Origin: Akkermansia muciniphila
GTDB taxonomy: Bacteria > Verrucomicrobiota > Verrucomicrobiia > Limisphaerales > UBA9464
Length of the DNA stretch: 64,000 nucleotides
Direction of reading: 5' to 3'
Assembly (NCBI GenBank): GCA_945861565.1
Contig: CAMAUY010000001.1
Location: forward strand, 1 to 64,000
Positions within the stretch are counted from its first letter, which is position 1. The number at the start of each line of letters is the position of its first letter. Positions 1 through 64,000 of the stretch are shown here, one piece after another. The position numbers and the translations under genes were made by a program. Below the pieces are notes generated by a model, which saw only the letters and a program-made list of their open reading frames with translations, was not told the origin of the DNA and ran no database searches.

Positions 1-117
1 AGCGCAAGAAACCGCGACCTGGCCAAATTCGAAAAATTCGCCACCACCCTCAGAAATTTCCGACGTTTACCGGCTCACGAGCGGCCGCTAATGCCCAACT
101 TCTTTGACCAAATCTGA
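1..117 (+). CDS. C-terminal tail of a truncated CDS (frame 1, open from the window edge to a TGA)
   Basis: 39 codons open from base 1: SARNRDLAKFEKFATTLRNFRRLPAHERPLMPNFFDQI*. Family not recognisable. Confidence 0.25.
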   Translation, partial: SARNRDLAKFEKFATTLRNFRRLPAHERPLMPNFFDQI

Positions 118-160
118 GTGGCATTGGGCAGGATGCCAGCGCTCCCAGGGTGGCGGTTCA

Positions 161-280
161 TGGACAGCGTTGTTCGAGAACCTTGAGGACGGAGCCACCG
201 TCGATGACTTCCTTGCAGCAGTCTGCCATGTACTCGGAGGAGGCTATGAGGAAGGGCCGTTTTGGAAACTGCTCTCGTAG
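161..280 (+). pseudogene. DUF433-like antitoxin remnant (C-terminal fragment)
   Basis: Reads WTALFENLEDGATVDDFLAAVCHVLGGGYEEGPFWKLLS*. The 'ALFENLEDGATVDDFL' motif resembles DUF433 C-termini. No start codon, and it abuts a REP-like repeat (gccagcgctcccag). Confidence 0.35.
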
Positions 281-1185
281 GTCGCTCGGATGCCGGCTTC
301 GAGACTTATCTCAGGCTTCCAGCCCAACGCAAAGATGCGGGATGAATCCAACAATTTCCGGGGTGTTCCATCCGGCTTGGAGGTGTCCCACATAATTCGC
401 CCTTTGAACCCGACGACGTCGCCCACCAGTTCGGCCAGCGCACGGATTGTGAGGTCGGTGCCGGAACCCACATTGATTACTTGCTCGTCGCTGTAGCGAT
501 CCATCAGGAGTGTTGCGGCCCGGGCGAAATCATCAACGTGGAGGAACTCGCGCAGGGCCGACCCGGTACCCCAGCACACCACCTCGGGAGCGCCGGTGAT
601 CTTGGCCTCGTGAAATTTGCGCAGGAGGGCGGGCAGAACATGGGAGTTCTGCTGGTCATAGTTGTCATGCGGTCCGTACATGTTGGTCGGCATGGCGGAA
701 ATAAAGTCGCAACCGTGTTGCCGGCGAAAGGCCTGGCAAAGTTTGATGCCGGCAATTTTGGCGATCGCGTACCACTCGTTGGTGGGCTCAAGCGGGCCGG
801 TCAGCAGGGATTCTTCCTTGATCGGCTGGGGGGCATGTTTGGGGTAGATGCAGGAGCTCCCCAGAAACAGCATCTTCGTTGTGCCAAACTTCCATCCGGC
901 GTGGATCAAATTAGACTGAATCATGAGGTTTTCCCAGATGAAGTCCGCCGGTTGGCTTTGGTTGGCCTGAATGCCGCCGACTTTCGCCGCTGCCACGAAA
1001 ACGTGGGTTGGGCGCTCACGGTCGAAGAATTGATCCACCGCCGCAGGGTCAAAAAGATTCAGTTCCGCCCGGGTCCGGGTCAGGAGGGTGGAGTACCCTT
1101 GTCGCCGCAGATCACGGACGATCGCGCTTCCAGCCAGCCCGTTGTGACCCGCGACGAATATCCTTCTTTGCGTATCGATCATCAT
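244..1185 (-). CDS. fcl: GDP-L-fucose synthase (NAD-dependent epimerase/reductase)
   Basis: IFVAGHNGLAGSAIVRDL Rossmann motif, LGSSCIYP, NEWYAIAKIAGIK (YxxxK), PTNMYGPHDNYD. Start placed at MMIDTQRR, inside the longer ORF to 1230. Confidence 0.93.
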   Translation of the reverse strand: MMIDTQRRIFVAGHNGLAGSAIVRDLRRQGYSTLLTRTRAELNLFDPAAVDQFFDRERPTHVFVAAAKVGGIQANQSQPADFIWENLMIQSNLIHAGWKFGTTKMLFLGSSCIYPKHAPQPIKEESLLTGPLEPTNEWYAIAKIAGIKLCQAFRRQHGCDFISAMPTNMYGPHDNYDQQNSHVLPALLRKFHEAKITGAPEVVCWGTGSALREFLHVDDFARAATLLMDRYSDEQVINVGSGTDLTIRALAELVGDVVGFKGRIMWDTSKPDGTPRKLLDSSRIFALGWKPEISLEAGIRATYESSFQNGPSS

Positions 1186-1336
1186 TAGCGTTTTCCGAGG
1201 TGCTTGAGGGCACTGATTATTTAACTTCAACCGCAGCCGGTCGCGCTGAGGTTAACGGCTGTCAAACTAATCGACCGGGGTTTTGATGGCAAGGTGGGAA
1301 GGCGGAAAGCACCCCTTGGCGGTGTGAGACAAAGAT

Positions 1337-1600
1337 CTTCACGAATTCGCGAATCACCCACATTACTCCCGAAAGCGGGTCAATCCCGTGTTCGGGCTCT
1401 CCTCGAACAGAACCACGCGGTAGGATTCGCACGCGAAGCCGCGAAGCCGCGAAGCAAAACAACGCAGACTCGGGCAACAACTTCGGCATGGATATGGCGC
1501 GCCGAAGGGTACGGCCACGGCGGATTTTCATTTCCCGCTCTCGTCGTGGCTTCGCAACTTCGCGCGAGTATTCAAGTCCGCAGACAAAGACTTGAATGCT
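1337..1600 (+). repeat. Interspersed repeat family C, copy 1 (~265 bp)
   Basis: Shares cttcacga[a/g]ttc[g/t]cgaatcaccca, cgggctctcctcga, gattcgcacgcgaagccgcgaag and gtccgcagacaaagact with 6657-6925. Confidence 0.75.
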
Positions 1601-1657
1601 GAATGGGGAGTCCCTCACACCAAGGACACAAAGGTCACGACGGCGAAGGGGCCAAAC

Positions 1658-1860
1658 TTCAGGGCGCGGAGCGCCGCCAGAGCGCAGGCCACGGCGTGAG
1701 CCGTGGGTTTCAACGCGCGCACTGCGCGAGGGTCGTGTCGTCCTCCCGCTCTGTCGCCCCTGGCGGGGCTTGGACTATTTGCGAATGCGGTCCCATGGCT
1801 CACGCCATGGGCTACGCTCTAGCGCTGCTCCGCAGCTTTGCCTTTGCGCTCGGCTGCGGC
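1658..1860 (+). repeat. Interspersed palindromic repeat family A, copy 1
   Basis: ccacggcgtgagccgtggg ... ctctgtcgcccctggcggggctt ... cccatggctcacgccatgggcta. Same modules at 6935, 10365 and 15430. Confidence 0.75.
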
Positions 1861-1915
1861 GGGATTTTCGCGGGCTGGCGGGTACGTCCGGTCGTATCTA
1901 AAGCCACCGCCGATC

Positions 1916-4543
1916 TCAAGGCTGCGGAGACACGCCGGCAGCGGGCTTCAACTCATAGATCGATGCAGTCGCTTCGTCGTTCACAACAATGCAATGCTGC
2001 TGCGACAAGTGCACAGCGAAGTCTCCATAGTGATCGAGCCACCAGGATGAGGTTTTGGGTATTACCAGATGGGTTGCCCCGAGAGTGACCAAATCTTCGA
2101 GGTGTGCGACCGCCTCCCGGCTGTCTGCCGGGTAACGGTTTGCGTAGGTACCATTCGCCGCCTTTGGAAAGTGCCAGCCGCTTCTTCCGGTAAAACCGAG
2201 CAGGGCATCATCGCCCTTGCTGATGACGACCACCTGGGCTCCCGGCGGAGTCATCGCTTCGACGCACTGCAGGATCGCCCGCCGCAATGCACGGTACTCT
2301 GCGGTCTCGCGGCGACTGTGAGGCTGCCAAACGCAATTCCACTTCTCTTCAAAGCGTCTCCGGTTGGCCTCAAAGATCCGGTCATACTCCCCGACGGCAC
2401 ACAACTCGCCGACCGATGCCTGCCCGAAGTGATGGACAAAGACATCCTCGGCGCAAATCACGCGAAATCCCGCCTGCCGAACCCGAAGGGCGTAGTCATC
2501 ATCCTCGAACATGCCGATCTCGAACCGTTCGTCGAGGGCACCGACTTTTGCGAACAGATCCCGCCGAAAGGCAGTGCAATACATGGCCAGCATTCGCAGT
2601 TCGGAGAGCCGACCCCGATGGATCCCCGCATTCGCACGCGCGAACTGTTTGAATTCGGCATACGTCTTATACGGGGAGTCAATTTGCGCTTCGTTACACG
2701 TTCGGTTCGTCACAGGTCCTACCAGGCCCACTTCCGGATCCGCGAGGACCCGCACCAGACCGTCCCGCCAACCGTCTGCAACCAGGGTGTCGTTGTTCAG
2801 AAGAATCAGAATATCGCCCTGCGCCAACGCCAACGCCTGGTTGTTCGCATGGGCGAACCCCCGGTTTGTATCGTTGAGGAGGATGCGCACAAAGGGATTG
2901 AGACAGGCTACCTCGGCAAGAAACTCACGCGTTCCGTCGGTCGACGCATTGTCGACGACAATCAATTCATCTGCAGCGGGCCATCCATTCTCGAACAGAC
3001 TCGCCAGGCACATGCGCGTATAGACGAGTCCACCGAAGGTAACCATGATGACGCTGGCACGCTGTCGCACGGGTGCACCCGTGGGGCAGGCCTCCGGCCT
3101 GCCAGTTCGTGGAGGCTCCGACTCCACGCGGGGTCCGAGACTCTCGCCTCGGCCAGACCAGGGTGTTGGCACCGCGTCTTGGTCCGAAGCGACGATGGCC
3201 GAGGTTGACGTTTCCAGCCGAGCCACCGGCACCTGCAGGTTCCTCGCCGTATCCAATGTCTGCTCCGGCAATCGCGTTGGCCATCGTCCCGTCGGGGTCA
3301 ACACCAGTGACGGGGGCAGCACAGACGGCTCCGGTTGCGATGGCCGCAATGGCCGCGTCGCGCCCGGGAGGCGAATGCCAACCTCGGCGAGCAACCGCGG
3401 CAGCACCACGTCATGGGCAAAATATTCACGGGCCACGGCCCACGCGGCGCGGCGGTGCTTCCCGTAATCGGAATTGATCGATTCGATTCCGGCGATGATT
3501 TCGTCCATCGTCAGGAATCCAAACAATCCGGCGCCGGTGGGGAGGCTGTTGCAGAAACCCGTTTCTTGAGTTACCACCGGCCGGCCGGCCGCCAGATAGG
3601 TGACGGCGCGATCGCTAAACCAACCGCTGCGCAGGCGGACGTTTTGGTCCTTTGCGACGGTGAATTCACCTCGGGAATCGGCGATGTACGCCCGATAGGC
3701 GTCGGGATCGGCCGAGAAATCCACCGCCGGTCGGACGTGCCAACCGTGCGCTTCGAGCATTCGTTGCGCATCGGCGTCATAACGGGCTAGAGCCAATTCG
3801 AACGGTTGCTGGACCCGCCGCGGCAACTCGATGAACTTCAGGAATTCGAGATGCTTGCTCCATCGGTAGACGTCTCCTTCGAAATGAACCTCGCGCCCGG
3901 GTTGGCACCAATTCCCGATCGTGGTGAAGGCGTTTGCGTCGTCGCGCCCGCGGCCCTCCCAGAATTCCATCACGACCGGTTGGCGGGTGGGAAGGAAATG
4001 GAATTGCGTGGGTTTCGGCACCCGACAATCGGATCGTCCGAGATTTTCTCCGAACGTGAAGAAGGCGCAATGGGGCGAGAGGTAGTCGATGGTTTCCTCT
4101 TTTCCGTCGTACAGTTCCATCTGAACGTCAACCGGGTCCGTCTCGAGGAAGACCAGCCGGTTTCCTCGGGTCAGCTCCTCGGTTGGAAGGTGACTGCCAT
4201 GCAGATTAACGATGAGGGCAGCTGATTTATACAAATCCATCAGCTGCAGTTCTGTCATTCCAAAGTACCGACTTTCATACGGTGCGTGGTAGGCCCATTT
4301 GTTGCCAAAGCCGAAGCGCGAAAGAATCCCGGAAATATAATCTGCGGCCCGTGCCGGCCCGTCGTCGGTCGAGCTGCGCATCAATTTGCTGGGAGTGCAA
4401 CCATGAGCCTCGACGTAATAGACATCGAACCCGAGCCGTTCCAGACCCACGAGGTAGTGGAGGGTTTGCCAGGCAACTCCGGCGACGGGAAAGTGACCCA
4501 GAAATCCCAGGAGGACTATTTTCTCAGGACTCCTGACGTTCAT
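1916..4543 (-). CDS. Two-domain glycosyltransferase: N-terminal GT-B-like domain plus C-terminal GT2 domain
   Basis: 875 aa. C-terminal part has ASVIMVTFGGLVYTRMCLASLFENGW..DELIVVDNASTDGTREFL..ILLNNDT (GT2). N-terminal part ends WFSDRAVTYLAAGRPVVTQETGF, typical of GT1/GT4-like folds. The domains are joined by a low-complexity linker. Confidence 0.85.
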   Translation of the reverse strand: MNVRSPEKIVLLGFLGHFPVAGVAWQTLHYLVGLERLGFDVYYVEAHGCTPSKLMRSSTDDGPARAADYISGILSRFGFGNKWAYHAPYESRYFGMTELQLMDLYKSAALIVNLHGSHLPTEELTRGNRLVFLETDPVDVQMELYDGKEETIDYLSPHCAFFTFGENLGRSDCRVPKPTQFHFLPTRQPVVMEFWEGRGRDDANAFTTIGNWCQPGREVHFEGDVYRWSKHLEFLKFIELPRRVQQPFELALARYDADAQRMLEAHGWHVRPAVDFSADPDAYRAYIADSRGEFTVAKDQNVRLRSGWFSDRAVTYLAAGRPVVTQETGFCNSLPTGAGLFGFLTMDEIIAGIESINSDYGKHRRAAWAVAREYFAHDVVLPRLLAEVGIRLPGATRPLRPSQPEPSVLPPSLVLTPTGRWPTRLPEQTLDTARNLQVPVARLETSTSAIVASDQDAVPTPWSGRGESLGPRVESEPPRTGRPEACPTGAPVRQRASVIMVTFGGLVYTRMCLASLFENGWPAADELIVVDNASTDGTREFLAEVACLNPFVRILLNDTNRGFAHANNQALALAQGDILILLNNDTLVADGWRDGLVRVLADPEVGLVGPVTNRTCNEAQIDSPYKTYAEFKQFARANAGIHRGRLSELRMLAMYCTAFRRDLFAKVGALDERFEIGMFEDDDYALRVRQAGFRVICAEDVFVHHFGQASVGELCAVGEYDRIFEANRRRFEEKWNCVWQPHSRRETAEYRALRRAILQCVEAMTPPGAQVVVISKGDDALLGFTGRSGWHFPKAANGTYANRYPADSREAVAHLEDLVTLGATHLVIPKTSSWWLDHYGDFAVHLSQQHCIVVNDEATASIYELKPAAGVSPQP
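3061..3150. repeat. Palindromic interspersed repeat inside the inter-domain linker of the GT fusion
   Basis: gggtgcaccc palindrome, ggcaggcctccggcctgcc inverted repeat, then ggaggctccgactccacgcggggt, which matches ggagcctccgactccgcgcggggt in the intergenic cluster at 26940. Confidence 0.65.
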
Positions 4544-6420
4544 GCGATCGCAGTGCTTTGTTCGACTGTCGGCGTTGCCTTTTCTCGCGCCAGTCCAACC
4601 TGGGCGTCGTAGAGTTGTTTGTAATGCTTACCGAGGGCGAGCAGTTCGGCCTGGGTTCCTTTTTCGACTAATTGACCCTGCTGCAGCACCAGGATGATAT
4701 CCGCGTTGTTGAGCGTTGAGAGTCGATGAGCAATCATGAAGGTTGTGCGTCCGGCCATCAGGCGGTCGAGCGCATCCAGAATTACCGCTTCGGTCTTGGA
4801 ATCGACCGAGGAGGTGGGCTCGTCAAGAATGAGAATTGGAGCATCCTTCAGAAATGCGCGAGCGATGGAGATTCGTTGCCGTTCACCGCCCGAGACGGCG
4901 GCACCGCGCTCCCCCAGCATGGTCTGGTATTTTTGGGGCAGGTTCATAATGAAGTCATGGGCGTTTGCGCACTTGGCTGCCTCCACGATCTCTGCGTCGG
5001 TCGCATCCAGCCGGCCGTACCGAATGTTTTCAGCGATCGTGCCTGAAAACAGGAGCGGTTCCTGCAGAACGACACTGACCTGATCTCGGAGGGATCGAAG
5101 TAGGATCTTCCGAATATCCACTCCATCGAGCAGAATCCGGCCTCCTGTGATGTCATAAAAGCGTGGCAACAAACTGACGAGCGTGCTCTTTCCGGCTCCG
5201 GTTTGTCCGACGATTCCGACCACCTGTCCGGGCTTCACCTCGAACGAAATGTCCGAGAGGGTATTCGTCCTGCCCGGGTAGGCGAACTTGACGCCCTCCC
5301 ATTGCAGATGCCCCTTGGCTCGTTGCATCGCCTGGGCACCGGGCTCATCCCGGATGTCGGGTACGGTGTCGAGGAGTTCGAACGTATTTTTCAGGCTTAT
5401 GAAGCGATCCTGCAACGAGCCGATGGTAAAACTTATGGCTTCCAACGGCTTGTAGACTGCAGCGATATAGGCGATCACCACCAACATTTGGCCAACGGTC
5501 AGCCGCCCTTGTATTACCTGGTACGCGCCGATCCCGAGAACAACCGAGGTGCCGATCGCGGTGATCATATTCACCACGAGGGAAAAAACGGTCTGGCGAA
5601 CGGTGATCTTGACTCGCTCAGTCACCGCGTGAGTTGTCTGGGTGCGAAAACGTTTGAACTCATGTTCTTCGCGTCCAAACGCAACAATGACACGCATGAT
5701 GGACAAGCTTTCATGGATGACGGAGAGAGATTCCCCTTCGAGTGAGAGGACGCGCTGAAGGCGATTCTGGATGTGGGAGGCATAATACCCGACCGAGTAA
5801 TAAAGGAAAGGCACCACGGCGAGCGATGCCAAGGCGATCCACGGGTCCATGGCAAACGAGATCCAGAGCATTCCGACCAGAGTGAGCGCGCTTTCCATGA
5901 GCATGGGGACCGTCATGATCAGAGCCGCGGGTGCGTCGCCCTGGCTGTTAATCATATAGATCAGCATGCCTGACCGGCGGCGCTCGTGATAGGCCAGCGA
6001 TAGGCGCTGGGCATGCAGGAACATCTGGCTGCGAAAATCGAGGGTGATAAACTGGTCAATCCGGGTGTTGATGTAATTCGACACCACATGCAGACTGTTC
6101 AGGAGCAGCGTCACGGCCAAGCCACCGCAGACCGCGATGACCAGCAACGAGATCCGGTCGGTGCCGACGGTACCCAGGGCGCGGGCCAAAATGGGAGGCA
6201 GTGGCTGCCGTTCGAGCACATGATCGACCACGATCTTGAGGGTCCACGGCGTCAGCAGCGCGGCCGCCGCCGACAGCATGGTGACGACAATCGAGGCCGC
6301 TGCCAGCCGCCAGTGGGGCTTTAGATACCGGAAAACCCGGATGACGTATTTGAAAGGAATCGCGTTCATCCGTCGGTCACACGGGTCTGGCCGATTCAAA
6401 TTCACCCGGGTAGACGTCAT
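4540..6420 (-). CDS. ABC transporter, fused permease/ATPase (MsbA-like exporter)
   Basis: VGIVGQTGAGKSTLVSLL (Walker A), AVSGGERQRISIARAFLKDAPILILDEPTSSVD (signature/Walker B), six-TM N-terminus. 4-bp overlap with the GT gene. Confidence 0.95.
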   Translation of the reverse strand: MTSTRVNLNRPDPCDRRMNAIPFKYVIRVFRYLKPHWRLAAASIVVTMLSAAAALLTPWTLKIVVDHVLERQPLPPILARALGTVGTDRISLLVIAVCGGLAVTLLLNSLHVVSNYINTRIDQFITLDFRSQMFLHAQRLSLAYHERRRSGMLIYMINSQGDAPAALIMTVPMLMESALTLVGMLWISFAMDPWIALASLAVVPFLYYSVGYYASHIQNRLQRVLSLEGESLSVIHESLSIMRVIVAFGREEHEFKRFRTQTTHAVTERVKITVRQTVFSLVVNMITAIGTSVVLGIGAYQVIQGRLTVGQMLVVIAYIAAVYKPLEAISFTIGSLQDRFISLKNTFELLDTVPDIRDEPGAQAMQRAKGHLQWEGVKFAYPGRTNTLSDISFEVKPGQVVGIVGQTGAGKSTLVSLLPRFYDITGGRILLDGVDIRKILLRSLRDQVSVVLQEPLLFSGTIAENIRYGRLDATDAEIVEAAKCANAHDFIMNLPQKYQTMLGERGAAVSGGERQRISIARAFLKDAPILILDEPTSSVDSKTEAVILDALDRLMAGRTTFMIAHRLSTLNNADIILVLQQGQLVEKGTQAELLALGKHYKQLYDAQVGLAREKATPTVEQSTAIA

Positions 6421-6656
6421 TCCAGTAGCCCGGGGTGTTCAGGTTGGGGGAGTTCATCATCCTCTCGGAGGCACAGCTTCGTAGCGGGTTAATTCGGTGA
6501 AAAGGATTTTCGGGGGAGCGGAGCTCCCTGGCGCTGTCGGGAATCTCTTCCATTGCGTCGGCATCTCATGCAAGACAATGAGAAAACCTTTAACACTCAG
6601 CGCCAAAAACACAATTAAAAGCGCACCGGGCAGGACGCAGGCGGCGTAAGACATGA

Positions 6657-6925
6657 ATCTTCACGAGTTCTCGAATCACCCACCGTATTGCTGCAAACGG
6701 GTCGATGCCTTGATCGGGCTCTCCTCGACAGAAACCAACCCGTATGATTCGCACGCGAAGCCGCGAAGTCGCGAAGCAAAGCAGAGCAGAGCAGAGCAGA
6801 CTTGGGCACGGACTGCGGCATGGATGGGATCCCCCGATGGGCACCCCCATCGGCGGATTTCCAATTCCTGTTCGCCTCGCGCCTTCGCGCGAGAATCCGG
6901 GTCCGCAGACAAAGACTCGAGTTTG
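6657..6925 (+). repeat. Interspersed repeat family C, copy 2
   Basis: Extended similarity to 1337-1600, same orientation. Confidence 0.75.
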
Positions 6926-6934
6926 ACCATTCCG

Positions 6935-7155
6935 GAGGCGCGGAGCGCCGCAAGAACTTAGCCCATGGCGTGAGCCACGGGATTTCAGGCACGGGGTGCG
7001 CGAGCCCCGGAGGGGCGACAGAGAATATCGCCACAATAGGATGAATTATCCGCAGGCTCTGTCGCCCCTGACGGGGCTTGCGTCATGCGCCAACACCGTC
7101 CCACGGCTCACGCCGTGGGCTAAGATCTGACGCCGCTCCGCGGCTAGGAGCCGCT
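6935..7155 (+). repeat. Interspersed palindromic repeat family A, copy 2
   Basis: ggcgcggagcgccgc / cccatggcgtgagccacggg / gccccggaggggcgacagag ... ctctgtcgcccctgacggggctt / cccacggctcacgccgtgggcta / gccgctccgcggc: nested inverted modules. Confidence 0.8.
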
Positions 7156-7240
7156 CAAAAAGGTTCCTAGACATTCTCTGCCAAGAAAATGGCCTGTTTT
7201 TCAGTGGAATCGGATTTTTGTCTTACACCCGGACGCAGGC

Positions 7241-7403
7241 GGTGCATTCACAAGTTGTTGGTAGAGGGGTTGTCGCGCTGCGACAACCCCGCCCGCGTTC
7301 AGCGGGCAAGCAGGGCAGCAGTGATGTTCGTGCCGCACCTTAACGGCGCGGGGACGCCGCAGCGCGGCGTCCGCTACCTTCTCCAACAACTTCGGGATGC
7401 ACC
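7241..7403. mobile_element. MITE-like element family B, copy 1
   Basis: Terminal inverted repeat ggtgcattcacaagttgttgg ... ccaacaacttcgggatgcacc. Internal palindromes ttgtcgcgctgcgacaa, cccgcgttcagcggg and gacgccgcagcgcggcgtc. ggacgcag occurs on both flanks. Confidence 0.7.
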
Positions 7404-7417
7404 GGGACGCAGACTCT

Positions 7418-8365
7418 TTAAGAGTTGTTACCGGGCGTTGCTCCGTTTTCCACCACTTCGCGAGTCACGGATTGAGGTCTCTTGTTGACGGTGAGGTAGA
7501 TTCGACCGATGTACTCACCGGCCATCCCGAGAACCAACAGCTGTGTGCCTGAGAAGACAAGAATTGCGGCCATCAACGACCCCCAACCCAGGGGCGTTTT
7601 GTACCAGTAGCGTTCGGCAACGACTGCGATCGTAAAAAGAAAGCCCGCCGCCGCGAGAGCGAATCCCAGCAGGGTCGCCAGGTGCAGGGGCATCACGGAA
7701 AAATTAACGAACATGTTCAACCAGAGCTTTAGCAGCCGACCGATGGTATAGCCGCTTTGCCCCGACTCGCGTGGGGCGTGCGTCACGAGCACCCGGCCGA
7801 TGTTTTGAGTCACCTGAAGAATGAGGCCATCGACATAGGCAAATGGCCCCTCATACCGGCATATTTCGGTGGCGACAAATGCGCTCATGCATCGAAAACT
7901 GGAGAGGTAAAGCCCTTTCGGTTTGTCCAGCAGGAGGTCTGCGACGGAGTTCGTCAGCCAACTTCCCAGGTTACGCCAGCCTTGATGCTGCTTTTTTTCG
8001 TAGTAACTGTAGACGACCTCACAACCGGTCGCGCGGGCGTGGCTCAAGAGCTTCAAGACCTCGGAGGTCGGGTTCTGGAGATCGTCGTCCATGGTGACAA
8101 CGTGGGCACCGCGGGCATGACGCAAGCCCGCCATGACGGCGTTGTGTTCGCCAAAATTTCGGGCGAGTTTCACGAGTTTTATCGGGCACGCGTATTGCAT
8201 CATGAGCTTCTCGCAGGCGGCGGCGGTGTTGTCGCGACTCCCATCGTTGACCAACACTAATTCGCAACCGCCGTCAACGGGAAGAGCGGTCAACTCGCGT
8301 AATAAGCGTTCGATGGTCTCCTCCGAATTGTACAGCGGCACGACGATGGTGAGCGCGGGTCTCAT
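7418..8365 (-). CDS. Polyprenyl-phosphate glycosyltransferase, GT2 (DPM1/GtrB/ArnC-like)
   Basis: LTIVVPLYNSEETIERLL, ELVLVNDGSRDNT, VTMDDDLQNPTSEV and two C-terminal TM segments. Confidence 0.93.
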   Translation of the reverse strand: MRPALTIVVPLYNSEETIERLLRELTALPVDGGCELVLVNDGSRDNTAAACEKLMMQYACPIKLVKLARNFGEHNAVMAGLRHARGAHVVTMDDDLQNPTSEVLKLLSHARATGCEVVYSYYEKKQHQGWRNLGSWLTNSVADLLLDKPKGLYLSSFRCMSAFVATEICRYEGPFAYVDGLILQVTQNIGRVLVTHAPRESGQSGYTIGRLLKLWLNMFVNFSVMPLHLATLLGFALAAAGFLFTIAVVAERYWYKTPLGWGSLMAAILVFSGTQLLVLGMAGEYIGRIYLTVNKRPQSVTREVVENGATPGNNS

Positions 8366-10182
8366 GGTTGAACCTGATGGTTGGCCCGGGACCGAAGGGT
8401 GTTGAGGGCGAGCAGGGTGAGCATGATGAGCAAGGGAAAGACGAGAGCGGGCAGTGATCGCAGCGAATAGATCCAGGCGGGATTGCTGCCTTTATACGCG
8501 ATGGTGATGTAGAGGCTGGGCACGAAGGCAGACAGGATCACGGCGCAGCGTGCCGGTAGCCGGGTGGGTGCCAACGCTCCGACCGCCAGGGCCCAGTTCG
8601 CATACCAAGGCCAGAATTCAGTGATGATCAGGAAATAGCAGGCGATGAGGGACGCCGCCGACCAGACCAGAAACTGCCGCAGGTTCGTGGTGCGGAATGC
8701 GGCCAGCAACCCGAACGAGGCGAACAGCAGCCACGTAACCGCTCGAATCCAGGTGTTGGCGGTGTGGACTGTGGATCGATCCATCACCATCATCTCGTTT
8801 TGAAGGATCATCGGGTCGGTCGTCGCCTGGGTGGGCCGGGTTGAATCTTTGAAGAGCTTGAGATCCACCAGCCCAATGGAGCGTGTTTCCGGATCGTAGA
8901 CCCGGGCTTTTTCTGTCAAAGGTCTGGCCATGACGAGCACACGGCGGTCGGGCGGAAGCCGGGTCACGGGAGATTCTGAACCGGGGAGCTCGGTCCGAAA
9001 TTCCGCTTCCGCCGTTGCCGCAATCCAGTACCCCTGAAAATAGATAGGCTGCGCAACCGACACGGCATCTTCGCCCAACGCGCGGCGGAGACCCTTAAAG
9101 ATCAGTTCATGGAAATTGTGGGCGTAGAAATCGGTCGATGTTGCAGCCTTGGAGGCCGGAGAACCGGCGCTGGATTTCGAGAACAAGATGACAGGGAAAG
9201 ATATGAGTGCCGCTGCGCTGGAACTCAGAAGCAGGAACTTCCAGCGCTCCCGCCAAGCCGGCAGTTCGCGCAGAACGAGGAGGAGGTACAGCGGCACGAG
9301 CATCGCGGTGAGAAATTTCACGAAGGCGGAAAGAATCAAGGCGAGGACCGCCGCCGTCTTCCAGCCTTGCAAATGCAACCACACGGCGAGCACGACAAAA
9401 AAGAGCATGAAGACGTCGTTGTGGGCACTGAGACCCGTTTCCAGAACCAGGAGGGGATTCCAAAGAAACAGGAGGACCCCCCGCGTCGCCTGTCGTGGTT
9501 CGATCCGCAGAAGGATTTTCCGGATGAGGATTGCGATGCCGATGGCTAGGCTCAGGCCGAGGCTGCGGAAGACCAGGATCGTCCATCCCGTATGTTCACC
9601 CGTCACCCGGGTGATCCCGGCACAGATCAACGTCCAGAGCGGACCATACCAGGACGGCAGGTATTTGTCCCCGATGAAGTTTGCAAACGGATCGGTTGCG
9701 GCGAAAACGGGTGCGACACCGTACGGACTCACTCCGTAAACGGAAAGCACCCGGCCATACAGAGCATAGAAATAGACATCCCACGACAGCAGCACGGGCG
9801 AGAACAGCTGGATCCCGAGAAAAACCGCGCCGGCTCCGATGACAATCGAGGGTTTGCATGGGGGCTGGCCCGTGCGCGTGACCCGCAGTGCCAGCAGGTA
9901 GATTGCGAACAAGGCGGCGTAGACGGCTCCAAACACAAAGGCCGGAATAAACACTCCCTCGGCCTGGTGAATCCGATGGAGCGTGGCGCTATCTACGTGC
10001 GGGACCCAGGGAAACACTTCGCCCGAAAGACTGGGCTCGGCCAGCGCCATACCCTGCACGATGCGCGGCATGAGCAGGTAGAGCCCGCTCGCGATCCCAG
10101 CGAGGACGAGGAGGGTTTTACTATTCGCAGCCGGGGACGCCTCCATGGGGTGAGTTTCGTTCGTGAGATTAAGGCGGTTCAT
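8362..10182 (-). CDS. Integral membrane glycosyltransferase (MptA/MptB-like polyprenol-phosphate mannosyltransferase type)
   Basis: Many TM segments. SWDVYFYALYGRVLSVYGVSPYG and WYGPLWTLICAGITRVTGE are typical of polytopic GT-C enzymes. 4-bp overlap with the GT2 gene. Confidence 0.7.
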   Translation of the reverse strand: MNRLNLTNETHPMEASPAANSKTLLVLAGIASGLYLLMPRIVQGMALAEPSLSGEVFPWVPHVDSATLHRIHQAEGVFIPAFVFGAVYAALFAIYLLALRVTRTGQPPCKPSIVIGAGAVFLGIQLFSPVLLSWDVYFYALYGRVLSVYGVSPYGVAPVFAATDPFANFIGDKYLPSWYGPLWTLICAGITRVTGEHTGWTILVFRSLGLSLAIGIAILIRKILLRIEPRQATRGVLLFLWNPLLVLETGLSAHNDVFMLFFVVLAVWLHLQGWKTAAVLALILSAFVKFLTAMLVPLYLLLVLRELPAWRERWKFLLLSSSAAALISFPVILFSKSSAGSPASKAATSTDFYAHNFHELIFKGLRRALGEDAVSVAQPIYFQGYWIAATAEAEFRTELPGSESPVTRLPPDRRVLVMARPLTEKARVYDPETRSIGLVDLKLFKDSTRPTQATTDPMILQNEMMVMDRSTVHTANTWIRAVTWLLFASFGLLAAFRTTNLRQFLVWSAASLIACYFLIITEFWPWYANWALAVGALAPTRLPARCAVILSAFVPSLYITIAYKGSNPAWIYSLRSLPALVFPLLIMLTLLALNTLRSRANHQVQP

Positions 10183-10287
10183 TCAGCGGCGATCCGTTGT
10201 TGACCGCAGCATGTGGGAGCGTCCTACGGTAGAAACTGCAGGGTTGCAAGCCTGCAGCCGTGGCTTGGAGCGGGCGGCCGTGTCTCC

Positions 10288-10360
10288 CGAAGTTGTTGGT
10301 AGAGGGTTGTCGCGCTGCGACAACCCCGCCTGCGTCCAACGGGCGGACAAGGGCCGCTGC
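10288..10360. repeat. Partial (left half) copy of MITE-like family B
   Basis: gaagttgttggtagagggttgtcgcgctgcgacaaccccgcctgcgtccaacgggcggaca. No right terminal repeat; it runs directly into a family A element. Confidence 0.7.
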
Positions 10361-10364
10361 GCAG

Positions 10365-10618
10365 TGTCAGATCGTAGCCGATGGCGTCAGCCCGTGGGAT
10401 TTCAGGTGCGCGGTGCGCGAACCCTGGAGGGACGACAGAGCATTTGGCACCAGGCGCTATCCTCCCGCTCTGTCGCCCCTGACGGGGCTACCGTTTTGTC
10501 CGAACGTCATCCCCACGGCTCGCGCCATGGGCTACGGTCTGTCGCCGCTCCGCGGCTTTTCTAAACGCCGACTGTCCATCGGGGACACGCGCGCCAACAA
10601 ATGGCCAATCTCCAGGGT
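10365..10618 (+). repeat. Interspersed palindromic repeat family A, copy 3
   Basis: agccgatggcgtcagcccgtggg ... ctctgtcgcccctgacggggct ... ccacggctcgcgccatgggctacgg ... cgactgtccatcggggacacgcgcgccaacaaatggccaatctccag. The last part is shared in reverse orientation with 15380-15445. Confidence 0.75.
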
Positions 10619-10667
10619 GCTCATTTTTCTCTGGTATCGCTCCGAGGGCTTGGGACGCTGTCACTCC

Positions 10668-12281
10668 ATGAAATATGTTTTCGTCACGGGCGGGGTGGTG
10701 AGCTCCCTGGGCAAGGGGCTGACGGCGGCGTCGCTTGGGACACTCCTGGAAAATCGGGGGATCAAGGTGGCACTCCAGAAGTTTGATCCCTACCTCAATT
10801 TGGATCCGGGCACGATGAGCCCCTTTCAGCATGGCGAGGTGTACGTGCTCGACGACGGCGCGGAGACGGATCTGGACTTGGGCCACTACGAGCGATTTAC
10901 GAGCACGAAGCTGACTCGGCGCAACAACACCACGAGCGGACAGGTGTATCAGCAGGTCCTCGACAACGAACGTGCCGGCCGGTACTTGGGCAAGACGGTG
11001 CAGGTCATCCCGCACGTGACGGACGAGATCCAGCGGCGAATCCACGTGATCGCGGAGGAGTCCAAGGCGGATATTTTGATCACCGAGGTGGGGGGCACCG
11101 TGGGGGATATCGAAGGGCTGCCCTTCTTGGAGGCGATTCGCGAGTTCGCCCAGGATGCCGGTCCCGGTAACGTCTGTTTTATCCATGTCACCTACGTGCC
11201 CTTCATCAAGGCCGCGGGCGAATTGAAGACCAAGCCCACCCAACAGAGCGTCGCGAAGCTTCGCGAAATCGGCATCACGCCGCATCTGCTGGTATGCCGT
11301 TGCGAGAAGCCGCTCGACAAAGAGCTCCGTCAGAAAATATCAATGTTCTGCAATGTGCCGTTCGAGGCGGTGATCGAGGAAAAGGATGTCGACCACACGA
11401 TCTACGAGGTGCCCCTCATGTTGCAGCGGGAGCGGATGGACGATTTGGTTTGCGAGACCCTGCGATTGAATCCGCCGCCAGCCAACATGGGTGCCTGGCA
11501 GGATATCGTCCGTAAGACGATTGCTCCGCAGCACCGCGTGCGAATCGGAGTGGTGGGCAAGTACGTGGAATTGCAAGACGCCTACAAGTCTGTGTACGAG
11601 GCCCTGAAGCACGGCGGTATCGCCAATGATTGCGGCGTTCAGATCGAACAAATTGAGGCCGAAGAAGTGGAGAAGGGCGACCCTGCGAAAATCTTCAAGG
11701 ACCTGGGAGGGATCCTTGTCCCGGGCGGATTCGGTGACCGAGGCATCGAGGGCAAGATTCTCGCCGCCCGGTATGCGCGGGAAAACAACCTACCCTATCT
11801 CGGCCTGTGTCTTGGGATGCAGATCGCCACCATCGAGTTCGGGCGCAACGTGCTGGGACTCACGGGCGCGAACTCGATTGAATTTGATCCGGCGACGCCG
11901 CATCCGGTCATTTCACTGCAGGACTCTCAAAAGGATGTCAAACTTATGGGCGGCACGATGCGGCTTGGAGCGCAGCCTTGTCAGCTCGTCCTGGGGACGA
12001 AGGCGCAACGATTGTACGGTGCGTTTGTGATCCACGAACGACACCGGCACCGGTACGAATTCAACAATACCTATCGCGCACAATTCGAGAACGAGGGGGT
12101 CTGCTTCAGCGGCACGACGCCGGACGGAAGTCTGGTCGAGATCCTCGAGTTGACGAAGCATCCATTTTTCATTGCGTGCCAGTTTCATCCCGAATTTCAA
12201 AGCAAACCGAACGGGCCTCACCCCCTGTTCAAGGGATTCATTGCGGCGGCCCACGAACGGATGCATCACCGGGCGCTGTAG
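10668..12281 (+). CDS. pyrG: CTP synthase
   Basis: [69 protein letters not shown]; GATase motif YLGLCLGMQ. The ORF-track start at 10260 runs through repeats. Confidence 0.98.
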
Positions 12282-12337
12282 GCTTCCGGTGATTGTGAAT
12301 GCGTCAAGACACAGTATCTTATTAACCGGAGTTTGGA

Positions 12338-12441
12338 ACCGCGGATGAACGCCGATAAACGCTGATTCCGGGCACTCACTCAGAAGGTGAGAGGCAACGG
12401 CTTCCCCTTATCCGCGTCAATCCGTGTCAATCCGCGGTTCT
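12338..12441. repeat. Interspersed inverted-repeat element family E, copy 1
   Basis: gaaccgcggatgaacgccgataaacgctgattcc ... cttatccgcgtcaatccgtgtcaatccgcggttc. The inverted counterpart is at 50293-50428. Confidence 0.75.
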
Positions 12442-12537
12442 CCCCCCCCCCGGCAATTTGCGTTTTCAGGAAAATCGCCCATTTACGTTCAGCAATGGAT
12501 CAGCGAGCTCACGTATCGTCCCGTGGGCTGCAGTGCG

Positions 12538-13797
12538 TCAAAACTGGAGGTAGATCGCCTTCAAGTACCATGCTTCCGGGAACGTGGCGGGGTGATCGGG
12601 GGCGTGGCGGGTGGTGCACAACTCGCTGTGGTGTCGACCCGATCGGCGTGCGGTGTCGCGCACGACGCCGAAGAATTCCCCTTCCGTGACATGGGCCGAA
12701 CAAGAGGCTGACAGGAGAATGCCTCCGGGCCGAAGCCGTCCGATGCCGCTGGCGGCGAGTTTGCCATACGCTTGGATGGCTCCGGCGCGCTCGTGTTCGC
12801 GACGGGCGAGCGAGGGGGGGTCGAGGATGATAAGATCGAACTCACGCCGTGGACCCGTCGCGAGCCAATCGAAACAATCAGCCTGCACCGACTCATGGCG
12901 GCAGCCGGTGATCCGGGCTTGATCCAGGTTGAGCGCCACGTTTCGTTTCGCGCTGGCGAGGGCGTGTGCGGAAATGTCGAGATCTGTCAGGGAGCGGGCG
13001 CCGCCCCGGGCAGCATACAGTGAAAACCCACCTGAAAAACTGAACGCGTTGAGCACGTCGCGACCCGCCGCATACGTTTCCACTCGGCGGCGGTTTTCCC
13101 GTTGGTCGAGGTAAAACCCCGTCTTTTGACCCCGCACGACCTCCGCTTCGAATCGCAAACCGGATTCCTGGAAAACAATCACCGGATCCGCTGTTGCCGT
13201 GACAAAGCGAACGTCTCCCGCTTCCGGGCCAGGCGCAACCGCCTCGAAGCCGTCTCCGAGACCGGCCTTGGCAGCTGCCTCTTGGATATTGCGGCTGAGG
13301 CGGAGGATCAGGCGGTCGGGGTGAAATTCTGCGAACAGCATCGGAACCAGTTCCGTCAGGCGCGACAGCCAGACGGTGGAATATAATTTCAGCACGACGG
13401 TCTGTTCATACCGATCCAGGACGAGTCCGGGCCAGCCGTCGTTCTCGCCATGGATCCAACGGTAGCCCGTGGTTTGATCATCAAAAAGTCCGCGCCGCCG
13501 TTCCCGGGACGCACGCAGACGTTCCCTCCACCAATCGGGTGTCACGGTCACCGGTTTCCCGACATGCAGAATTCGCAGTCCGATGGCCGAATCCGGATCG
13601 TATAGACCGAGCGCAAGAAACCGATCCTGGCGATCATAGATCACGGCCAGCTCGCCTGCGTTACCGGCCCGGTTTTGTTCCTTGATGCGGTCGGTATAGA
13701 CCCATGGGTGGCCTTGGCGGACGGCGGATTCCGCAGCGGGTCCAAGCCGCATCCTGAGGCGGGGAGGTGGTTGGGAGGCAGGAGCTACCGCGTTCAC
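12538..13797 (-). CDS. rlmI: Class I SAM-dependent rRNA methyltransferase with PUA domain (RlmI-like)
   Basis: [26 protein letters not shown] (PUA); [62 protein letters not shown]. Confidence 0.9.
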
Positions 13798-15257
13798 GCG
13801 AGGACGCTCTGGACCACGCGGCCGTGAACGTCGGTCAGGCGGTAGCGGCGTCCTTGGTATTTGAAGGTCAATCGTTCGTGATCAATGCCGAGTTGATGGA
13901 GCAGCGTTGCCTGCAAGTCATGCACGTGGACGGGGTTTTCTGCCACGCTGTAACCAAATTCATCGGTCGATCCGTAACTGGTTCCCCCCTTGATGCCGGC
14001 GCCTGCCATCCAAATGGAGAAACAGCGCGGGTGATGATCTCGCCCGTAGTCGGTCGGCGTCAGCCTGCCTTGTGAATAACTGGTGCGGCCGAATTCGCCG
14101 CCCCAGACGACGAGTGTTTCGTCGAGCAGACCCCGTTGTTTCAAATCGGTTACGAGGGCATAGGCCGCCTGGTCGATGTCCTTGCATTGTCGCCGGATGC
14201 CGCTCGGGAGACCCCCGTGGTGGTCCCAGCCCGGGTGGTAGAGTTGGATGAAGCGGACGTTGCGTTCGGCGAGGCGGCGAGCGAGGAGGCAGTTGGCGGC
14301 GAAGGTGCCCGGATCGCGCGACTCGGGTCCGTAGAGTTCATAGACGCTGGCAGGCTCGCCGGAGACATCCATCGCCTCGGGGACGGAGGTTTGCATTCGG
14401 TAGGCCATTTCGTATTGGGCCACTCGCGCATTGATTTCTGGATCGCCGAGATCTTCGAACTGCAGTGAGCTCAATTCCGCGAGACGGTCGAGCATCTTGC
14501 GGCGACTGCCGGCGGATTCGCCGTCTGGATTCTGCAGATAGAGAACCGGTTCGCGTCCGCTGCGGAACTGAACGCCCTGATGAATGCTGGGCAGGAATCC
14601 GTTCCCCCACAGGCGGGAGTAGAGGGGTTGATCGATCCGTTGTTTCGAGATGAGCACGACAAAGCAGGGCAGATTCTGATTTGCGCTCCCGAGACCGTAA
14701 CTCAGCCAGGCGCCGAAGGACGGTCGCCCGGCGATTTGATGGCCGGTTTGAAAGAAGGTGATGGCTGGGTCGTGGTTAATGGCCTCGGTGTGGAGGGATT
14801 TTACGATGCAGAGGTCGTCCGCCATCTTCGCTGTCCACGGCAACAGTTCGCTGATCCATCCACCGCTTTGGCCGTGTTGTGCGAACTTGAAAATGGAACC
14901 GGCCATCGGGAGCGTGGCTTGGTTGGCCGACATCCCGGTGAGCCGTTGGCCCCTGCGAACGCTCGCCGGGAGGTCTTCACCGGTGCGACGGACCAGCTCC
15001 GGCTTTGGGTCGAAGAGATCGAGCTGTGACGGACCGCCGCTCATGAAGAGATAGATAATCCGTTTCGCTTTGGGCGCGAAATGGGTGGCGTCGAGGACAC
15101 CGCGAAATGGGTCCGGTAGGGTGGAACCCGCTGACTCCTTGGCGGTGGCGGAAAGTGGATTGAGCAACGTGCCCAACGCTGCTCCGCCGAGGCCCAGGCC
15201 GAACCGGCCGAAGAAGTCGCGGCGGTTCATTTCAAAATTCACATGGGAGCAGTTCAT
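13794..15257 (-). CDS. DUF1501 domain-containing protein (Tat-type N-terminus)
   Basis: [23 protein letters not shown] near the N-terminus; [51 protein letters not shown]. Confidence 0.93.
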
Positions 15258-15356
15258 GGAGAGGGAGGTTTTTCAAAAATGGAGATGAATTGAAACAATG
15301 AACAGAAGCCCCCCTCACCCGGCTTGCGGCCACCCTGCCCATGAACCGACTCCATA

Positions 15357-15745
15357 GTGGTGCCGGCATCCTGCCGGCGACTGGAGATTGGCCATTTACT
15401 GGCGCGTGTGTCCCCGATGGACAATCGGCATTTACAAAAGCCGCGGAGCGGCGCCAGACCGTAGCCCACGGCGCGAGCCGTGGGGATGATGTTCGAATAA
15501 AACGTAAGCCCCGGCAGGGGCGACAGAGCTGGAGGAGCGCGCCTTGTTCCAAATTCTCTGTCGCCCCTCCGGGGCTTGCGTGCGGCCCGCCCGGGAACCC
15601 ACGGCTGACGCCATGGGCTACATTCTTACGGCGCTCCGCGCCTCCGGAGTACGCCTCAGCTGTTAGAAGAGCGTCCATTTTGTATTCCCAGAATGGCCAA
15701 TCTCCAGGCGCCGGCAGGGATGCCGGCCCTCCCAGGTTCATGGCA
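15357..15745 (-). repeat. Repeat cluster: family A copy 4 (reverse orientation) flanked by REP-like family D palindromes
   Basis: gccggcatcctgccggc; gtagcccacggcgcgagccgtgggg; gccccggcaggggcgacagag ... ctctgtcgcccctccggggcttgcg; cccacggctgacgccatgggcta; gcgccggcagggatgccggccctccca. Confidence 0.75.
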
Positions 15746-15778
15746 TCACGGCGCGCACTGTTAAGTTCGGTGGGTTCT

Positions 15779-15803
15779 CTCCCCCCGCTCGGAGCGGGGG
15801 GAG
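15779..15803. terminator. Perfect 12-bp GC hairpin (possible terminator or repeat)
   Basis: ctccccccgctc-g-gagcggggggag. No U-tract seen, so the functional call is weak. Confidence 0.4.
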
Positions 15804-15849
15804 AAGAGGGCAGGGAGAGGGGGCGGTTCATGGAGACTAGAAGGGTGCC

Positions 15850-18800
15850 CTAGCGGCGTGCGAGCGCTTCGTCGTGGTTAAGCAAGGCCTTCGCCAGGAT
15901 GGTTCCAGCCGCCAAGTCGATGGGATTAACCGAGGGATCGTTCGCCGAGTCTCCCACCGCAAGCAAACGGGCGGCGGCCTGTGGATCTGCGACGAAACCG
16001 TCCCGCTGTTCCCGGTAGAGGCGAGTGAGGACGTTCAATTCAGCACGGGTCGGACGTCGGCTTGTCGTCAGTCGGAATACGTGCGTCAATTGTGCGGTCA
16101 GATCCGGGCCGCCGTCCTGGAGCATTCGCTGGGCCAGAAACCGCGCCGCTTCCACGATCTGCGGATCACTTAGTAACACCAGCGGCTGAAGTGGCGTACT
16201 GGTTGATTGGCGTTGAACCGAACAATTGCTCCGATCGGCGGCATCAAAAATCATCATCGCTGGATGCGGCACCGTCCGCTTCCAGTACGAGTATAGGCTC
16301 CGCCGGTGAAGGTCGTCACCGTGCGCCTGATCATAGTTCGCGCCATTCGATGCCACATCCAGGACACCGGCCGGTTGGTAGGGTTTGACGCTGGGCCCGC
16401 CGATCTTGGGCGACAGCAAACCACTGGCCGCGAGAGCTTGATCCCGCAGCATTTCGGCGGTGAGCCGTCGCGACGGTCCACGGGCAAGCAGCGTGTTGCC
16501 CGGATCCTGCGTCAGCATTTCGGGTGACGTGCGTGAGGACTGCCGGTAGGTAGCACTGGTGACGATCAGTCGACACAAGTCTTTCCAACGCCAGCCCAGT
16601 GCGGTTCTCGAGGACGCAGCATTCGTGTTCACCGGCGAGCGAAACGCATCGGCAAGCCAGTCGAGTAGTTCTGGGTGCGTTGGCATTCCACCCTGCGAAC
16701 CGAAATTGTCAGCCGTTTCCACCAGGCCCTTGCCAAAGAAAAGCTGCCATGCCCGGTTCACGGTCACTCGAGCGGTCAGCGGGTTTTCCTCCGACAACAA
16801 CCACCGGGCGAATCCCAATCGATTCCGCGGTTCACCCTTCGGAAATGGCGGGAGGAATTTGGGCGTATCGCCCGTTACTTCATCGGTGCGCTGGTCGTAC
16901 GCACCCCGGCGCAGGACGTACGCCTTCTTCGGCGTCGGCATCTCGTCCATCACCATGATGTCTTGGATGCTCGATACCAGCGCGCTTTGTTCACGCCTCA
17001 TTGTGGCCAGTTCGGACCGGAACTGCCGGGCACCCGGATGCTGAGTGGCCACATAGTAATCGAGTAGTTGGCGACGTTCATCGGCTGTGAAATCGGGAGG
17101 GGCGGTGGACAATGCCCGGACGAGATCGGAATGCCCCGCCAAATGGGCCATCTCCAGAGTTGTCAGGGCCCGGTTGTACACGCGAAATTCATCGACCTGT
17201 CCTCCCCGGAACCCGCTGTCCCGCATCCGGAATCCGATCGCCAGATCGGGTTCTCCACCCGCATAGGTGATGTCCCTCCAGAGGCCGTCCCGGACAATCT
17301 CCACCGCCGCCTGACGGCCATTGAGATAGAGCTTAAGTCCGGAGGCACGACTGCTGCCGTCATAGGTGAAGGCCACGTGCGTCCAGACATGGGTGGAAAT
17401 GGCTTCCCGGGCGCGGAGCTTGAGGCTGTTCCCGGGCCACATATGGTGCAGCCCGACTGTCGCATGCCCGTTCTCAAGCAGGAGTTCGTAACCGCGACTT
17501 CCGGCATCCATCCATGCCCGGCTATGATGCACGACTACCTGTCGTTCCATGAGCGTGGGCGTCCGCAACCAGATACTCACAGAGAATGCGTCCGCCCGGC
17601 CGAAGTGTCCGATCCCGGGGAACGTCAACCCGTTCTCCCCCGTCAACTCAACGCCGGCACCGACGAGCCCCGCCACCAGGGCCGGTTCATCGGCCAAACT
17701 GGCGGGCTTCGATCCATCGACTCCGTTCGTGTATTTGCCCTCCTTTCGTTCTTCGAATCCAAAGGTACCCACGGCTCCAGGTATCACCTCCGCCGGTACG
17801 ACCTGATTGAGGGCATCGGGTCCACTCGACAGCTTCGGCATGGATTTTCGACCCTCGGCCAGCCAGGCTTCGAATGCCGGTGTTGCCATCGCGGCCAGTG
17901 CAGACTCTTGCGTTTCGCGAGCCCCAATGCGCCGACGGATCTCAGCAAGACGATCCTCCTGTTCCGGGGTGCTTAAGAGCATCGTCGGCACCGGCATAAT
18001 ATCACCGAAATAGACGCTCTGACCGGATTCATCGATGTTCTGGAAAAAGGAGAACAATGAATAGAAATCCTTCTGCAAGAGAGGATCGTACTTATGGTCG
18101 TGGCACCGTGAGCATTCCGATGTGAGCCCCAGAAAGGCCGTACTGACGGTATTCACGCGGTCCACGACATAGGAGACTCGGAACTCTTCCTCCACAATGC
18201 CGCCTTCTTCGTTCTGCATGTGAAGCCGGTTAAAAGCCGTGGCGAGCCGCTGTTGGCGGGTCGCCCCCGGAAGGAGATCGCCAGCGAGTTGCCACGTCAC
18301 GAATTGGTCGAAGGGGAGATCTTTGTTAAATGCATCGATGGCCCAGTCCCTCCAGGGCCACATGGGCCGGTAGCGGTCACTCTGAAACCCATGGGTGTCG
18401 GCGTAGCGCGCGACGTCCAACCAATCGTTCGCCATGCGCTCTCCGAAGGCGGGGGAGTTCAGGAGGCGGGTGACCACCGTCTCGTAGGCGTTGGTGGAGG
18501 AGTCGGCCAAAAAGGCGTCGAGATCGGCCAGCGTCGGTGGAAGACCGGTAAGATCAAATGTGACCCGTCGGAGGAGTCGCTCGCGATCGGCCTCGGGCGA
18601 CGGAGTCACCCCCGCCTTGTCCAGCCGGGCGAGAACGAATGAATCAATCGGGTTCCGAATCGTCCGGCCGCCCCGGACGTGCGGCGGAGTCACTTTCCGG
18701 ATGGGGTTGAACGACCAGTGGGGACGATGTTCGGCACCCTCTTCAACCCACCGGCGCAGGAGTTCTTTCTCTTCGGAGGAAAGCGCGAGGTTAGATTCCG

Positions 18801-19107
18801 GCGGCGGCATGACTTCGTCCTTCACCGTTGAATAAATCCGACGGATCAGTTCCGAACCCTCCGGGGCACCGGGTGTGATGATCTTCTTTCCGTCCTTATT
18901 TTGACTGAAGGCACCTTCGTGGGTGTCCAGGCGCAGCTTTCCCTTTCGTTGCTTCTCGTCGGGTCCGTGGCAGGCGTAGCAGCGGTCCGAGAGCAGCGGT
19001 TGAATCTGAAAATTGAAGTCCAGCCGGTCCGCCGCCCGACTGTGGCGGACGGACAAGGCGAGACCGAGCGCGAGCAGGAACCGGCCGATGACGCGAGTTA
19101 AAAGCAT
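15850..19107 (-). CDS. Planctomycete-type cytochrome c / DUF1549 / LamG / DUF1553 (PSD1) protein
   Basis: CYACHGPDEKQRKGKLRLD; NPIDSFVLARLDKAGVTPSPEADRERLLRRVTFDLTGLPPT; LamG-like middle; NRLGFARWLLSEENPLTARVTVNRAWQLFFGKGLV. Start set at MLLTRVIGRFLLALG because the ORF extension to 19332 lies in repeat DNA. Confidence 0.93.
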   Translation of the reverse strand: MLLTRVIGRFLLALGLALSVRHSRAADRLDFNFQIQPLLSDRCYACHGPDEKQRKGKLRLDTHEGAFSQNKDGKKIITPGAPEGSELIRRIYSTVKDEVMPPPESNLALSSEEKELLRRWVEEGAEHRPHWSFNPIRKVTPPHVRGGRTIRNPIDSFVLARLDKAGVTPSPEADRERLLRRVTFDLTGLPPTLADLDAFLADSSTNAYETVVTRLLNSPAFGERMANDWLDVARYADTHGFQSDRYRPMWPWRDWAIDAFNKDLPFDQFVTWQLAGDLLPGATRQQRLATAFNRLHMQNEEGGIVEEEFRVSYVVDRVNTVSTAFLGLTSECSRCHDHKYDPLLQKDFYSLFSFFQNIDESGQSVYFGDIMPVPTMLLSTPEQEDRLAEIRRRIGARETQESALAAMATPAFEAWLAEGRKSMPKLSSGPDALNQVVPAEVIPGAVGTFGFEERKEGKYTNGVDGSKPASLADEPALVAGLVGAGVELTGENGLTFPGIGHFGRADAFSVSIWLRTPTLMERQVVVHHSRAWMDAGSRGYELLLENGHATVGLHHMWPGNSLKLRAREAISTHVWTHVAFTYDGSSRASGLKLYLNGRQAAVEIVRDGLWRDITYAGGEPDLAIGFRMRDSGFRGGQVDEFRVYNRALTTLEMAHLAGHSDLVRALSTAPPDFTADERRQLLDYYVATQHPGARQFRSELATMRREQSALVSSIQDIMVMDEMPTPKKAYVLRRGAYDQRTDEVTGDTPKFLPPFPKGEPRNRLGFARWLLSEENPLTARVTVNRAWQLFFGKGLVETADNFGSQGGMPTHPELLDWLADAFRSPVNTNAASSRTALGWRWKDLCRLIVTSATYRQSSRTSPEMLTQDPGNTLLARGPSRRLTAEMLRDQALAASGLLSPKIGGPSVKPYQPAGVLDVASNGANYDQAHGDDLHRRSLYSYWKRTVPHPAMMIFDAADRSNCSVQRQSTSTPLQPLVLLSDPQIVEAARFLAQRMLQDGGPDLTAQLTHVFRLTTSRRPTRAELNVLTRLYREQRDGFVADPQAAARLLAVGDSANDPSVNPIDLAAGTILAKALLNHDEALARR

Positions 19108-19175
19108 CGGACCGAAATGTAGGCTCACTTCCGCTCGATGGCCAACCCTCAAAGCGGGGTCCCGTTTCAATGGGC

Positions 19176-19330
19176 GCATCCAGAAGTTGTTGGTAGAGGT
19201 TGTCGCGCTGCGACAACCCCGCCCGCGTCCAGCGGGCGGACAGGGCCACTGCGCGGTTCGTGCCGCGCCTGAACGGCGCGGGGACGCCGCAGCGCGGCGT
19301 CCGCTACCGTCTCCAACAACTTCAGGATGC
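19176..19330. mobile_element. MITE-like element family B, copy 2
   Basis: Terminal repeats gcatccagaagttgttgg ... ccaacaacttcaggatgc (17/18 complementary) and the same internal modules as 7241-7403. Confidence 0.75.
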
Positions 19331-19338
19331 ACCGCATC

Positions 19339-20772
19339 TCAAGCGGTGGCACCGGAGTCGGCCTGAGCGGCCATTCGTTTCGCCTTCCGATCCCAATACC
19401 ACGCAACGATAACCGTAATCTCGTAGAGGATCTCGAGCGGCAGGAACAAGATTACCATGTTGATCGGGTTGCCGTCCGGGGTGATGAACCCGGCGATGAC
19501 CAACCCGATGACCACCCAGTACATTCGGAACGACGAAAGTTTGGCGGCGTCCAGGATGCCGATCTTGACCAGGGTGAGGAGCACGAGCGGCAGCTGGAAG
19601 GCGACGCCCATACCCACCATAAACCAGAGTACGAACGAGATATACTGCTCGGCTTGCCATTGGTCGGAACCGAAGCCCAGCCAATTCGAGAAACTGACCG
19701 TTGTACTGAGGCAGATAATGAGGAAAACGAGGTAGCAAAGGGTTACCCCGAGCAAAAACAGAAACGAAGCCCAACCGGCGACTTTGTAGAGAAACTTCTT
19801 CTCAGGGACGTGGAGGGCTGGAAGTACGAACTGGCCGATAAAGAGGAGGAGGAACGGAGCCGCCACCGTAAGTCCACCGTAGAGCGCGATCTGCATCACG
19901 ATGTTGAAGGCGCTGATGGGGCCGAAGTTCTTCAAGTCAACCGTCGATTGACGGGTGGCGGAGACGGGTGGATTTGTCTCCAACTGAAAAGCCGCGACCC
20001 AATTGGTGCCGATCTGCACCGGGGTAAGCCTGTACACGGAGCTCACATTTGTTGGGACTCCCGGCAATGAACTACCGAGGGTGGCTTCCCGGCCGATCAC
20101 ATTGGTGCCTACCAGATACGTGATCGAATGATTGGATGTGATCCGTTTGTTCATGGCCTGCTCAAGCGGCCATTTCAGAAAACCCGTGATATAATTGGCA
20201 CCGCTCAGGCAGAGAATGAAGGAGACCGCGTAGGCTACCGCACACTTGATGAAGGTCCAGCGAAGGTCCTCGAGGTGTTCGATAAATGTTTTGACGGGTC
20301 CGCCACCCTCGTCTTCCGCGATAGGTTCCAAGTCGGATTCAGGAGTGTGATGCCACGAAGATTTTGAGTGAGGCGAAGAATACGGCTGCATGGCCGATTC
20401 GTGCCCTGACTCGTGCCCTGACTCGTGCCCCGACTCGTGCCCCGACTCGTGCCCTGACCCGTGCCCCGACTCGTGCCCCGACTCGTGCCCTGACCCGTGC
20501 CCCGACTCGTGCCCCGACTCGTGCCCTGACCCGTGCCCTGACCCGTGCCCTGACTCGTGCCCTGACTCGTGCCCTGACTCGTGCCCTGGCTCGTGCCCTG
20601 GCTCGTGCCCTGGCTCGTGCCCTGGCTCGGGGCTTGGCTCGGGCGTCGGCTCGGGCGTCGGCTCGGGCCCTGGCTCGGGGCTTGGCTTGTGAGCAGGGTC
20701 CGGAGCGCTAGGGGACAAGTCCTTGGGATTTTCGCCCATGAAACGGGGAATCAGTCGGCCGAAAAACGGCAA
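19339..20772 (-). CDS. tatC: Sec-independent protein translocase TatC with His-rich tetrapeptide-repeat N-terminal extension
   Basis: FIEHLEDLRWTFIKCAVAYAVSFIL; FVLWFMVGMGVAFQLPLVLLTLVKIGIL; VIGLVIAGFITPDGNPINMVILFLPLEILYEITV. Start may be MGENPKDLS at 20739. Confidence 0.93.
   Translation of the reverse strand: MPFFGRLIPRFMGENPKDLSPSAPDPAHKPSPEPGPEPTPEPTPEPSPEPGHEPGHEPGHEPGHESGHESGHESGHGSGHGSGHESGHESGHGSGHESGHESGHGSGHESGHESGHESGHESGHESAMQPYSSPHSKSSWHHTPESDLEPIAEDEGGGPVKTFIEHLEDLRWTFIKCAVAYAVSFILCLSGANYITGFLKWPLEQAMNKRITSNHSITYLVGTNVIGREATLGSSLPGVPTNVSSVYRLTPVQIGTNWVAAFQLETNPPVSATRQSTVDLKNFGPISAFNIVMQIALYGGLTVAAPFLLLFIGQFVLPALHVPEKKFLYKVAGWASFLFLLGVTLCYLVFLIICLSTTVSFSNWLGFGSDQWQAEQYISFVLWFMVGMGVAFQLPLVLLTLVKIGILDAAKLSSFRMYWVVIGLVIAGFITPDGNPINMVILFLPLEILYEITVIVAWYWDRKAKRMAAQADSGATA
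20396..20640 (-). repeat. 12-bp tandem repeat (ggcacgagtcag-type) encoding about 19 GH[E/G][S/P] units in TatC
   Basis: Consecutive tcgtgccc[t/c]gac units; coding strand reads GHEPGHEPGHEPGHESGHESGHESGHGS...GHESGHES. Confidence 0.95.
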
Positions 20773-20823
20773 CGGCGGTCATCGACCGCCGTTGCGCCCA
20801 GTTCGGTGGGAAAACGTGTGGAC

Positions 20824-21087
20824 CTATTTGGACTGGGCAATCGAGTCTGTGGGACGGTGGGGACCTGGGGGCGTGGGAGGATGCGCTTCCTCGTCGAAGG
20901 CCCGTTGCACTTCGTCCTGGACATCGCGGGAGGCCTTCTTGAACTCCTTGATGCCAGTGCCCACGCCCTTCATCAGTTCAGGCACTTTCTTGGCTCCGAA
21001 CAGCACCAAAACGACGATGGCGATCCACATGATCTCGGTGCCACCGATCCCGGCCAGCACCGGCGAGAATTGAGAAATAGTGATCAT
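20824..21087 (-). CDS. tatA: Twin-arginine translocase TatA/TatE family subunit
   Basis: [37 protein letters not shown]; directly upstream of tatC. Confidence 0.95.
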
Positions 21088-21310
21088 TGTGATGGGAACC
21101 TAGAGACGCGGCGCCGGTTGCACAAGGGGCAATTGAATGGGACCTGTCAGCGTGCAAGCCTTGGTGAATTTGGTCTCGGGCGCGGTCTCGCACCGACCGT
21201 CGAGTCATATGGCCGCAAGCTTGCGAAACCCCTTACCTACCCTTTGAGATGGTACAGATGGTACCTATGCAGTCGGTCGGATGCCTTTGAACCGGGCTGA
21301 TGAAAATGGT

Positions 21311-21381
21311 GCGCGGTACAGGGTTCGAACCTGTGACCCCTACAGTGTCAATGTAGTGCTCTACCACTGAGCTAACCGCGC
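21311..21381 (-). tRNA. tRNA-Val (anticodon GAC); CCA-containing 3' end extends to 21307
   Basis: Minus strand GCGCGGTTAGCTCAGTGGTAGAGCACTACATTGACACTGTAGGGGTCACAGGTTCGAACCCTGTACCGCGC-ACCA. The cloverleaf closes and the loop is TTGACAC. Confidence 0.96.
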
Positions 21382-21447
21382 GTCTGTCAGAAGCGGCGTG
21401 CAATCTACGGTTCGACCCGGGTGAGGCAAGGTCTTTTTCCAAAGCCG

Positions 21448-22467
21448 TTACAGTTGCAACCCGGATTGCATCTTTTCGGCGAGGCGTTTCGTGAATTCCT
21501 CGGCCGCGTTGTAGCCGGAGATTTTCAGTTTCGTCTGGAATGCCGCCACCTCGATCAGGCGGGCCAGATCACGCCCCGGCCGCACCGGAATGGTCATCCG
21601 CGGCACCGGAATCCCCAACAGTTCTTCGTACACCTGATCCAGCCCTAAACGGTCCACCTCCTTGGCGTCGTCCCAGTTTTTCAGCTCCACCAGCACGTCG
21701 ACGCGCTTCTCGCGCCGGATGGCCCCGACGCCGAACGTGGCGGCGACATTGATAATCCCGATGCCGCGCACTTCCATCAAATTGCGGCCTTCCTCCTTCG
21801 CCGTGCCTACCAGTTCGCGCCCTTCCCGGAGTTGCAGCAGGACCACGTCGTCGGCGACCAGGCTGTAGCCGCGTTCAAGCAGTCCCAACACGGCTTCGCT
21901 CTTGCCGATGCCGCTCTCCCCTTGAACGATCACTCCCACTCCCTGAATGTCCACCATGCAGCCATGGACTTGCCCGGTCGGAGCAAACATGTCTTCGAGC
22001 GCCAGCGTCGCCAGATTAATGAACTTCATGGTGATCCATTCGCTCTCGAAGACGGGAACGCCCGCTGCATCGGCGGCATCAATCAGACTTTCCTCGGGTT
22101 TGAGACCACGACAAAAAACGACGCAAGGAATCCGGTGCGCGAACAATTCACGGTACCGGGTCTCGCGGATTTGACGGTCGAGCGAACGGAGATAGGCCGT
22201 CTCGACCTTGCCCATGACCTGCACACGACGCGGGGCAAAGTATTGCTTGAAACCGCTCAGGACGAGGCCAGGGCGGTTCACGGTGGGTTCGCGGATTGGG
22301 CGTTGGAGCCCGTTCTCGCCTGCGAGCTGCCGCATCTTGAGGGCTTCGGAGTGTTTGGCGAAGAATTGTCGTACCGTGATAGGCGCCTTTTTCGGGGAAT
22401 TCATAGAAGGGGTTGCCATGCCAGCCGTGCGGGCCGGCGACCCGTCAGGGCAGGCTGTTTCATTCAA
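21448..22467 (-). CDS. hprK: HPr kinase/phosphorylase
   Basis: VHGCMVDIQGVGVIVQGESGIGKSEAVLGLLERGYSLVADDVVLL; LMEVRGIGIINVAATFG; IPVRPGRDLARLIEVAA. Confidence 0.95.
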   Translation of the reverse strand: MNETACPDGSPARTAGMATPSMNSPKKAPITVRQFFAKHSEALKMRQLAGENGLQRPIREPTVNRPGLVLSGFKQYFAPRRVQVMGKVETAYLRSLDRQIRETRYRELFAHRIPCVVFCRGLKPEESLIDAADAAGVPVFESEWITMKFINLATLALEDMFAPTGQVHGCMVDIQGVGVIVQGESGIGKSEAVLGLLERGYSLVADDVVLLQLREGRELVGTAKEEGRNLMEVRGIGIINVAATFGVGAIRREKRVDVLVELKNWDDAKEVDRLGLDQVYEELLGIPVPRMTIPVRPGRDLARLIEVAAFQTKLKISGYNAAEEFTKRLAEKMQSGLQL

Positions 22468-23411
22468 GCGGCATTCTTGATGCCTGTCGAGCCGGGAACC
22501 ATCGCGACCTTGGCCAACTCGAGGGCGCCGACCGGTACGGAGTCTTCCCGCAATCCGGCGAGAGCCACTCGGGGCCCGGGTTGGAAAGAGTCCATGACAT
22601 ACCGCGGGAGTTGGTTTTCGACGCGGGATCGCAGGGGTTCACCCAGCAGGGCGAGTCCACCCCCAAGAATAATGATCTCGGGGTGGAGTAAATTTACGAC
22701 ATGCGACAACCCAAAAGCGAGGTCGTCGACCGTCTCGTCCAGCAACCGCGTTGCGAGGATATCGTGGGCCGCGAGAGCGGCTGTGAGGTGGCGTGCCTCG
22801 CTTCCCGGAGAACGGACACACAGTTGTCCGAGCAGCGTATGCGGATCGAGGACGATGGCTTCACGGATTCTTTGATCCACGGCCCAGCCGGAACACCGCT
22901 TCTCGAGGAGCGTTCCCGTGCGGTCGAGTCGGATGTGACCAATTTCAGCCTCGCCCGGTTTGGCCCCGTGATAAATCCGTCCATCCACTACCAGTCCGCC
23001 GCCGACGCCGCTGCCGAGGGTGATATAAAAAACGGGATTCGAACCACGCCCGGATCCATGGTGGGCTTCGCCGAGGGCCCCTGTATTGGCGTCGTTGTCG
23101 ATGGCCACCGGGAGATGGGTTCGCTCGCGCAACCATTCTCCGAGCTCAAAATCCGACCAACCCATGATTTGATGCGAGCAGCAAATCCGGCCCGTTCCCC
23201 AATCCACGGGCCCACCAAAGCCGACCCCCACGGCCGCCGGGTGCCAGCGGTGGAGCAGGGGCGGCAAGGTCGAGGCAATTTGCGATCGGATGCCAGCGCC
23301 GCCGCTGGCAGGATCGACGGTGAATCGGTGCCGCTCGACGATCGAGCCGGTGGCATTTCCGGCGACGACCTGCAATTTGGTGCCGCCAATTTCGATTCCA
23401 ACAAAATGCAT
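22464..23411 (-). CDS. ROK family sugar kinase (glucokinase-like)
   Basis: MHFVGIEIGGTKLQVVAGN; IDNDANTGALGEAHHGSGRGSNPVFYITLGSGVGGGLVVDG. 4-bp overlap with hprK. Confidence 0.93.
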   Translation of the reverse strand: MHFVGIEIGGTKLQVVAGNATGSIVERHRFTVDPASGGAGIRSQIASTLPPLLHRWHPAAVGVGFGGPVDWGTGRICCSHQIMGWSDFELGEWLRERTHLPVAIDNDANTGALGEAHHGSGRGSNPVFYITLGSGVGGGLVVDGRIYHGAKPGEAEIGHIRLDRTGTLLEKRCSGWAVDQRIREAIVLDPHTLLGQLCVRSPGSEARHLTAALAAHDILATRLLDETVDDLAFGLSHVVNLLHPEIIILGGGLALLGEPLRSRVENQLPRYVMDSFQPGPRVALAGLREDSVPVGALELAKVAMVPGSTGIKNAA

Positions 23412-23442
23412 GAGGGGATTGAGTCGATCGTGCTTTGAATTT

Positions 23443-26400
23443 TCAGCCAGGCTCTGAGCCCCAATCGCACAACGATTCGACGGCGGCGGCGGATCCGTCC
23501 CGCAACCAGCCGTCCAGTTGCGCGGGGTCCTTTAGTTGCTGGCCGCGCTGGCGGGAAACCGCCACAAATTGGCAGGCCACCTCGGGCAATGCCGTCAGAT
23601 CACTCCAAAGTTTTTCGAATTGGAGCACGGGGAAGACATCCTCCTGGCCGTGCCCCCACCGCTTCTTAACCTCCTTAAGCGTGATATAGGTTGGCAGGCG
23701 GGCGGCGAGGATTCGAACGGCGTCCGTGATCTTTTCGGCCGGCCCGGGGCCTGCCTGGGGATCGTTTCCCGCGAGTATATCCGCCCGCGACAGGCCGAAG
23801 ACCGTCAGCAGGCGGTCGAGATCAATCCAGGTGGTCATCGAGTTGTAGTAGCGGAGGCGGAATTCCTGGTCCTCCCGCGGGAGGGCCAATCCCTCGATCA
23901 GGCGGACCGATCGGTTGATTCGGGCCAACCCTCCACCCCGGTCCTCGAGACGGCGGGAGATGACTTCGAAGGAAAGAGTCACACCGCGTTCCGCGTGCAT
24001 ACCGAGCAACCCGGGATCCACACACGCCCCCAGGGTATCGATGTTGTGAAGGAGAAAATACTTCAGCTGCGGCCGCTCCCGCAGCAGACCTGCCAAGACC
24101 CCGTTTCGCAGCAGATTCGGAAACTCGTAAAAATGCCCGACTGGGTGCAGACACTGCAGCGGCACGTTGTCGGTATAATCGGAGGCCTCGGGCGCGGATC
24201 GCGCCCAGCGGATGAGGGCGGTGCGCAGGCTATCGCGAACTTTTTGCTGCTGTTCGTCCAAGCGCTGCTGAGGCATCTCCTCCCAGGCAAACCGCAAGTC
24301 ACGCTCGGTCGGCACAAGCCGGAGTCCAACGCTTCGCCCAGGGGAGAGGCGCAACGGCCCCGGATAGCTTGGAAAATCCGGCCGATCGAGAAACGCGGCG
24401 GTCGGGCCATGCGTCAGATGGCTGGTCGTAAATACGTGCGGTATCGGGGCTCCGGCGAGGCGTGAACTCTGCCGGGATTTCGCCAGATGCACGTCCAGAA
24501 ACGTCCGATGCCGACCGGCAAACTGGTGAAAGGGACTCAATGCTTTGCAGATGCCGGCTCCCTGCGTCCAGCGCGATCCCGCACCGGCCGAAAGCGTGAT
24601 GACCGCCACCTCGCCGTTCTGCATGATTTTTTCCCCTCGCCGCCGCCACCCCTCGGCGTCGGATCCTCCCGATGCCACCTCTTGAACATCGGAATCCCCG
24701 ACATCCTCGATGCTCGTGTCCGCGCGAAGACGATTCTGTGCGAGTCCGATTCGTCCGCTACGCAAGTCCGCCCGGATCTGCTCGTGTTGCACCCGGTCAA
24801 ATCCATTCTCGTTGAGCAGGGACGTCAACGAATCGCTGCCCGACGCCACTCCCCGCCCGCGCGGCAGTAAGACGTCGAAGAGCCCCGACGCTAATCCGCG
24901 AAACGCGTCGATGCTGCGGGCCGCATTCCCCACGCGGTCGAGTTCGGCTCGTCGGGCGGGGGTCAGTTCGTGCCGCTGCTGACGCAAGAGACGAGGAATC
25001 GTGAGCGTATAATATCCAGCTGGCATGAGAGCGCCTTCGCCCGTCAGCAAATCCGCCCGGGTGCCGTGTTCGTTGATGGCATAGTCAAAAACCACCGGCT
25101 CCATTGCAAAGGGAAGGGCGTGCTGCAGCTCGCGTCGCGTGTTGGAAAGAATCTCCTGAAGGCGTGATTGCGCCGCCTTCTTTCGCCGTGGATCAACTAT
25201 GAATCCCATGCCTCCCCCGGACATGCCGCCCAACATCCAGAACCCCCAAAAATCCTCGCCAAATTCCGCCTCCACTCGCGCAATCAATTGTTCCGTATAG
25301 TAATTGGTGGCCCACGGGATGATGGCCTGGATGGGCCCGCGAAAATTGCGAGTCGTGGCCTTGCCCAGCCCTCGGATGTCCCCTTGTTTCAGGGCGGCGA
25401 GGATTTCATCCAGAATGCCCAACGCATCGCGTCGAGCCTCCCATTCCTTCCCGGACCGTAATAAGTACTTCTCCGTGACCATCTCCAGGATGGGACCGAC
25501 GTTTTGGGCCATGCCGCCGTGGACGACGACTAGGGAGTCCTGCAGTTTTTGTCGCGTTTCCTCCGACACGGCATCCCGCCCGAGAATCCGGTGCGCTGGC
25601 ATCAGACGCCCGCGGCTGATCCCCCACTCCGGATCGCCTTCGGCCGACAGAACACCTTCGATCAGCTTCATCCCCGGCCAGACGCCCCCCGAGTCCTGCC
25701 AACCCCCGCCGGAGCCCCCGAGCCATTCTCCCAGCAGTGCCCGGGCGAGAACCAGGCGCCGTTCGGATTCCTCCAAGGGACCGGTGAGTGACGCCGCCTG
25801 GCCGGTCGCCCGCATGCAGACGCTAATCAAGGCTCCCAAGAGGTTCGTGGAAACCGCCAGACGCGATCCCTTCGGGATGTCGTTGACCGACGAAACAATC
25901 TCCAATCCGCGCCCGGGCCCGGCCAACCGCGCAAGCAGGTCAGCGAGCGATTGTCCCGAGCCCTCAATCCCCGGTGGCACGACGCCCGATGCAATCACCG
26001 CTGCCTTCAGCAATCCAAGGTAGTCCTGGGCGAAATCAAAGACCTCCGCCAGGGACGTGAGATCGGAGCTTGTTCCCAGATCGACCGACGTCAGCCGCAG
26101 CACCGGCTCATCCAGAACCCGCAACCAAGCGCTCAACGGGGGCCGTGGTTCCGGATCCCGGCCGTGCACCCCGAGGTCTACCGAAATGTTTAGGACGCGC
26201 GCTCCCTCCGGGAAATCCATCCCGAGGAAAAAAATGTCGCTCCACGCCGAATGCGTCAGATCCATTCGCACCGGCGTCAGCTCACGAAGAATCGGATACG
26301 AGCCATCCGGACCGCACTGCAACAGTTCCCGCCGCAGTCGCAAGGGCTGATCCATGGGGTGACCCATTCGGAACATCCACTGATTTCCGCGCACCGTGCG

Positions 26401-26829
26401 CACACTCCGCCGGACTTGATCGGCGAGTGTCTGGAAAGCGAGCCGTTGATACGCCGAGGCGAGCGCCGAACAAAGTCCGTCCGAGGCTCCTCCTTTTTCC
26501 TGCACGGCCAAGAACGTGTCGATCGCCTCCTCGAACCGCCGGTCGAGCAGCAGTTCGAAACCAGGGAAGGGAATGAGGGGCGGTTGTCCAACCGTTCGGC
26601 CGGGTGTCGCCGTGGCAAGGAGTGGCGGCAGATGAAAACGGTGCAGGGCGTAGAGAAAAAAGAGCGCGCGCACCCGTTCATAGAGGTTGTCGCTGCGGCG
26701 GCGGAAAAGATCCAGTTCAGCGGCGGCGGCGAGCAGTTCGGATGCGTTGACCCCGCGACACATCCCATCGAGCGATTGATTCCGCACGATCGGATCCGAC
26801 GAAGTGATGAGGTCGCAAAGACGGTGCAT
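23443..26829 (-). CDS. Bifunctional protein: N-terminal GHMP-type sugar kinase plus C-terminal UDPGP-type sugar nucleotidyltransferase
   Basis: N-terminal: [38 protein letters not shown] (GHMP motif 2-like), [13 protein letters not shown]-terminal: [63 protein letters not shown]. Confidence 0.75.
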
Positions 26830-26934
26830 GACAGGGGCGAAGACTCCGCGAAGGTTGGCGAACGGTCAATGTCGGGCGGTGACGCTCCGGCGGTTCCCAT
26901 TTTGCGCCGGGGGTCCGGATCTCCAACGGGCCGT

Positions 26935-27505
26935 TCCGGGGAGCCTCCGACTCCGCGCGGGGTTGCATACCCTGCGACGGGCCGAGTCGGAGGTCTGCCC
27001 CCAGGGCTGCATCAAGCCTGCCTGGGAGCGCCGGCATCCCTGCCGGCGGGTTCCAATTCCACACGCCGGTAGGATGCCGGCGAGACGCCGGCGCTCCCAG
27101 CGGGGTTCACCAGGCCCAATTCATTCTTCCACCGGTCGAGCACCTCCTGAGCCATGGCATCGCCCAGCCGGAAGTTGAGCGACTGGATCATGCCGGGATG
27201 ATCCCAGTGCGGCAGATACCCACGCGAATGCCAGCCGCGATGCGGCTCCGGCGAAACGACGTTGGGGACGACGCGCCCGGTTTCCTTCGACGACAATGGG
27301 AAACTCGGCGTGAGCGATGGCGAAGGTGGTTGGCGCGGATTCACGGCGGGATGGTGCCTGGCGACTGGTTCTGGGAGCGCTGGCGTCTCGCCGGCGTTTT
27401 GCTGTTTCTCGTTTGGGTCACTCATTTTCATTCAGCTCGCCGGCTTGTTCATCAAACTTCCCCTCACCTTTACCAACCCGCCGGCGGGACGTCAGCGCTC
27501 CCAGC
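26935..27505. repeat. REP-like palindrome cluster (families D and related)
   Basis: ctccgactccgcgcggggt; gggagcgccggcatccctgccggcgg; cggtaggatgccggcgagacgccggcgctcccag; gggagcgctggcgtctcgccggcg; ccgccggcgggacgtcagcgctcccag. Confidence 0.8.
27111..27251 (-). pseudogene. REP-associated tyrosine transposase (RAYT, IS200-like) N-terminal remnant
   Basis: PEPHRGWHSRGYLPHWDHPGMIQSLNFRLGDAMAQEVLDRWKNELG matches the RAYT N-terminal pattern RGWxSRGYLPHxDxPGxxQxxTFRLxD. Both sides run into REP palindromes. Confidence 0.7.
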
Positions 27506-27662
27506 CGCAGCTCAGTGGCCTCCAATTCATGAGCTTGATGCAGCCCTGGTCTGCCCCTGCATGGGGAAAAATCCGCTCGCCACAGTGCTCGTGGAATCAT
27601 AGCGTCTGGGGGGTTGAAGCGATTCTGCCCCCCCATTTCGTCAATGACCGGCTTAAATTTTC

Positions 27663-28442
27663 ATGCTCCCGCGTTTTCTACGTGAACTCATCAAAGGTGC
27701 TCTCAAGCGCGCCGGTTTTGATGTAATCACCAACCGGTTGCCGCCCGCAAGCCGGTATCGGCCCGTGGGCAATGGCCACACATTTTTTGAAGATGTCCGC
27801 GTGCGTGGATTTTCTCCGGGCTGGGTGTTTGATGTGGGGGCACACCACGGGAATTGGAGCCGCACGGTCCATTCAGTGTTTCCCGCCGCGCGCTTTGTTC
27901 TGGTCGAGCCGATCCGGGTGCTAATACCCGAGTTGGAGTCGCTCGCCCGTGAAATGGCCGGTTCACAGGTGGTAAACGCCGGTGCCGGAAGCCAGGCAGG
28001 TGAATTGGAGATCGAGCAGCTCACTACTTTCGACGGACAAGTTAGTTCGAGCTCCAGTTTTCTCGCTCGCGCCACCGATGGGGCCTCGAAGCAAATGGTC
28101 CGCGTACCGGTGCTCACCTTGGATTCATTGATCGACTCCGCCTCCGGTGGAACGATTCCGGACTTGGTCGAAATTGATGTCGAAGGCTACGAGCCGGAGG
28201 TGCTCAAGGGGGCTCGGCGATTATTCGGAAAGACGGAAATGTTTGTTCTCGAGATTTCTCTTTTTTCATTTTGGGGCCAGCCCATTCTGCACGAAATGCT
28301 CCAACTCATGGCCGGCTACGGCTATGTGGCGTATGACTTCGTGAGCTTTAACCGCCGACCGATCGATGGCGCACTCGGCCTCGTCGATATCGTATTCGTG
28401 CGAACAGCGTCGGCCCTCCGGACCAATTCGCGGTACGATTAA
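27663..28442 (+). CDS. FkbM family methyltransferase
   Basis: VFDVGAHHGNWSRTVHSVFPAARFVLVEPI; VPVLTLDSLID..IPDLVEIDVEGYEPEVLKGARRLF. Confidence 0.9.
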   Translation: MLPRFLRELIKGALKRAGFDVITNRLPPASRYRPVGNGHTFFEDVRVRGFSPGWVFDVGAHHGNWSRTVHSVFPAARFVLVEPIRVLIPELESLAREMAGSQVVNAGAGSQAGELEIEQLTTFDGQVSSSSSFLARATDGASKQMVRVPVLTLDSLIDSASGGTIPDLVEIDVEGYEPEVLKGARRLFGKTEMFVLEISLFSFWGQPILHEMLQLMAGYGYVAYDFVSFNRRPIDGALGLVDIVFVRTASALRTNSRYD

Positions 28443-28509
28443 TTGATTGGCGCGGGCGACCGTTTCGGTATTTCTCGAATTCCTCGGCTTTCCTCCGTCA
28501 ATCTCAATC

Positions 28510-28839
28510 ATGTTTCATTACGTCTCTCTCGCGGACGGCCAATCATGGCAACGGGGCCCCTACGCTGGCGTCGAACTCAAGGTGCTCCACCGGAATGAAG
28601 CCACCGGCGGTGTTACCGTACTGCGAAAGTTCCTGGCCGGCGTGACGGTTCCAGCCCACACCCATCCACTGGCGAACGAAACCGCTTATGTGCTCAGCGG
28701 TGAATGGGAGGAGAGCGGCGTTCCCTATGGCGCCGGCACTTGCTTCTTTGCCCCGCGGGGTGAACCCCACGGCCCGCATGTCGCCCGCACCGAGGTGCTG
28801 AGCCTGACGATCTTCGACGGACCGCTCACGGTGGCGTGA
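28510..28839 (+). CDS. Cupin domain protein (ChrR-like)
   Basis: TVLRKFLAGVTVPAHTHPLANETAYVLSGEWEESGVPYGAGTCFFAPRGEPHGPH. Confidence 0.85.
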   Translation: MFHYVSLADGQSWQRGPYAGVELKVLHRNEATGGVTVLRKFLAGVTVPAHTHPLANETAYVLSGEWEESGVPYGAGTCFFAPRGEPHGPHVARTEVLSLTIFDGPLTVA

Positions 28840-28867
28840 GTCGTTTTGTCATCGACGCCCGCCGTGC

Positions 28868-29998
28868 TTGAGTGCGCCTACGACAAATCAGAATCATCAC
28901 GTGTCCACCGCCCTCGCTGACTTTGATCTCGCGTCCCTCGGACAACAGTTTGTGACTTGGGGCTACAAACCGGGGCACGCTGCACGGGTACTCCGGGCAT
29001 TTTATTCCGGCGATGACTTCTTGCCCGCGGTCACGGAGGGTCTGCCCCGGGGACTTGTCGAGCGGATGCGGACTGGGCTTGCTCCCAGCGTCGCGACGGT
29101 GGTTGAGCGGCAGGTGGCCACCGATGGAACTACCAAGCTCCTGCTCCGTCTGGGCGATCAGCGAACCGTGGAGTCGGTGCTGATGCCCGGCTTCCGTGCG
29201 GATCGCGCCGCGGGTTGCCTTTCCTCGCAGGTCGGCTGCGCGATGGGTTGTGATTTTTGCGCTACAACCAAGACCGGATTCGAACGGAATCTAACCGCCG
29301 CAGAAATCGTCGAACAGTTTCTCGCCCTGCGTCGCGAGGCCTCCGCCCTTGGACGAAGACTTCAGACCGTCGTCTTCATGGGAATGGGCGAACCTCTTCT
29401 CAACCTCGAACACGTTCTCGCGGCCGTGCATCGGCTGGCAGACAATTCTCTCGGATCACTCGGTTGGCGGCAGATCACCGTCTCCACTGTGGGTATCGTG
29501 CCCGCCATGGATGCGCTCACCTCCACGGGCCTCAATTTCCACCTCGCAGTTTCCCTCCACGCCCCCGACGACGCCACGCGCGCCCGGTTGTTGCCCATGG
29601 GCAGGCGATTTCCCATCGCGGACATCCTGGCTGCAGCCGATCGTTTCCAAGCCCGCCGAGGGCGGCCCGTGACCATCCAGTACTGCCTGCTCGCCGGCGT
29701 GAATGACTCGCTGGACCACGCCCGTCTTCTCGCCGAATTAATCGGCACGCGCCGCATGCACATCAATTTGCTGCGCTACAATCCCACCGGCTTGAGTTTG
29801 CGAGGCGTCGCCTATGAGCCGTCTTCCGACGAAACCGCTGCGGCGTTTGCCAGCGTGTTGCGCGGACACCAGCTCGTCGCGCACTGTCGCCGTTCCCGGG
29901 GCCCGGATATTGACGCCGCTTGTGGACAACTTCGCGGTCGGGCCGCGGCGGTGCGAAATTTGGTGTCTCCAGACCCTAGTCGAGGCGGGCCACACTGA
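28868..29998 (+). CDS. rlmN: 23S rRNA (adenine(2503)-C2)-methyltransferase-like radical SAM enzyme
   Basis: SQVGCAMGCDFCATTKTGFERNLTAAEIVEQFL (CxxxCxxC); VFMGMGEPLLN; RSRGPDIDAACGQLRG. TTG start. Confidence 0.93.
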   Translation: MSAPTTNQNHHVSTALADFDLASLGQQFVTWGYKPGHAARVLRAFYSGDDFLPAVTEGLPRGLVERMRTGLAPSVATVVERQVATDGTTKLLLRLGDQRTVESVLMPGFRADRAAGCLSSQVGCAMGCDFCATTKTGFERNLTAAEIVEQFLALRREASALGRRLQTVVFMGMGEPLLNLEHVLAAVHRLADNSLGSLGWRQITVSTVGIVPAMDALTSTGLNFHLAVSLHAPDDATRARLLPMGRRFPIADILAAADRFQARRGRPVTIQYCLLAGVNDSLDHARLLAELIGTRRMHINLLRYNPTGLSLRGVAYEPSSDETAAAFASVLRGHQLVAHCRRSRGPDIDAACGQLRGRAAAVRNLVSPDPSRGGPH

Positions 29999-30272
29999 GG
30001 ATCTCCACGGCGGCAAAGGGACACCGTTCGATGCGCAGGTTCAGTTTGGGATTGCGCTCGGCGTCCAGCAACAGCTCTTCGGTCGCCAGTTGCAGCAACC
30101 CGTCCAGGGTCGTGCCGTCCTGGAGTTCAACGTGGCATCGGCGTCCCAGCGGCAACCCATTGGCTCGTGCCATCGCTTTGAAGATTTCCTGGCGCTGACC
30201 GCGCCACCGTGCCAGTCCATCCATGCCCGGTTGCTCTGCAGGCTGAAAATTTAGTTCGTCCTGGATGCTCAC
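29976..30272 (-). CDS. Hypothetical protein, 98 aa
   Basis: Compact ORF MSIQDELNFQPAEQPGMDGLARWRGQRQEIFKAMARANGLPLGRRCHVELQDGTTLDGLLQL..., convergent with rlmN. Confidence 0.55.
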   Translation of the reverse strand: MSIQDELNFQPAEQPGMDGLARWRGQRQEIFKAMARANGLPLGRRCHVELQDGTTLDGLLQLATEELLLDAERNPKLNLRIERCPFAAVEILSVARLD

Positions 30273-30473
30273 AACAAATTATCACTACTCCCGAGGATCG
30301 TCGCACTCCAGCGAATTCTGGACGAGTTCATTGGAAGGAAAATTTTCCTACGAATGGACCTGAATTGAGACCATGAACCGGGGAGTCGATTCATGGAGAA
30401 TGGACGGAGTGAGGCTGTGATTACCGCTTGAATCTGTACCGCCTCCGGGGATGATCATTCCCTCTTCCCATCA

Positions 30474-31820
30474 ATGAGCACTTCCATCACACGCCGACGT
30501 TTCATCCGATCTACGGCCCGTGCGGCGACCGTCTTTACAATTCTCAAGGCGGGTTCCGCACGCACCTACGCTGCGAACGAGAAGCTCAACATTGCTTCCA
30601 TCGGCGCCGGAGGCCAGGCGGCGGGCGACATCGGCCAGCTTGCAAGCCAGAACATCGTGGCGCTCTGTGATGTGGACTGGCGGCACGCGGCCGGCACATT
30701 CAAGAAATTTCCCGACGCGAAGAAGTTCAAGGATTACCGGAAGATGCTCGATACGATTCATAACGAGATCGACGCGGTGATCGTGGGTACTCCGGATCAT
30801 CATCACTTCTTTGCTTCGATGGCGGCCATCCGGCTGGGCAAACACGTCTACTGCGAGAAGCCGCTCACCCATTCAGTTTGGGAGGCACGAGTACTCACCA
30901 AAGCCGCGCGTGACGCGAAGGTCGCCACCCAAATGGGGAACCAGGCGCAGGCTTCCGAGGAAACCCGCCGGCTCCAGGAATTCGTCTTGGACGGCGTGAT
31001 CGGCCCGATTCGTGAAGTGCACATCTGGACCGACCGTCCGTCGCGCGGCCTGTTCGCCGAGTACTGGCCGCAGGGTGTGACCCGGCCTTCGGATTCACCC
31101 GCTGTGCCGGATACACTGGATTGGGACTTGTGGCTGGGTCCGGCCCCGTGGCGCCCGTATCACCCGGCCTATCTTCCGGCGAAGTGGCGCGGCTGGTGGG
31201 ATTTTGGAACGGGCGCGCTGGGTGACATCGCGTGTCATTATTTCGATCCGGTCTTCCGCGCGTTGAAGCTCGGCGCCCCGATTAGCGTCGAGGCGTCCTC
31301 GACCCGCGTGAACGAGGAGACCTATCCGCTCGGATCGATGATCACCTATCAGTTTCCTGCACGCGGCGAGATGCCGGCGGTGAGATTAGTATGGTACGAC
31401 GGCGGGTTGCGGCCACCCCGTCCGCCGCAGATGAAGGATAACGATCTCATGGGCGACAACGGCCACCTGCTCGTTGGCGACAAGGGCATTATCACCACGG
31501 ATTGGAGCAAGTGGCGCCTCTATCCAGAGAAACTCGCCACGGAATACGGCGAGCCAACGAAGCGGCTGCCGCGCTCGCCGGGGCACCATCGGGAATGGGT
31601 CATTGCATGCAAGGGTGGACCCAATGCGGGTTCTAATTTTGACTGGGCCGGTCCGATGACCGAGACCGTTCTGCTTGGCAACGTCGCATTGCGAACGCAG
31701 CTTCGCGAGCGTCTAACCCGTGCGCCGTTGAAGTGGGACGTGGAGAAGGGTGCCTTCAGCAATGTTGCCGAGGCAGATCCGTTTCTTCGCCGGGAGTATC
31801 GATCGGGATGGACGGTCTGA
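30474..31820 (+). CDS. Gfo/Idh/MocA family oxidoreductase (Tat-type N-terminus)
   Basis: SITRRRFIRSTARAATVFTIL; LNIASIGAGGQAAGDIGQL; VIVGTPDHHHFFASMAAIRLGKHVYCEKPLTHSVWEAR. Confidence 0.95.
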   Translation: MSTSITRRRFIRSTARAATVFTILKAGSARTYAANEKLNIASIGAGGQAAGDIGQLASQNIVALCDVDWRHAAGTFKKFPDAKKFKDYRKMLDTIHNEIDAVIVGTPDHHHFFASMAAIRLGKHVYCEKPLTHSVWEARVLTKAARDAKVATQMGNQAQASEETRRLQEFVLDGVIGPIREVHIWTDRPSRGLFAEYWPQGVTRPSDSPAVPDTLDWDLWLGPAPWRPYHPAYLPAKWRGWWDFGTGALGDIACHYFDPVFRALKLGAPISVEASSTRVNEETYPLGSMITYQFPARGEMPAVRLVWYDGGLRPPRPPQMKDNDLMGDNGHLLVGDKGIITTDWSKWRLYPEKLATEYGEPTKRLPRSPGHHREWVIACKGGPNAGSNFDWAGPMTETVLLGNVALRTQLRERLTRAPLKWDVEKGAFSNVAEADPFLRREYRSGWTV

Positions 31821-31925
31821 AAAAGTCGGGCCCAATCCGAATGGGCGACATATCCGGGTTCATGAAGGAGCTAAAACAGCGGTTTAGCCGACGACGACAG
31901 GGACGGCGCGCTATCGGGGGCGGCG

Positions 31926-32517
31926 GACTGGGGCGACGAAGGCTTCAATTGGATGTACCCTTACTACAATCCATCTCTCAAACTCTTCGTCTGCCCGGCC
32001 ACGCGGAACTATTTGCGGACGACAAACCGCCCCTATGACGACACCGGCCGCAACAATCCTTGAGGCCGTAGCCTGAAGGAACGTCGACACGACACCGCGA
32101 TGTATAATCCGGATATTGAGAACAACGCCGGAGAAAATGGGGCGACCAACGGCACCAGTTACGAGGTCTTCGGCTTCCTCACTTCCAAGTTTCTCAAGAC
32201 CCAGAATCGTTGCGCCAACTACGAGCTCATCAAGCCCGGGGGCGGCGATCCCGCACTCACATCGCTGAAGGGGACGCGCATCAGTCCATCCGACAATTGG
32301 CTGATACAATGGGCTGATTCTAGACGATGACGATCCCCAGTTGCTGCCCGGTTCAAAGCCGGATTATCCAGACCGCGGGGATAATCATGGTCCTGAGGGC
32401 AATAATGTGGTCTTTGCCGACGGCCACGCCGAATGGGTTTCGGCCAAGCGCTGGATCCGAAGTTATGTCGTCGGCAACGATTTCCCCATCCTAGGCCGGG
32501 ACAAACTCGCCTTCTGA
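31926..32517 (+). pseudogene. Frameshifted prepilin-type (type II pseudopilin / H-X9-DG) protein remnant
   Basis: Frame pieces DWGDEGFNWMYPYYNPSLKLFVCPATRNYLRTTNRPYDDTGRNNP*; NGTSYEVFGFLTSKFLKTQNR..; [62 protein letters not shown]. The order matches C-terminal halves of such proteins. Confidence 0.7.
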
Positions 32518-32645
32518 CCCGCGGCGGCATCCTTTCTCCCCAATCGTACCGAAACACACTACGTAGCCGCGGAGCGTTAAAAAAAGGGGAACTCTGTTTG
32601 TTGCGGGCGGTCCCTTAGCCCGGCATCACGGATGGAATAAATCCC

Positions 32646-34295
32646 TTATCGTTTCGCCAACGAGCGTATCTGCTCATCGGTTAGCGCCCGGCGAAAAACC
32701 TGCACATCCGCCAGTGAACCGTTGAGAAAATCGCCGGCACCAGCCCCGATTTGCCACGGCTGGTCACTGTTAAGATTCAGCCGCCCGGCATCCGCAGTCA
32801 GGGAAACTGCGACCAGCTTGCCGTCCACGAACAACCGCAGCTTTTCCCCGACCCGTTGGGCCGCGATGTGATGCCAGCCCGCGGGAAATTCCTCGTCCCA
32901 CGTCACGCAAGCGCCCGTTTGCATCGACCACACCTTCCCGGATGGCAACGTGCTGGCGAACAGCCGGCCGACATGCGCGGCCATCGTCCACACGCGGCGA
33001 TATTTCACGTCCGGCGTGGTGTCGAGCTGCTTGAGCATTGTCCACGTCCCACCGCCGTCGTAACGATAGATCTGCCCGAGCGGCAACGTGCCGGCATAGA
33101 AGCTGCCGTTGTGGACCATCATGCCCATCACTTCCAGCTCAGTGCCCAACCGGCCACGGTCCTGCCAAGCTTGGCTCTCCCACGCGAAGACCTTGCCCGT
33201 CGGCCAGGCCGCGACCTGCCATTGGCCGCGATAGGTGGCGAAAGAATACATCTGCGTGTTTTCCGGTTCGCCGACCCGGCCGAGATCGGTCCACTGCTCG
33301 CCGTCAAACCGATACACGTTGCCGTGGTCGTAACTGGTGGCCCAGAGGTTTCCATCAAAAACACCGAGCGCTTCCACCCGTTTCCCATTGGGCACCGGGA
33401 GTGCCGTCCAGCTCTTGCCGCCGTCGTGGCGATGAAGCGCCGCTGGCTTATACAACGAGCCGACAAAGAGCCTGCCACGGTAAATCACCATGCCGCCGAC
33501 GGCTTCCATTTCGGGAAAGTGCGCAATCTGTTCCCACTTGCCCTCGCCCAAGCAACGGAAGATTCGCCCGCCCAGGTGTGGATTTTCCGACTCCGCCAGC
33601 GACGAGCCGCCAAGACGATACTTGCCCGAGCCGACAAACAACTCGCCCTTGCCCGCGCACATCGCCGTAATGCTGTTGGCCCGGTCGGGCGAGCCGCAGT
33701 CGGTCCACTTCCCGGCGCCGTCGTAGCGATAGACGTGTCCGGCCTGGTCCTTTCCGGCTTCGCACGTGCCGGCGTAGAGTTTGCCTCGATAAACCGCCAT
33801 CGATTGCGCGAAGACGGCAGCGCCGGGCCGGCCTTCATCTGTGAACTGCGGCTCGGTCCCCGCATCAAGCCCGAATTGCAGCTGGCGCGAATTCGGTTGG
33901 GAATGTGTGACGCCGGTGTGCTGCCGAAGACTTAGATGGAATCCCGTCCGAGACCGCGAATCGAACTGGCTGACCAGATCGCCGATGTCATCGTCGAGTT
34001 CGGCCGCCGTGTCGATCCACAGGGAAAGGGTGAAATCTTCTTTGCCCAGCGACGGCGCGGACGCGGCCGGAATGGTGATGCGACTGCCACGGCCGTTGAA
34101 GCGCGCAAACATCGCCGGGGAAGTCGCAGTCTTTCCGGGTAAATACTCTACCTCAGCCGCTGTCCCGTGCGCCCCACCCACGGCGTCCCGCGAGTTGCCA
34201 TCCAGCTTCCAACGAGACACCGACCCTTCGGCTGCGTGCGGTGCGGCCTGCGGCACCACCAGCAGGGCGGCGAGGAGTGTGAGTGTGTGTTTCAT
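32646..34295 (-). CDS. Secreted LamG/concanavalin-like and beta-propeller (Kelch/sialidase-like) protein
   Basis: Signal peptide MKHTLTLLAALLVVPQAAPHA; LamG-like FTLSLWIDTA..; repeats such as YRGKLYAGT, YRGRLFVGS, HNGSFYAGT; C-terminal LSLTADAGRLNLNSDQPWQIGAG..LADVQVFRRALTDEQI. Confidence 0.75.
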   Translation of the reverse strand: MKHTLTLLAALLVVPQAAPHAAEGSVSRWKLDGNSRDAVGGAHGTAAEVEYLPGKTATSPAMFARFNGRGSRITIPAASAPSLGKEDFTLSLWIDTAAELDDDIGDLVSQFDSRSRTGFHLSLRQHTGVTHSQPNSRQLQFGLDAGTEPQFTDEGRPGAAVFAQSMAVYRGKLYAGTCEAGKDQAGHVYRYDGAGKWTDCGSPDRANSITAMCAGKGELFVGSGKYRLGGSSLAESENPHLGGRIFRCLGEGKWEQIAHFPEMEAVGGMVIYRGRLFVGSLYKPAALHRHDGGKSWTALPVPNGKRVEALGVFDGNLWATSYDHGNVYRFDGEQWTDLGRVGEPENTQMYSFATYRGQWQVAAWPTGKVFAWESQAWQDRGRLGTELEVMGMMVHNGSFYAGTLPLGQIYRYDGGGTWTMLKQLDTTPDVKYRRVWTMAAHVGRLFASTLPSGKVWSMQTGACVTWDEEFPAGWHHIAAQRVGEKLRLFVDGKLVAVSLTADAGRLNLNSDQPWQIGAGAGDFLNGSLADVQVFRRALTDEQIRSLAKR

Positions 34296-34519
34296 GGAAT
34301 GAGTTTTTTCAAAATGGGCTTCAGCTTCTGCGCCTACACCGCAAAGCCTGCGTGCGAGAGGTGGATACGCTCCGGCGTGAAGAGTTCTTTGACAACCCGG
34401 TACCCTCGGACGAATGGAAAAGCAACATCCCTGACATCCTTAAAAATCCCAGCCTTAGTTTTAGCGGGTAGTTTTAGTTTTCAGAAATTTCTACTTAACC
34501 TATTGCAATGGAGACTGGT

Positions 34520-34591
<72 letters not shown>

Positions 34592-34797
34592 CCGTTTCGG
34601 GAGGATGGATGGGTTGCAGGCTGACTGAACGCCGGGTGAACAGTCAACTGTCGCTTCCACCGCCTCGCCATGCGCAAACCGGGGGATAGTTCGCCTCGGG
34701 ATCCCGTTTGCGGCAAGTGGATTCGCCTTGGCATTTCGCTAAAGGCGTCAAAGTGTCGACTTGCCGTATCGATCGATTCTTCCTCTATCCTCCAGCA

Positions 34798-35676
34798 ATG
34801 AACGCACCTTCCTCCCCCTCCGTCCTCGCCCCGTGGCTGATCGCCGCTCGGGACCGTTGCCCGTTTGCCAGGTGGGCTGCTCTCTTCGCCCCGTTTATTT
34901 GCCTGACGCTTGCCGTGCACTGCGCTGGGACCGTGTCGGCGGTGCCGCTGCCGGGCGCGTTTTCTCACAACGATTATCAACATCCACGACCGCTCCTGGA
35001 TGCACTGGAGCAGGGATTTTGTTCGGTTGAGGCCGACATTTACCCGGTGGACGGAAAGCTCCTCGTCGCCCACGACCGGGATCGTACACAGCCTGACCAT
35101 ACCCTGGAAGGACTCTACCTGCAGCCTCTCCAAAAACGAGTCGATGGGAACGGCGGTCGTGTGTTTCCGGGCGGACCCGAGTTCTTACTATTGATCGATA
35201 TAAAGGCGTCCGCCGAGGAGAGTTATCGGCTCCTCCGCCCACTGCTGGAACACCATGCCGCGATGCTGACTCGGTTCACAGCATCGGCCACGATTACCGG
35301 GGCTGTCACCGTCATCCTCAGTGGTGATCGTCCGATCGAACTGCTTCGCCGCGAGACCAATCGGTGGTGTGCGCTGGATGGTCGCCTTCCCGATCTTGAC
35401 GACAATCCATCGCCGCACCTGTTTCCCCTGGTGAGTGCCAGTTGGTCTCCGACATTTTCCTTGATGGAGAACGAAGCTTTGCCGGAATCGGATCGCGCCA
35501 GGCTGCTGGAGTATGTTCGGCGGGCCCACGCGCAGGGGCGCCGAATTCGGTTTTGGGGGATCCAGGATCAGCCATACGCCTGGAGGGAAATGCAGCGGGC
35601 GGGTGTGGATTTGATTAACTCCGACAATCTTACGGGGTTGGCGCGGTTTCTATCTCCCAAAGGTGCATCCCGCTGA
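34798..35676 (+). CDS. PI-PLC/glycerophosphodiester phosphodiesterase-like secreted protein (AIM6-like)
   Basis: AFSHNDYQHPRPLLDALEQGFCSVEADIYPVDGKLLVAHDRDRTQPDHTLEGLYLQPL.. and C-terminal VDLINSDNLTGLARFL. Confidence 0.8.
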   Translation: MNAPSSPSVLAPWLIAARDRCPFARWAALFAPFICLTLAVHCAGTVSAVPLPGAFSHNDYQHPRPLLDALEQGFCSVEADIYPVDGKLLVAHDRDRTQPDHTLEGLYLQPLQKRVDGNGGRVFPGGPEFLLLIDIKASAEESYRLLRPLLEHHAAMLTRFTASATITGAVTVILSGDRPIELLRRETNRWCALDGRLPDLDDNPSPHLFPLVSASWSPTFSLMENEALPESDRARLLEYVRRAHAQGRRIRFWGIQDQPYAWREMQRAGVDLINSDNLTGLARFLSPKGASR

Positions 35677-35821
35677 TCGCCACGGCGCGACGCGCGACGG
35701 ATTCCGGGGGGTGCTCATTCAGGGATTGTCCGACCGAACTTGTCCGTCTTGAATCACGAAAAAGCACATTACTATTGACCGACCCCATAGGTTGTCTGTG
35801 ATTGTGGTGATTTTTCCATTT

Positions 35822-35861
35822 TGTGAAACTGTGGTTTCGTGATACTGTGATGTTGTGAAAA
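35822..35861 (+). promoter_or_regulatory. Five 8-bp-period TGTGA-like half-sites over the antitoxin start (putative autoregulatory operator)
   Basis: tgtgaaac|tgtggttt|cgtgatac|tgtgatgt|tgtgaaaa; the last unit contains the GTG start at 35855. Confidence 0.6.
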
Positions 35862-36109
35862 ATATCACTGTCGCTCTCGATGACGAAACCTATCGCAAGG
35901 CCCGCATCGCCGCAGCCCAGCGGGAAGTCTCCGTCTCCGCACTTGTGAAAAAATTTCTCGTCACGCTCACTGCCGAGATTCCTCCGTCTCGGAATCTGAA
36001 GCGGGAGCAGGAAGTCTTGCTCGACTCCATCTGGCAGCGCCACTCCGGCTTTACCACAACCGAGAACCTCTCCCGCGACGACCTCCACGAACGCCATGCC
36101 CTTCATTGA
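35855..36109 (+). CDS. Ribbon-helix-helix type antitoxin (VapB-like)
   Basis: MKNITVALDDETYRKARIAAAQREVSVSALVKKFL; overlaps the downstream PIN gene. Confidence 0.85.
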   Translation: MKNITVALDDETYRKARIAAAQREVSVSALVKKFLVTLTAEIPPSRNLKREQEVLLDSIWQRHSGFTTTENLSRDDLHERHALH

Positions 36110-36503
36110 CACCAACGTCCTTCTCTATGGCGTTTGCCCCGCCAGCAATGAACGAGCTAAGGCCGAGACGGCGAGGGACATCCTCCGGCGCGACGACCTC
36201 ACGCTCTCGGTTCAGGTGCTTCAGGAATTCTACGTTCAGGCCACCCGCCCAACCAGAGCACAGCCGCTTTCCCATGCGGAAGCGACGGCTTTGATCGATC
36301 TCTGGCTCCGCTTTTCCGTCGTCGAACTCTCCGTGCCACTCATGCGCACCGCCCTGCGTATCAAGGACCGCTACCAGACTTCCTACTGGGATGCGGCCAT
36401 CCTTGCCGCCGCCGCGATTGCAGGCTGTGACGAACTCCTTTCCGAAGACCTCAACCCTGGCCAGACCTACGACGGCGTCCGCGTCGTCAACCCCTTTCTC
36501 TAA
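36096..36503 (+). CDS. PIN domain toxin (VapC-like)
   Basis: MPFIDTNVLLYGVCPASNERAKAETARDIL; YQTSYWDAAILAAAAIAGCDELLSEDLNPGQTYDGVRVVNPF. Confidence 0.92.
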   Translation: MPFIDTNVLLYGVCPASNERAKAETARDILRRDDLTLSVQVLQEFYVQATRPTRAQPLSHAEATALIDLWLRFSVVELSVPLMRTALRIKDRYQTSYWDAAILAAAAIAGCDELLSEDLNPGQTYDGVRVVNPFL

Positions 36504-36561
36504 CTGAAATTGGCTTCCGAGCATCAAATTCGCGGATAGATGGAAAAAGTGTCAACACAAG

Positions 36562-38310
36562 TCATTGTACAGGCGAGTCCTGGGGCGGCAACGTCGGGAG
36601 TGATCGTCGTCGCGGGACGACCCGGCCGAGGCCTATGCGGATGCCGAGTCCACACCACCAGGCCACACAGATCCACCCGAAGACGTCTCCGTATTGGGTA
36701 TAGAATGTCGTGACTCTGGGCTGTGCGCGGGCCGGCAATGGAAGTGCGATCGTTAGGAATCCGGGGCCGTAGACATTGCCGGATTCGCGTCCGAGGATGT
36801 CACGGAACCGCCCGTGTGCGTCGATCCAGCCGGTGAGTCCATTGTTAGCGACGCGCACCAGCGGAATACCATTCTCCACCGCTCGAAATGCTGTGCTGGC
36901 GGCGTGCTGCCATTGAGCAGAACCTTCACCAAACCAGCCGTCATTGGTCAATTCGAGGAGGAAGTCGACATCGGGAGTTGCGTATTCCCGGGTGTAGTGA
37001 GGGAAATTATCTTCAAAGCAAATTAGAGGGGACGCCACGGGTCCGTTGCTGCCGAGTTGAAACGGGACCGGCTCTTTTCCAGCCGTCAGGCTTCCGCTTA
37101 CCGGCGTCAGCCATTTCATGAACGGCAGCCAGTGTTCCAACGGGATGGTTTCCCCGAAAATGACCAATTGTCGTTTGCGATAGGTCCTGGCAAAGCGGCC
37201 GTTTGGATCAAAGAGAAACGCGCTGTTGTAGGCATTCGTCGCCTCCGGAAGAATTTCCAGATCGTCCGAACCAAATATCCAGTAACAGCCCGCCGACGCG
37301 GTTAGAGCCAGCATCCGATCGAATTGATCTCGCCCGATAGACGGCAGGGAACCTTCCGGCCAGATCAACACCGTGGGTTTGCCGATGAGAGCCTTTTCCG
37401 AGAGCGCGTAGATCTGTTCGAATCGATTGGTGCTGCCATCGGTATCCCAGAGGAGCGTTTGCGGGATGCTCGGTTGAATCAGTGCCAGGGTGATGAGTCG
37501 GGTGTCGGCGGAGGATGGAACGGTAATGCAGTGCAGGCCCCAACCCGTTACCGCGAGGAGAACGAACAAAGGCAGACGCAGGTCCGCAGCCCATTCCCAT
37601 GGAAACTTGGAGGGCTGGCCGTGGAGAATTGCGGGGAGTGGGCATCGACTGCGCAGGGCTTGGTAGAGTCGATGGGCTACCAGCGCAACGGAAACGGACA
37701 CCCAGCACACGAGGAAGGAGAGGCCGTAGATGCCGGTAAATGAACTGATCTGGATCAACGGCGCATTGCGGTATTGAGAGATGCCCAGGAAATTCCAGGG
37801 GAATCCGGATAGAAATCGGCCGAGGATCATTTCGCCCAGAACCCATGCGGCCGGGACGGAAAGAAGTACGACCGTCCGTGAAATCCAGGGCATCGCCTCG
37901 CACCGGTGGAGAAAATGGTTATTGGAATCGAGTGAATTCGGAGTGGATCTCGACGCTTCGTCGCGGGTGGGATGGGCTGGGAACGCGGCGGGCATGCCGT
38001 GCCACACGAGCAATGTCCAGGCGGCCGGGTATAAGGCGCAATAGGCAGAGAGCGCCAACCATCCAGCGACGGCTCCGGCAGGGAATGGGATATAGAGCAG
38101 CCAACCAAGAGAAACGAGATAGTGGGTAAGTCCGGCAATGTAAGCAGTCCGAAATGTTCTGCCACGGGGCAGGCCGATTGTGACCGTTAGGAGCAAGCCG
38201 GGAGCGATCCAGGCAAATCCTGACCAACCTGGTTTGGGATAGGACAGTGCGAGCAGTAGTCCCACGGCGGCCGCCCATGGATACCGGTATAATTCGGGTG
38301 GTGCTCGCAA
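36562..38310 (-). CDS. lnt: Apolipoprotein N-acyltransferase
   Basis: FPWNFLGISQYRNAPLIQISSFTGIYGLSFLV; LIWPEGSLP; ICFEDNFPHYTRE; LLELTNDGWFGEGSAQWQH. Confidence 0.93.
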   Translation of the reverse strand: MRAPPELYRYPWAAAVGLLLALSYPKPGWSGFAWIAPGLLLTVTIGLPRGRTFRTAYIAGLTHYLVSLGWLLYIPFPAGAVAGWLALSAYCALYPAAWTLLVWHGMPAAFPAHPTRDEASRSTPNSLDSNNHFLHRCEAMPWISRTVVLLSVPAAWVLGEMILGRFLSGFPWNFLGISQYRNAPLIQISSFTGIYGLSFLVCWVSVSVALVAHRLYQALRSRCPLPAILHGQPSKFPWEWAADLRLPLFVLLAVTGWGLHCITVPSSADTRLITLALIQPSIPQTLLWDTDGSTNRFEQIYALSEKALIGKPTVLIWPEGSLPSIGRDQFDRMLALTASAGCYWIFGSDDLEILPEATNAYNSAFLFDPNGRFARTYRKRQLVIFGETIPLEHWLPFMKWLTPVSGSLTAGKEPVPFQLGSNGPVASPLICFEDNFPHYTREYATPDVDFLLELTNDGWFGEGSAQWQHAASTAFRAVENGIPLVRVANNGLTGWIDAHGRFRDILGRESGNVYGPGFLTIALPLPARAQPRVTTFYTQYGDVFGWICVAWWCGLGIRIGLGRVVPRRRSLPTLPPQDSPVQ

Positions 38311-38351
38311 ACGCAGGGAGACTGGGACGGATCCGGTGTCAGGATTAAAAA

Positions 38352-39884
38352 TTAGCGGCGGCGGCCGCCTCCAAAAATGCCACCGAGGACGCCGCGGACG
38401 ATTTCGCGTCCAACCGAGCTTCCCATGGTACGCAACATGGACTTAGCCATGGTGGTACCCAAGCCTTCCGGCTGACGGCCGGTTTTCCTGGCAACCGATG
38501 GCAAGGCTGGGATCGCCGGCGCAGAATCGCTATTGCCGCCAAAAAGGCGCGAGAAGAAACCGCCGGGGCTTGACGTTGGCGTTGGAACGTCCGGGTTCGC
38601 CGGCTTAGCGTGTGCACCGGTCAATTTTTCGTAGGCGGATTCCCGGTCTATGACTTTTTCGTAGACGCCGGCGACGATGGATTCGGCGATGAATTTCTTC
38701 CGTTGCTCGGGTGCAACCGGGCCGATCTGGGATCCAGGCGGTAGGATAAAAGCTCGCTCGACGACGGTCGGTTGGCCCTTGGCGTCCAGGAGGGATACCA
38801 AGGCTTCGCCGACGCCGAGTTGGGTGAGCGTCGATTCGGTCTCGAGTTTCGGATTGGCACGGAAGGTTTCCGCCGCCGCACGGACGGCCCTTTGATCCTG
38901 GGGCGTAAAGGCCCGCAGCGCGTGTTGCACTCGGTTCCCCAGTTGCCCCAAGACATTATCGGGAATGTCGCGCGGATTTTGAGTAACAAAATATATGCCC
39001 ACGCCCTTGGATCGAACGAGACGCACGACCTGCTCGATCTTCTCGAGCAAGGCCGTCGGAATGTCATTGAAGAGAAGATGGGCTTCATCGAAAAAGAAGA
39101 CGAGTTTCGGCTGGGGCAAGTCCCCGGCCTCTGGCATCCGTTCGAACAATTCGCTTAACATCCAAAGTAGAAAGGTCGCGTACAGCTTCGGAGATTGCAT
39201 GAGCTTTTCCGCGGCCAGGATATTGACGACGCCGCGGCCGCCATCCGTCGTCTGCATAAAATCGTCGAGATTCAGCGCGGGCTCGCCGAAAAACTTATCC
39301 GCTCCCTGCGTCTCGAGAGTTAGCAATCCGCGTTGAATGGCGCCGATGCTGGCGGCCGACACATTGCCGTAGTCGGTCGTGAACGCGGCGGCGTTTTCAC
39401 CGACGTAGTTCAACATGGCGCGCAGGTCCTTCAGATCGAGGAGCAGCAGGCCGTTGTCGTCGGCAATCTTGAAGACCAGATTCAACACCCCCGTTTGGAT
39501 TTCGTTCAAGGCGAGCAGCCGGGCGAGCAGGAGGGGGCCCATGTCCGAAACCGTGGCGCGCACGGGGTGGCCGGCTTCGCCGAAGATGTCCCAAAAGGTG
39601 ACCGGGCAGGCGAGCGGCGAGAAGTTGGGGATTTTGAGGAGTTGGACCCGTTCCTGGACCTTGGGGGACTGACCGCCGGGCTGCGAGAGGCCCGCGAGGT
39701 CGCCTTTGACGTCCGCCATGAAGACGGGCACGCCGCGGGAACTGAAGCTTTCAGCCAGGACCTGGAGAGTAACCGTTTTTCCCGTACCGGTGGCACCGGC
39801 AATCAGGCCATGGCGATTGGCCATTTGCGGCAGCAGGAACAGATCCGTAGATTTGTTACGGGCGACGAGGATGGGAGTGCTCAT
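38352..39884 (-). CDS. Helicase HerA-like / DUF853 ATP-binding protein
   Basis: [92 protein letters not shown]. Confidence 0.9.
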
Positions 39885-40318
39885 GATCAGTGACAACAGC
39901 GGGGGAAAAATGCCCTGGGAAACTTCCGGGGACAAGGAATGGATTGCCCTTGGATTTAGTTGGCGGGTTCCGCACCGGGCGCAGTCGTTGAATGTTGACT
40001 CCGCGCCCAGCGTTCAACGAGCACCGCGGCGGCCAGAGCGTGCCAGCCACAGGCAATGCGAGGGTTAGGAACCCGGCAAGCAGTCCCCACCCAATGCCCG
40101 AAGTCTCAGCCGCGGCGAACTCCAACCCGCTTCGTACAGGTGCCGGATTCCGAATGCCCGACACAGCGGCCAAAGGCCTGCCAAGGCGACGATCTGAAGG
40201 CTCCGGTGGACGTAGCGACGGAATGGCTGCCGGGGACTTTCCGTCAGGCCAACTCCTTTTAAAAAAGAGCCACTTCGGCCAAACCTTTTTGAGAATCTAG
40301 TATTCGCAATGGAATTCG

Positions 40319-41515
40319 TCAGAGCTCAAGCGGCGGGGTGGTGAACCGCAGTCTGCCAGGCAAAGTTTGTAATGTTGCGGTGAGCTCCCGAGAGAGGGCC
40401 AACCCGTCCGCTTGCAATAGGTTTGAGATCAAGAGATCGTTCCCCCCTGTCGCAACGCGAAACCACGGTCCCGGCTCCTTCGTTTCGTGCAAAGAAATCA
40501 ATTCCACAATCGAACCGGGGGTCAGGCCACTTTGCGAAGCAATACGTTTGGATCGGGTTACGGACAGGGTGTCGACTCCGAATGTCGTTTTTGCGAATCC
40601 AAATGGATTGCGTTGCATTCCAAAATCGAGTGCGCGCACAAGATTATGGATTTGTTCGTCAGAGTCTGTCCAATCGATAAACCCATTGCGTGGGGGCTTC
40701 CGATCATAGGCATAATACGTTCGTTTCGAAAGATCCTGCATGACCGGTTTCACGGCACCCTCGATCATCTCTTCGAGCAATTCGCTGAAGGAACGGATGG
40801 ACGCGACATAACATCGGAAGTTAAGCGTTCCGCTCGTGTCGTTCGGATTCACCGTGAACAGGGTTTGCTTCAGGATTCTTCCTGCATCAACTTCATCGAC
40901 CATTTCGTGCCAGGTAATGCCGTGTGAGGTCTCGCCATTCATCAGCGCCCAGGTGGTCACACGGGTTCCCGCGTAACGTGGCAGCGGGCCGTCGTGGTAG
41001 TTGATGGCTCCGTATCTTGGGATTCCGAGAATGTCTGCTCCCAGCCATCGGTAATTGATGATGCTGAACAGATAATCAAAGGGTGCCGACGAGCGCAGGT
41101 GGGCAAGTCCCTCGCTCATGTCCCACGCTGGGATTGTCTTCTTTTCGGCCCAGTTGCGGACGTTGATTTCGGGTGAAATAACTCCCCGGAGGTTGCAATG
41201 CTTCCGGAGCAGAATATCACCGCACTGCATCGCGAGTCCTGTCCTGCCTAGGACGTAGCAGGAAAACGTGAGGGGTGAATTCTGATACCGTTTCGGAGAA
41301 AGCGGCGACGATTCCTGCGTCGAACCGGTTTGATGCGATGCGTCTGCAATAGGCACAATATTTTTCTTTGTCGATCCGTACCAACTCCCTCGCCGATTCG
41401 GAAGAAAGGAAGTCGGGGCCACACGGAGGCGCCGCCCTACCCGGACGGTAGGGCGCTGCTGCCGCAGCGCCGGGATATTTCTGCCGAGGCTCGCTGGGAT
41501 TTGGTATCTCAGCAA
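40319..41515 (-). CDS. Methionyl-tRNA formyltransferase-like protein resembling the formylation domain of NRPS starter modules; true start uncertain
   Basis: [94 protein letters not shown] (formyltransferase N/HxD-type core). The first ~80 aa look non-homologous. Confidence 0.8.
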
Positions 41516-41704
41516 GGCAGTACTGTTCCGATTGAATTGGGATCGTTCGCCGTCTTCACCGTGCGGTCGGGAATCGATTGGAATCTTTTGCGCGGCGAGT
41601 GCGGGCGGTGCGATTCAAGGGCGATGGCAGCGATGGCATCGGCTGCATTCGAATTTTCGAGGTCCAGTATTCCGCTTTTGACCGCTCTGGTCTTTACTTG
41701 CTCC

Positions 41705-43660
41705 ATGTCCAGCACGGCCCCATTTCATCCGCTCGCAACCGCAGAATCCTCCTACGAACTAAAGACCCGCGGACCGGGTCCGGCGGGCAAGCTGCCGATC
41801 ACCGATGCGATGTTGCGCGAGGGACCGAGCGGAGATCTGTTTGGGTGGACACAAAATGCGGGCATGGGGTGGGCACCGGAGGAGTTGGGGAGGAAGCAGT
41901 TTTTGATTCTGAGCACGCTGGGTGGGGTTCGAGCGCCGGACGGCAAACCCATTGCCTTGGGATATCACACCGGGCATTGGGAGATTGGGTTGCAGGTGGA
42001 GGCAGCAGCCAACGAGATCCGGCGGTTGAAAGGAATTCCCTTTGCGGGATTTGTTTCAGATCCGTGCGACGGCCGGACGCAGGGAACCACCGGGATGTTC
42101 GACAGTCTGCCCTATCGGAATGACGCCGCGATTGTATTCCGCCGTCTGGCGCGTTCCTTGCCGACACGGTCGGGAGTGATTGGGGTAGCGACCTGCGACA
42201 AGGGCCTTCCGGCGATGCTGATGGCTCTTGCCGGGTTGCCCAACTTACCGGGAATCGTGGTGCCCGGTGGGGTGACATTACCTCCGACGGTCGGCGAAGA
42301 TGCGGGCACGGTACAAACGCTCGGGATTCGTTATGCCCGCGGCCTCGTCACTCTGGATGAGGCGGCGGATTTGGGCTGTCGGGCTTGCGGAAGTCCGGGC
42401 GGTGGATGCCAGTTCCTGGGAACGGCGGCGACCTCACAAGTCGTGGCCGAGGCGCTGGGACTTAGCCTGCCGCATTCCGCCCTCGCTCCAAGCGGACAGG
42501 CCGTCTGGTTGGAAATGGCGACGCAATCGGCGTCGGCGATCGTAGCGATGGAGGCGGCGGGAGTAAGGCTGCGGGACATCCTGACGTCCGCGGCGATTCG
42601 AAACGCGATGACGGTTCACGCCGCATTCGGAGGATCGACAAATCTGCTGCTCCATATTCCGGCTATTGCCCACGCGGCGGGTCTTCCCCGCCCCACGGTG
42701 GAGGATTGGATTGCGGTGAACCGGGCCACCCCTCGTTTGGTCAGCGTCTTGCCGAACGGCCCGGTCTATCATCCCACCGTGCGTGCATTCCTGGCTGGGG
42801 GTGTGCCGGAGGTAATGCTGCATTTACGGGCATTGGGATTGTTGGACCTGACGGTGCGCACGGTCTCGGGCGAGACCTTGGGTACGGTCCTCGATCTCTG
42901 GGCGGTGTCGGAGCGCCGCCGGCGATTCCGATCTCTATTGCGCGAACACGATGGAGTTGAACCGGACGACGTCATCTTACCTCCGGGGTTGGCACGCGAG
43001 CGGGGTCTGACGAGTACCGTGACCTTTCCGCGGGGCAACCTCGCGCCAGAGGGCGCTGTCATCAAGAGCACCGCGATTGATCCATCGGTGGTCGATGCGG
43101 ACGGCGTTTTCCGGCGAGAAGGGCCGGCCCGGGTGTTCCACAGTGAACGAACGGCCATCGAGGCGTTGAAGGCAGGCAACGTTCGCGCCGGAGACATCAT
43201 GGTGTTGATGGGCCTGGGACCGATGGGGACGGGGATGGAGGAAACCTACCAAGTGACGTCCGCCCTCAAGCATCTGCCGTTTGGCAAACACGTGGCCCTG
43301 CTCACGGATGGGCGATTTTCCGGGGTCTCAACGGGGGCCTGCATTGGGCATATTGGCCCGGAGGCATTAGCGGGCGGACCGATTGGCCGGGTCCGGGATG
43401 GAGATCGCATTCGAATTGTAATTGATCGAAATCGCCTCGAGGGGACGGTGGATCTGATCGGGGAGGGAGAGCGTCGGTTTTCTTCGGACGAGGGAGCGCG
43501 AATTCTGGCGGAGCGTCCGGTCCATCCGGAACTTCGGGCTCACCCGGGACTGCCGGATGACACGCGCCTATGGGCCATCTTGCAGCAGGCGGGCGGTGGA
43601 ACTTGGGGGGGGTGCGTCTACGACGTGGAGCAGATTTCAGCGCGCCTGGGACACGTCTAA
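41705..43660 (+). CDS. IlvD/Edd family dehydratase, YjhG/YagF type (D-xylonate dehydratase-like)
   Basis: [117 protein letters not shown]. Confidence 0.93.
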
Positions 43661-43663
43661 CAG

Positions 43664-44872
43664 TCAGGGCGTCGTTCCCGTCGTTCCGGAATTTCCGAGA
43701 AATTTGAGGAGCACCGAGGGAATGGTCCACATCGCGCAGACGATCGTGTAGGTTAGAGCGGCCGACCACAGATCCCGCCTCGGGATTCGGGAGCGCAGGT
43801 CGATTGGACAGATTTGATCGCGGTATTTGCGCCACCCGAGAAACCCGGCGAAGGCGCAGCCGTGAAGAAAGCCCCAGAGGAGCCAATACGCATTCGGGTT
43901 GTGCCAAAGTCCGACGAGCGTGAACAAAATAATGCTGTTCACGTATGGGTTGGCCTTTTTTTGACCCCAACGATTGTAGAACAACAGATCTCGAAAAACG
44001 CCGGTGACCGACATGTTCCAGTTCGCCCAAAAATCCGAGAGATTGGTCCGGCCGAAAGGGCGGACAAAACTGGGTGGCAATACCAGGCCCATCCGTTGCC
44101 CGAGAATTTCCTGACTGCGGAGAATGGCTCCGATCAAGAGCAGGAACCCCCAGGGCCCGAATAGAAATGTATTCAGTAAGTAGGCCACGCGGTTATGGGA
44201 ACTGTGTTTCAGCAGATCGGCGGCGTAGTGGATGCAGCAGAGCCCAGCGAGCATCGCACCGACGGGCAGGAATTGCCGCCACCAAGCGGTTCCGTTGGGG
44301 CCGCAGGTTTCGTCCGGACGGGTCATTCGATCCCACTGGATCAGAAACTGCGAGTAGCGAAAAAACGGCCCAAAACAGGTCACGGGCAGCACCGTCCAGA
44401 TCAGGAATCGCGACGGTGCCAGCGTGCGGACCTTTCCGGAACCCGATTCCCAAAGCAGGACCACCCAGCGCAAGAGAAGGAACATGTCGAAACTGTTCCA
44501 CTGCCACGTCCTTCCGTTGAATGGTATATGAATTCCCCCCGCCCAAATTCGGTGTGCGACCGTGTAGAGCAATACGGAGCCAATCATGAGGACGCACGCA
44601 CGATTCCATCGGACACTCGTTGTACTTTCCGAATGAACCAGGAATGAGGCGGTTCCGTAGGCGAGCAGGTTGATGACAAACCACGTGGGTCCGGCTACCC
44701 ACAGAAAAATGGGAAGAAACGCCACGGTAAGGCCGAGCAAGCCTGCCGGCTTGCGAACCGCGGGGAAAACTTCGATCACCAGCGTCCAGGCGAGCGACAG
44801 ATGGAGGCTTAACAACCAGGGGCGAAGTGTTTCTCCGACTGCTTGCCAGAGGGTATCCGGGAGTCGCTCCAT
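43664..44872 (-). CDS. MBOAT family O-acyltransferase
   Basis: Polytopic. LSDFWANWNMSVTGVFRDLLFYNRWG and LVGLWHNPNAYWLLWGFLHGCAFAGF. Starts 8 bp after the ligase stop. Confidence 0.88.
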   Translation of the reverse strand: MERLPDTLWQAVGETLRPWLLSLHLSLAWTLVIEVFPAVRKPAGLLGLTVAFLPIFLWVAGPTWFVINLLAYGTASFLVHSESTTSVRWNRACVLMIGSVLLYTVAHRIWAGGIHIPFNGRTWQWNSFDMFLLLRWVVLLWESGSGKVRTLAPSRFLIWTVLPVTCFGPFFRYSQFLIQWDRMTRPDETCGPNGTAWWRQFLPVGAMLAGLCCIHYAADLLKHSSHNRVAYLLNTFLFGPWGFLLLIGAILRSQEILGQRMGLVLPPSFVRPFGRTNLSDFWANWNMSVTGVFRDLLFYNRWGQKKANPYVNSIILFTLVGLWHNPNAYWLLWGFLHGCAFAGFLGWRKYRDQICPIDLRSRIPRRDLWSAALTYTIVCAMWTIPSVLLKFLGNSGTTGTTP

Positions 44873-44880
44873 GCACTAAA

Positions 44881-46080
44881 TCATCGGGAGATGTCCTCGC
44901 GGACACCCGGGGGCCACCCGGCGGGATCCAGACCGTGTTGGGCCACGAGGGCGAGGGCGACACGTTCGAGGCCAAATCCAACACAACCCGTGTGCAGGGG
45001 TTGGCCATCGATGGTTCCGATCGAAAAACTGCGGCCAAAGAAGTCTTGGTGAATATTGAAGGAGCCGATGGCAACGCTGCCGCCCGGCTTGTAGGGCAGG
45101 GCGGCTCGCACTTCAAACTTAAGATCGAAAGCCCGTTGAAAGGAGGATTGCTGCGAAAAGTCGTCGATGAAAAACGGGTCCGTGGCGGTCTTGATTTCGT
45201 AGGACAGATTCCAGCGGTCGAGCAGTTGGGTGGAGGCATCGATCACCTTCTGGCGTTGCTCCAACACGAACTCCTTCGGTCCGACAAAAATCAATTCCCG
45301 CATCGAAAAATCCCACAACCGTTCGAGGCCGCGCAGGTTGCCCGATTCGAATCGGAAGCACTTGCCGCGGGCGGTAATGATTCTCGGACGGGTTTGCTTG
45401 CTGTCGGCTAACCAAGCATAGCAGTGAAAGCATACGGTGGGGGATAGCAACGTCTCGGGCGGGGCGAGACTATCAGGCTTTACGTGCAGGTGGTCGCCCC
45501 CCCACTCTGCCTGTTCCGCGAATCCCTGGATCGCCTCCAAGTCTTCCCTCAGATGATGGACGAGCGAGAGAGAGTGCGGAAACGATTTGATATAGCGGCA
45601 GCGGCTGAGGATATCGCCCCCGATGATACTGGGGAACTGATGCGCTTCGGGCGAGAACGATTCCACGGTCCGGAGGAACTGGCGGTCGAAGGCTTCAACT
45701 AGCGCGACCATATGAGGCCCCAACCCGTACCGCCCATTGCCGTACCGAAAAATTTGCCCTTCCCTTTCGAGCGCCGGATGTGGGTCCTCCTGGCACGCGA
45801 ACTGTTCCCGCGGGCGGCTGACCAGAACCTTGTCCCCCCACGACCGGTAGGATCGGCAGAGCTTGGTTGCGACTTCGCGAAGTCGTTCGGTCACGAGCGC
45901 GCGTTGGGCCTCCTGGCCGGGCTTCAACCGGAACTGCACGGTGTCCCGCGAATCCGAAATTCGGAATCCGGCGAGCTGTTCCGAGACGTAGTGAAGCTTG
46001 CCGACAACGTCGCCGACCAATTCAGCGGGGATGACCAATCCCAGCGGCACCGAGTGGGGGAATTCAGACGGGTTACCCAT
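44881..46080 (-). CDS. Amino acid:[carrier protein] ligase (class II aaRS-like, atypical SerRS homologue)
   Basis: Motif 2-like RGKCFRFESGNLRGLERLWDFSMRELIFVG; motif 3 GCVGFGLERVALAL; Cys/Glu/Cys arrangement (TVCFHC..., FRFES, TGCVGFGLER) as expected for the zinc site of this family. Start set at MGNPSEF. Confidence 0.88.
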   Translation of the reverse strand: MGNPSEFPHSVPLGLVIPAELVGDVVGKLHYVSEQLAGFRISDSRDTVQFRLKPGQEAQRALVTERLREVATKLCRSYRSWGDKVLVSRPREQFACQEDPHPALEREGQIFRYGNGRYGLGPHMVALVEAFDRQFLRTVESFSPEAHQFPSIIGGDILSRCRYIKSFPHSLSLVHHLREDLEAIQGFAEQAEWGGDHLHVKPDSLAPPETLLSPTVCFHCYAWLADSKQTRPRIITARGKCFRFESGNLRGLERLWDFSMRELIFVGPKEFVLEQRQKVIDASTQLLDRWNLSYEIKTATDPFFIDDFSQQSSFQRAFDLKFEVRAALPYKPGGSVAIGSFNIHQDFFGRSFSIGTIDGQPLHTGCVGFGLERVALALVAQHGLDPAGWPPGVREDISR

Positions 46081-46087
46081 GGCGTGA

Positions 46088-46339
46088 TCAATTGGAAGGG
46101 TTGCAGATGGCGTCAACGATCGTGGGGACATCCACGAGTTCTGCGATCTGGTGACCCGGGCACGACCAGTTGCAGGCTTCCTCCAGGCCGACGATCAACT
46201 GCATGTGGCCCATCGAATCCCAGGCCGCCGGATCGCCCATGCGGAGCTCACCCGCAGTCTCGGTCGGCGAAAGTCCGAAGGTCTGCCCAATGACGGCCCG
46301 CACCTTTGATTCCACCTGTTCACGCTCCAATTCGCTCAT
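46088..46339 (-). CDS. Acyl/aminoacyl carrier protein
   Basis: MSELEREQVESKVRAVIGQTFGLSP..GDPAAWDSMGHMQLIVGLEEACN, with the phosphopantetheine serine in the DSMGH motif. 7 bp upstream of the ligase start. Confidence 0.9.
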   Translation of the reverse strand: MSELEREQVESKVRAVIGQTFGLSPTETAGELRMGDPAAWDSMGHMQLIVGLEEACNWSCPGHQIAELVDVPTIVDAICNPSN

Positions 46340-46721
46340 AATAGGGGGCGAGTATCGTGAAACACGTCTCGGTTGCAATTCGTCTTTGATTCCCGATGAC
46401 CGCTTCCGTTGCGAGTTCGTCGACAAACTTGTCGAATTCGGCCGGATCAATGCCCGGCCGAAATTCCCTGGGGCGCGCCTTCGCGACAAATGGCTTTGGA
46501 GCGGGGATTGCGAGTGCGCCGAGGGGCAGCCCGCGGCGCACAGCGGCGTTCAGCACTGCCAATGGAAGGAGCGAGCGGCACGTCATTCGGGGGAGGCCTC
46601 CGAACACATTTGTCTGGCGGCGGCCTGGATTCTCGCGAGCATCGATCGATGCGGATAAGCGGTGGGGCCAGCGCTCGACGGTTTCTGAAGGTTCCGGAAG
46701 GAATCGGTGTGCGGCCGACAC
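46320..46721 (-). CDS. Possible small protein overlapping the carrier-protein start (start uncertain)
   Basis: Ends ...REFRPGIDPAEFDKFVDELATEAVIGNQRRIATETCFTILAPYYERIGA*, with a 20-nt overlap with the carrier-protein ORF. Its 5' part is antisense to rsmD. Confidence 0.35.
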   Translation of the reverse strand: MSAAHRFLPEPSETVERWPHRLSASIDARENPGRRQTNVFGGLPRMTCRSLLPLAVLNAAVRRGLPLGALAIPAPKPFVAKARPREFRPGIDPAEFDKFVDELATEAVIGNQRRIATETCFTILAPYYERIGA

Positions 46722-47272
46722 CCGACAAGGTCAAGCTGGCCCTTTTTAACAGCTTGGGGGATCGGGTCGTCGATGCCCGGGTATTCGACTTGTTCGCGGG
46801 CTCGGGGGCGCTGGGGCTTGAAGCGTTAAGCCGCGGGGCTCGGAGCGTGGTTTCTGTCGAGTTGTCCGCACGGCACGCTCGGTTCTACCGGGACAACCTC
46901 GAATCCTCGGGCTTGCCACGGGATGCGGTCGAGCTGCGGGTGCAGGATGTATTTACCGTGATTCAGCAAATGCGGACGGGGGAACGCCTGTTTGACCTGG
47001 TACTGGCAGATCCTCCCTACGGTCCGAAGAACGTGAATCTACGCTCCACCTCGTTCGCACAGCGACTGCTGGACAACCCGGCGCTGCCCCGTCTGCTCGC
47101 TCCCGGGGGATTGTTTGTTCTTGGCCACACGAAACGGGATACTTTGGAACTGGTGGCGCCGTGGCAGGAGCGGAGGTTGCTGAAGCATGGGGACACCGTC
47201 ATGCGGTTTTTGCAGGTCGTGAATCGGCACCCCTCGACGGTGACGGAGAGAGTTTTAGGCGCCCAGGGATAA
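46649..47272 (+). CDS. rsmD: 16S rRNA (guanine(966)-N(2))-methyltransferase RsmD
   Basis: MRISGGASARRFLKVPEGIGVRPTPDKVKLALFNSLGDRVVDARVFDLFAGSGALGLEALSRGA; VLADPPYG. Confidence 0.95.
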   Translation: MRISGGASARRFLKVPEGIGVRPTPDKVKLALFNSLGDRVVDARVFDLFAGSGALGLEALSRGARSVVSVELSARHARFYRDNLESSGLPRDAVELRVQDVFTVIQQMRTGERLFDLVLADPPYGPKNVNLRSTSFAQRLLDNPALPRLLAPGGLFVLGHTKRDTLELVAPWQERRLLKHGDTVMRFLQVVNRHPSTVTERVLGAQG

Positions 47273-47653
47273 AACCTTCAGCTCCGTCACCCGGAACAAC
47301 GGCTTCCCTGGCTTTTCGGTGGTCCAGAATTCCTGGACGCCCTGACGGATGGCCGCGGCGATTTGCAACGCATCCGCTGCGGACAACCCATAGCGCGATG
47401 CCAAGATCTCGGCTTCCTCCGCCAGTTCCCGGCTCAACGGTTCGGATCTCACCAGTTCGGCGAAATGATTTTCGTAAAACCGGACTTCGGTCCTTCGCTT
47501 TTCAAACCGCGGTTTGGGAAGCAATTCCAGTCGGACCATCTGGGAACTGAAGAATTCACGGCGATCGTCGGCCATGATGGAACGGGCGGCATCTTTGAGG
47601 GTGTCAATTTTCCACGCGGCAATGAGAACGCCGGAATCCAGAAAAGTTTTCAA
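47255..47653 (-). CDS. PIN domain protein (putative toxin), TTG start
   Basis: LKTFLDSGVLIAAWKIDTLKDAARSIM...RYGLSAADALQIAAAIRQGVQEFWTTEKPGKPLFRV. 4-bp overlap with the upstream small gene. Confidence 0.8.
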   Translation of the reverse strand: MKTFLDSGVLIAAWKIDTLKDAARSIMADDRREFFSSQMVRLELLPKPRFEKRRTEVRFYENHFAELVRSEPLSRELAEEAEILASRYGLSAADALQIAAAIRQGVQEFWTTEKPGKPLFRVTELKVLSLGA

Positions 47654-47919
47654 GCGAACCTCCCCCGTCTCGCACGCAGCTCGTTTTCGAGCCACTCCTC
47701 GCTCTCCATCGTCACTCCCTCGGACTTGCCTTGGGCGATGATGGCGGCCATGCGTCGACCCCGTGCCGTGGTCGGCTGCCATTCAACTGGGGGTTGGCGA
47801 AATATTTTTTCTTCCACCGCCTGCAAAATAAAACAGCTGCGCCCGTGTCCAGCCTTGGGGATGCGCCGCAGGAGCCGTGCTGGAAACTTGACGCTGACCA
47901 CCTGTAATTCATTTGTCAT
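47650..47919 (-). CDS. Putative antitoxin paired with the PIN protein
   Basis: MTNELQVVSVKFPARLLRRIPKAGHGRSCFILQAVEEKIF...EEWLENELRARRGRFA; overlaps the PIN start. Confidence 0.65.
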   Translation of the reverse strand: MTNELQVVSVKFPARLLRRIPKAGHGRSCFILQAVEEKIFRQPPVEWQPTTARGRRMAAIIAQGKSEGVTMESEEWLENELRARRGRFA

Positions 47920-47951
47920 ACTAAAGAGTAATACCAAGAGCCGAAGACAAG

Positions 47952-48236
47952 TCAATCGGGCGGCTCGTCAACGGCTTTTGCTACCAGTGGGTACTTCTCA
48001 GGATAAAGGATCCTGTCGAGGTCCAAATCGACATCCAACTCCGGCCAGTACAAGTGGTCCTCGTGCAGTAATTCTACGCTGCACAACTGCTCCACCGTGG
48101 CCTGACGGAACCATGGGAAAAAATCAAAGCCCAGAAAATATTCCCGCCCCTTAACCAACAGCCACAAGCCACGCCGTGAGATATTCAGCACCTCAGCCGC
48201 CAAAGTGTCGCCGCCACTGTTCTCGGATTGCTTCAT
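47952..48236 (-). CDS. DUF2442 domain-containing protein
   Basis: AAEVLNISRRGLWLLVKGREYFLGFDFFPWFRQATVEQLCSVELLHEDHLYWPELDVDLDLDRILYPEKYPLV. Confidence 0.85.
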   Translation of the reverse strand: MKQSENSGGDTLAAEVLNISRRGLWLLVKGREYFLGFDFFPWFRQATVEQLCSVELLHEDHLYWPELDVDLDLDRILYPEKYPLVAKAVDEPPD

Positions 48237-48420
48237 GACGCTCCTCAATCACTCGCCGTATCTCATTCAATTCAACGCTCCCAAAGCCTTTGCTCATCGC
48301 TAACTCGACCCGAGGATCGAGCCAGAACTTGGCCTCTCCATCCGGAGAGACTACGTGTACGTGTGAATCCGTGGTTCTTCTCGCGAGAAAAAGTGAAACC
48401 GGTATTGCCGATGTCTAAAT
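48193..48420 (-). pseudogene. DUF4160-like gene with a 2-nt frameshift
   Basis: Frame A YRFHFFSREEPRI then frame B HVHVVSPDGEAKFWLDPRVELAMSKGFGSVELNEIRRVIEERHEAIREQWRRHFGG*. Removing one 'ca' from attcacacgtacacgta restores a single frame. Confidence 0.65.
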
Positions 48421-48465
48421 ACCGTAGGACTCACCTAGGCAAACTACCAGACGCCCGTCCCGAGT

Positions 48466-50259
48466 TCAATCGTGCGCCCAAATCCGCGGATAAGGAAGGA
48501 CAGGATGGTTGCGGGCGGTTTTTGAGACCGCGGAACTCTCCGGTCAGGGTCAAAACGGCCTAAAACGGTGACGGAAGACGACTTGGCGCAGCTTTTGAGC
48601 GAATTCCGCGGGGATGTTATTGGATTCGGCCTGAAAATGACAAAAGGCCGGCTTCGCCCCGGTTCGGTTCGGGACGTGGCGGCCAGATTCTTGCGGTTTC
48701 TCCGCCTACTTGAAGGCCGTGGCTTGGGTGGGCAACTGGAAGATGTCCCACACCTTGAGGAAACGATCGATCACCGACTGGCTTGCACAGAAGCGCAGCC
48801 GCAATTTGCATCCAAATCGGCTCATCCGCCCGCATATATGCACCAGCATCAGCCGGAACTTTTTGAAGCGCACCGTCCGTTCGGCCGGTGCGAAGCATAG
48901 CCCGCGGATCGCACTGGCTAGATTGTAGGCCATCAAGGCCAGCTTAAACCAGGCTGCGTTGACATTAAAATGCTGACTGGGCATATGCCCCCCGCCCAAA
49001 GCGTTCTTCACTTCATCGTGCACGTGCTCGATGGTGCCCGCTTTTTCTCGCTGCCACTGCAGGAGGCGCTGGCCTTCCCAATCGAGGTTGGTAACCACGG
49101 CGTGATGATGGCGATCGGATCCATCGGCAAACAAACTTCCCTGAGCTTTGAGCAGGCGCACCCCAATATAGCGTAGGGGCAGAGAGTCCTTTTTCTCGGC
49201 CTTGTCCCCAGGCACAAAATCCACCTCGGCCCATTGCCGTTGTGTACCGTCGGCCTCCACCGTAATCGTCTTCCATTGCTTCTCAGATATCATCGCCACC
49301 GACCCGGCCAAGGCCCCGCTCAACACCGCACTGATCGCAAAGCCAATCCGACCCCCAGGCTCGGCCGACCGCTCCGGATCTCGAAGCCATTGCATGAGCC
49401 CATTCTCATGGCAAGCACTGTCTCCGCGGAAATAGCGCTGCTTGACCGTGTTGGGAAGTGCCCCGAAGGCGGTCTTGGCACAGCTCAGGGGCTCCTGTTT
49501 GGCGGGGACGTTGCCGTCACGAAATTGATCGGCGACCACCAAATCGGCCTCCGACCATACCGCGACCAGGGGCTGATAGCCCCGGCCCCCCTCATAGTGT
49601 GGCAGTGCCGATTGCTTATGACTTTCGATGATCGTGGCATCCATGTCGATCGTCGCGATGCCCAGGGCTGAATTCTGTTGTCCATACAGTCTGGCCACCC
49701 GTTGAACCAGCCCTTCCTGAACTCGCTGCAGAGATTCGATGCCGGAGCTGGGGGCTAGAATGAAGATCTTCTGTTCTTCGCGTTTAGGGTGCAAAGCGAC
49801 CAGATCCTCCTCGTGGAAGAGATCCAGGAAATCCCGGACCGTTCGGGTCTTAGGCAACGCATAGCCGAGTCCCTTTTCCAGGCAGCTATCGTTGTGGAGC
49901 AGGGAGAAGTCCTCCGGACAATCCCCCCCAAGAGTCTGGAGCAGAAGGATCGATTCGATGAATTGGGATTCCGTACAACCGCGCTTACGGGTTTTGAGCT
50001 GGAGATTAGCGGCAATGAGATCGGGGAGTTTGAGGGAGCGGAAGGCCCGCGAGGTAGCCAGGAGGCCCGCGTGAGCGGAGGAAACCTCGGTGAGTGGGCG
50101 AGAATCGATGGCGAAGGGGGTCTTGGACTGGAGTGGTATGCGTGCAGGCATTCGTGTTAAATACATAATATATATAACATAGGCAAGCGGAAAATGCACC
50201 CCAGAGAGCTTTTTCTTCAAATTTCAGATTTCTATCCGCGGATCAGGGCGTGCGATTGA
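48466..50259 (-). mobile_element. IS1380-family insertion sequence (boundaries tentative)
   Basis: Candidate 27-bp terminal inverted repeats: tcaatcgtgcgcccaaatccgcggata (left) and tatccgcggatcagggcgtgcgattga (right), 23/27 matches, around a full-length transposase. Confidence 0.6.
48706..50151 (-). CDS. IS1380 family transposase
   Basis: TIDMDATIIESHKQSALPHYEGGRGYQPLVAVWSEADLVVADQFRDGNVPA; YFRGDSACHENGLMQWL; HDEVKNALGGGHMPSQHFNVNAAWFKLALMAYNLASAIRGL. Start at MPARIPLQSK. Confidence 0.93.
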   Translation of the reverse strand: MPARIPLQSKTPFAIDSRPLTEVSSAHAGLLATSRAFRSLKLPDLIAANLQLKTRKRGCTESQFIESILLLQTLGGDCPEDFSLLHNDSCLEKGLGYALPKTRTVRDFLDLFHEEDLVALHPKREEQKIFILAPSSGIESLQRVQEGLVQRVARLYGQQNSALGIATIDMDATIIESHKQSALPHYEGGRGYQPLVAVWSEADLVVADQFRDGNVPAKQEPLSCAKTAFGALPNTVKQRYFRGDSACHENGLMQWLRDPERSAEPGGRIGFAISAVLSGALAGSVAMISEKQWKTITVEADGTQRQWAEVDFVPGDKAEKKDSLPLRYIGVRLLKAQGSLFADGSDRHHHAVVTNLDWEGQRLLQWQREKAGTIEHVHDEVKNALGGGHMPSQHFNVNAAWFKLALMAYNLASAIRGLCFAPAERTVRFKKFRLMLVHICGRMSRFGCKLRLRFCASQSVIDRFLKVWDIFQLPTQATAFK

Positions 50260-50292
50260 GGATAAAAGGACAGGTAACGGATCAGTCTTCGA

Positions 50293-50428
50293 GGAAGAAC
50301 CGCGGATGAACACGGACCGACGCGGATAAGATGAAGCCTTGCCTTTGACCTTCGGAGTGGGGTCCAGGACGCCGCCGCCCGAGTGACAGGAATCAGCGTC
50401 TATCGGCGTTCATCCGTGGTTCCAACTA
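50293..50428. repeat. Interspersed inverted-repeat element family E, copy 2 (inverted relative to copy 1)
   Basis: agaaccgcggatgaacacggaccgacgcggataag ... ggaatcagcgtctatcggcgttcatccgtggttcc. Confidence 0.75.
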
Positions 50429-52477
50429 ATTCAGCGACAGCGGGGCGCTGCTCCGCAATCCGAGCGTGGGCGGCACCGATTTGGGGTCGAGACGGACAAC
50501 GACCCGGTGGGTGCCGGCTTTTAGTTCTGTCCGGCTGATGCCATCGTTTCCGACCTTCTGTCCGTCCACCCAAAGTTCGGCGGCAGGATTGGCGGTGAGT
50601 TCAAATTCGACCGGGCCCGCGACGGCAACCGTGACCTCGGTGGCGGCGCAGAGGGCGACGCGAGCGATCCAGGCCCTTGCCTTGGAAGCTTCATCCAATT
50701 GCTCCTTCGGGAGGCGTCCGTTGACGAACGTATGGATTCCCGCCCAGCGCTTGTCTTCCAGCGGCTTTTTCCAAATCCAGTCGCCCTGGCCGTCCTGCAT
50801 ATCGGTGTGCACAACATTCGCGACCCACCATTTCCGGGCGGCGCCACCGCGGCTGGCATCGTAGTCGCCGGGCTTTCCAAGCTGCGACATGAAGGCATAG
50901 AGATCGAGTTGGTCTGCCTCAGGAAGATTGTCGAGCAGGCCGGCGGGCATCAACGAGACGGTGCTTTGCTGGCGGCCGTCGATGTTGTTCTTGGCGATCG
51001 AGACTTCGTGATTGGCGGCGTCGCGCAGCACCAGCTCCGTCGGTGATTCGCGGACGAGGACCCCGTTGAATTCCTGTCCATCGCGGGTCGATACGGCGAT
51101 GCCATGAAAGCCTTCCTTGATTTTTGCATTGGGCAGCAGGACGGATTCCACCAGGTAGTCCATCGGGGCGCTGGCTCCGATGCTGGTCATGTCGGGGCCG
51201 ACTTTTCCGCCGGCGCCCCCGATGGCGTGGCAGGTTACGCAGGCGAGTTCCGGGCGGCGGAACACCAATTGGCCTCGGGCGGGATTCCCCTGCATCGCGG
51301 CTTTTTGGGTGATTTCCTGAACCAATTGTCCGGTGAACGCCTGGGTGTCTGTGGCGAGGCCGCTGGATTTGGCCAGAGCGATGACCAACTCCATCTCATT
51401 CCGTCCGCCTTCGCGGGCAACCCGCATGCCGGTCCGGGCGGCGGTTTGGGGGATGCCGTTGGCCGGGAGAGCAGCGGCGATGGCCTTGGCCGCGCCCTTC
51501 ACCGGAAGAACTGCGCGCCAGAATTCCACGGCCGCTGTCTCCTCGGTTGTCCGCTGAATTGAAGCAATGAGGCCGGGCACAGCCTGCCCGAGATCCAGTC
51601 CGGCAAGGGCAATGCTCGCCGAGGATTGAATTCCCGGGGTCGAGGAGTTTTGCAATCCTGCGAGACCCGCGATGACCGGTTTGCCGCCAACCGCCCGGAG
51701 GGAGTCGAACGCCGTGTTGCGCAGGCTGACAGGGGCCGATGCATTGCCGGCGAGCGACAAGGCTGGCTCAGTCCAATTACCTTCCGTTTTCCATTGAGCT
51801 CCCAAACGAAGGGCTTCAGCCCGGACGGCAACGGGAAGAGAGTCATCGCCAATCATCCGACCGATCGCGGATCGGTCCCCATCGGGCATTACCTTGCGGA
51901 GGCGGGAAGCCTCGGTCAGAGATTTGAGGGCGCGCACGGCGGCCGCGTCGTCAAAACCACCGTTCGCGGTCTGTCGGAAGAGTTGCGCCAGTTCCGGGCC
52001 ACCGCCGGCTTGTCCGATGAGTTCGATCCACGGGCCTGATCCCTGTCGATCCAGCGGACGGTCGCTCAACACTTTTCCTAAGACTCGGCTTGCCTGCGCG
52101 GGCTTGACCGCTTTCAGGGCGAATTCGAGCTGCCGCTCGCGTCCATCGGGTTTCCACGTTCCGCTTTCAAACGCGGCGAGCCAGGGTTCGGACAGGTCGT
52201 TAAGGGTCAGCCAGAGTCCGTAGTCCAGCGTGGAGTCCATCGGCAGATCCAACACGCTCAGTGCGAGCGTTGCGGATTCCGCCGAGGGAATGCGCGCGAG
52301 GGCGCGCAGCGCTTCGAGTCGGACTTTGGGTGACGGATCCCGGATCAGCGCGGCGAGTTGAGGGAGTCGGCTGGCTTGGGACTGGCCGTGAGCCATCGGC
52401 GACTGGGCGAGTAAGGCGAAGGCGAAGGCGGCCAAACTGGCTGAGGCCAGGAGGTCATGAAGGCGACGAGCAAACAT
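50426..52477 (-). CDS. Secreted HEAT-repeat protein with PVC-type heme-binding (CxxCH) domain
   Basis: N-terminal signal; LIRDPSPKVRLEALRALARIPSAESATLAL; RGQLVFRRPELACVTCHAIGGAGGKVGPDMTSIGASAPMDYLVESVLLPNAKIKEGF. Confidence 0.88.
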   Translation of the reverse strand: MFARRLHDLLASASLAAFAFALLAQSPMAHGQSQASRLPQLAALIRDPSPKVRLEALRALARIPSAESATLALSVLDLPMDSTLDYGLWLTLNDLSEPWLAAFESGTWKPDGRERQLEFALKAVKPAQASRVLGKVLSDRPLDRQGSGPWIELIGQAGGGPELAQLFRQTANGGFDDAAAVRALKSLTEASRLRKVMPDGDRSAIGRMIGDDSLPVAVRAEALRLGAQWKTEGNWTEPALSLAGNASAPVSLRNTAFDSLRAVGGKPVIAGLAGLQNSSTPGIQSSASIALAGLDLGQAVPGLIASIQRTTEETAAVEFWRAVLPVKGAAKAIAAALPANGIPQTAARTGMRVAREGGRNEMELVIALAKSSGLATDTQAFTGQLVQEITQKAAMQGNPARGQLVFRRPELACVTCHAIGGAGGKVGPDMTSIGASAPMDYLVESVLLPNAKIKEGFHGIAVSTRDGQEFNGVLVRESPTELVLRDAANHEVSIAKNNIDGRQQSTVSLMPAGLLDNLPEADQLDLYAFMSQLGKPGDYDASRGGAARKWWVANVVHTDMQDGQGDWIWKKPLEDKRWAGIHTFVNGRLPKEQLDEASKARAWIARVALCAATEVTVAVAGPVEFELTANPAAELWVDGQKVGNDGISRTELKAGTHRVVVRLDPKSVPPTLGLRSSAPLSLN

Positions 52478-52528
52478 GGGGGCAGGAAAATTAAATGGCG
52501 GGTGGGAGGTGGGTTCGATCGCAACGAT

Positions 52529-54931
52529 TTAGCGAGCCAATTGACGGGCAGCCGCGGTGCGGAGTCTTGCATCACGAGCCGCGATCAGGCTGTTCAATAA
52601 TTCGGGTGCGGGTTGGCCAAATGATTCGTGCAGCCAGAGTGCTTCCAGAGCGGCGCGAGCGTCGGTCTGGTGGTTGATCCAGGTCCGTGCGGCCGGGAGG
52701 ACGTCGTGGGCGGCTCGTTGGCGAAGCACGGCGCGGGATTGCGCCTGCTCCCAGCCGCTTTTCGACAGAGTGCGGTCGAGCAGGTCAGTGACCGAAAGTT
52801 TGGTCAGGTCCGTTGGGCGAGGGGACGGCGTGCCCTTGGCGGCGACACGCCAAATACGGCCATGTTCGTGATCGCGGCGCGCGTCGCGGAAATCAACTTC
52901 GCCGTGCTGAATAATCGGGTTGGACCAGTCGGCGATGTAAAGAGCGCCGTCGGGCCCGAACTTCACATCAATCGGCCGGAAGGTGACATTGGTGGAACGG
53001 GCGAGGTCGGGGAGCTCTCGGGTCTGGTAGCTAGAGCCAGCGTCCGTGAGGCCAAACCGGACGATGCGTTGCGCACGGAAATCGCAGGTAATCAAGTTTC
53101 CCTGCCATTCGGCTGGGAAAGCGGGCGAATGCACGATTTCGAGCCCGCAGAACTTGGGATAATTTCCCGGACTAATGCTTTCCGCTTCGCGGCGCATGTC
53201 CGAGTACGTAAAGTAGGTCCCGCCTTCCATCGCGTGATAAATGCCTTTGGATCCGGCCCCATCGGTGAAAAAGGAATTCCCATATTGATCCCAATGATGT
53301 CCCCAGGGATTGCAGCCGCCCTTGGTGAATATCTCAAGCTGCCAGGTGTCCGGATGGAACCGAAGAATGCCGGCGCTGTTCAGGCGAACGATTCCGTGGG
53401 GGGTTTCCACATGCGAATGCGTATAGATCGACTGGTTCATGTAGAGATGCCCGTCATAGCCCCAGCGGAGCGTATGGAGGTTATGGTGAGTGTCTTCCGT
53501 GCCGAAGCTGCTGAGCACGATTTGCCGACTGTCCGCCCGACCATCCCCATTCGTGTCCGGAAAATGGAGTAACTCGTGGCTGCACGCCGCGTAGCAGCCT
53601 CCGCGGTTGTCGGGCAGCACGCTGGTGGGAATGAGCAAGCCGTCGGCGAAAATGGTCGACGTGTCGGCGCGGCCGTCGTGGTTTGTATCACTTAGCACCA
53701 CGATGGAATCCTCGGCGTCCTGCCCGGGCTTGATCATCGGGTAAACCCGGGAGCTCGCAACCCACAGGCGACCCTGTGCGTCCCAGTTGATGCCGATCGG
53801 CTTGAACAGATCAGGACTCTCCGCCCAGAGCGAGATTTCGAAACCCTCGTGCACCTGAAACGTCGGCACCGGTTGCGGGTTTGCTGGAGGCTTGCGCAGG
53901 ATTGATTCTGCGGTGGCAACCGGGGCAAGTCCCTCACCCCCGGCGAGTCGATGAACCTCTTCGGCGGCGGTGGCGTCCTGTTCCTTGAGGTCTCGCAAGC
54001 GGCTGATTCGCTTTTCCCATTCGACGATCAAGGGCTCGAACTGCGGCATTTCAACAGAATTTCGTCCCTGCTCGTTCTTGCGAAATCCGAAGAGATAAGT
54101 CCAATTTGCCGGACGCCAGCGGTGAAAGAACAGTTCGTTCTTTTTGCGAACCGCAAGGTTCAGGACGGATTCCCGGGTGGAAAGGGATCCGCCGGTCGAG
54201 CCAGGCGAAGCGGAGCCTGCCAGGGCCCGCACGACCTTTTCTGCGGCGAGGCGGTAGCCATCCTCCGTCAAATGAATGCCATCTGAAGTTAGGGAGGTAC
54301 CTGCCTTGAGGGTTCCGCGAGGTAAATCGGCAAGATCGATAAAAACCGCGCCCCGCTTCGCGGCCATCCCGGAGAGAGCCTGATTGTAGCGGTCAATTTG
54401 GGCATTGTGCTGAGCGATTTCCTCGATGGTTCCGAAGCCCGATTCGTGTCGAACGGATCCCAGCAAGACATGTCGGACGGGACGTCCACTCACTTCGTCG
54501 ATGGCGGCCATTAACCGGCCCAGATCCGCCTGAAATTTGGGCAGGCCCTGTTCCCCGTCAAATGACGCGGTCATTCCGAAGCTGAGGAGAGTCACGGTGG
54601 GCTTCACCAAGTCGACCTGGACCTTCACTCGCTGCAACCATTCGGATTCTTGCTTGTTCCAGTCAAAACTGGCGCGTGCGCGCCCCATCGGAGTCTCGGC
54701 GGACCATGCGAGATTCCGGAAGAGGAGATTGCGATCGGGGTAGGCCGCGGTGATCGCGGTTTCAATGTGCCCGAACGCGCCTTCGCGTTCGAAAAATGTG
54801 TCGCCGAGAAAGAGGATGCGGTCGTCGGGAGCCAATTCAAGGACGGCGGCCTGGGTGCTGGGCAGCAGCCTTAGGTGGGTGCCGGCGAGAACGACGAGAG
54901 CGAGGGCGAGACCATGGAGTCGTGATTTCAT
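52529..54931 (-). CDS. SGNH hydrolase plus PVC-type membrane-bound dehydrogenase-like beta-propeller protein
   Basis: DDRILFLGDTFFEREGAFGHIETAITAAYP..; FQVHEGFEISLWAESPDLFKPIGINWDAQGRLWVASSRVYPMIKPGQDAEDSIVVLSDTNHDGRAD. Confidence 0.88.
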   Translation of the reverse strand: MKSRLHGLALALVVLAGTHLRLLPSTQAAVLELAPDDRILFLGDTFFEREGAFGHIETAITAAYPDRNLLFRNLAWSAETPMGRARASFDWNKQESEWLQRVKVQVDLVKPTVTLLSFGMTASFDGEQGLPKFQADLGRLMAAIDEVSGRPVRHVLLGSVRHESGFGTIEEIAQHNAQIDRYNQALSGMAAKRGAVFIDLADLPRGTLKAGTSLTSDGIHLTEDGYRLAAEKVVRALAGSASPGSTGGSLSTRESVLNLAVRKKNELFFHRWRPANWTYLFGFRKNEQGRNSVEMPQFEPLIVEWEKRISRLRDLKEQDATAAEEVHRLAGGEGLAPVATAESILRKPPANPQPVPTFQVHEGFEISLWAESPDLFKPIGINWDAQGRLWVASSRVYPMIKPGQDAEDSIVVLSDTNHDGRADTSTIFADGLLIPTSVLPDNRGGCYAACSHELLHFPDTNGDGRADSRQIVLSSFGTEDTHHNLHTLRWGYDGHLYMNQSIYTHSHVETPHGIVRLNSAGILRFHPDTWQLEIFTKGGCNPWGHHWDQYGNSFFTDGAGSKGIYHAMEGGTYFTYSDMRREAESISPGNYPKFCGLEIVHSPAFPAEWQGNLITCDFRAQRIVRFGLTDAGSSYQTRELPDLARSTNVTFRPIDVKFGPDGALYIADWSNPIIQHGEVDFRDARRDHEHGRIWRVAAKGTPSPRPTDLTKLSVTDLLDRTLSKSGWEQAQSRAVLRQRAAHDVLPAARTWINHQTDARAALEALWLHESFGQPAPELLNSLIAARDARLRTAAARQLAR

Positions 54932-54961
54932 GACGGGACTAGGGTGTTTATCGGGGACAGA

Positions 54962-55666
54962 TCAAGGGCGTATGGCCTGGTAGACGGTCAGGGCCATGAA
55001 GGCCGCGCCCTCGGCGTTTGGATGGATTTTGTCCGGGAACATTTCAGGGTGATTCGAGAGCGCGTCGTGCAGATCAATTACCGGCGTTTCCCGTCCGGTG
55101 CAAACGTCAAATATGGCAGGTATGACCCCGTTTTCGAGCACCTCGGCATTGATCCCCCACTTGGCTTCATAGACGGGCACGGGGAGACAAGTCCAGATCT
55201 TTGGGCGCGACTTCCACGAGCGGAACGTGGCTAACAAAGCTCGCAGGTCGGTGGCAAATGCCTTCCGATCCTTCCAGTTTTGAGGCTTTGTGTCGTTGGT
55301 GCCGAGCATGAGAATAATTACGTCCGGACGAAAGCTCGCCGCGGCGGTGAACTCGTCGGTGGTCCAATACGGCAGGTCTCCGGCCTTTTGCAGCGTGGCA
55401 CCGTTGCGGCCAAAATTGCGGACTTCGAAGCTGGTGCCGAGCAATTCTTCCAGCTTTTTGGGGAAGTTGTTTTTCTCCCGATCTTCAACCCCGGCGCCAA
55501 ATGTGATGCTGTCCCCAATACAGGCAACGCGAATCAGTCCCCGCTCCCGTCGACGGGCCTCGTAATCTTCGACGCGAATTACCGGCGGCTCCGGCGCGGA
55601 GCAACCCGCCAGCAGCAGGAGGGCGGAATGGGTGAGAAACTGGCGGCGGCTAACAGGAGGCTTCAT
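54962..55666 (-). CDS. SGNH/GDSL hydrolase, lipoprotein-type signal
   Basis: RRQFLTHSALLLLAGCSAPEP; VACIGDSITFGAGVE; IILMLGTND; FPDKIHPNAEGAAFMA. Confidence 0.92.
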   Translation of the reverse strand: MKPPVSRRQFLTHSALLLLAGCSAPEPPVIRVEDYEARRRERGLIRVACIGDSITFGAGVEDREKNNFPKKLEELLGTSFEVRNFGRNGATLQKAGDLPYWTTDEFTAAASFRPDVIILMLGTNDTKPQNWKDRKAFATDLRALLATFRSWKSRPKIWTCLPVPVYEAKWGINAEVLENGVIPAIFDVCTGRETPVIDLHDALSNHPEMFPDKIHPNAEGAAFMALTVYQAIRP

Positions 55667-55771
55667 CGAATGACCCGATTGAATCTTCGGTTCCGCCAGT
55701 CGGCAAGCGGCCTTTCGATCGAGATTCCGATTTGCGGAACGTCCTTCATCCGCGTAGCACGTCCTTACGCA

Positions 55772-58756
55772 ATGAATCCTTTGTCCGTTCTCGCCTGGGG
55801 GTGGATCCGCCCGCTGAGGTCAATCGTAGTCGGGGGGGTCCTTTCCACAGGGGTTTTGCGGGGTGGCGCCCCTTCGGTGATCCACATGCTGGTGCCTGGA
55901 TTCCAGGTTGAGGAATTGCCCGTTTCGCTCCCGAACCAGAACAATCTGCGGTTTGCGCCGGATGGGACACTGACGACCCTCGGATATGACGGCCGAGTTT
56001 GGCGATTGCACGATTCGGACGGCGACGGATTGGAAGACACCGCCGTGCCCTATTGGGATCAGCCGACCTTGAGCGTGCCGGTCGGGATGGAATGGGGACG
56101 GGATGGTTTGTACGTCTCGTCAAAGGGCAAGGTATCCCGCTTGGTCGCCCGCCATGCGAAGGGCCGAGCCGAGAAGGAGGAGATCATTGCGAGTGGATGG
56201 CCGACGACGGACGTGGGATCGGGCGGGGTGGACGCGACGGCGGTAACGTTGGATGAGGAAGGCAACGTCTATTTCGGCTTGTTGGTTGCCGACTATTCAA
56301 ATGCGTATCGATTGCGTAAATGGTGCGAACTAAAACCCGAGGAACGGAAGGCCTGGATCCGCCGGCGGGGAAAGCCTGCTTCGAACCGTGAGCCAAACCC
56401 CGAGGAGACAGTTTCGATCTACGACTTGAATTCTCCCCGCGGCACGATTCAAAAATGGCATCGAAAATCGGGCCAATTGGAGACCTTCGCGACCGGTATC
56501 CGTGTCCCCTACGGGCTCCAGTTCAATCAGGCGGGTGAACTTTTCAATACCGATCAGGAGGGCGAAACTTGGATGCCCAATGGCAATCCGCTGGATGAAT
56601 TGAATCAGATTCAACCCGGCCACAACTACGGCTTTCCGCCCTCCCACTCCGAGTGGTTGCCGGGATTGGTCAGCGAGCCTCCGGCGGTCGCGTTCGGACC
56701 CCAGCATCAGTCGGCCTGCGGATTTGTCTTCAACGAACCGGAGCCAGCGCGAACTCCGTCCAGCGCAAATTTCCGGGTCTCTCCCGGCCGAGGATTGTTC
56801 GGTCCGGCGGCCTGGAAGGGAAACGCGATCGTGACCGGCGAGTCCCGTGGAAAATTATGGCGGGTCCTGCTTGGAAAAACGCCCGAGGGCTATGTCGGGC
56901 GGGCCGTGCCGATCGCCCGGCTTTCGATGCTGACGACCGATGTCACGCTCTCCCCCGGCGGGGATTTGTATGTCTCCTGCCATAGTGGTCCGCCGGATTG
57001 GGGCACGGGTCCGCAGGGTGCTGGGCGGCTTTTTCGAATTCGTTATGTCGACCGAGAGGTGCCTCAGCCGGTGGGTGCCTGGCCGGCGTCCAGCACGGAA
57101 GTACGGGTGACATTTGACCGTGCCTTGGATGAATCAATCACCCGATGGACCTCCCCGGATTCCGCGACGCCGAGGCGCCCGCAGATTGAATTCGGCTCCT
57201 ATGTAACGGCGGGCGATCGGTTCGAGGTCTTGAAGCCCCCCTATGCGGTGGTGGCCCAGCAGGCCGCGACGCCGCGGGGACAGCTCCCCATCCTTTCGAT
57301 TCGACTGGAGGACGCCGGGAAAACCGTGGTGCTGACCACCGATCCGCATCCCTTTGCCGTCACGTATGCCTTGACGCTCCCCGGTGTGCGGTCGGTGCGA
57401 TCGGGGACAACTTCTGAAACGATCGATCTCGAGTACGATTTCAGTCGATTAGGAGCCGAGGTTGCACAGGGCCGGGAGCCGGCTGCCTTCAGCAAGCCCG
57501 ACGCGATGTTGAGCGGGTCCCCCCAGGTCAGGGCGACCGCCGGTACCGACAGCCGGGTGCCGAAGTTCGATTCGGGAGACTGGGAGCATGGCAGGGAATT
57601 GTTCCACGGTAAGATTTTGCAATGTGGATCCTGTCACCGAGTTCGGGGCGAGGGCGCCGTGACTGGCCCCGACCTGAGCAACCTCGTCCACCGGGATCCC
57701 ACCAGCATTCTGCGCGACATCCGTGAGCCCAACGCGATGTTGCATCCGGACTACGTCACGTACCTCGTCGTCTCGAAGAATGGGACCGAAGTGACCGGCT
57801 TTCTGCGATCCGCAGCGGACCGCGAGGACTCCATTATCGTGTTCGATGGCAAGGGTGCCGAGACACCGGTGGCTCGGCGTGACATCGCCACCCTGCAGCC
57901 GACCGGCCTGTCGCTGATGCCGGCGGGACTACTCGAGGCCATAAAACCGGCTGAGGTGAAGGATTTGCTGACCTATTTGTTATACGCCCCGCCGGTTGGA
58001 AATCGCCCCGCGGCTGGGAAGATCCTGGAAGGCACCCGGAACTTGGAAAAACGGTCGACCGGCCAAGAAAGCGAGCCGCGGAAAATCGTCCTGATTGCCT
58101 CGAAACAAGACCACGGGCCGGGCCAACACGATTACCCGGCCTGGCAGAAAAAATGGGTTCGGCTTTGGGGATCCCTGGACACGCCTCTAAGCGTGGAAAC
58201 TGCCTGGGAATGGCCTTCGGACGGTCAGTTTCAAACCGCGGACGCGCTGGTGTTTTACTTCTGGAATCACAATTGGAGCGCGGCGCGGCTGGCGGCGATG
58301 GATCGATTTCAAGCACGCGGCGGGGGGTTGATCTTGCTCCATTCGGCGGTGATTGCCGACAAGGATCCCGAACAGTTGGCGGAGCGAATCGGTCTTTCCG
58401 CCCAGCCCGGAAGAACGGGATATCGTCACATGCCATTCGAACTCCAACTGGGTCCCGGCGATCATCCGTTGCTGCGCGGACTGCCCAAGGTCGTGCCATT
58501 GCTCGACGAGCCGTATTGGCCGCTGGTCGGCGAGCCCGGCAGGGTCACCGTTCTGGGAAAGGCGGAAGTCGATGGCGCGGAACGTCCCCTGGTATGGACG
58601 TTTGAGCGGGGGATCGGTCGGGTGTTTGTTAGCATTCCCGGGCACTATCATTGGACTCTCGATGATTCAATCTGGCGAATTTTGTGCCTTCGGGGGATTG
58701 CCTGGGCGGCGCGGTTGCCAATCGGGTTGGCCGAGGGGTTGGCGCTCGAAGAATAA
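55772..58756 (+). CDS. PVC-type dehydrogenase/cytochrome c protein with C-terminal ThuA-like domain
   Basis: VEELPVSLPNQNNLRFAPDGTLTTLGYDGRVWRL; CGSCHRVRGEGAVTGPDLSNLVHRDPTSILRDIREPNAMLHPDYVTYLV; RKIVLIASKQDHGPGQHDYPAWQKKWVRLWG...IPGHYHWTLDDSIWRIL. Confidence 0.9.
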   Translation: MNPLSVLAWGWIRPLRSIVVGGVLSTGVLRGGAPSVIHMLVPGFQVEELPVSLPNQNNLRFAPDGTLTTLGYDGRVWRLHDSDGDGLEDTAVPYWDQPTLSVPVGMEWGRDGLYVSSKGKVSRLVARHAKGRAEKEEIIASGWPTTDVGSGGVDATAVTLDEEGNVYFGLLVADYSNAYRLRKWCELKPEERKAWIRRRGKPASNREPNPEETVSIYDLNSPRGTIQKWHRKSGQLETFATGIRVPYGLQFNQAGELFNTDQEGETWMPNGNPLDELNQIQPGHNYGFPPSHSEWLPGLVSEPPAVAFGPQHQSACGFVFNEPEPARTPSSANFRVSPGRGLFGPAAWKGNAIVTGESRGKLWRVLLGKTPEGYVGRAVPIARLSMLTTDVTLSPGGDLYVSCHSGPPDWGTGPQGAGRLFRIRYVDREVPQPVGAWPASSTEVRVTFDRALDESITRWTSPDSATPRRPQIEFGSYVTAGDRFEVLKPPYAVVAQQAATPRGQLPILSIRLEDAGKTVVLTTDPHPFAVTYALTLPGVRSVRSGTTSETIDLEYDFSRLGAEVAQGREPAAFSKPDAMLSGSPQVRATAGTDSRVPKFDSGDWEHGRELFHGKILQCGSCHRVRGEGAVTGPDLSNLVHRDPTSILRDIREPNAMLHPDYVTYLVVSKNGTEVTGFLRSAADREDSIIVFDGKGAETPVARRDIATLQPTGLSLMPAGLLEAIKPAEVKDLLTYLLYAPPVGNRPAAGKILEGTRNLEKRSTGQESEPRKIVLIASKQDHGPGQHDYPAWQKKWVRLWGSLDTPLSVETAWEWPSDGQFQTADALVFYFWNHNWSAARLAAMDRFQARGGGLILLHSAVIADKDPEQLAERIGLSAQPGRTGYRHMPFELQLGPGDHPLLRGLPKVVPLLDEPYWPLVGEPGRVTVLGKAEVDGAERPLVWTFERGIGRVFVSIPGHYHWTLDDSIWRILCLRGIAWAARLPIGLAEGLALEE

Positions 58757-58763
58757 GGAGCCA

Positions 58764-59993
58764 TTAAAAGTCCCATTCGACGCCTGCCAGAGCCGTATTG
58801 GCCCGGTAGCTGTCGAGGGGTACATTCGAATGGGTGACGTCGTACAACCCTCGAGCATAGAGACGGAGCTGGTTCGTAATCTGTCGTTCAACCCGTGCCT
58901 CAAGTTCAGCTTCTTCGCGGGCGCGTGGCACGGGATTGAACGGGGATACGAGCTGGCGACGGTAGTCATAGGTGGATCCCTTCACCGCCAGTCGAACGAT
59001 CCAATGCGGCGGACTGAATTTTAGCGTGGCGGCCGCACCCAACCGATCGTAGTCGTAATAGCCCGCAGCATCATCGGTGCGGTGGTTGATAAATCCCCGG
59101 AGAGTGGTGCTCCACCAGCGACGCGAATCCCAGGTTTGTCGCCAGACGAGGTCCGCCCGTTTGTCATCCGTCCCGAGTTGGGTTCCGGGAAATGGATTCC
59201 CGGCAAGGTCGGTTTCCAGTCGGGTATCGTACCAGCGGCGATTCGCGCTCAATCCGATTTCCACGCTGGTGTTTGTGTTGGGTGTCCAGCCCGCCGTCAA
59301 TCGCGGGCCCGCCTCCCAGTAACTGCTGATCGGACTTTCAAAATGCTGGCGGCCTCCCCCCACGGCTGCCTCGAGGAAAAAGTACCTTCCAATTCCCCGT
59401 CGGATCGAGGGCAGTAAATTGAAAAAATGTCCCTGGGTCCGGACGGATCCGATGCGGTCATCGAGATCACTGGCGTCGTATACCTGGTCATTGTAGACAT
59501 GCTGCGCTGCGAACGAAAAAATCCAATCGTCTCTCCACGCCTGCTTGAGGGTTGCCTGGGTGATGAAGTACTGGTCCTTGGTTGCCGACGGTTGATTGGA
59601 ACCCGTACGGATCGAAGCAAGGTAGCGACGATCGTCTCCCGAGAAAAACAGATTGAATTCTGGACCCTTGGCCGGAAGGTAGATCAGGAAAAGATCGGCG
59701 CCTACCGCGACAAAGCCGCTCCCCTGTCGACGTTTCTCAGACAGGAGGACATTATCGGCGTAACCCCCTTCGGAACGTGCCGAAACAATCATGTTCCAGT
59801 CGCGAAATGCGGACGTCTGTTGGAGCGGGTCGATCGTTGTCCATCGAACCGGGATCGGACCTTGGGCGGGTTTGACCGGTGGGGTGGGGCTGGAGTCGAG
59901 CGCGGTAACGACGCCGCCGCAGGCGCGACAAAACAGTACGCCGGTCAGGACGAAGCGGTTGATCCGAAGACCCCCCCGAGGCACCGCCCACAT
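58764..59993 (-). CDS. Predicted outer-membrane beta-barrel protein
   Basis: Alternating hydrophobic/aromatic strands (WSTTLRGFINHRTDDAAGYYDYDRLGAAATLKF; WIVRLAVKGSTYDYRRQ) and terminal ALAGVEWDF. Confidence 0.65.
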   Translation of the reverse strand: MWAVPRGGLRINRFVLTGVLFCRACGGVVTALDSSPTPPVKPAQGPIPVRWTTIDPLQQTSAFRDWNMIVSARSEGGYADNVLLSEKRRQGSGFVAVGADLFLIYLPAKGPEFNLFFSGDDRRYLASIRTGSNQPSATKDQYFITQATLKQAWRDDWIFSFAAQHVYNDQVYDASDLDDRIGSVRTQGHFFNLLPSIRRGIGRYFFLEAAVGGGRQHFESPISSYWEAGPRLTAGWTPNTNTSVEIGLSANRRWYDTRLETDLAGNPFPGTQLGTDDKRADLVWRQTWDSRRWWSTTLRGFINHRTDDAAGYYDYDRLGAAATLKFSPPHWIVRLAVKGSTYDYRRQLVSPFNPVPRAREEAELEARVERQITNQLRLYARGLYDVTHSNVPLDSYRANTALAGVEWDF

Positions 59994-60763
59994 CAGTCGC
60001 CTCCGCGGCGACGTCCCCCCCCGCCGCCCGCACCCGCACTAATGGCTTGGCTATGCTCTTTGAGATCTCGCTTCAAGTCCTCAAGGCGGTCCTGCAATTG
60101 TTCACGGAGCGGGGCGGTCGAGTGGCTGAATTTCTCCTTGTTCACCTGCAAGGCCTCACGCAGGCGTGCCTTCTCCTCAGCCGAGGCTCCCCGGAGCTTT
60201 CGGGTTAATTCCTTCTGCGTGGCCACATAATCGTCGCTGGCCGACCGAAACTCTTTCACCAGACTGTTTAGGGCCTCCGGTAATTTGGCACCGGACGAGC
60301 CCGTCCCAGCCTCGAATCGATCGTCCGTCTTCGACACGATCGAGGATATCTTCTCTTCGGCATGCTCCGGAGACAATTCGACGGGGCGGCTCAGCTTCAA
60401 CGAATCCTCCGATTCCCGCAGCGTTACGGTGACGGGCTCGGATCGGTCTTCGTCTCCCTCGACCTCTGGGAGCTTGCCCGGGTCCTCGACGTCTTCCGTG
60501 CGGGTGGTGACTCGGTTCCGAACCCTTGGAGTTGACGCGCTCGCCGCCGCTGATTTTGCTTTCTCGATATTTACCCGGGTGGCTCGTGTCACCTTTTTTG
60601 AACTACTCTCTGCGGCCGACAAAGAAGCCGAACCGGCAGTAACCCAGACCCAGATGCCGGCCAAGAGGCAGGCCTTCAGCGCTGACCGGAGTGTGCAGGA
60701 ATGGAGCCGAGCGAAAGTCGTCCGGGCATTCAGGCCGGTCTTCATATCGCGCTGTGTCATCAT
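59993..60763 (-). CDS. Secreted coiled-coil hypothetical protein
   Basis: Signal-like N-terminus; charged helices LVKEFRSASDDYVATQKELTRKLRGASAEEKARLREALQVNKEKF..LQDRLEDLKRDLKEHS. Overlaps the beta-barrel start. Confidence 0.65.
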   Translation of the reverse strand: MMTQRDMKTGLNARTTFARLHSCTLRSALKACLLAGIWVWVTAGSASLSAAESSSKKVTRATRVNIEKAKSAAASASTPRVRNRVTTRTEDVEDPGKLPEVEGDEDRSEPVTVTLRESEDSLKLSRPVELSPEHAEEKISSIVSKTDDRFEAGTGSSGAKLPEALNSLVKEFRSASDDYVATQKELTRKLRGASAEEKARLREALQVNKEKFSHSTAPLREQLQDRLEDLKRDLKEHSQAISAGAGGGGGRRRGGD

Positions 60764-60799
60764 TTGCGTTTTCTACCTTTCCTACCACCGGTCACACTT

Positions 60800-60838
60800 G
60801 CGAGCCAAACCCGCGAGCCAAACCCGCGAGCCAAACCT
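60800..60838. repeat. Three tandem 13-bp units gcgagccaaaccc
   Basis: gcgagccaaaccc gcgagccaaaccc gcgagccaaacct. Confidence 0.85.
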
Positions 60839-61223
60839 GTGGACCACAATGGCCATTGGGGGAATCCTTCGCCCGGGCCAAACCCCGCTGTGTTCCACGG
60901 CGCTCAATGGCTCGAATTTACCGGCCACGAAATTCACCCGTCCGACGTCTTCTCGCAAGAGGAATGCCACCTTTTTCACAAACAACGGTAACAGGAAGGC
61001 CCGAATTCATTGGTATTTCTTCATTTCTTGGTCGCCAGACAGGACTGCCCCTGGGGGTATCTCACCAAAATTGATCGCTTTGCTTCGACTGGCTGTGGGT
61101 CTCTCCCCACGCACGTCGGGCGTCAGCACGGGCCCAACCGATGGTTTGCGGAGCAGGGGGGCTGTGTAGGACTACCTTCGAAAACCAATTGCCGGTGGAA
61201 GGACAAACCGGGATGCTGACGCC

Positions 61224-63500
61224 ATGCATGCACCCTCTCTGCGCGGGGCAATTGCCGGCTTGGCAATGGGGGTGCTGGGATTTTATCCGGGAACGGCATC
61301 GGGTCGCGGGACATCGGCCGAGGAGAGATTGGGACCGGCTTCCTTTCGTCGGGACGTCATGGCTGTGCTGGCCAAGGGGGGGTGCAGCAGTGGGGCGTGT
61401 CATGGGAATCGCAATGGCAAGGGCGGCTTTCGGTTATCCCTCCGGGGTGAGGATCCAGAGCAAGATTATACGACTTTGGTGAGCGAGCTCGCGGGCCGCC
61501 GGATTGACCGGGAGGACGCCGGCCAAAGCCTTCTCCTGTTGAAACCGACGGGGCAAGTGCCGCATGAAGGGGGAGTGCGATTCGAAAGTTCATCGTGGGA
61601 ATATCGAGCATTACTGGGTTGGATCGCGGGCGGTGTGACCAATGATCTGGCAACTTCGGCACCGCTCGATCGCCTGGAGGTTCAGCCGCGCGAACAGTTT
61701 GTGCGGGCACCGGATCACACGGTTGCGCTGGCGGTGGTGGCGCATTTTCGAGATGGCACCCGTCGGGACGTGACGCACATGGCGGTGTATGAACCGGCCC
61801 ATCCGATTGTGAGTATTTCAGCGCGGGGACAGGTTCAAGCGAAGCAAGCCGGGGAAACGACCGTTCTCGTCCGCTACCTCGACCAGCAGGCACCAGCCAC
61901 TCTCGCATTCCTGCCGGCACGGGAGCCATTCACCTGGAGCCAGCCTCTTTCACTCAACTCCCTGGATCTGCCGATCTTTAGTAAACTCGAATCGTTGCGC
62001 CTCAATCCGGCGGTGCTTTGCGACGATTCCGTTTTCGTTCGGCGCGCGTTCCTGGACCTGTTGGGTGTCATTCCGACCGCGGCGGAGGCGAGGGCATTTG
62101 TGGCGGACGAAAATTGCGCGAAGCGGGCCCGGCTTGCGGACCGGTTGATGGAACGGCCTGAGTTTGCGGATTTCTGGGCGCTCAAGTGGGCGGACCTTTT
62201 CCGGCTTGAAGAGCGGGCACTCGATCGGAAGGGAGCCCAGCTATTCCGCGAGTGGTTGGCTGCCCGGCTCGCGGATCATACGCCACTGGACGTGTTCGTA
62301 AGGGAGTTACTGACGGCCCGTGGCAGCACCTATGCCGTTCCGGCGGCGAACTGGTTCCGCGCTCATCGAACGCCGATGGAACGGTCCGAGGCAGTGGCCC
62401 AGGTGTTTCTGGGAACCCGGTTGCAGTGCGCCCAGTGTCACAATCATCCCTACGAACGCTGGACCCAGAATGACTACCACGACTGGACGGCGGCATTTGC
62501 ACGGGTGGACTACAAAGTCCTTGAAAATCGACGCCGCGACGGCAACGACAAACACGAGTTCATCGGCGAGCAGTTGATCTATGTAAGGCCGGACGGTGCG
62601 CATAAACACCCGCGAACCAGCCGGAATGCGGAACCCCGTTTGCTCGGCCGGCAGGATCCTCTTGGGGTGAGTGTGGACGAGCCCGCCACGGCGGATCCCC
62701 TCCAGGAATTGGCCACGTGGCTGACCGCTCCGGAGAATCCGCTCTTCGCCCGGGCCCAGGCCAATCGCATCTGGTATCACCTGATGGGGCGCGGCTTGGT
62801 GGATCCGGTGGATGATTTTCGGTCCACCAACCCCGCGTCGCACCCGGCTTTGTTGGAACAGCTCGCGACCGAGCTGGTGCAGTCTGGATTCGATCTGCGT
62901 CACCTGATCCGGAGGATCATGGCGTCGCACACCTATCAGATGGCGGCACAACCTGCCTGCGTCGGCGAGGAGGACGCTCCCAATTACTCCCATTCCGCGC
63001 CGCGCCGCCTGGGGGCTGAGCAATTGCTCGACAGCCTTTCGCAGGCGGCCGGTGTTCCGCTCGAGATCCCTGGCCTGCCGATCGGGACCCGCGCGGCCCA
63101 GTTGCCCGGAGTTCTGGCGGAATCCGGGCGTGGACGGTCCTCCGGAAATTCCGATACCGATCGATTTTTGCTTAGCTTCGGAAAACCACCGCGCTTGATG
63201 ACCAGTGAATGCGAGCGATCGTGCGAGCCGGCGATGAATCAAGTTTTTCAGTTGATCAGCGGGCCGATGATGGACCGTTTCGTCTCAGCTCCGGGTAATT
63301 GTCTCGGCGCTGCCGGCTGGGTGGATCATCCGCCCGGACAACGCCTCGACGACCTGTTTTGGGCGGCATTGAGCCGTGCCCCAAGCCCGCGGGAGTCCGA
63401 GCGGCTGCTGGCCCATGTGTCGGGCGATCCAGCGCGACCGCAGTGGGAGGACATTTTATGGAGCTTGCTCAATGCCAAGGAATTTGTGCTCCGCGAGTAG
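61224..63500 (+). CDS. DUF1549/DUF1553 (PSD1) protein with Ig-like domain
   Basis: VMAVLAKGGCSSGACHGNRNGKGGFRLSLRGEDPEQDYTTLV; RLNPAVLCDDSVFVRRAFLDLLGVIPTAAEARAF; CAQCHNHPYERWTQNDYHDWTAAFARVDYK; NPLFARAQANRIWYHLMGRGLVDPVDDFRSTNP. Confidence 0.93.
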   Translation: MHAPSLRGAIAGLAMGVLGFYPGTASGRGTSAEERLGPASFRRDVMAVLAKGGCSSGACHGNRNGKGGFRLSLRGEDPEQDYTTLVSELAGRRIDREDAGQSLLLLKPTGQVPHEGGVRFESSSWEYRALLGWIAGGVTNDLATSAPLDRLEVQPREQFVRAPDHTVALAVVAHFRDGTRRDVTHMAVYEPAHPIVSISARGQVQAKQAGETTVLVRYLDQQAPATLAFLPAREPFTWSQPLSLNSLDLPIFSKLESLRLNPAVLCDDSVFVRRAFLDLLGVIPTAAEARAFVADENCAKRARLADRLMERPEFADFWALKWADLFRLEERALDRKGAQLFREWLAARLADHTPLDVFVRELLTARGSTYAVPAANWFRAHRTPMERSEAVAQVFLGTRLQCAQCHNHPYERWTQNDYHDWTAAFARVDYKVLENRRRDGNDKHEFIGEQLIYVRPDGAHKHPRTSRNAEPRLLGRQDPLGVSVDEPATADPLQELATWLTAPENPLFARAQANRIWYHLMGRGLVDPVDDFRSTNPASHPALLEQLATELVQSGFDLRHLIRRIMASHTYQMAAQPACVGEEDAPNYSHSAPRRLGAEQLLDSLSQAAGVPLEIPGLPIGTRAAQLPGVLAESGRGRSSGNSDTDRFLLSFGKPPRLMTSECERSCEPAMNQVFQLISGPMMDRFVSAPGNCLGAAGWVDHPPGQRLDDLFWAALSRAPSPRESERLLAHVSGDPARPQWEDILWSLLNAKEFVLRE

Positions 63501-63520
63501 ATTGAAGTAGCCTCGCCGAC

Positions 63521-64000
63521 ATGACCTTTCGTTCCGCCTTTTTTGTCGCCCTCACATGGATTCTTGGCTGGGCGCGGATGGGTGGCGCGGAGAGTCTGCA
63601 GAAACCGAAGGCACCCGTCCCTCAGCCCCCTCCCAATATCATCGTCATCATGACTGATGATCAGGGGTACGGGGAAATGAGTTGCCATGGGAATCCGATC
63701 TTGCGCACGCCCAACATCGATCGGCTCCATGCGGGCAGCGTCCGGTTTACGGACTTTCATGTCAGCCCAACCTGCTCTCCCACGCGCGCCGCGCTTCTGA
63801 CCAGCCGGCATGAATTTCGATCCGGCGTTACGCACACCATTTTCGAGCGAGAGCGGCTCAATCTCTCGGCCCAAACCTTGCCGCAGACGTTGCAATCTGC
63901 CGGCTACGCCACCGGCATCTTCGGAAAATGGCACTTGGGAGATGAAGAAGCCTATCAGCCCCAGCGACGCGGTTTCGACGAAGTATTCATTCACGGCGGG
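63521..64000 (+). CDS. Sulfatase (arylsulfatase A-like), truncated by window end
   Basis: NIIVIMTDDQGYGEMSCHGNPILRTPNIDRLHAGSVRFTDFHVSPTCSPTRAALLTSRHEFRSGV; CSPTR is a Cys-type sulfatase motif. Confidence 0.95.
   Translation, partial: MTFRSAFFVALTWILGWARMGGAESLQKPKAPVPQPPPNIIVIMTDDQGYGEMSCHGNPILRTPNIDRLHAGSVRFTDFHVSPTCSPTRAALLTSRHEFRSGVTHTIFERERLNLSAQTLPQTLQSAGYATGIFGKWHLGDEEAYQPQRRGFDEVFIHGG

Follow-up and report, generated by a model that had tools for sequence, protein, structure and literature searches.

The tatC gene and its repeat array

The window, a stretch of 64,000 nucleotides, carries a tatC gene on its minus strand, directly preceded by tatA (Table 1). The assignment to TatC, made in the initial annotation, is borne out by the Pfam family PF00902, which matches over its whole length (profile positions 1-208 of 208) to residues 154-434 with 154 bits against a cut-off of 25.1, by the adjacent tatA, and by the residues that contact the signal peptide. 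The TatC equivalog model TIGR00945 scores 112.2 bits, below its curated cut-off of 132.7, and the match begins at model position 44, past the loop between helices 1 and 2. This loop is long in the window TatC (20020-19950 on the minus strand, residues about 195-265). Between tatA and tatC there is a strong hairpin (20769-20795, minus strand; GCAACGGCGGTC-GAT-GACCGCCGTTGC, then GTTTTT) that resembles an intrinsic terminator or attenuator; its fold z-score is -2.49 and the stem is also present in one related genome, G002. Near tatC, a minus-strand open reading frame at 13794-15257 has, as judged by eye, a stretch resembling a Tat signal peptide close to its start.

Table 1. Features of the tatA-tatC locus in the window
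Feature	Position	Strand	Remarks
tatC coding sequence	19339..20739	-	466 residues, ATG at 20739; Pfam PF00902, start conserved in three species, tatA spacing
Conserved TatC N-terminus MGENPKDLSPSAPDPAH, residues 1-17	20689..20739	-	Same start in G001 and G002
PEPx repeats of TatC, residues 18-39	20623..20688	-	Codon table
19 GH[E/G][S/P] units of TatC, residues 40-115	20395..20622	-	From the 12-bp array
Non-repeat linker and GGGPVK junction of TatC, residues 116-150	20290..20394	-	Alignment with G002 and short-tailed relatives
TatC core, residues 154-434	19438..20280	-	Pfam match; solved TatC structures match
tatA, directly upstream of tatC	20824..21087	-	PF02416 and TIGR01411 above cut-off

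The 5' part of tatC contains a tandem array that TRF places at 20399-20629, with a period of 12 bp, 19.2 copies, 94% matches and a score of 364. TRF found just two other arrays in the 64-kb window, of 2.7 and 2.9 copies. On the minus strand, the PEPx stretch reads KPSPEPGPEPTPEPTPEPSPEP and is followed by exactly 19 GH[E/G][S/P] units and then by the TatC core, as the initial annotation had described with a count of about 19; residues 116-150 run into the core start GGGPVKTFIEHLEDLRW. The consensus units are GGGCACGAGTCA and GGGCACGAGCCA. The resulting tail is 16% His and 20% acidic, and contains much Gly, Glu, Pro and Ser. Across the 5.9-Mb genome, a degenerate GHEx-GHEx-GH pattern matches at 10 overlapping sites, every one of them inside the tatC array, and the reversed pattern used as a control matches nowhere. 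The array unit is a multiple of three, which rules out phase variation by frameshift.

The other two genomes of the genus also have arrays here. In G002 (contig CAMDJH010000012.1), an array with a 24-bp unit and about 28 tetrapeptide units lies at the same place in tatC, and in G001 a contig end cuts off a run of at least 11 perfect SHEP units. A pattern search with xHE[P/S] found matches only at the tatC locus in each of the three genomes, and the DNA units of the three arrays differ (consensus AGCCATGAGCCA in G001; GGGCACGAACCG and GTGCATGAGCCA in G002). These different arrays at one tatC site argue against an artefact of assembly, a concern raised with the initial annotation, as do the ordered variants of the window array and its junctions to unique flanks that are conserved in G002. 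With the window genome split into 262 contigs and the G001 contig breaking off within its own array, the exact copy numbers may be inaccurate; we nevertheless give almost no credence to the array itself being an artefact. The similarity among units is 90% within the window and 72% between the window and G002, a pattern consistent with slippage and homogenisation within each species.

Arrays are found in other proteins as well. In the same family, a CobW-like GTPase (L069; G014:C341, minus strand) has a long His/Glu/Asp repeat region, (GHEH)n. Arrays with 12-bp units encode (DDDP)n in a ScpB-like protein (L070; G035:C12) and (PAPV)n in a histidine kinase (L071; G005:C73), both proteins being identified by eye.

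Translation and constraint of the tail

The array is almost certainly translated as part of an N-terminal TatC tail. The initial annotation had placed the start upstream of the repeat and had relied on the continuous frame. The placement stands, on the strength of the conserved N-terminus and the spacing to tatA. The argument from the frame does not, since five of the six frames are open across the array and a continuous frame alone is therefore no evidence for the start. The sequence MGENP[KE]DLSP is common to the window genome, G001 and G002. With the upstream start, tatA and tatC are 84-85 bp apart. Other long-tailed lineages mostly have 11-36 bp before the upstream ATG, as do many short-tailed ones. 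Translation could instead begin at Met117, downstream of the array, with the repeat serving as an untranslated leader or the tail being made only in a second form of the protein. Met117 is kept in G002, and visual inspection shows no obvious Shine-Dalgarno sequence at either start. However, a start at Met117 would widen the gap to about 430 bp, and the codon patterns are those of coding sequence. We regard a downstream start as very unlikely.

The tail has a dN/dS of 0.25 between the window and G002, a value made rough by the alignment of repeats. In most other pairs tail values are 0.15-0.48, with 0.77 in one very close pair and one further pair saturated, and values for the cores are mostly lower. 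On the evidence of these ratios, TatC tails are under weak purifying selection. Between species, the consensus units differ at the His and Glu codons by synonymous changes only, at the first codon by nonsynonymous changes only, and at the fourth by changes of both kinds; the units are few and related, so this pattern is suggestive and amounts to no formal test. Single units in G002 swap His for Pro.

Long TatC tails across the order

We extracted 116 TatC sequences, all from the window's order of Verrucomicrobiota, and measured the tail as the residues before the GG..[VI]K junction, starting from the first in-frame Met. Tail length is bimodal among these sequences, at 13-27 residues (with one of 52) or 107-219 residues; because long open frames were deliberately chosen, the proportion of long tails cannot be read as a frequency. 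The initial annotation had considered the window protein unusual on the ground that TatC is normally compact. In this order, by contrast, long, acidic and mostly His-rich tails recur in many genera, and the window is thus one instance of a wider trait. Beyond the order, a comparable long tail was found in none of 20 long-frame TatCs from elsewhere in the phylum, whose upstream parts resemble short tails or non-coding read-through.

In a maximum-likelihood tree of 115 cores, whose bootstrap had not fully settled, the short state changes 11 times and the long, His-rich state 8 times, and the starred branches force seven changes of each. The tree thus forces at least seven gains or losses of long tails within the order. 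The window genus falls within a set of short-tailed relatives, and its sisters (G019 and G022) have tails of 17 residues. Its tail was therefore probably gained independently of the His/Asp/Tyr-rich tails in families f24, f49, f41 and f7. The tails of f24 and f49 (L117-L135), which are non-repetitive, contain a conserved motif of the DPYH[DQ]E type.

The 38 long tails, when pooled, are 7.6% His, 23.6% acidic and 3.4% basic, with a single Cys among 6,358 residues. His makes up 2.6% of short TatC tails and 1.25% of TatC cores; these are raw pooled figures from related sequences. TatA tails contain 2.9% His in genomes with His-rich TatC tails and 3.05% in short-tailed genomes, with the caveat that the His-tailed class is itself defined by His content. 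The TatA values place the enrichment on TatC and show no Tat-wide enrichment in His. The net charge of the His-rich TatC tails ranges from -16 to -66. The long tails of families f11, f12, f15 and f40 are nearly devoid of His.

Possible roles of the tail at the docking face

In E. coli, the n-region of the signal peptide rests where TatC helices 1-3 end on the cytoplasmic side, with the first Arg near E15 and F94 and the second bound to E103 (PMC13323110). Residues H155, F304, L309 and E313 of the window TatC are identical to E. coli H12, F94, L99 and E103; F304 and E313 are placed with an offset of 210 to chain 9dzz_A. Two docking residues differ, D158 for E15 (placed via the HLxx motif) and H310 for Y100. 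HLEDLR or HLEDFR is general in TatC of this order. A few residues separate the end of the tail from helix 1, which by homology would place the tail in the cytoplasm beside the twin-arginine docking site, in agreement with the cytoplasmic location proposed in the initial annotation. We infer that the tail is disordered; an AlphaFold model built with two sequences has a mean pLDDT of 42, a very low confidence, and is uninformative.

The origin of the tail is well supported: on the N-terminus of an otherwise ordinary TatC, in-frame duplication of 12-bp units has extended a linker, which in the nearest relatives has about 17-27 residues, into a tetrapeptide-repeat tail of about 145. For its role, our leading but tentative proposal is a flexible polyanionic histidine antenna tuned by metal or pH, an idea that may well prove wrong. 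The carboxylates of the tail could draw in the basic n-regions of signal peptides or shield them. His and acidic groups that lie close together could hold divalent transition metals weakly or change protonation around neutral pH. Metal or pH would then alter the charge and reach of the tail and tune the docking of signal peptides, and duplication of whole units would change tail length without a frameshift. This proposal is supported by the restriction of the xHE[P/S] array to tatC in three of three genomes, with only synonymous differences between consensus units in the His and Glu codons, and by the His content of the long tails relative to short tails, cores and TatA tails. The repeated changes of the long, His-rich state on the tree, the dN/dS of the tails, their negative charge, and the docking-site residues that correspond to E. 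coli H12, E15, F94 and E103 also support it, as does the association of His/Asp-rich low-complexity regions with Ni/Co-binding proteins (PMC6821194). Against the antenna stand the long tails that are almost free of His, the lower constraint on tails than on cores, and the His content of known metal-binding His regions, about half, compared with 16% in the window tail.

The tail could also act simply as an acidic, flexible spacer for which only length, flexibility and negative charge matter and His is incidental. Such a spacer might steer or screen basic signal peptides, crowd the docking face, or bind a partner protein. In favour of a spacer, every intact long tail, even one without His, is acidic as well as long, and tail lengths fall into two distinct classes. 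However, His enrichment recurs in lineages that are separated on the tree and is absent from TatA tails, and between species the array units differ only synonymously at their His and Glu codons. We consider a spacer possible, if somewhat doubtful. Alternatively, the array might have expanded by slippage in a freely varying linker and have no function of its own. The local homogenisation of units, the arrays of the same kind in linkers of the CobW-like GTPase, the ScpB-like protein and the histidine kinase, and the mostly higher dN/dS of tails than cores are all consistent with tolerated slippage. On the other side, most pairs have a tail dN/dS far below 1, all three species retain the HE[P/S] theme despite turnover of the DNA unit, and non-repetitive His-rich tails persist across families f24, f49, f41 and f7. 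We think it unlikely that the tail is mere tolerated slippage.

The docking face of TatC, the receptor of Tat export, has been resolved at the atomic level in proteins whose N-termini are short. Recurrent tails of an acidic and mostly His-rich kind next to the docking site might give the export of folded proteins a further level of control. In its boldest form, the antenna proposal would have the Tat receptor of this order repeatedly acquiring, where signal peptides dock, a tail that senses metal or pH and tunes folded-protein export to the metal state or pH of the cytoplasm, with repeat number adjusting the response; we hold this bold form to be decidedly unlikely. The many long- and short-tailed sister lineages are natural comparisons for the function of the tail.

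Large periplasmic inserts in TatC are already known, and for long or His-rich N-terminal TatC tails we found no description in the literature searched, which was mostly open-access. The text of a 2013 paper on TatC diversity contains neither "extension" nor "histidine". The TatA of Providencia has an N-terminal extension of eight residues. Among His-rich metal-related tails are counted those of UreE, HypB and SlyD. The window tail is on a translocase and not on a metallochaperone. It recalls Ni/Co-related His-rich regions in combining His with acidic residues and in its position as a tail, but it is far poorer in His, the reported cobalamin-related set being about 53% His (PMC6821194).

The window TatC resembles the TatC proteins of E. 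coli and Aquifex aeolicus (PF00902) in its core, its helix pattern and its tatA neighbor, and their docking-site residues are matched by H155, D158, F304 and E313. It differs in having about 150 residues before the first core motif, compared with about a dozen in E. coli. The TatC proteins of Nitratifractor salsuginis and Myxococcus xanthus have large periplasmic inserts, and the insert is disordered in N. salsuginis (PMC13323110). These proteins likewise combine a TatC core with a large lineage-specific addition. Their additions are in periplasmic loops, whereas that of the window TatC is an N-terminal and, by homology, cytoplasmic tail.
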